21,496 nt of DNA from a virus, in IMG/VR virus record IMGVR_UViG_3300033148_001961, positions 1-21,496 of that record; one strand, given 5' to 3'. Position numbers and translations under genes: made by a program. Every line of letters starts with the position of its first letter. Position 1 is the stretch's first letter. The notes beneath the pieces are model-generated. The model ran no database searches. It was not told the origin of the DNA and saw only the letters and a list, made by a program, of their open reading frames with translations. Shown here one piece after another: positions 1 through 21,496 of the stretch.

Positions 1-567
1 GACAGTGACCCCGTGATGATGTGGCATCAACGTTGGTGGGAAGATTTTATCCAAGGTCAGGCTAGGAAATATCGTTTCGGTATGTCGAACAATGTGTTTA
101 TGGGTCTACTACAACGATGGGCGTTTCAAAATATGGGTGGTTACACTGTAGCCAACATGAAACGAACGATTGATAACGAGAAGTTTTTACAATGGGCACT
201 AGGATTTGATAAGTCAGGAAAACAAGCGCAATTCAAATCAAACATTGCTCCATTTGAACGATTGTTCTTGCAGTTAGGCGCTGAGATTCTACAAAACGCT
301 AGTGGGTTGTTGTCTGCGTCTCCAGACGAAGGAGCACAGCAACTTAGAAAGGAATTGGAGAAGTTATCGAAGAGTATGGAGAATTCGGACAACATTAGCC
401 AACTAGCAAAGTTCAAAGAGCAGCTGGCGAAGCTAAATTCCATCGGGGTTGATAAAATCGTTCCAACCGAAGGAGTAGTTTTTGTATATCGGGACAAAGT
501 TTACAAGTTAACTGGCACATTCGCTCCTCTCAATCAATTATTGGGAATGGTGAGGTATGGCCGATAA
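1..567 (+). CDS. C-terminal part of a phage protein with an EGVVF motif (5' cut by window)
   Basis: The reading frame is open from base 1, so the gene begins upstream and only its last ~188 residues are seen; the in-frame GTG/ATG at 13-18 need not be a start. The visible part is helical and charged in the middle, with Gln/Lys/Leu-rich stretches typical of coiled coil. It ends with P-T-E-G-V-V-F-V-Y, then K-V-Y-K-L-T-G and F-A-P-L-N-Q-L-L-G. Related endings occur in proteins of T4-like environmental phages. E-G-V-V-F followed by closely spaced lysines recalls motifs IV and V of nucleotidyltransferases of the DNA/RNA ligase type. That resemblance is short and the adenylation-lysine motif would lie outside the window, so no function is assigned. 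The next gene follows after a 63-base gap. Confidence 0.8.
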   Translation, partial: DSDPVMMWHQRWWEDFIQGQARKYRFGMSNNVFMGLLQRWAFQNMGGYTVANMKRTIDNEKFLQWALGFDKSGKQAQFKSNIAPFERLFLQLGAEILQNASGLLSASPDEGAQQLRKELEKLSKSMENSDNISQLAKFKEQLAKLNSIGVDKIVPTEGVVFVYRDKVYKLTGTFAPLNQLLGMVRYGR

Positions 568-592
568 GAATGGTAAACACATCCTACACTGA

Positions 593-599
593 TAGTTAT
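593..599 (+). promoter_or_regulatory. Possible variant of the TACTTAT intergenic motif
   Basis: TAGTTAT lies in the 63-base gap, 38 bases before the ATG at 631. The exact motif at 2911 is also 38 bases before its start codon. It differs by one base from the motif seen in four other gaps, so it is a weak candidate for the same promoter-like element. Confidence 0.25.
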
Positions 600-630
600 A
601 TGAGGATACACATGCTTAAAAGGGGTTACG

Positions 631-1272
631 ATGACTGAGTATAGACCGTGGAAAGGGGACACTCTTGAATCCACCGTTCCAAATGCCCGTGAATCAAAAG
701 ATGTTTCAGAGGGTATGGACGCGATTCGCAGAGTTCGTGAGAAAATGGGCGGCGTTCTTAAAAAGGACCAAGCTCTTAAGGTTAGTATGTATGTGCCGGA
801 GATAATAAAACGTGAAGAGGGCGAAGTTTGGGAAGAGGACGGTAAGACGTGGGAAATGAAGAAGGGTACGAAACGTTCTGTCAGTAAACTACAAGACGCT
901 AAACGCCCTTGGTGGTGTCCGGAGTGTGGCAAATCTATGTCTACTCGTTTGGATGACAAGATGTGGCTCAAGAAAAGCAAATGCTATGATTGTGTGCTAC
1001 AGGAAGAAACTCAAATGAGATTGGATGGGACGTGGCAAAAATATCAGATATCATTGATGAGAGCCAATGCCATTTCGTGGGCCAAAGAAACGATATCGGA
1101 ACTAGAATCATTTCGAGATGAGCTTTCGAATCCACAAAATCACTTTATGGACGGACGTTTTGAGGAATGGGAAATGGATCACGGGCCGATAAAGGAAGGG
1201 GTTCAGAACGATGTTGATATTTTGAAGTCACATTTGGCGGAATTGGAAAAATTACAACGTGAGATGGGGTAA
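631..1272 (+). CDS. Zinc-finger protein directly upstream of TerL (possible small terminase or packaging partner)
   Basis: 213 residues, unrecognised family. The ATG follows AGGGG with five bases of spacing. The central part holds C96-x2-C99 and C118-x2-C121, the spacing of a four-cysteine zinc knuckle, just after a Trp-Trp pair. The N-terminal ~90 residues are charged; the C-terminal ~80 residues look like a long helix (Leu/Glu/Lys heptad-like), suggesting oligomerisation. The stop overlaps the TerL start by one base, so the two are probably translationally coupled. In T4 the small terminase subunit (16) sits just upstream of 17, and DNA binding plus oligomerisation would suit that role. No small-terminase sequence motif is visible, so this is a position-based inference. 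It could equally be an unrelated DNA- or RNA-binding protein. Confidence 0.85.
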   Translation: MTEYRPWKGDTLESTVPNARESKDVSEGMDAIRRVREKMGGVLKKDQALKVSMYVPEIIKREEGEVWEEDGKTWEMKKGTKRSVSKLQDAKRPWWCPECGKSMSTRLDDKMWLKKSKCYDCVLQEETQMRLDGTWQKYQISLMRANAISWAKETISELESFRDELSNPQNHFMDGRFEEWEMDHGPIKEGVQNDVDILKSHLAELEKLQREMG

Positions 1273-2903
1273 TGACTACAGCGGTTAAGCCTAAGATACC
1301 TCTACGAGATATCATTAAGCGTGAATACAAGAAGTGTGCGAAGGATCCGACATACTTCATGCGCAAGTACTGCGTCATTCAGCATCCGATGAAAGGTAAA
1401 ATCTATTTCCAACTTTATGACTATCAAGAAGACACCATTAACATATTCGAAAGTGGTGACTACACCATTGTCAATAAAGCACGACAAATAGGTTTATCGA
1501 CGCTTACCGCTGGATACTCTTTGTGGTTGATGATGTTCCACGAAGACAAGAATATTTTGGTTATCGCTACGAAGCAGGATGTAGCCAAAAACCTTGTAAC
1601 GAAAGTTCGTATTATGCACCAGAATCTTCCGATTTGGCTAAGAGGAAACTGTGAGGAAGACAACAAACTTTCATTACGTTTCGCTAACGGTTCTCAAATC
1701 AAGGCTGTGGCAAGTTCGCCTGATGCAGGACGTTCTGAAGCACTGTCCCTTTTGATAATGGATGAAGCAGCGCACATTGATCCGCCTACTTTGGCGGATG
1801 AAATTTGGACAGCAGCATCATCGACGTTGGCAACGGGTGGTAAAGCAATTATTCTTAGCACGCCAAATGGTATGGGTAACTTTTTCCATAAGACTTGGGT
1901 TGGAGCAAAAGAAGAAAACAACGGATTCGTTCCTGTTCTCTTGGATTGGAAAGTCCATCCAGATCGTGACGAAGCCTGGCGTGAAGACCAAACTAGAAAG
2001 ATGGGCGACCAAGCGGCACGTCAGGAGCATGACGCTGACTTTATCGCATCTGGTAATACAGTCATTGATGGTGACCTGATTCAATTTTACCGACAGACGT
2101 TTGAAAGACCACCCCAATGGAAGAGGGGATTCGATAATGGTATTTGGGTGTGGGAGGCAGCTGACTATGGTAAAAATTATCTGGTAGTAGCTGACGTGGC
2201 CAGAGGAGATGCATCGGATAAATCTGCCTTCCATGTAATCGAACTAGAATCTGTTACTCAGGTAGCGGAATATAAGGGTATGATTGGAACGAAAGAATTT
2301 GGTGCAATGCTTGTAGCTATGGCAACGGAATACAATGATGCGTTGTTGGTGGTGGAAAATTCTAATGTAGGTTGGTCTACTCTTCAAGAAATCATTGACC
2401 GTGGGTATAAGAACCTCTTCTATATGGAAGACGATTATAGATTTGTTGATCCCAACCTTCCTCAAGAAATGAAACGTAAACGTAGAGTTGTTGAGAGAAC
2501 TAAAGTACCGGGATTTACTACTTCGGTTAGAACGCGGCCACTGGCCATTTCTCGTATAGATGAGTACATGCGTGATAACTCGGTAGTCATTCAGTCTCAG
2601 CGAACGATGGAAGAATTGGAGGTGTTCATTTGGAACGGAAGTAAGGCGGAAGCGATGGATGGATACAATGATGATTTGGTGATGGCACTTGCTATTGGAC
2701 TCTGGGTTAGAGACACCGCATTGAAGTTGAGACAACGTGGAATTGACATAACTAAAATGGCGATGGACAAGTTTTCTCACCAAACGGCCCATGACTCAGT
2801 TTATACACCAAGTTCACCGTTGGGATATGATCCATATACGATGCCAACGGGGCCGGGACAGCAAGTACCTGAAATGGAAGATATCAGGTGGCTTCTGCGT
2901 TAA
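1272..2903 (+). CDS. 17: Terminase large subunit (T4 gp17-like)
   Basis: This is the ATP-driven DNA-packaging motor and headful nuclease that docks on the portal. It has 543 residues, against about 610 in T4. The ATPase half shows a Walker A-type A-R-Q-I-G-L-S-T at about 70-77, a Walker B L-L-I-M-D-E-A-A at 160-167 and a coupling motif I-L-S-T-P-N-G at 194-200. The RNase H-like nuclease half shows candidate metal ligands D308 (V-A-D-V-A-R-G-D), E362 (V-V-E-N-S-N) and the D467/D468 pair (G-Y-N-D-D-L-V). All expected catalytic positions are present, so it should be active. The Walker A form with Gln and Leu in place of the usual Gly-Lys pattern is normal for T4-like terminases. Its start overlaps the stop of the zinc-finger gene by one base, and the GGGG at 1266-1269 may help initiation. 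Confidence 0.97.
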   Translation: MTTAVKPKIPLRDIIKREYKKCAKDPTYFMRKYCVIQHPMKGKIYFQLYDYQEDTINIFESGDYTIVNKARQIGLSTLTAGYSLWLMMFHEDKNILVIATKQDVAKNLVTKVRIMHQNLPIWLRGNCEEDNKLSLRFANGSQIKAVASSPDAGRSEALSLLIMDEAAHIDPPTLADEIWTAASSTLATGGKAIILSTPNGMGNFFHKTWVGAKEENNGFVPVLLDWKVHPDRDEAWREDQTRKMGDQAARQEHDADFIASGNTVIDGDLIQFYRQTFERPPQWKRGFDNGIWVWEAADYGKNYLVVADVARGDASDKSAFHVIELESVTQVAEYKGMIGTKEFGAMLVAMATEYNDALLVVENSNVGWSTLQEIIDRGYKNLFYMEDDYRFVDPNLPQEMKRKRRVVERTKVPGFTTSVRTRPLAISRIDEYMRDNSVVIQSQRTMEELEVFIWNGSKAEAMDGYNDDLVMALAIGLWVRDTALKLRQRGIDITKMAMDKFSHQTAHDSVYTPSSPLGYDPYTMPTGPGQQVPEMEDIRWLLR

Positions 2904-2910
2904 GCAGAGC

Positions 2911-2917
2911 TACTTAT
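2911..2917 (+). promoter_or_regulatory. TACTTAT intergenic motif
   Basis: Exact TACTTAT in the short gap after terL, 38 bases before the ATG at 2949. One of four copies found by eye, all intergenic. Read on the - strand it gives ATAAGTA, one base from ATAAATA, the core of the T4-type late promoter TATAAATA, but that reading would point away from the downstream gene. The role is inferred. Confidence 0.4.
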
Positions 2918-2948
2918 TGTTGACTGACAATGCTTTACGGAGAATGTG

Positions 2949-3401
2949 ATGATTAGACTGAAGAAATTGCTATTGGAGTCCACGAAAAAATACGTGAAAG
3001 AACACGGACTTTTAGAGACAGCATTGCCAACTTCTGGCTCGCCTCCTATTGATGGAAAGAGTAAAACGAACGCTCGAAATTGGATTCAGGGCAAGATTAA
3101 GAATATCACTAGTGGATTCTTTAATGATGAGTATTGGCAGCCCATTCAAAAACTTTGGAAGGAATTTGAGAAGCTGGAATTGAACTTCACTCCAATGGGA
3201 AGTAAATATGAACATTACGGGATCACCTTTAGTGATGGTCAAACGCATAATATTCCTGTTCGTAAAATTTGGAAGTTTGAAATTAGGTTTCTCAACAATC
3301 GTGACAAAGCAGATGTCATTTATGGAACCATTACGGCAGCTGGTGCCGGTCCACATGAGGATCCACTTGATAGATATGACGTAACGGTGACGTTAGGATA
3401 A
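2949..3401 (+). CDS. Unknown protein with capsid-targeting-like leader
   Basis: 150 residues from the ATG at 2949, chosen because GGAG at 2939-2942 lies six bases upstream; a GTG one codon earlier is possible but too close to it. The protein opens with M-I-R-L-K-K-L-L-L-E, the first of several genes in this window with this leader. It resembles the ten-residue peptide of T4 internal proteins that is cut after Glu by the prohead protease. The rest (about 40-150) has a basic helical part followed by a beta-rich C-terminus with alternating hydrophobic residues; no family is recognised. Inference: a protein packed inside the head, with the leader removed at maturation. It overlaps the next gene by one base (TAATG). 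Confidence 0.85.
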   Translation: MIRLKKLLLESTKKYVKEHGLLETALPTSGSPPIDGKSKTNARNWIQGKIKNITSGFFNDEYWQPIQKLWKEFEKLELNFTPMGSKYEHYGITFSDGQTHNIPVRKIWKFEIRFLNNRDKADVIYGTITAAGAGPHEDPLDRYDVTVTLG

Positions 3402-3832
3402 TGCCTACCTCACAGACGCAAGAAGTTGGACCCGATGGTGGGCTTCCAAGAGATTACTTGCCCCAAATTGAGAAGAATGATATTCCAAAATTCATCAGAA
3501 TTCTTCAGAAACATGCGGTTAAGGTGACTTTGGAGGTAGTTCCTGCTTTTGCTATCAAACCCTTACAAACAGACGTAAACAAAGAAAAGTTAAGGGATAT
3601 GCAGCCTCACATCTATGACTTCGCAGATGACCCGTTTATCGTTTCGGATGGTCTGTACCTGTTGGACGGGCACCATCGTTGGTTGATAATCAAAGGCAGT
3701 AATAAAGATGCGCCTATACGGGCCATCCATGTTCATTTACCTATAGCTGCGTTACTTAGATTGGCCCATAAGTATACCAAATCCTATAGGCGTGGAGACG
3801 AAGATGATACGGTTGATGGACCTCTTAACTGA
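3401..3832 (+). CDS. ParB/sulfiredoxin-like domain protein
   Basis: 143 residues. The segment I-K-P-L-Q-T-D-V-N (about 52-60) followed by a helix, then G-L-Y-L-L-D-G-H-H-R-W (84-94) and a beta strand P-I-R-A-I-H-V, matches the order of the ParB/sulfiredoxin fold. There D-G-x-H-R is the nucleotide-binding signature. Known members bind CTP or ATP or cut DNA; which activity this one has cannot be read from sequence. It lacks the helix-turn-helix part of a chromosome-partition ParB, so it is not a partition protein. It starts in the stop codon of the previous gene and its last 29 bases overlap the start of the cupin gene, so the three genes are likely translated together. Position between TerL and portal is unusual for such a domain. 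Confidence 0.85.
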   Translation: MPTSQTQEVGPDGGLPRDYLPQIEKNDIPKFIRILQKHAVKVTLEVVPAFAIKPLQTDVNKEKLRDMQPHIYDFADDPFIVSDGLYLLDGHHRWLIIKGSNKDAPIRAIHVHLPIAALLRLAHKYTKSYRRGDEDDTVDGPLN

Positions 3833-4199
3833 AGGCACTCAATTTGAAGGTGGCTTCGGAATAGACATTGAGAAAGCCACGGTTGATAACAAAAACTTTC
3901 GTAAGGTGTTGTATACTACTCACCAAATGCAGTTAGTTGTCATGTCCATAGATACGGACATTGGTGAAGAAGTTCATAGAGGAACAACGCAATTTATACG
4001 AGTTGAGAAGGGTGAAGGTGTGGCGATCATTGATGGTAAGAAACATCCAATGTTGGCCGAGGATTCCATTGTAATTCCGGGAGGATCGAAGCATAACATT
4101 ATCAACACAGGCGATTCTCCACTAAAAGTATATTCATTGTATGCTCCTCCACACCATCCAGACGGAACCATACACAGGACAAAGAAAGATGCAGAATAA
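3804..4199 (+). CDS. Cupin protein with capsid-targeting-like leader
   Basis: 131 residues from the ATG at 3804, preceded by GGAG at 3794-3797 with six bases of spacing; this start lies inside the end of the ParB-like gene. The cupin barrel is clear: E-E-V-H58 then Q63-F-I-R-V-E-K-G-E-G, D-G-K, and I-V-I-P-G-G-S-K-H97-N-I-I-N-T-G-D. It ends in the characteristic Y-A-P-P-H-H-P-D-G-T-I-H. H58, Q63 and H97 are candidate metal ligands. The barrel closely resembles a common bacterial single-domain cupin often labelled mannose-6-phosphate isomerase-like, whose substrate is not established. The first ten residues, M-I-R-L-M-D-L-L-T-E, are the same kind of leader as in neighbouring phage genes. This suggests a host-derived enzyme or sensor fused to a head-targeting peptide (inference). 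Confidence 0.92.
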   Translation: MIRLMDLLTEGTQFEGGFGIDIEKATVDNKNFRKVLYTTHQMQLVVMSIDTDIGEEVHRGTTQFIRVEKGEGVAIIDGKKHPMLAEDSIVIPGGSKHNIINTGDSPLKVYSLYAPPHHPDGTIHRTKKDAE

Positions 4200-4240
4200 C
4201 ACTCATTCGAATAAAGGTTCTAACTCAGTAGAGGTGATCG

Positions 4241-6121
4241 ATGGCAGATAAATCAATACGACAGAGATTAAAACGCTTATTTAGCACCAACGTCATTGTC
4301 CGCAATGTTGGTGGTTCTAAACTGAAGGTGGCTGATACCAGCCGCATGCAGGCGTTTACAAATCGAAATGTATACGACAGATATAGTAGGGTGCATCATG
4401 CTGGGCATGGATCATATTCTACGGTTAGGGGTCAATATACATTAGCGTATCAAGGTGCCCGACTTCAGTTGTTCAGAGACTATGACATCATGGACAACGA
4501 TGCAATCATTGCGTCGGCGCTAGATATTTATGCGGATGAGACAACGGTTCAGTCTGAAGCAGGCGAATCTTTGGTCATTGAAAGTTCGGATGAAAACATT
4601 CGTGAGATACTACACAACTTGTTCTATGATATTCTTAACATTGAGTTTAATCTGTGGCCTTGGGTTAGAAACATGTGTAAGTACGGAGACTTCTATCTCT
4701 TCTTAGAAATCACAGAAGATTATGGTGTTATCAATGTACTACCGTTGTCGGTGTACGATACTATTCGTGTTGAAGGAGAAAATCCTGAGAACCCATACGA
4801 AGTTTACTTCCAAACAATGGGAACTCAAATGCCCACCGACAGATTTGAAAACTTCGAAATAGCCCACTTTCGTTTGCTATCGGATTCTAACTGGCTTCCT
4901 TATGGTAAGGCCATGATTGAGCCGGCACGTAGAACTTGGAAGCAAGTCCAGTTGATGGAAGATGCTATGTTGGTCCACCGATTGGTCCGAGCACCAGATC
5001 GCCGAGTGTTCAAGGTCGATATCGGTAATATTCCGCCAGCTGAAGTTGACAACTTTATGGAACGTTTGATGACTAAGGTCAAAAAGACGCCATTGATAGA
5101 CCCGCAGTCCGGCGACTACAATCTTAAATTCAATCTTATGAACATCATTGAGGACTTCTATCTTCCCGTCCGTGGTGGAGACAGTGGTACTCAAATTGAA
5201 ACATTGAACGGTCTGAGCTTCAACGCAACCGAAGATGTGGAATATCTACGCAATAAAATGATTGGTGCGTTGAAAATACCGCGTGCCTTCCTTGGATATG
5301 AAGAACAGTTGAGTGGAAAAGCAACGTTGGCGGCAGAAGATGTTCGTTTCGCACGCACAGTTGAGCGAATTCAACGAATCATCGTGTCAGAATTGACTAA
5401 GATTGCCATCGTCCATCTATATTCTCAGGGATATACGGATCAAGAGTTGGTAAACTTCTCTTTGAACCTCACAAATCCATCTACGATTTATGAACAAGAG
5501 AAAATAGCGTTGTGGCAAGAGAAAATTGCATTGGCCTCGCAAATTCAAGATACAAACCTTATCACCAGTGATTGGGTTTATGAGAATGTGTTTGGAATGA
5601 GTGGTGATGAAGTCGAAGACCAGAGAGTTGGTGTGGTGAAGGACAAGAAACGATTGTTCAGACTAATGTCCATCGAACAAGGACAAGATCCAGCAGCGGC
5701 TGGTGGAACCCAGACACCTCCTGGCGAAGCTATGGGTGGTGCCCCTCAAGCTGGTGGGGAAGAAGGTGATGAAGAGGGAGGCGCAAACCTAGATGGACTG
5801 CCCGCAGCAGAAGGCGTCATTGTGGATGAACGGGCCGTTGGTCGCCCACCGGAAGGTAGGACGTTAGGAACGGATAGGCATCCTTTGGGAAGAGATCCCT
5901 TTGGAGCCAAAGAAAACGAGAAGGCACTTCATCGTGATACGGAAGAAATAGGCGCTCCTAGAAGGAAGAGGGGACTATCGCGAGAAAGTTTAGATTTACG
6001 ACAGTTTATGCAGCAGTTGAAAGAAAAATTCCCTGGAAAGGGTCAGAAAATGATCACAGAGTCTTCAGAGAGCGGCAGCTATCTTGACGAAAGCGTTCTT
6101 ATTGAAGAAAACGACGAGTAA
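4241..6121 (+). CDS. 20: Portal protein (T4 gp20-like) with extended C-terminus
   Basis: This is the dodecameric ring at the capsid vertex through which DNA enters and leaves; it also starts prohead assembly. It has 626 residues, about 100 more than T4 gp20. The ATG follows a near-perfect GAGGTGAT at 4231-4238. The first ~470 residues match the T4-like portal pattern: a basic N-terminus, Y-D-I-M-D-N-D-A-I-I-A-S-A-L-D-I-Y-A-D-E at about 80-100, and G-A-L-K-I-P-R-A-F-L-G-Y-E-E in the central helix region. From about 490 the protein changes to a Gly/Glu/Ala-rich linker and then a basic and acidic tail ending in I-E-E-N-D-E. The extra tail may be flexible and protease-processed; L-x-E or I-x-E sites are present there (inference). 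Confidence 0.95.
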   Translation: MADKSIRQRLKRLFSTNVIVRNVGGSKLKVADTSRMQAFTNRNVYDRYSRVHHAGHGSYSTVRGQYTLAYQGARLQLFRDYDIMDNDAIIASALDIYADETTVQSEAGESLVIESSDENIREILHNLFYDILNIEFNLWPWVRNMCKYGDFYLFLEITEDYGVINVLPLSVYDTIRVEGENPENPYEVYFQTMGTQMPTDRFENFEIAHFRLLSDSNWLPYGKAMIEPARRTWKQVQLMEDAMLVHRLVRAPDRRVFKVDIGNIPPAEVDNFMERLMTKVKKTPLIDPQSGDYNLKFNLMNIIEDFYLPVRGGDSGTQIETLNGLSFNATEDVEYLRNKMIGALKIPRAFLGYEEQLSGKATLAAEDVRFARTVERIQRIIVSELTKIAIVHLYSQGYTDQELVNFSLNLTNPSTIYEQEKIALWQEKIALASQIQDTNLITSDWVYENVFGMSGDEVEDQRVGVVKDKKRLFRLMSIEQGQDPAAAGGTQTPPGEAMGGAPQAGGEEGDEEGGANLDGLPAAEGVIVDERAVGRPPEGRTLGTDRHPLGRDPFGAKENEKALHRDTEEIGAPRRKRGLSRESLDLRQFMQQLKEKFPGKGQKMITESSESGSYLDESVLIEENDE

Positions 6122-6136
6122 TGTCAAATTGATTAA

Positions 6137-6143
6137 TACTTAT
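6137..6143 (+). promoter_or_regulatory. TACTTAT intergenic motif followed by TATAGGG
   Basis: TACTTAT in the 88-base gap after the portal gene, 73 bases before the ATG at 6210. The wider stretch ATACTTAT-xx-TATAGG is nearly identical to that at 18102-18117, upstream of the endonuclease gene. A shared extended sequence in two unrelated gaps supports a promoter-like role, but no transcript evidence exists here. Confidence 0.45.
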
Positions 6144-6209
6144 CATATAGGGTATATCATAATACGGTAAAGACTTAATTGATTGACCGGATACCAAACG
6201 GAGTCTTAT

Positions 6210-7088
6210 ATGAACAGCCGAAGGGTGCAACATTCCAAATATAAGAATACTGGCATTCTGTTCGAGCTATTAGCTAGACAGGTAACGGCCGATACGCTAA
6301 ATGGCCGCGAAAATTCGCCAGCAATTCACATAATTAGAGAGTATCTACGTCCGAGCACTGAGCTTGGTAAGGAGCTCGTTCTATATCGTTCCCTAATGGA
6401 AACGATAAACATATCAGAGCCCAAGGCTCTCAAACTTGTAGATATCGTTCTTGAACAACGCCGGAAGTTGAATACCAAGAGGCTAAATGAGCAGAAGTAC
6501 AATTTGGTTAAGGCGATCAAAGAAAAGTATCCTCTTAAGGAATTTTTGTCCTCAAAGATTCCTCAGTACAAGGTGTATGCGTCAGTCTACAAAACTTTCC
6601 TCATGGAAACGCATGAAATGGAAGTGGTGGACATTAACGAAATCACATCCGCACGATTTACCATCGTAGAGCACTTGATGATCCAGACTGCAAAGTCAGG
6701 TGGTAAGCAAGTTCTTCCAGAAAGCTATAAAGAGCAACAGGAAGATTTGCGTCTCCTTACGTACAAAATTCTTGTCGATAAGTTCAATGAGAAATACAAG
6801 AATCTTTCGGAACAGCAGAAAGTTCTACTTCGTGAGTATATCAACAATATTTCCAACACAAACTCTCTTCGTGAGTACATCAACTCCGAAGTACCGGAAG
6901 TTAAGAAAGAACTTCAGTTGGTGTTGGGCGCTATTGACGATAAGGTAACGCGAATCAAGATCATGGAAGTCATTAACCAGTTGAATGGTATTACGAAGGG
7001 CAAAACTGTTCGTGATAACCAAGTCACGTCTTTGATGATCGCATATCAGTTGGTAAAGGAAATCCGAATGATCACAGAGGATGAGTAA
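6210..7088 (+). CDS. Conserved phage protein downstream of portal (unknown, T4 67/68 position)
   Basis: 292 residues from the ATG at 6210, chosen because GGAG at 6200-6203 is six bases upstream; an in-frame TTG at 6183 has no such site. The protein opens M-N-S-R-R-V-Q-H-S-K-Y-K-N-T-G-I-L-F-E-L-L, a stretch I associate with proteins beside the portal in environmental T4-like phages. It is rich in long charged helices, with no membrane segment or zinc site. In T4 the small prohead-core genes 67 and 68 lie between 20 and 21, so a role in prohead core or portal-linked assembly is possible. The length is far greater than T4 gp67/68 and no homology is claimed. Its stop overlaps the next start by one base. 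Confidence 0.88.
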   Translation: MNSRRVQHSKYKNTGILFELLARQVTADTLNGRENSPAIHIIREYLRPSTELGKELVLYRSLMETINISEPKALKLVDIVLEQRRKLNTKRLNEQKYNLVKAIKEKYPLKEFLSSKIPQYKVYASVYKTFLMETHEMEVVDINEITSARFTIVEHLMIQTAKSGGKQVLPESYKEQQEDLRLLTYKILVDKFNEKYKNLSEQQKVLLREYINNISNTNSLREYINSEVPEVKKELQLVLGAIDDKVTRIKIMEVINQLNGITKGKTVRDNQVTSLMIAYQLVKEIRMITEDE

Positions 7089-7720
7089 TGCCAACCCCGA
7101 ACGATTTTAAGAAGACTTTGGGTCGGCTTCGCTTTACGTCGAAGATAGACAAGTTGGATGATGTAGAAGAATTCACTTCTCCCAATGGTAAGCTCGGTGT
7201 AAACGTGTTCAGTAGTGGTGATTGGTGGTTAGAGTGGGAAGAAGTTAGAAAGAAGGGTAAAGGACTTCCATCTCTTTTAAGAGTGTTGAAAGGATTCCAG
7301 ACAGAATCAAAGGGAATCAGAGAAACGATTAGAGAGTTGGTTGATGATGAAATCGAGGAGATGACTGCTACGGGTGACGCGCAAGGATTCGGCACACCAT
7401 TGGCATTTGATCCAGACGAAGAATCCTCTCTTGACGAACAGTTTGAGAGAGTGGTAGCGGGGATGAATGAAGGTGGAGATCCATACTATGCGTGGCGTAA
7501 TGATGAAACTGCAACGCCTAAGATGAAAATCGGTAGGGCTATTTCTGAAATCAATAAGCAATTGACAGAGATGGCTAAAGTAGTAAAACGCAGTGCTCGT
7601 CTTAAGACAGAAATGGGCGTTCCAAATAGTGATCTGTGGAAACGAACAAATGCGTCATTAATGAAAATAGAACAACGAATGACCGGCATTGCTCAACAAA
7701 TTAGAGGTATGAGGGGATAA
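7088..7720 (+). CDS. Unknown phage protein between portal and protease
   Basis: 210 residues. The first 70 residues hold a Trp-rich segment (S-G-D-W-W-L-E-W). A motif M-T-A-T-G-D-A-Q-G-F-G-T-P-L-A-F follows at about 92-107; TG-x-GF-x-TP-x-AF elements recur in many phage proteins of unknown function. Residues 140-210 form a basic, probably helical region. It begins in the stop codon of the previous gene and ends two bases before the next, so it belongs to the same operon. A structural or assembly role is likely from context; nothing in the sequence shows an enzymatic activity. Confidence 0.85.
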   Translation: MPTPNDFKKTLGRLRFTSKIDKLDDVEEFTSPNGKLGVNVFSSGDWWLEWEEVRKKGKGLPSLLRVLKGFQTESKGIRETIRELVDDEIEEMTATGDAQGFGTPLAFDPDEESSLDEQFERVVAGMNEGGDPYYAWRNDETATPKMKIGRAISEINKQLTEMAKVVKRSARLKTEMGVPNSDLWKRTNASLMKIEQRMTGIAQQIRGMRG

Positions 7721-7721
7721 T

Positions 7722-8411
7722 ATGTCAACGATAGTTGAAGTAGTTGGAGTAGTAGCACGGGATGCTCTTTTGGCAACTGTTACCGCTTCTCAAGTAACTT
7801 GTGTCGGCGGCGGCCAAACATATGTTTCGAGTTCGTACTATACGGGAGGACTTGTTGGTGCATTCGATGGAACTCTTGTTCCGGACCAAGACGTTGCTAC
7901 AGGATCATTTATTACTGCGCCATTGTGGACTGCATTAACTTCGTCCGTAGCTGGAGTCGTTACTTCTGAGTCGGGTACACTCGTAACACCAACTTCTTCT
8001 GTCGAAGAATTTTCTGTTGCGTTTTCAACTCCCGCTCCATCTCCTAACGCTAATGAAGTTGTCACTGTTAGAGTTGACGCTGCAAAGAGTGGGTCTAACG
8101 AAGCTTCAATTTTAAGTTCTTCGGTTAATCTTACTATTTCGGTCAGAACTAGTGGTTCGGAAGCAGCAACGCGTACTGTTGCATTACCGTCTTCTTCTTT
8201 TGAATCCTATACGTTCCAACTTACTGAATCGGAGAAAGTTGCAATCGGTTGGGATGATTTCGATGTTCAGTGTTCGTATGAAATGAGTGTAGATAGTTCT
8301 TCGCTGGAAGTTAGAGGACAAGCAAGATATGTTCAGGTAGATTTTTTCAAGCCTGGTGTAATTGAAGCGCCGCCACAAGATGATACGGTTTGGCGCATCT
8401 TATACGTATAA
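7722..8411 (+). CDS. Ser/Thr/Val-rich beta-type protein, probable virion component
   Basis: 229 residues, start preceded by GAGGGGAT. Composition differs sharply from its neighbours: very rich in Ser, Thr and Val with alternating hydrophobic residues, few Lys, and short loops. This is the look of an immunoglobulin-like or jelly-roll beta sandwich. Residues about 100-150 and 160-205 each resemble one beta domain. No known fold signature is seen. Given its place between the portal-linked genes and the prohead protease, a head decoration or other surface protein is a reasonable guess. The stop lies just before the protease start, and its last bases (AAGGA, 8410-8414) provide the ribosome binding site of that gene. 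Confidence 0.85.
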   Translation: MSTIVEVVGVVARDALLATVTASQVTCVGGGQTYVSSSYYTGGLVGAFDGTLVPDQDVATGSFITAPLWTALTSSVAGVVTSESGTLVTPTSSVEEFSVAFSTPAPSPNANEVVTVRVDAAKSGSNEASILSSSVNLTISVRTSGSEAATRTVALPSSSFESYTFQLTESEKVAIGWDDFDVQCSYEMSVDSSSLEVRGQARYVQVDFFKPGVIEAPPQDDTVWRILYV

Positions 8412-8419
8412 GGATAGAT

Positions 8420-9004
8420 ATGGTACTATTGACTGATTTTACGCCACTGAAGTATAGCAGACAGACGATTACGGAGGCTCTTGAAGGAGGAGGCCCGTTA
8501 CTTCTTCGGAACGTCTTGCTTCAGAGAGCGAACGCAAAGAATCAAAACGGAAGGGTATATCCTCTTCCCATTCTCATGCGTGAAGGTGAACGATATCAGG
8601 AATTCATTAAAGAGCGTCGAGCGTTGGGTGAGTTAGATCATCCTGAAAGTCCTGTTGTCAATCTTAAGAATGTGTCCCATAACATCACAGAGATGTGGTT
8701 TAACGGTGAGGACTTGGTAGGACATTTAGAAGTATTGTCTACGCCGTCTGGAAACATTCTCAAAGAGCTTTTGAAGAACAACATCAAGTTGGGGATTTCG
8801 AGTAGAGGGTTGGGTTCAGTCAAGGAATTGGATGAGTCAACCGTAGAAGTAGAAGACGATTTTTCGTTGATTTGTTTTGACGTTGTTTCGAATCCATCAA
8901 CGCAAGGCGCATTCATTAATGAGTCCGTTGTTTCGGGCGCACATTGTGGACCTTGGTGTAGAGTGGATAACTTGATTCATGAGTTTTTGTCGGAGATTAG
9001 ATAA
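8420..9004 (+). CDS. 21: Prohead core protease (T4 gp21-like, serine protease)
   Basis: This protease cuts scaffold, capsid and internal proteins after the consensus I/L-x-E during head maturation. It has 194 residues, against 212 in T4 gp21. The start at 8420 has AAGGA at 8410-8414; an in-frame ATG at 8390 would overlap the previous gene. Candidate catalytic residues are H74 in G-E-L-D-H-P, S127 or S128 in L-G-I-S-S-R-G, and D154 in F-D-V-V-S-N-P-S. N-x-N-G-R-V-Y-P near 40-48 is also typical of this family. Possible self-cleavage sites are I-T-E/A near residue 19 and F-L-S-E near the end. Its presence gives a ready explanation for the many I/L-x-E leaders in nearby genes. Confidence 0.93.
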   Translation: MVLLTDFTPLKYSRQTITEALEGGGPLLLRNVLLQRANAKNQNGRVYPLPILMREGERYQEFIKERRALGELDHPESPVVNLKNVSHNITEMWFNGEDLVGHLEVLSTPSGNILKELLKNNIKLGISSRGLGSVKELDESTVEVEDDFSLICFDVVSNPSTQGAFINESVVSGAHCGPWCRVDNLIHEFLSEIR

Positions 9005-9234
9005 TGTTTGATTTGAAAAAATTCCTTAAGGAAAGTAGAATTCCGTTGCACGAGGCTAGTGAGTTTTCAACAACCAGAACGCAGATAGTACAGGATTTAC
9101 GAGATTTGGTGGATAGGGTACAAAAAGCCACGTATGCTAACGACCTTACGGCCGCTAACAAGACGTTAACCCAATTTTCCAGTGAGGTTAGTAAGTTATC
9201 AACCAAATGGAATTCCACTAGTAAAAAATTGTAG
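9004..9234 (+). CDS. Small helical protein with protease-site leader
   Basis: 76 residues, beginning inside the protease stop codon. It opens M-F-D-L-K-K-F-L-K-E-S-R-I-P-L-H-E, which contains two L-x-E sites (F-L-K-E and P-L-H-E). The following gene opens with almost the same seventeen residues, but the two bodies do not look alike. The body is a Thr/Ser/Asn-rich helix with heptad spacing, suggesting a coiled coil. No family is recognised. Inference: a small internal head protein whose leader is cut by the neighbouring protease. Confidence 0.8.
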   Translation: MFDLKKFLKESRIPLHEASEFSTTRTQIVQDLRDLVDRVQKATYANDLTAANKTLTQFSSEVSKLSTKWNSTSKKL

Positions 9235-9243
9235 GGGTGAACC

Positions 9244-9606
9244 ATGACTTTTGATATCAAGAAATTCCTCGCTGAAAACAAGATCCAGTTGCATGAGAAG
9301 AAGCATAATTGGAACGCTCTCGCGGGTATGTTAGAAAAGGTAGCCAAGTCTGTTCTCGCTCAAGGACGAAAATCTTGGTCGGATGGTAGTGGCCACGATA
9401 AAGACATGCAAAAGATGTATCAGCAGGATTACAAAGACCATATGAGAATCGCCAAACTTCTCAGAGCTGGTAAGATTGAAGCAGCGTCAAATACCGCAGA
9501 TCGTTTAGATACAGGATCACGCGATTGGATTCCGGGAGCAGTATGGGATGCGATGGACGATGAACTAGGCTACAATCGAGAAAAAGGTTGGGACAATGAC
9601 CGTTGA
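9244..9606 (+). CDS. Small protein with the same leader as its upstream neighbour
   Basis: 120 residues; AGGGGTGA just upstream gives the ribosome site. The leader is M-T-F-D-I-K-K-F-L-A-E-N-K-I-Q-L-H-E, matching the previous gene at most positions. After it the sequence is unrelated: a helix to about residue 50, then a charged part with W-S-D-G-S-G-H-D-K-D-M and an acidic end W-D-A-M-D-D-E-L-G-Y. No known domain. Shared leader plus different cargo fits a modular head-targeted protein. Its last 11 bases overlap the next gene. Confidence 0.83.
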   Translation: MTFDIKKFLAENKIQLHEKKHNWNALAGMLEKVAKSVLAQGRKSWSDGSGHDKDMQKMYQQDYKDHMRIAKLLRAGKIEAASNTADRLDTGSRDWIPGAVWDAMDDELGYNREKGWDNDR

Positions 9607-10591
9607 ACGGAAAGTTCGTGAGTATGTCCGAGAGGCAATTAGAGAAGCGTTAGCATCTACTCACACAACCGAAGCCTATAAAGGTGATGGCCAAGAAGTC
9701 ACTAATAAGAAAGGTGAAGCTATGGACATCCCCGATAAGGAATTTCGTGAAGCACAGAAGACGGAACCTACGCAGGTGGTTCAAATGGACGAACCGTTCA
9801 AGGTTCAAACTAAGGAAGGTCCAGCCGATGGTGATGCAGGTGATTATCTGGCCAAGGGAGTTGAAGGTGAGATGTGGCCTATTGATCAAGAAATCTTTGA
9901 CAAGACTCATGAGTTTGTTGATGAAGGTTGTAAGGAAGGGGCGGGCGAAGAAGCTGAAGCATTGGGAAATGGAACCAAGGCACGTGTCGCAGCTGCTTTG
10001 AACAAGCTACGAAAGTTGCCAGAGCCAGAACTACGTAAGAAACGCAAGGCTATCAACATTGCACTAGACGATATGCGTACTGGTAAGACACATTTCTCGC
10101 CGGGAAAAGAAGCATCGAAGACAAGAGCGACAAAAGGTTTAGAGTTATACTTGAAGCTGGTGATTTTAGCGATGGACACTCAGCAGGGAAAAGCGGCGAG
10201 CGGAGTCAAGTCGGAAGCCGCTGGGAAAAAGTCAGTACCCATAACTGCCGTGATAGAGAAGAAGTTAATCGCTGCATTCGCTAAGTCAAAACTGAGTACG
10301 TTGAGACAAGAACAAGATAAGATTATTAAAAAAATACGTCGAGCGTCCTCAACAGGAGATACCGACCAGCTACAAATTTTACAACACCTTGATAAGATTG
10401 TAGCGGCAGCAATAGACAAACAACAGTTTGGTGAGGGAATGAAAGAAGCAACATCATCTGGTATTAAAAAGGCTGTAGATAAGGGAACAATAACGCATGT
10501 CGAATGTAATTCATGTGGTAAGATATTCAAAGCTACTAAGAGCGATGCAGAATGTCCAAAATGTGGTCGTTCGGATTTTGATATAGCGTAG
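9596..10591 (+). CDS. Multi-part protein: PGD/GE-type domain plus C-terminal zinc ribbon
   Basis: 331 residues. An N-terminal amphipathic helix (R-E-Y-V-R-E-A-I-R-E-A-L) is followed at about 58-109 by F-K-V-Q-T-K-E-G, G-D-Y-L-A-K-G-V-E-G-E-M-W-P-I and F-D-K-T-H-E. These match the recurring pattern P-G-D-x-I-x-x-G-x-x-G-E-x-Y-P-x-x-x-x-x-F-x-x-T-Y-E of small phage proteins of unknown function. The middle (120-290) is Lys/Ala-rich and helical, likely coiled coil. The end has C304-x2-C307 and C320-x2-C323, a four-cysteine zinc ribbon ending G-R-S-D-F-D-I. The role is unknown; the zinc ribbon suggests binding of nucleic acid or a protein partner. Confidence 0.87.
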   Translation: MTVERKVREYVREAIREALASTHTTEAYKGDGQEVTNKKGEAMDIPDKEFREAQKTEPTQVVQMDEPFKVQTKEGPADGDAGDYLAKGVEGEMWPIDQEIFDKTHEFVDEGCKEGAGEEAEALGNGTKARVAAALNKLRKLPEPELRKKRKAINIALDDMRTGKTHFSPGKEASKTRATKGLELYLKLVILAMDTQQGKAASGVKSEAAGKKSVPITAVIEKKLIAAFAKSKLSTLRQEQDKIIKKIRRASSTGDTDQLQILQHLDKIVAAAIDKQQFGEGMKEATSSGIKKAVDKGTITHVECNSCGKIFKATKSDAECPKCGRSDFDIA

Positions 10592-10627
10592 CAATATGAG
10601 GAAAATAATAGATTTGGAGAAAAATAT

Positions 10628-11845
10628 ATGACAGACCCAATGGCGGGCAAAGGCCCAATGCGTCACTCACAAAAAGTAAGAACGGCTACCGATTCTGTCG
10701 CGTCAAATGATGTTGACAATTTTGATCGTGGTGGTATGCCGGACCAACAAGCGGCAGTGAATCCCGTGCAAGTCATTTCGACGTTTGCTAACTTGGGTGA
10801 AGCTCTAAAACGCAGTGGAACTTTTCGTGAAGTCGCATCACAGATTGCCCATATTTCAGAGATGGCCGAAGCGACCATTATGCAGGAAGCTGGTGATTGG
10901 TTTGACGCCACAACGATAAAACGAAACATGAAAGAGTTGGGCGCCTATTCTAAGGACTTCGGTAAGTTGGCGGAAGAAATGGATGCGATGCAGCAACGTG
11001 CTACCGCCCTCTACGATGATATGGGTAATGTGTTGACACGATACTTCGAAATGACCCAAGATGACGCACCAGAAGAAGCACCATTTGGTGGTGAGAAAGC
11101 TGATGCGTTTGATGGACCGGGTGGAGATGCTACGGATGATGAAGGCCGTCATAAGTGGGATATGAAAGATGGTGAAGAAGATGATTCGGACGATAAAATT
11201 AATGAATATGATCCAGCTGCTCAAGGTGCCGCCGCTGCTAAATTGGATGATGCGGCACGCAAATTGGGAATTCCAACCCGAAGTTCTGGTGAGGACTATG
11301 ACGCCTATGTTAATCGCGTTCGTACCGCATCAAAATCTAAAAACGAATCGGCTGAAAAGCCAAAAACGTATTGGTCCGATGAACTTAAGAAGAATGTTAC
11401 TATTCCTGAATCCGCAGTTGCACCTAACGATTACAATGCTCGTAGAGCGTTGAAACTCCCTCGTGCATTGCAAAGAACTCACGGTGGATTCACGCGTGAT
11501 GATGCTAAGAACGTTCTTAAGAAAGGTAAAGCAAAGACGGTATCGGAAGCTAAGAAATGTATCTACAAGGAAATCGCAAGGTTAGTTGAGTCGGGAGAAG
11601 TTGTCATTCCTCATAACGGCAAAAGTTTGAATGAAGGTGACCCAACAAAAAAAGAAGCAGCATTCCGTAAAATCGTAGATACAAGTTCAATGGGTAAGGT
11701 TGAAGGCGTTCGCGTAGATTTATTCAGCGCAGGCGCAGTAGTCCAAGTAATGAACGCACTTAGCCCATCGAACAAGGCCAAGTATCTTAGCATGCCCGTA
11801 CCTGTGATGGTTAGTACAGCGTTCAAGTTGGCACAGAAGAAGTAA
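10628..11845 (+). CDS. Large acidic/helical phage protein, possible virion or scaffold-associated
   Basis: 405 residues; GGAGA at 10616-10620 sets the start. Residues 1-145 are helical. Residues 145-210 form an acidic, Gly/Asp-rich linker (D-D-E-G-R-H-K-W-D and D-G-E-E-D-D-S-D-D). Residues 210-300 hold basic segments. The last 51 residues contain G-V-R-V-D-L-F-S-A-G-A-V-V-Q-V, then a short N-x-L-x-x-x-N-K-x-K-Y and an M-x-x-A-F-K-L tail. This C-terminal module resembles one I know from T4-like cyanophage and related marine phage proteins of unknown function. No catalytic motif is seen. L-N-E at about 330 and other L-x-E triplets could be protease sites. The gene fits a structural or internal protein better than an enzyme, but this is inference. 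Confidence 0.85.
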   Translation: MTDPMAGKGPMRHSQKVRTATDSVASNDVDNFDRGGMPDQQAAVNPVQVISTFANLGEALKRSGTFREVASQIAHISEMAEATIMQEAGDWFDATTIKRNMKELGAYSKDFGKLAEEMDAMQQRATALYDDMGNVLTRYFEMTQDDAPEEAPFGGEKADAFDGPGGDATDDEGRHKWDMKDGEEDDSDDKINEYDPAAQGAAAAKLDDAARKLGIPTRSSGEDYDAYVNRVRTASKSKNESAEKPKTYWSDELKKNVTIPESAVAPNDYNARRALKLPRALQRTHGGFTRDDAKNVLKKGKAKTVSEAKKCIYKEIARLVESGEVVIPHNGKSLNEGDPTKKEAAFRKIVDTSSMGKVEGVRVDLFSAGAVVQVMNALSPSNKAKYLSMPVPVMVSTAFKLAQKK

Positions 11846-12219
11846 TGGGGAAGAGATTAGTTGCGGTTAAGAAAAGATTTGAGTCGAAGCTTAACGGTTC
11901 GTTATCTTGGACTTACATTATGATTGACGAAGCCCCAACTACCAACCTTCGTATCATATTGACACTAATGATGGCAGTAGGAACAGCCATTCGATATTGG
12001 GTGGCAATAGGTTCAGATTCTTGGTCGCCTAGTCCCGAATGGTTAATATTTTTGGCGGGAATGAGTGGGTTAGACGTGTGGCAGCATTACAATAAAAGAA
12101 AGACAACTTTTTCACCTCAAGATATGGCAGAGGCGAGTCTTACTGACGCTCAGGCGACGGTACTTAGGAATGGACACGCACTACCGGAATCTCAACAAGA
12201 CGATGAGGAAATCGGTTAA
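11845..12219 (+). CDS. Small two-segment membrane protein, holin-like
   Basis: 124 residues, starting in the stop codon of the previous gene. Two hydrophobic segments are visible: about 34-56 (L-R-I-I-L-T-L-M-M-A-V-G-T-A-I-R-Y-W) and about 64-80 (E-W-L-I-F-L-A-G-M-S-G-L-D-V-W-Q). A short Ser/Pro loop separates them, and H-Y-N-K-R-K-T follows. The N-terminus is basic and the last 35 residues are polar and acidic. Size and layout recall small phage membrane proteins, some of which are holins, but no holin family signature can be confirmed. It sits directly upstream of the receiver-domain gene. Confidence 0.83.
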   Translation: MGKRLVAVKKRFESKLNGSLSWTYIMIDEAPTTNLRIILTLMMAVGTAIRYWVAIGSDSWSPSPEWLIFLAGMSGLDVWQHYNKRKTTFSPQDMAEASLTDAQATVLRNGHALPESQQDDEEIG

Positions 12220-12238
12220 ACTCACTAATGAGAACTAT

Positions 12239-12745
12239 ATGAATCAGTTATCGGCGAAGGAAGTGGCTAGCTTACCACAAAAGTATGTAACAACGATGTT
12301 GTTGGATGATGATGCAAGCTACAGGAGGTTTTTTTCGACAACAATGATAGAACCGGGTCCATGTACAAATGGACACGGATTGGTCAACTTACACATTAAT
12401 CTTATCATGGCCGCTTCTCTTTCAATAGGAATTGAGTTGGTTAGAGAGCAGCCCCCTGAAATGGTGTTACTGGACATACACATAGATTTTTTGGATCCGA
12501 TTCAAAGTCTTGCGGAACTTCAAGTCGTGTATGATGGTCCTATCGTAGCGTTAACGGACTCCGTAGATCCAGATCGTACCGTTCGATATCATTCGGCGGG
12601 TGTACATGATGTTTTAGATAAGAGTAGAATGACCCCGGGAATTTTAAGAAGTGCTGTTATACACGCTTTGATGTCTAAAGATTCTACTCTGTCAACACAA
12701 AAGGTGATGGCAAAACAATTACACGGGAATTTATTTGGGGTTTAA
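12239..12745 (+). CDS. Stand-alone CheY-like receiver domain protein
   Basis: 168 residues. The fold signature is clear: acidic pocket V-T-T-M-L-L-D-D-D (D23-D25), phosphoacceptor candidate D79 in E-M-V-L-L-D-I-H-I, T106 in P-I-V-A-L-T-D, and K128 in A-G-V-H-D-V-L-D-K-S. The spacing T106-K128 (22) equals that of CheY. D24-D79 (55) is longer by about eleven residues, and the Gly usually found after the phosphoacceptor loop is absent. There is no output domain. The start is uncertain: the ATG at 12239 has a weak GAG seven bases upstream and does not overlap the previous gene, while ATGs at 12203 and 12170 are also in frame. It lies between two small membrane-protein genes. Phosphorylation by a host kinase is possible but unproven. 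Confidence 0.83.
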   Translation: MNQLSAKEVASLPQKYVTTMLLDDDASYRRFFSTTMIEPGPCTNGHGLVNLHINLIMAASLSIGIELVREQPPEMVLLDIHIDFLDPIQSLAELQVVYDGPIVALTDSVDPDRTVRYHSAGVHDVLDKSRMTPGILRSAVIHALMSKDSTLSTQKVMAKQLHGNLFGV

Positions 12746-13081
12746 ATGGAAGACTTAGCACTATACCAGATGTTAACTGGGTTACTTCAACAAATCGCCG
12801 ATTTACGAGTAGAACAAAGCCAATGGTCAGGAGATTTCGACGCTAGATTAGATGGATTGAAAGATCATATCGGTAGATCAGATGTTTGTATCGTCCATTC
12901 CGAGAAATTGGTTGATCTGGAAGGACGATTGTCTACTTTAGAAAAAGCGGCTGACATAGCAGAAAAAGCGGCTGCACGTGCAGCACGTGGTACAAAGAAG
13001 AACTCATACGTTGTGTGGGCCGCACTGATTACTGCCATTGGAACGTTAGGGGCAGTACTTTTACAATTATGGATTCCATAG
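12746..13081 (+). CDS. Coiled-coil protein with C-terminal membrane anchor
   Basis: 111 residues, beginning directly after the stop of the receiver gene. Residues 1-80 form a long helix with heptad-like hydrophobics (L-E-G-R-L-S-T-L-E-K-A and an Ala-rich A-E-K-A-A-A-R-A-A-R). A basic G-T-K-K-N patch precedes one membrane segment at about 88-110 (Y-V-V-W-A-A-L-I-T-A-I-G-T-L-G-A-V-L-L-Q-L-W). The layout, cytoplasmic coil then a tail anchor, is like that of XhlA-type and other phage lysis-associated proteins, but sequence identity to them cannot be judged here. Together with the two-segment membrane protein and the receiver it forms a three-gene group. Confidence 0.83.
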   Translation: MEDLALYQMLTGLLQQIADLRVEQSQWSGDFDARLDGLKDHIGRSDVCIVHSEKLVDLEGRLSTLEKAADIAEKAAARAARGTKKNSYVVWAALITAIGTLGAVLLQLWIP

Positions 13082-13097
13082 TAAGGGAGAGAAGGAA

Positions 13098-13670
13098 ATG
13101 ACATATTCACCCGATTTACGAATCGCTGAAGTAGTAAACTTATTGAGTGGGATATCGAAAACGTTTATCTCATCATTGAATCAAGCTGAAGAGGCTTACG
13201 CCAATCTGTTAGAGGCCAAGGGAACTTGGAACAATACGGAATGGGCTCAGGTTCTTCATGGATTGCCTAGCGTCTCATCGTCGCTCACGGTTTCAGCATC
13301 GTTGAAAACAGTTTCTTGCGTACCAGGCGCTAATTTGTTTGTACCACCATCGCCACGTAACCAGTTGGTTCAAGCCTTCCAGCCTGGAAGGAAAGTAACG
13401 ATCACTGGTATGAGTAATGGTGGCAACAATATTACAAATGCACTTATTACATCTGTCAGTCCGGATGTTCTTGAGTTTAGTGATATTGATACATTCGTAG
13501 ATGAAACTGGAACGGAAGCAGAAGCGGCAACACAACCTACTCAAGACGAGTTGGATAGAACGGCAGCATTGGTAGACGCAGGTGTTGCGATGCATGAATT
13601 GTATGAGGCGGCAACGAATGTCGCTGTAGCTACAGAAGACCGCATGGATGTATTGCGGCGAATAAGTTAA
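13098..13670 (+). CDS. Unknown protein with a small beta-barrel-like core
   Basis: 190 residues with a very strong ribosome site (GGGAGAGAAGGA). The N-terminal ~60 residues are helical. Residues 75-135 carry a beta-type segment: F-Q-P-G-R-K-V-T-I-T-G-M-S-N-G-G-N-N, then T-S-V-S-P-D-V-L-E-F-S-D. This is a pattern found in barrel-like repeats of phage structural proteins. The C-terminal 50 residues are again helical and acidic. No catalytic residues are apparent. A virion-associated role is a guess from context and composition. Confidence 0.83.
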   Translation: MTYSPDLRIAEVVNLLSGISKTFISSLNQAEEAYANLLEAKGTWNNTEWAQVLHGLPSVSSSLTVSASLKTVSCVPGANLFVPPSPRNQLVQAFQPGRKVTITGMSNGGNNITNALITSVSPDVLEFSDIDTFVDETGTEAEAATQPTQDELDRTAALVDAGVAMHELYEAATNVAVATEDRMDVLRRIS

Positions 13671-13691
13671 CTAATAAACAAAGAGGTTTAT

Positions 13692-13919
13692 ATGTATGTG
13701 GAAGTAAGAGGTTCTGATGATGTGGCGTTGCAAAGAGCTCTGACAGAGTTTAAACGTCAAGTCAAGAAAGCCGGTCTTTTCGAAGACCTGAAGAAGCATG
13801 AATATTTTGTCAAGCCTTCCCTTCGCAAGAAGTTGAAGAGCGTTGAAGCAACCAAAAGAAAACGGAGAGAGGAAAATGAGGCCTTACGACGAAGCAAAAA
13901 TGCGCGAGATGATTCGTGA
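13692..13919 (+). CDS. rpsU: Phage-encoded ribosomal protein bS21
   Basis: 75 residues, close to the usual bS21 length. It has the family pattern: an N-terminal strand V-E-V-R, then D-D-V-A-L-Q-R-A-L-T-E-F-K-R-Q-V-K-K-A-G-L, then L-K-K-H-E-Y-F-V-K-P-S and a long basic helix with K-R-K-R-R. bS21 sits on the small ribosomal subunit near the anti-Shine-Dalgarno region and helps initiation. Phage copies are known, for example in pelagiphage HTVC008M and in very large phages, where they are thought to favour phage mRNA. AGAGG upstream gives the ribosome site. The last 44 bases overlap the next gene, whose own ribosome site lies within this coding sequence. The tail is more acidic than in most bacterial copies. 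Confidence 0.93.
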   Translation: MYVEVRGSDDVALQRALTEFKRQVKKAGLFEDLKKHEYFVKPSLRKKLKSVEATKRKRREENEALRRSKNARDDS

Positions 13920-14109
13920 AGAAGTAAAGAGAGTTTTGACCGAAGGCGGCATTACTCTCAAAGAAGGTCGTGGTAAAAAAGGAAGTCGGGTTCGTACTAT
14001 TCATGGTGTAGGTACGATTCTTAGTTGTAACGGAGATCAAGTGAACGTGTCGCTGGATTCCGGTGCTACGATGAAGGTACATAGAGATAGAGCAACCGTC
14101 ATTGGGTAA
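13876..14109 (+). CDS. Small SH3-like protein with leader ending L-T-E
   Basis: 77 residues from the ATG at 13876, chosen because GGAGAGG lies just upstream inside the bS21 gene. The first ~23 residues are a charged amphipathic helix (M-R-E-M-I-R-E-E-V-K-R-V-L-T-E) ending in L-T-E/G, then L-K-E/G: two I/L-x-E sites like those in the leader-bearing genes. The rest (about 35-77) alternates like a small five-stranded barrel (T-I-H-G-V-G-T-I-L-S, V-N-V-S-L-D-S-G, R-D-R-A-T-V-I-G). It may be a small internal head protein or an RNA-associated factor; no function is assigned. Confidence 0.82.
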   Translation: MRPYDEAKMREMIREEVKRVLTEGGITLKEGRGKKGSRVRTIHGVGTILSCNGDQVNVSLDSGATMKVHRDRATVIG

Positions 14110-14336
14110 TGGGGATGGGCTGCAACTGCAGTAATAGAGCACATAAGTTACTTCAGTATCTCAGATTTGATGTCATAGATCAGATATGGAATAAGTCTTC
14201 AGATACGAATTCTGGCAAAATATTCAAATATGAAAATGATAGAATTCGTGTGATTTTACCAATGTTGGTGGTGAGTAGAAAACATTTTCGGTCATCGCTT
14301 ACAGCGTTATTTATTAGGTTACTATGGGGAAAATAA
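14109..14336 (+). CDS. Short hypothetical protein
   Basis: 75 residues, starting in the previous stop codon (TAATG) like many genes here. No clear ribosome site apart from GGG at 14105-14107. It opens M-G-M-G-C-N-C-S-N, contains charged residues and ends with a basic hydrophobic stretch (L-L-W-G-K). No family is recognised. The coupled start supports it; the unusual composition of the second half means it could be a chance open frame. Confidence 0.45.
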   Translation: MGMGCNCSNRAHKLLQYLRFDVIDQIWNKSSDTNSGKIFKYENDRIRVILPMLVVSRKHFRSSLTALFIRLLWGK

Positions 14337-14366
14337 GTTACACTAATAATATAACAGGAGATAAAT

Positions 14367-14474
14367 ATGGCCGGATGTACGGTTTGTAAGGGATGTGGAT
14401 ATCCAGTAGAAGAATCCGATGACTTTTGTTGGAAGTGTGGTGCAGCGTTGGGATGTAAAAAAGTTGTAGAGTAA
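14367..14474 (+). CDS. 35-residue cysteine-rich microprotein, copy 1
   Basis: Begins at the ATG at 14367 after a strong AGGAG (14356-14360 region) and ends at TAA 14472-14474. It has six cysteines at positions 4, 7, 10, 21, 24 and 30, with C-x2-C and C-x-C-G elements, the pattern of a small zinc ribbon. The second half reads F-C-W-K-C-G-A-A-L-G-C-K-K-V-V-E. A second gene of the same length and pattern follows after 43 bases. Two copies with matching cysteines but altered other residues show selection on the protein. Function unknown; a metal-binding adaptor to a host protein or RNA is one possibility. Confidence 0.82.
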   Translation: MAGCTVCKGCGYPVEESDDFCWKCGAALGCKKVVE

Positions 14475-14517
14475 AATTTTGAATGGTTTTGTTTAATTCA
14501 AACTTTGGAGATAACTC

Positions 14518-14625
14518 ATGGCTGGATGTACAGAATGTAAGGCATGTGGTGCGCATACCTTAGAAGACGATAATTTTTGTAGAAGCTGCGGTGCAGCGTT
14601 GGGATGTAAAAAAGTTATAGAATAA
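14518..14625 (+). CDS. 35-residue cysteine-rich microprotein, copy 2
   Basis: Paralogue of the preceding gene, preceded by TTGGAGATAA. It has the same length (35 residues) and the same six cysteines (4, 7, 10, 21, 24, 30). The ends are almost identical (C-G-A-A-L-G-C-K-K-V-I-E), while residues 5-20 differ, with C-T-E-C-K-A-C-G and H-T-L-E-D-D-N-F. The DNA stretch coding for the last third is nearly unchanged between the copies, which points to fairly recent duplication. It is the last gene before the terminator at 14654-14698. Confidence 0.82.
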   Translation: MAGCTECKACGAHTLEDDNFCRSCGAALGCKKVIE

Positions 14626-14653
14626 CCTCACCACACTGAACAGTTTTCATTCT

Positions 14654-14698
14654 AGTGTCGTTAAACCTCCCCTATGGAGTAGTTTAGCGGCACTTTTT
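14654..14698 (+). terminator. Rho-independent terminator closing the accessory island
   Basis: A 13-pair stem (14654-14666 with 14682-14694, two G-U pairs) encloses a loop that itself can pair CTCC with GGAG. TTTTT follows at 14694-14698. It lies 28 bases after the last microprotein gene and before the scaffold gene, so transcription of the two blocks can be separated here. Confidence 0.85.
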
Positions 14699-14724
14699 GA
14701 TTTAAATTGAATGTTTCTAACTCA

Positions 14725-14741
14725 TCCATACTATTTATGGA
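14725..14741 (+). repeat. Short inverted repeat upstream of scaffold gene
   Basis: TCCATA and TATGGA flank CTATT, a perfect six-base inverted repeat. On the opposite strand the centre reads CATAAATAG, which resembles the core of a T4-type late promoter, but in the wrong direction for the scaffold gene. It may be an operator, a weak hairpin or chance. Confidence 0.4.
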
Positions 14742-14748
14742 CACCAAT

Positions 14749-14766
14749 ACATCTTGCTTAAGATGT
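14749..14766 (+). other. Hairpin in the leader of the scaffold gene
   Basis: ACATCTT and AAGATGT form a perfect seven-base stem around the tetraloop GCTT, 68 bases before the scaffold start. There is no T-run after it, so it is not a terminator. It could stabilise or regulate the mRNA of the highly expressed scaffold and capsid genes. Confidence 0.45.
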
Positions 14767-14833
14767 CTGCAGCAAATATGTTAATCTATGTAGGGACTCT
14801 TCATAATAGTCTCTTAACCTTTCGGGGAAACAA

Positions 14834-16276
14834 ATGGCAAAGAAAAAGAATACTCTCTTAGCTGATGCTATTGCTGATGCGAAAGCAGTTCGTGAAACTG
14901 CACTTGCAAACGCAAAGGTCGCTTTAGAAGAGGCATTCACTCCCCATCTAACTTCCATGCTATCGGCACGCCTTCGTAATGAGGCGGAAGACTTTGATGG
15001 TGATGACGAGTTGGATGAACTCAACGATCCTATTCCATCGGCAGATGGTTATGGTTCGGATGAAGGTGGTGAGACTGATATCGAAGCAGTTGAGAAGTCT
15101 TCGTTCACAGAAGCAGCGGTTGACGTTGGTTCTGGAGTCGAGAATGACTCTAAGTTAGATTCTTCGGACATCGGCACTGGTCCGGAAAATGAGTATGGTG
15201 ATATGAACGCTAAGGAGCCTTCGAAGGCTACACGTTCAAGTTCTCATATTGCTAACGATGACAAGCTCGGTATGAACGAAGATTTTGACGAGTTTGATGA
15301 TGAGGAAGATGATGGTATGATGATGGCCGCGGACGAAGTTCCCGGCGATGATGGTGCTGAGTTAGACTTCGCACCAGAGATGGGCGGACAAGACGATTTG
15401 GGTGGTGATGAAATGGGCGGTGACCCAATGGCTGGCGGTATGGGCGGTGACCCAATGGCTGGTGCAGATATGGGTGGTGACCCAATGGGCGATCCTATGG
15501 CTGGCGGTGAGTTTGGTGGCGAAGAGGAACCGGAAGATTTGGACCTTGAAGCTATTATTCGTGAACTTGAAGCAGACATGGTTGCACCTGAAGATGAGTT
15601 TGAAGCACCTGTAGGCGACGATGGTATGGAAGAAGATCCATACGCGCTTGGTGAAGAAGTTGACCTTCCTTCAGCAGCCGACGGACATGGCAGCGACGAA
15701 GGTGGTGAGACGGACAACGAAGCGATTCGTAAGAAGTCATTCACGCAGGGTATGGGCGAGAAACAAACTGGTCCTATCTCTGAACAGGACGATGAAGAAA
15801 TCGACCTAGAAGAAATTCTTCGTGAAATCGAAGATGAAGAAAGCTCTGACGAACTGGAAACAGAGAACACGGAGTTGAAGGGCGAGCTGAAAGAGTACCG
15901 GGACGCGGTAAGATTCCTGCGTAGTAAGCTCAATGAGGTTAATCTCCTCAACGCAAAATTACTATACACGAACAAATTGTTCAAGAATTACAATATGGAC
16001 GGAAGACAGAAGCTTCGTGTTGTAGAGAATTTTGATAGAGCAGGCACTGTACGTGAGGCGAAGCTTGTATTCGCAACCCTCGCGGAATCCTTCAAGGGTA
16101 AGCCTGTAACGCGTAAGCGTTCCATTACCGAAGGATTGGCTTCGAAGAGAACTGGTAGCACGCGCTCAAGGCGAAAGGTCGAGGAAACTTCCACGGAAGA
16201 GAACACTCCGACGATCCTAGCGGAAGGCACGCAGCTGGCAGCTAGATTCAAGAAGTTAGCAGGAATCAACCAATAA
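14834..16276 (+). CDS. 22: Prohead scaffold protein (T4 gp22-like)
   Basis: 480 residues, against 269 in T4 gp22. GGGGAA precedes the ATG. The N-terminus L-L-A-D-A-I-A-D-A-K-A-V-R-E-T and the C-terminal helix L-R-S-K-L-N-E-V-N-L-L-N-A-K-L-L-Y-T-N-K-L-F (about 362-383) fit T4-like scaffolds, and the last residues R-F-K-K-L-A-G-I are a conserved end. Between them lies a very acidic region (50-345). It includes Met/Gly-rich repeats G-G-D-P-M-A-G (about 190-228) and a duplicated block: P-S-A-D-G-Y-G-S-D-E-G-G-E-T-D at 68 and P-S-A-A-D-G-H-G-S-D-E-G-G-E-T-D at 279. D-L-E-A-I-I-R-E-L-E (237) and D-L-E-E-I-L-R-E-I-E (324) also match. Many I/L-x-E sites suit removal by the gene 21 protease. Confidence 0.92.
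   Translation: MAKKKNTLLADAIADAKAVRETALANAKVALEEAFTPHLTSMLSARLRNEAEDFDGDDELDELNDPIPSADGYGSDEGGETDIEAVEKSSFTEAAVDVGSGVENDSKLDSSDIGTGPENEYGDMNAKEPSKATRSSSHIANDDKLGMNEDFDEFDDEEDDGMMMAADEVPGDDGAELDFAPEMGGQDDLGGDEMGGDPMAGGMGGDPMAGADMGGDPMGDPMAGGEFGGEEEPEDLDLEAIIRELEADMVAPEDEFEAPVGDDGMEEDPYALGEEVDLPSAADGHGSDEGGETDNEAIRKKSFTQGMGEKQTGPISEQDDEEIDLEEILREIEDEESSDELETENTELKGELKEYRDAVRFLRSKLNEVNLLNAKLLYTNKLFKNYNMDGRQKLRVVENFDRAGTVREAKLVFATLAESFKGKPVTRKRSITEGLASKRTGSTRSRRKVEETSTEENTPTILAEGTQLAARFKKLAGINQ
15413..15507 (+). repeat. Imperfect tandem repeats coding for Gly-Asp-Pro-Met-Ala-Gly
   Basis: Two perfect 23-base copies begin at 15413 and 15440, and a diverged third begins at 15470, inside the scaffold gene. 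The repeat unit encodes M-G-G-D-P-M-A-G. It is likely a slippage- or recombination-prone stretch that changes the length of the scaffold's flexible region. Confidence 0.85.
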
Positions 16277-16303
16277 TTTTCATTAACTAACGGAGAAACA
16301 TAA

Positions 16304-18028
16304 ATGAGTGGTATTAATCTTCAAAAGTTGATGACTGACGCACGCACGCCTCAGGCGGCGCTCTTAGCATCGACCCGTGGCCTCGTTAAAAAGTGGTCCC
16401 CAACGGGACTCCTTGAGGGTCTTAGCAATGAGACGGAAATGCACGGAATGTCGGTTCTCTTAGAGAACAAGGCACGTCAGTTAATCGACGAAAGTACTCG
16501 CACTAACCCTAGCACCGCTGGTGTTGCAATTGGCACGGCTGGTTCTGGTGAGCAGTGGGCGGGTGTAGCACTTCCATTAGTCCGTAAGGTCTTTGGAGAA
16601 GTCGCAGCGAAAGAGTTTGTCAGCATTCAGCCGATGAACCTTCCTTCTGGACTTATCTTCTTCATGGATTTCAAGTACGGAACTGATAGACCTCCACGTA
16701 ATGTTGGCGATTCTGTTTTCGGAGCATCCGATCTCGGTTCGGCACAACGTGACCAAGTTTTCCAGACCGCATCTGTCGTACCACAAGGCGGATTGTATGG
16801 CGATGGCAAATTTGGATATTCCATTAACGACCAAGAGTTGGTTATTTTGGGCCCCGAAGGTTCAGGTTCAGAATCCGGTTCAGCGCCGGGCCTTAACGGA
16901 ACTTTGCATGTTTCGTCAAGTACGGTTAACTTCAACGAAACTATTACCAATATCGCTAATTTTGGGACGGTTTATGAGACTTATCAAGTTTCGATGAGTG
17001 CATTTACTCGCCCAGATTACGAAGGCATCCGTGCATTCGTTCCTGGTACTGGTTCAATGGCAGCATCAACATTTACCGAATTAACTGGTTGGCTTCCAGA
17101 GTATACGTTCATTAGTAGCTCACAAGGAGTCGATTGGCTCACGTTTGTAGCACTAGCAGGTCAGGTGTATTCAAGCATTCAGTATGCAGAGCAACCAACT
17201 GATTCAACCCGTGGTGATTTTGAGGATCAACGTTCTGAGATCGTAGATGCAACAGCAACAGCACAAGCATCTCTCGGTATTCCAGAGATTGACCTTGAAT
17301 TGAAGAGCATCCCAATTGTCGCCAAGACTCGTAAGTTGAAGGCTGTTTGGACGCCTGAGTTGGCGCAAGACCTTAACGCATACCACAGTGTAGACGCTGA
17401 GGCAGAACTTACGGCTATGTTGAGTGAGTATATTTCACTTGAAATCGACCTTGAGATCTTGGACATGCTTATCATCAATGCACAAACGACTGACTATTGG
17501 TCAACGCGTATTGGTCATATTTGGCAGGGTACAACCTTCATTGATGACACTAATATCGCAGGTCAGGCATGGACGAACCAAACTTGGTTCGAGACTTTGG
17601 GCCAGAAGGTTCAAAAGGTCAGCAACAAGATTCACCAGCTAACGATGCGTGGTGGAGCAAACTTCCTCGTCTGTTCTCCTGACGTTGCAACGATCTTGGA
17701 AACGATCCCAGGATTCACAGTTGAGACGGATGGCGACAAGATGAAGTTCGCAGCTGGCGTAACTCAAATCGGTGCTTTCCAGAACAGATACACCGTCTAC
17801 AAGAACCCTTATATGTTGACTAACGTCATCTTGATGGGTTACAAGGGAGCAAACTTCCTAGAGACGGGCGCTGTATATGCACCATACGTACCGCTAGTAA
17901 TGACGCCTCTCGTTTACGACCCTGATAATTTCACGCCTCGTCGCGGGGTTCTAACTCGCTACGCGAAAAAGATAGTTAGGCCGGAATTTTACGGGAAGAT
18001 TATTGTTGAAGGTGTTTCACGACTCTAA
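16304..18028 (+). CDS. 23: Major capsid protein (T4 gp23-like)
   Basis: 574 residues, against 521 in T4. CGGAGA upstream. The N-terminal R-G-L-V-K-K-W-S-P-T-G-L-L-E-G-L and the later G-E-Q-W-A-G-V-A-L-P-L-V-R-K-V-F match the T4-like HK97-fold capsid family, as does the ending L-T-R-Y-A-K-K-I-V-R-P-E-F-Y-G. The expected prohead protease site is Q-L-I-D-E63/S, close to the T4 cut after residue 65, so the mature protein would start at S64 (inference). A Gly/Ser-rich insert G-S-G-S-E-S-G-S-A-P-G near 187-197 looks like a surface loop. A strong terminator follows the gene. Confidence 0.96.
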   Translation: MSGINLQKLMTDARTPQAALLASTRGLVKKWSPTGLLEGLSNETEMHGMSVLLENKARQLIDESTRTNPSTAGVAIGTAGSGEQWAGVALPLVRKVFGEVAAKEFVSIQPMNLPSGLIFFMDFKYGTDRPPRNVGDSVFGASDLGSAQRDQVFQTASVVPQGGLYGDGKFGYSINDQELVILGPEGSGSESGSAPGLNGTLHVSSSTVNFNETITNIANFGTVYETYQVSMSAFTRPDYEGIRAFVPGTGSMAASTFTELTGWLPEYTFISSSQGVDWLTFVALAGQVYSSIQYAEQPTDSTRGDFEDQRSEIVDATATAQASLGIPEIDLELKSIPIVAKTRKLKAVWTPELAQDLNAYHSVDAEAELTAMLSEYISLEIDLEILDMLIINAQTTDYWSTRIGHIWQGTTFIDDTNIAGQAWTNQTWFETLGQKVQKVSNKIHQLTMRGGANFLVCSPDVATILETIPGFTVETDGDKMKFAAGVTQIGAFQNRYTVYKNPYMLTNVILMGYKGANFLETGAVYAPYVPLVMTPLVYDPDNFTPRRGVLTRYAKKIVRPEFYGKIIVEGVSRL

Positions 18029-18047
18029 TCTGAGGTAAGTTCAATAG

Positions 18048-18080
18048 AAATGGAGAGTTAGAAATAGCTCTCCATTTTTA
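18048..18080 (+). terminator. Rho-independent terminator after the capsid gene
   Basis: A perfect ten-pair stem, AAATGGAGAG (18048-18057) with CTCTCCATTT (18068-18077), has a ten-base loop and continues into TTTTTA. It lies 20 bases after the capsid stop and isolates the endonuclease gene from late capsid transcription. Confidence 0.9.
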
Positions 18081-18085
18081 TGCGC

Positions 18086-18114
18086 TTGATACTATAGCAT
18101 GATACTTATACTAT
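18086..18114 (+). promoter_or_regulatory. Sigma-70-like promoter / TACTTAT motif before the endonuclease gene
   Basis: TTGATA (18086-18091), 17 bases, then TACTAT (18109-18114) gives a fair sigma-70-type promoter just after the terminator and about 30 bases before the endonuclease start. The same stretch contains TACTTAT (18103-18109) in the extended form ATACTTAT-xx-TATAGG also seen at 6136-6151. Either reading supports a start of transcription here; which one is used is not decidable from sequence. Confidence 0.5.
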
Positions 18115-18143
18115 AGGAAGGAGTGATTACAATGGAGGTTACT

Positions 18144-18962
18144 ATGAACACAAGAAAATGTCCGGAATGTGGACGTGAAATAGTTTACAAGAGCAAATAT
18201 CGTAGAAATTGGGCAGAATCAAACAGATTAATCTGCAACTACTGCTCCAGTGCCCATGCAGCCAAAGCTCGATCAGACAAAAAGAGAGCACGGGGAGAAT
18301 TTCTTACTCGTTCATGTCCTAAATGTAACAAATTGATTGTATATACTATGCATGATAATAGAAATAGGGCCGAAAAGAAAGGATCGGTATGTAATCAATG
18401 TGCAGTCAGATCATCACCAGAAATATCCAAGAAAATCAGTGAAACACTTAAGGGACGAAAATATCCTGATAGAGTTAGTAATATTAAGGGAGAAGAAAAC
18501 TACTTTCGTAAATGTCCCAATTGTAAGAAAAGCTTAGGATATAAATCTAAATATGCCAGAGACAGAGCAGAGAAAAGTGGGTCTGTATGTAATCCTTGTT
18601 CCAACATACTTTACAAAAAATCCTGGTCATATGTTATCAAAAATGAACATATTCAGAAGATGGCAGCAAAGAAAGCAGGATATGAAACCTACTCAGCATA
18701 TATGGATGATCTTGAGGCTAAAAAGAAATATTTCAGAGAAGTAAGAGCATTGACACGTAAACAAGATATTACCATCTTACCTAACTATGAGAGACTTTTA
18801 GAAAACCGTGGACTTAATGGTATTAGTGGGGCATACCAGTTAGATCATATCATTTCGGTTAGTGAAGGATACCGACAAAATATCTCACCAAAACAAATTG
18901 CAGATATATCCAATCTTCAGATTATACCTTGGAAAGAAAACCTTCTCAAGTCCAATACGTAG
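18144..18962 (+). CDS. Freestanding HNH homing endonuclease with three zinc ribbons
   Basis: 272 residues from the ATG at 18144, chosen for GGAGG at 18134-18138; an ATG at 18132 with AAGGAG upstream is also good. Three repeats of about 29 residues have the pattern C-P-x-C...Y-x5-R-x2-A-E-x5-C-x2-C (C6/C9/C31/C34, C58/C61/C83/C86, C124/C127/C149/C152), likely DNA-binding zinc fingers. S-P-E-I-S-K-K-I-S-E-T-L-K-G-R at 91-105 resembles a NUMOD3-type DNA-binding helix. The C-terminal HNH part has L-D-H-I-I-S-V (D234, H235), N257-L-Q-I-I-P-W and K-E-N-L-L-K-S-N. The gene is visibly richer in A/T and AGA codons than its neighbours and sits between a terminator and the next gene, as expected for a mobile endonuclease near the conserved capsid gene. 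Confidence 0.93.
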   Translation: MNTRKCPECGREIVYKSKYRRNWAESNRLICNYCSSAHAAKARSDKKRARGEFLTRSCPKCNKLIVYTMHDNRNRAEKKGSVCNQCAVRSSPEISKKISETLKGRKYPDRVSNIKGEENYFRKCPNCKKSLGYKSKYARDRAEKSGSVCNPCSNILYKKSWSYVIKNEHIQKMAAKKAGYETYSAYMDDLEAKKKYFREVRALTRKQDITILPNYERLLENRGLNGISGAYQLDHIISVSEGYRQNISPKQIADISNLQIIPWKENLLKSNT

Positions 18963-18999
18963 TTTTTGTGCCTATCAATGATTATGGCAGATTCAGAAC

Positions 19000-19006
19000 T
19001 ACTTAT
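19000..19006 (+). promoter_or_regulatory. TACTTAT intergenic motif
   Basis: TACTTAT in the gap after the endonuclease, 43 bases before the ATG at 19043, embedded in the palindrome ACTTATAAGT. It would let the following leader-bearing and neck genes be transcribed independently of the endonuclease gene. Function inferred. Confidence 0.4.
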
Positions 19007-19042
19007 AAGTGATATGTAACACAACGGTTTGGGAGCTGCGAT

Positions 19043-19540
19043 ATGATTAGACTCAAAACTCTATTGGAAGAAGGACACTTTGAAGTTACTGCAACGGGCG
19101 TCAATGAAAAAGATACTCGGTTTAGTAAGTCCGGCGTCGATAGACGTGATAAAAGAACGGGTGATGCAGGAGCGAAATTTAGTTACAAGTCTGTAGTTAA
19201 AGCTCCTACCGAAGAAGCAGCCAAGCAGGAATTTCTCAAAGATCCCCGCATGAGACGAATGGCAAGACAGAATAAGGTTGACGTTAAAAACTTGAACTTG
19301 ACCGTCACACCGTCTAAGCAAGGATTGGGTGAGGCGGGTGGCAATGAAAATAGTGGTGTTGTCAAGTACGCTAGTTTGGCACATGGGAAGTTGGAAGAGG
19401 CCGCAATGTATTCACTAGTGGCGATCAAGGAACTAGGAGATCAGACTGATCCATCCGTAAAAACATCATTGCTCCAAACGGCGAAAACTTGCCAAAGGCT
19501 AATGAAAAATTTAGAAGCTCTCAATAAACACTTGGGTTAA
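19043..19540 (+). CDS. Unknown protein with capsid-targeting-like leader
   Basis: 165 residues; GGGAG at 19031-19035. The leader is M-I-R-L-K-T-L-L-E-E, matching the genes at 2949 and 3804 at most positions although the codons differ. Residues 15-95 are basic and polar with beta-like stretches (F-S-Y-K-S-V-V-K-A, N-L-N-L-T-V-T-P-S). Residues 105-165 form a Leu/Ala-rich helical hairpin. No family recognised. Inference: an internal head protein, possibly DNA-associated given its many Arg and Lys residues. Confidence 0.85.
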   Translation: MIRLKTLLEEGHFEVTATGVNEKDTRFSKSGVDRRDKRTGDAGAKFSYKSVVKAPTEEAAKQEFLKDPRMRRMARQNKVDVKNLNLTVTPSKQGLGEAGGNENSGVVKYASLAHGKLEEAAMYSLVAIKELGDQTDPSVKTSLLQTAKTCQRLMKNLEALNKHLG

Positions 19541-19544
19541 ATAA

Positions 19545-20744
19545 ATGTCAGAAGAAATCTTATGGCCCGGCTCAGGTTCGTCTCCGGTTGGGAAAACGCC
19601 GTTCGGATTGTATGATGCCGATACGGAGTTTGTTTCGACTGCCCCAAAGGTAGCAGATTGGTGTGCTACCCGTCTTGGGTATCCTACGATGGATATTGAG
19701 ATGAATGACGAACAATTCTATACTTGCTTTGAAGAAGCCATTACGGAGTATGGCCACCAACTCAATCAATTCAATATCAGAGAAAACATCTTCAATCTAC
19801 AAGGAAGATCCAAAGACACCAGTTTGACAGGCGTTAACATCGAAACAACTGCGTTACCGTTCCTAACTGTGTTGTCAGCAGATTATGGGACAGAGGTTGG
19901 TGTTGGTGGTAACATTGATTGGAAAACAGGTAATCTTGATATCGTCGCAGATACACAAGTGTATGATATGCAAGAGTTGTTTGGAGATGTGGTTGAAAAT
20001 GGTAATCGTGTTGAAATACGTAAGATTTATCATGACCGAACCCCCGCCGTCAATCGATCCTTTTACTTCGGTGATTTCTACGGTGCGAATGGGTTCCTAG
20101 CCTCATTTGGTTGGGGCGCTGGTTCAGGATATGGAGTGGGTGCCGCAGGTGGAACCGGCGCGGGAACTTTTGGGTACGCAGGCTATTCTCACGTTCTTTA
20201 TCCGACCTTTGATACATTGCTCCGAACGCAAGCGGTTCAGTTTGGTGATGAGATATACAAGAGCGCTTACACTTTTGAACTCATCAATAACAAACTGAGA
20301 ATCTTCCCAAGACCTACTTTCGATTTTGTTATGTGGTTTGAATACACCGTAAGGGAAGAGAGATTGGGAGGAGCAGACGGCGCAGGCTTCACTAGTGATG
20401 TTATTTCCGATTACAGTAATGTTCCATACGACAACGTTGTGTATCTGGATGTCAATGATGTGGGCAAACGCTGGATTTGGGAATACACTCTGGCATGCGC
20501 TAAAGATACCTTGGGTCATATTCGTTCCAAGTATCAAACTGTTCCGATTCCTAACGCTGAAGTAACGTTAGATGGTCCTTCCCTGTTGTCAGAAGCACAA
20601 GCCGAAAAGGATAGACTGTTAACTCAGTTACGTGAAACATTGGATGAGTCCGGAAAGGCAAAGCAGTATGAGAAGGAAAAGAACAACGCTGAAGCTATGA
20701 AAGAGATATTCGCTAAAGTACCTCTGTTCATCTACAAGGGATAA
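19545..20744 (+). CDS. 13: Neck / head completion protein (T4 gp13-like)
   Basis: 399 residues, against about 309 in T4 gp13. The opening pattern F-G-L-Y-D-A-D-T-E-F...V-A-D-W-C-A-T-R-L-G-Y-P-T-M-D-I-E followed by F-Y-T-C-F-E-E-A-I-T-E-Y-G is characteristic of the neck proteins of T4-like environmental phages. These proteins join the filled head to the tail. A Gly-rich insert at about 180-213 (G-W-G-A-G-S-G-Y-G-V-G-A-A-G-G) is unusual and probably a loop. The C-terminus is a charged helix. It is followed by a leader-bearing small gene and then by a gp14-like gene, which supports the call by gene order. Confidence 0.85.
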   Translation: MSEEILWPGSGSSPVGKTPFGLYDADTEFVSTAPKVADWCATRLGYPTMDIEMNDEQFYTCFEEAITEYGHQLNQFNIRENIFNLQGRSKDTSLTGVNIETTALPFLTVLSADYGTEVGVGGNIDWKTGNLDIVADTQVYDMQELFGDVVENGNRVEIRKIYHDRTPAVNRSFYFGDFYGANGFLASFGWGAGSGYGVGAAGGTGAGTFGYAGYSHVLYPTFDTLLRTQAVQFGDEIYKSAYTFELINNKLRIFPRPTFDFVMWFEYTVREERLGGADGAGFTSDVISDYSNVPYDNVVYLDVNDVGKRWIWEYTLACAKDTLGHIRSKYQTVPIPNAEVTLDGPSLLSEAQAEKDRLLTQLRETLDESGKAKQYEKEKNNAEAMKEIFAKVPLFIYKG

Positions 20745-20748
20745 GACC

Positions 20749-20973
20749 ATGATCAAAATGAAAGATTTGTTAACGGAAGCAGATTCATCTATCGCTACAA
20801 ACGCTAAGGCCGCTGAAAAGGTCGCTAACGCACTTCACACGTTAGAGAAAACGGTTCGGAAAATGCGCCAAGCAAGCGGGTTTAATGAAAGGGTGTTGGA
20901 AAATGCGCAAAGACATATCGTTGGAGCAATGGATGCATTAATGGATTTCAAACATAGTGCTGAACATCAATAA
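20749..20973 (+). CDS. Small helical protein with capsid-targeting-like leader
   Basis: 74 residues. It opens M-I-K-M-K-D-L-L-T-E/A, again an I/L-x-E leader, followed by an Ala/Lys/Leu-rich helical body (A-E-K-V-A-N-A-L-H-T-L-E-K) and a second helix ending in H-S-A-E-H-Q. Ribosome site AAGGGAT lies in the end of the neck gene. It lies four bases after that gene and overlaps the next by one base. Probable small internal head protein (inference). Confidence 0.83.
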   Translation: MIKMKDLLTEADSSIATNAKAAEKVANALHTLEKTVRKMRQASGFNERVLENAQRHIVGAMDALMDFKHSAEHQ

Positions 20974-21458
20974 TGCCAAAGTATGTAACAGATAGAGACG
21001 TAACGTTCTTTCGTTCTATCAACCGTGAGTTGGTGGATGAAGTGATTGAAACTCTTGTCATCATATACAAATTGAATGTGATTCACTCACCATCAAACAT
21101 CTATGGTGAGGCTCCATCCAAGGTATATCACGTTGGCACTCAAATTCCTTGCCTCATAAATCGTCAAGACAAGAGTCCGACTACGGATGGAAACATGATT
21201 GATTTCAGTCAGACATCGGTATTTTCATTCTTGAGAGATACCCTTGAAACGAAAGGAATTTATCCTGAAGTTGGTGACATCATAGAATACGATAGTACGT
21301 ATTGGGAAATCAATAACGCCGCAGAGAATCAACTACTCGCAGATCGACCATCGTTGAACTGGGCAATCATTTGTACTTGTCACTTGACGAAACGTTCTGC
21401 ACTACAACTAGAAGAACGACAACATGCTCCCGCTAACCCAATTGCGGATCGAGATTAG
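20973..21458 (+). CDS. 14: Neck protein (T4 gp14-like)
   Basis: 161 residues, shorter than T4 gp14 (about 256). N-I-Y-G-E-A-P-S-K-V-Y near 62-72, then V-G-T-Q-I-P-C-L-I-N-R and the late G-D-I-I-E-Y-D-S-T-Y-W-E-I-N-N match the small neck proteins of T4-like phages. These proteins cap the packaged head together with gp13. It begins in the stop codon of the leader-bearing gene. The pairing with the gp13-like gene supports the call. It may lack C-terminal parts present in T4. Confidence 0.82.
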   Translation: MPKYVTDRDVTFFRSINRELVDEVIETLVIIYKLNVIHSPSNIYGEAPSKVYHVGTQIPCLINRQDKSPTTDGNMIDFSQTSVFSFLRDTLETKGIYPEVGDIIEYDSTYWEINNAAENQLLADRPSLNWAIICTCHLTKRSALQLEERQHAPANPIADRD

Positions 21459-21467
21459 GAGTAATTT

Positions 21468-21496
21468 ATGGTAGACAACATTGTATTGAATCCTGG
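21468..21496 (+). CDS. Start of a further phage gene (3' cut by window)
   Basis: ATG at 21468 with TTAGGAG six bases upstream begins M-V-D-N-I-V-L-N-P-G and runs off the window. D-N-I-V-L-N-P-G is a known opening of phage virion proteins, often followed by a segment about an added protein-coated surface, but too little is visible to name it. Confidence 0.65.

Follow-up and report, generated by a model that had tools for sequence, protein, structure and literature searches.

One-domain zinc-finger micro-proteins of the C(P)XCG type are shorter than 70 aa and carry two C(P)XCG motifs (PMC11241148). The Haloferax proteins HVO_2753 and HVO_0758 (PMC6562870, PMC11241148) are stand-alone proteins of this size with two CXXCG-type motifs, encoded on an archaeal chromosome. 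Among phages, Com of phage Mu is a zinc finger mRNA-binding translational activator (PMC6483171). The Pfam families Zn_Ribbon_1 (PF13240), DZR and Zn_ribbon_3 describe two CxxCG knuckles at ribbon spacing, usually as one domain in a larger protein.

We analysed a 21.5-kb stretch of DNA from an uncultivated virus record, hereafter the window, which contains a T4-like head cassette and two tandem genes, zr1 (14367..14474, +) and zr2 (14518..14625, +), that partly resemble each of these systems. The products of zr1 and zr2 share their small size, their two CXXCG-type motifs and their stand-alone form with the Haloferax micro-proteins, but they are phage-borne, tandem, 35 aa long and rich in cysteine, with six such residues, and lack a convincing sequence family match. 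Their motifs, CKGCG/CKACG and CWKCG/CRSCG, do not contain the proline that the strict C(P)XCG form has in one motif. Residues 7-28 correspond to the Pfam ribbons, except that here the ribbon, extended by C4, C30 and a GCKKV[VI]E tail, makes up the whole protein. Com, likewise a small phage-encoded zinc finger protein and a precedent for an RNA-binding role, belongs to another sequence family; the Com family was absent from PHROGs and from Pfam hits with E values up to 1, and neither Lar nor Ogr/Delta, which are also small phage zinc proteins, appeared among the Pfam, PHROGs and NCBIfam matches of zr1 and zr2. In our assessment, zr1 and zr2 are probably real, translated and duplicated stand-alone zinc-ribbon genes that a T4-like phage carries as optional cargo, last in a transcription unit of its head-gene region.

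The paralogues and their ribbon core

The proteins encoded by zr1 (MAGCTVCKGCGYPVEESDDFCWKCGAALGCKKVVE; 14367-14474) and zr2 (MAGCTECKACGAHTLEDDNFCRSCGAALGCKKVIE; 14518-14625) are identical in length, share cysteines at positions 4, 7, 10, 21, 24 and 30, which gives a cysteine content of 17%, and end alike, exactly as a first-pass annotation of this DNA had reported. They are identical at 24 of 35 residues (69%), and their genes show 75% DNA identity. Since the stop-to-stop frames span only 39 and 36 aa, the two genes are not fragments of larger ORFs. The same annotation had called their ribosome sites strong. Such sites are present in both copies, AGGAG at 14356..14360 (+), 6 nt from the start of zr1, and GGAG at 14507..14510 (+), 7 nt from that of zr2, and are good rather than exceptional, being similar to that of the capsid gene (GGAG, 8 nt).

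Zn_Ribbon_1, for which the curated whole-protein cut-off is 25 bits, matched zr2 above this threshold (27.3 bits) and zr1 below it (22.3 bits, E 1.1e-4). In both copies the match covers residues 7-28, aligned to profile positions 2-23 of 23, and the C7/C10 and C21/C24 pairs form two CxxC knuckles with ribbon spacing in the Pfam alignment; together, the Zn_Ribbon_1, DZR and Zn_ribbon_3 matches span residues 5-28. Foldseek retrieved as best solved matches mostly two-knuckle C4 zinc domains (NZF, RanBP2-type, ArnA and ribosomal L40e-type), many with an rmsd of 0.6-0.9 over 22-23 columns and none with E < 0.001. The underlying AlphaFold2 model (pLDDT 78.6) was built from the two sequences only and is weak evidence; moreover, whether a C(P)XCG pocket contains metal is beyond what AlphaFold2 can tell (PMC11241148). 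PHROGs and NCBIfam gave no convincing family for either protein. The Pfam scores and the C4 zinc neighbours in Foldseek nevertheless leave the zinc-ribbon fold class, as initially proposed, well supported, and zinc binding is likely.

An ordinary zinc ribbon would explain four of the six cysteines. One zinc ion per protein, held by C7, C10, C21 and C24, is most likely, and C4 and C30, just outside the ribbon, may form a disulfide or act as alternative ligands. C4 and C30 had no equivalent in any family, and no match combined them with the tail GCKKV[VI]E. This surplus invites the reading that the proteins are metal buffer, redox or Fe-S peptides, whose six cysteines would bind two or more metal ions or else a cluster without forming a structural ribbon: the high cysteine content, the C4-x2-C7-x2-C10 spacing and the additional C30 are all superfluous for a ribbon. 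However, CxxCG...FCxxCGA is the standard signature of a ribbon and fits the ribbon models, and among sequences of solved structures the ArnA zinc ribbon matches best, albeit weakly (E 0.14). We regard this reading as highly improbable.

Coding evidence and divergence between the copies

The tandem arrangement allows the two copies to be compared with one another. Their 27 DNA differences are split 7/8/12 over codon positions 1, 2 and 3, and site counting gave a pN of 0.205 against a pS of 0.464 (Fisher P = 0.023), so that the comparison of silent and non-silent change suggested in the first-pass annotation points towards constraint. In a neutral simulation that placed 25 random changes over the first 72 nt, the absence of a stop and all five cysteines of this part were retained in 0.13% of cases, and in 0.03% when the ATG had to be retained as well. 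The simulation and the silent to non-silent ratio favour coding at moderate strength, and the overall signal of selection reaches only modest significance.

The differences are distributed unevenly, with 25 in the first 72 nt and 2 in the last 36 (P 0.0008). The shared ending contains a 27-nt run of DNA identity that includes silent positions (P 0.003), and within the last 11 codons the same codon is used for 9 of 10 shared residues. Recent partial gene conversion or recombination fits this ending at least as well as protein selection does. The initial proposal of selection on a zinc-ribbon fold after duplication therefore stands with regard to the fold class and the duplication, but it cannot draw on the shared ending, which is not by itself evidence of fold selection because it is identical in DNA for 27 nt, silent positions included.

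The same data bear on a less favourable reading, namely that the pair consists of recently captured and duplicated zinc-ribbon fragments without useful selection, either decaying cargo or spurious ORFs. The DNA-identical tail suggests recent copying, the P value for selection is modest and no relatives were found (see below), all of which agree with this reading. On the other hand, the cysteines, start, stop and frame have outlasted 25 changes in 72 nt, a rare outcome in the neutral simulation, and both copies retain their ribosome sites. We consider such decaying or spurious ORFs quite unlikely and retain the reading of translated genes.

A swap site in the head cassette

The window encodes a large terminase, a portal and a gp23-type major capsid protein, recognised with PHROGs, together with a prohead-protease-like gene and a scaffold/core gene, recognised through synteny with annotated relatives. 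Among named phages, the capsid protein is most similar to those of Microcystis phage Mel-JY01, the Flavobacterium immuto phages and Rhodothermus phage RM378; closer relatives by capsid identity are the IMG/VR loci L003 (85%), L030 (78%), and L004 and L005 (both 72%). Several other genes of the window are also poorly represented among relatives: a Cupin-domain protein (3792-4199; PF07883, 53 bits) in the terminase/portal interval has no match in the related loci, and a 331-aa protein with a zinc-ribbon-like C-terminus (9596-10591; CNSCG...CPKCG) is almost matchless there. A second accessory stretch comprises the ORFs at 12170-12745, 12746-13081 and 13098-13670, of which the first encodes 191 aa with a response-regulator receiver domain (PF00072, barely over the cut-off) and is not present in relatives. 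Directly 3' of the capsid gene lies a gene for a likely homing-endonuclease-type protein with repeated zinc-knuckle units (18123-18962), which has a relative in the related locus L012.

The zr pair is located between two conserved genes. The left border of the insertion site is a gene for a 77-aa protein (13876..14109, +) found in L003, L004, L005 and L030, and the right border is the prohead scaffold/core gene (14834..16276, +), assigned by synteny; of 37 related loci, 35 have it, placed between the prohead-protease-like and capsid genes. In the scaffold protein, a motif resembling ADG[YH]GSDEGGETD..A..KSFT occurs twice; relatives have it too. From the end of the 77-aa gene (14109) to the scaffold gene (14834), the distance is 724 nt in the window, as opposed to 181 in L003 and 152 in L030, where the site is empty, and other small ORFs occupy the same site elsewhere: a 90-aa ORF in L004, and a related stretch with an HNH endonuclease-like gene in L005. 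The interval is therefore a swap site. In the window, the inserted stretch starts with a putative 75-aa ORF (14109..14336, +), TAATG-coupled to the preceding gene, for which neither a homologue nor a clear ribosome site was found.

Downstream of zr2, an intrinsic terminator (14654..14698, +) closes the upstream unit, with a hairpin (14654-14694; -21.3 kcal/mol, z = -6.0) that runs into TTTTT. A simple terminator scanner did not list this hairpin. An equivalent hairpin is found at the same place in L004 and L005, and none folds in L003 or L030. The leader that follows (14700-14833), between the terminator and the scaffold gene, is conserved in L003, L030 and L004, with the blocks TTGAATGTTT...TACTATTTATG, ACATCTT..AAGATGT and GGGACTC..AATAGTCTC; in L005, the HNH-like gene is inserted in this leader. 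Because the terminator and then the conserved leader come next, the zr pair is the last cargo of the upstream unit, and the earlier placement of the genes at the end of an accessory island, just before a terminator, proved accurate.

No homologue of zr1 or zr2 was found outside the window. A peptide-seed search of IMG/VR gave 52 seed hits, none of which was confirmed; fixed-spacing cysteine DNA patterns gave no homologue in IMG/VR and none among the matches listed for GTDB genomes, and the inspected pattern matches proved to be low-complexity reading frames or unrelated longer proteins (e.g. CMYCSQCG...). The tail motif CG[AT][AP]LGCxK had a single match in IMG/VR, which was spurious. Searches of 22 related virus records, and of 119 related loci (1.2 Mb) with a profile HMM, were equally negative; named phages and plasmids yielded only zinc-ribbon cores (best E 0.4), and Rfam gave no match. 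In Bacteroidota, 25 of 395 genomes contained a match, all in open frames of 91-552 residues and with alignments nearly all confined to the ribbon core (about residues 6-28); these are only zinc-ribbon domains inside larger frames. Immuto and Mel-JY01 each have a small annotated gene before the scaffold gene, of 30 and 50 aa respectively, and neither is rich in cysteine. In two related loci (L009:8234-8407 and L014:8240-8413), the prohead protease gene is immediately followed by a 57-aa zinc-knuckle ORF (CRNCGWQWKF...CHKCGG), which is likewise a small CxxCG...CHKCG protein and occupies nearly the same place, in the protease/scaffold interval. Its similarity is nevertheless limited to the knuckles, and it has different spacing and termini and fewer cysteines, which rules it out as an orthologue on sequence and leaves a positional parallel.

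A lack of conservation in related phages, which the first-pass annotation had named as a result that would refute it, was thus what IMG/VR, the 22 records and the 119 loci showed, and the cross-genome conservation test falls away. This absence is not proof, as exact-pattern scans miss diverged spacing and many of the records searched are fragments. As the genes are present in no relative searched, they are best read as optional cargo rather than as a new kind of system; the missing conservation makes them lineage-specific, not unreal.

Swap-site cargo is a common setting for host-takeover and counter-defence genes. The zr proteins could accordingly be adaptors that bind and block a host RNA polymerase, a nuclease or a defence protein, the duplication raising the dose or widening the range of targets, and both their lineage-specific presence at a swap site and the concentration of their divergence in codons 1-24 would fit such a role. 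Against it, Pfam, PHROGs and NCBIfam gave no match to a known anti-defence or takeover family, and the pair lies not in an early region but in the head cassette, whose expression is usually late. We consider this role unlikely.

Possible function and significance

The fixed neighbours suggest another role for the cargo. Upstream of the pair, a gene for a bS21 ribosomal protein homologue (13692-13919; TIGR00030 49.6 bits, cut-off 28.95) overlaps the 77-aa gene, whose product shows a weak ProQ_C/YajC SH3-like resemblance (ProQ_C 19.5 bits, below the cut-off of 23.3). Six related loci contain the bS21 gene, Mel-JY01 has it in a comparable position, and both it and the 77-aa gene are kept in the four close relatives. 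Phage bS21 beside head genes has already been described and tied to late expression (PMC9723584). A Bacteroidota host, to which bS21 might have pointed, was not confirmed, the similarity of bS21 being weak and spread over several phyla.

Since close relatives retain the genes for phage bS21 and the small ProQ_C-like protein beside this site, our best guess, a tentative one, is that the zr proteins are small adaptors that would bind, late in infection, either RNA or a protein belonging to the gene-expression machinery. It draws on the neighbourhood, and such reasoning is weakened by the fact that the site is a swap site. It is very unlikely that the two genes represent a new family of duplicated stand-alone zinc ribbons whose members, jointly with the adjacent phage bS21 and the ProQ_C-like protein, steer host ribosomes or mRNAs towards late transcripts of the phage.

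The zr pair is a clean example of phage microproteins that fall under the usual length limits and can be recognised from one genome, since the tandem paralogue itself supplies a conservation test. Its position also shows where genes are swapped within the head cassette of RM378/Immutovirus-like T4 relatives. Should the zr proteins act with the neighbouring phage bS21, they would be relevant to the way in which translation is taken over by such phages.
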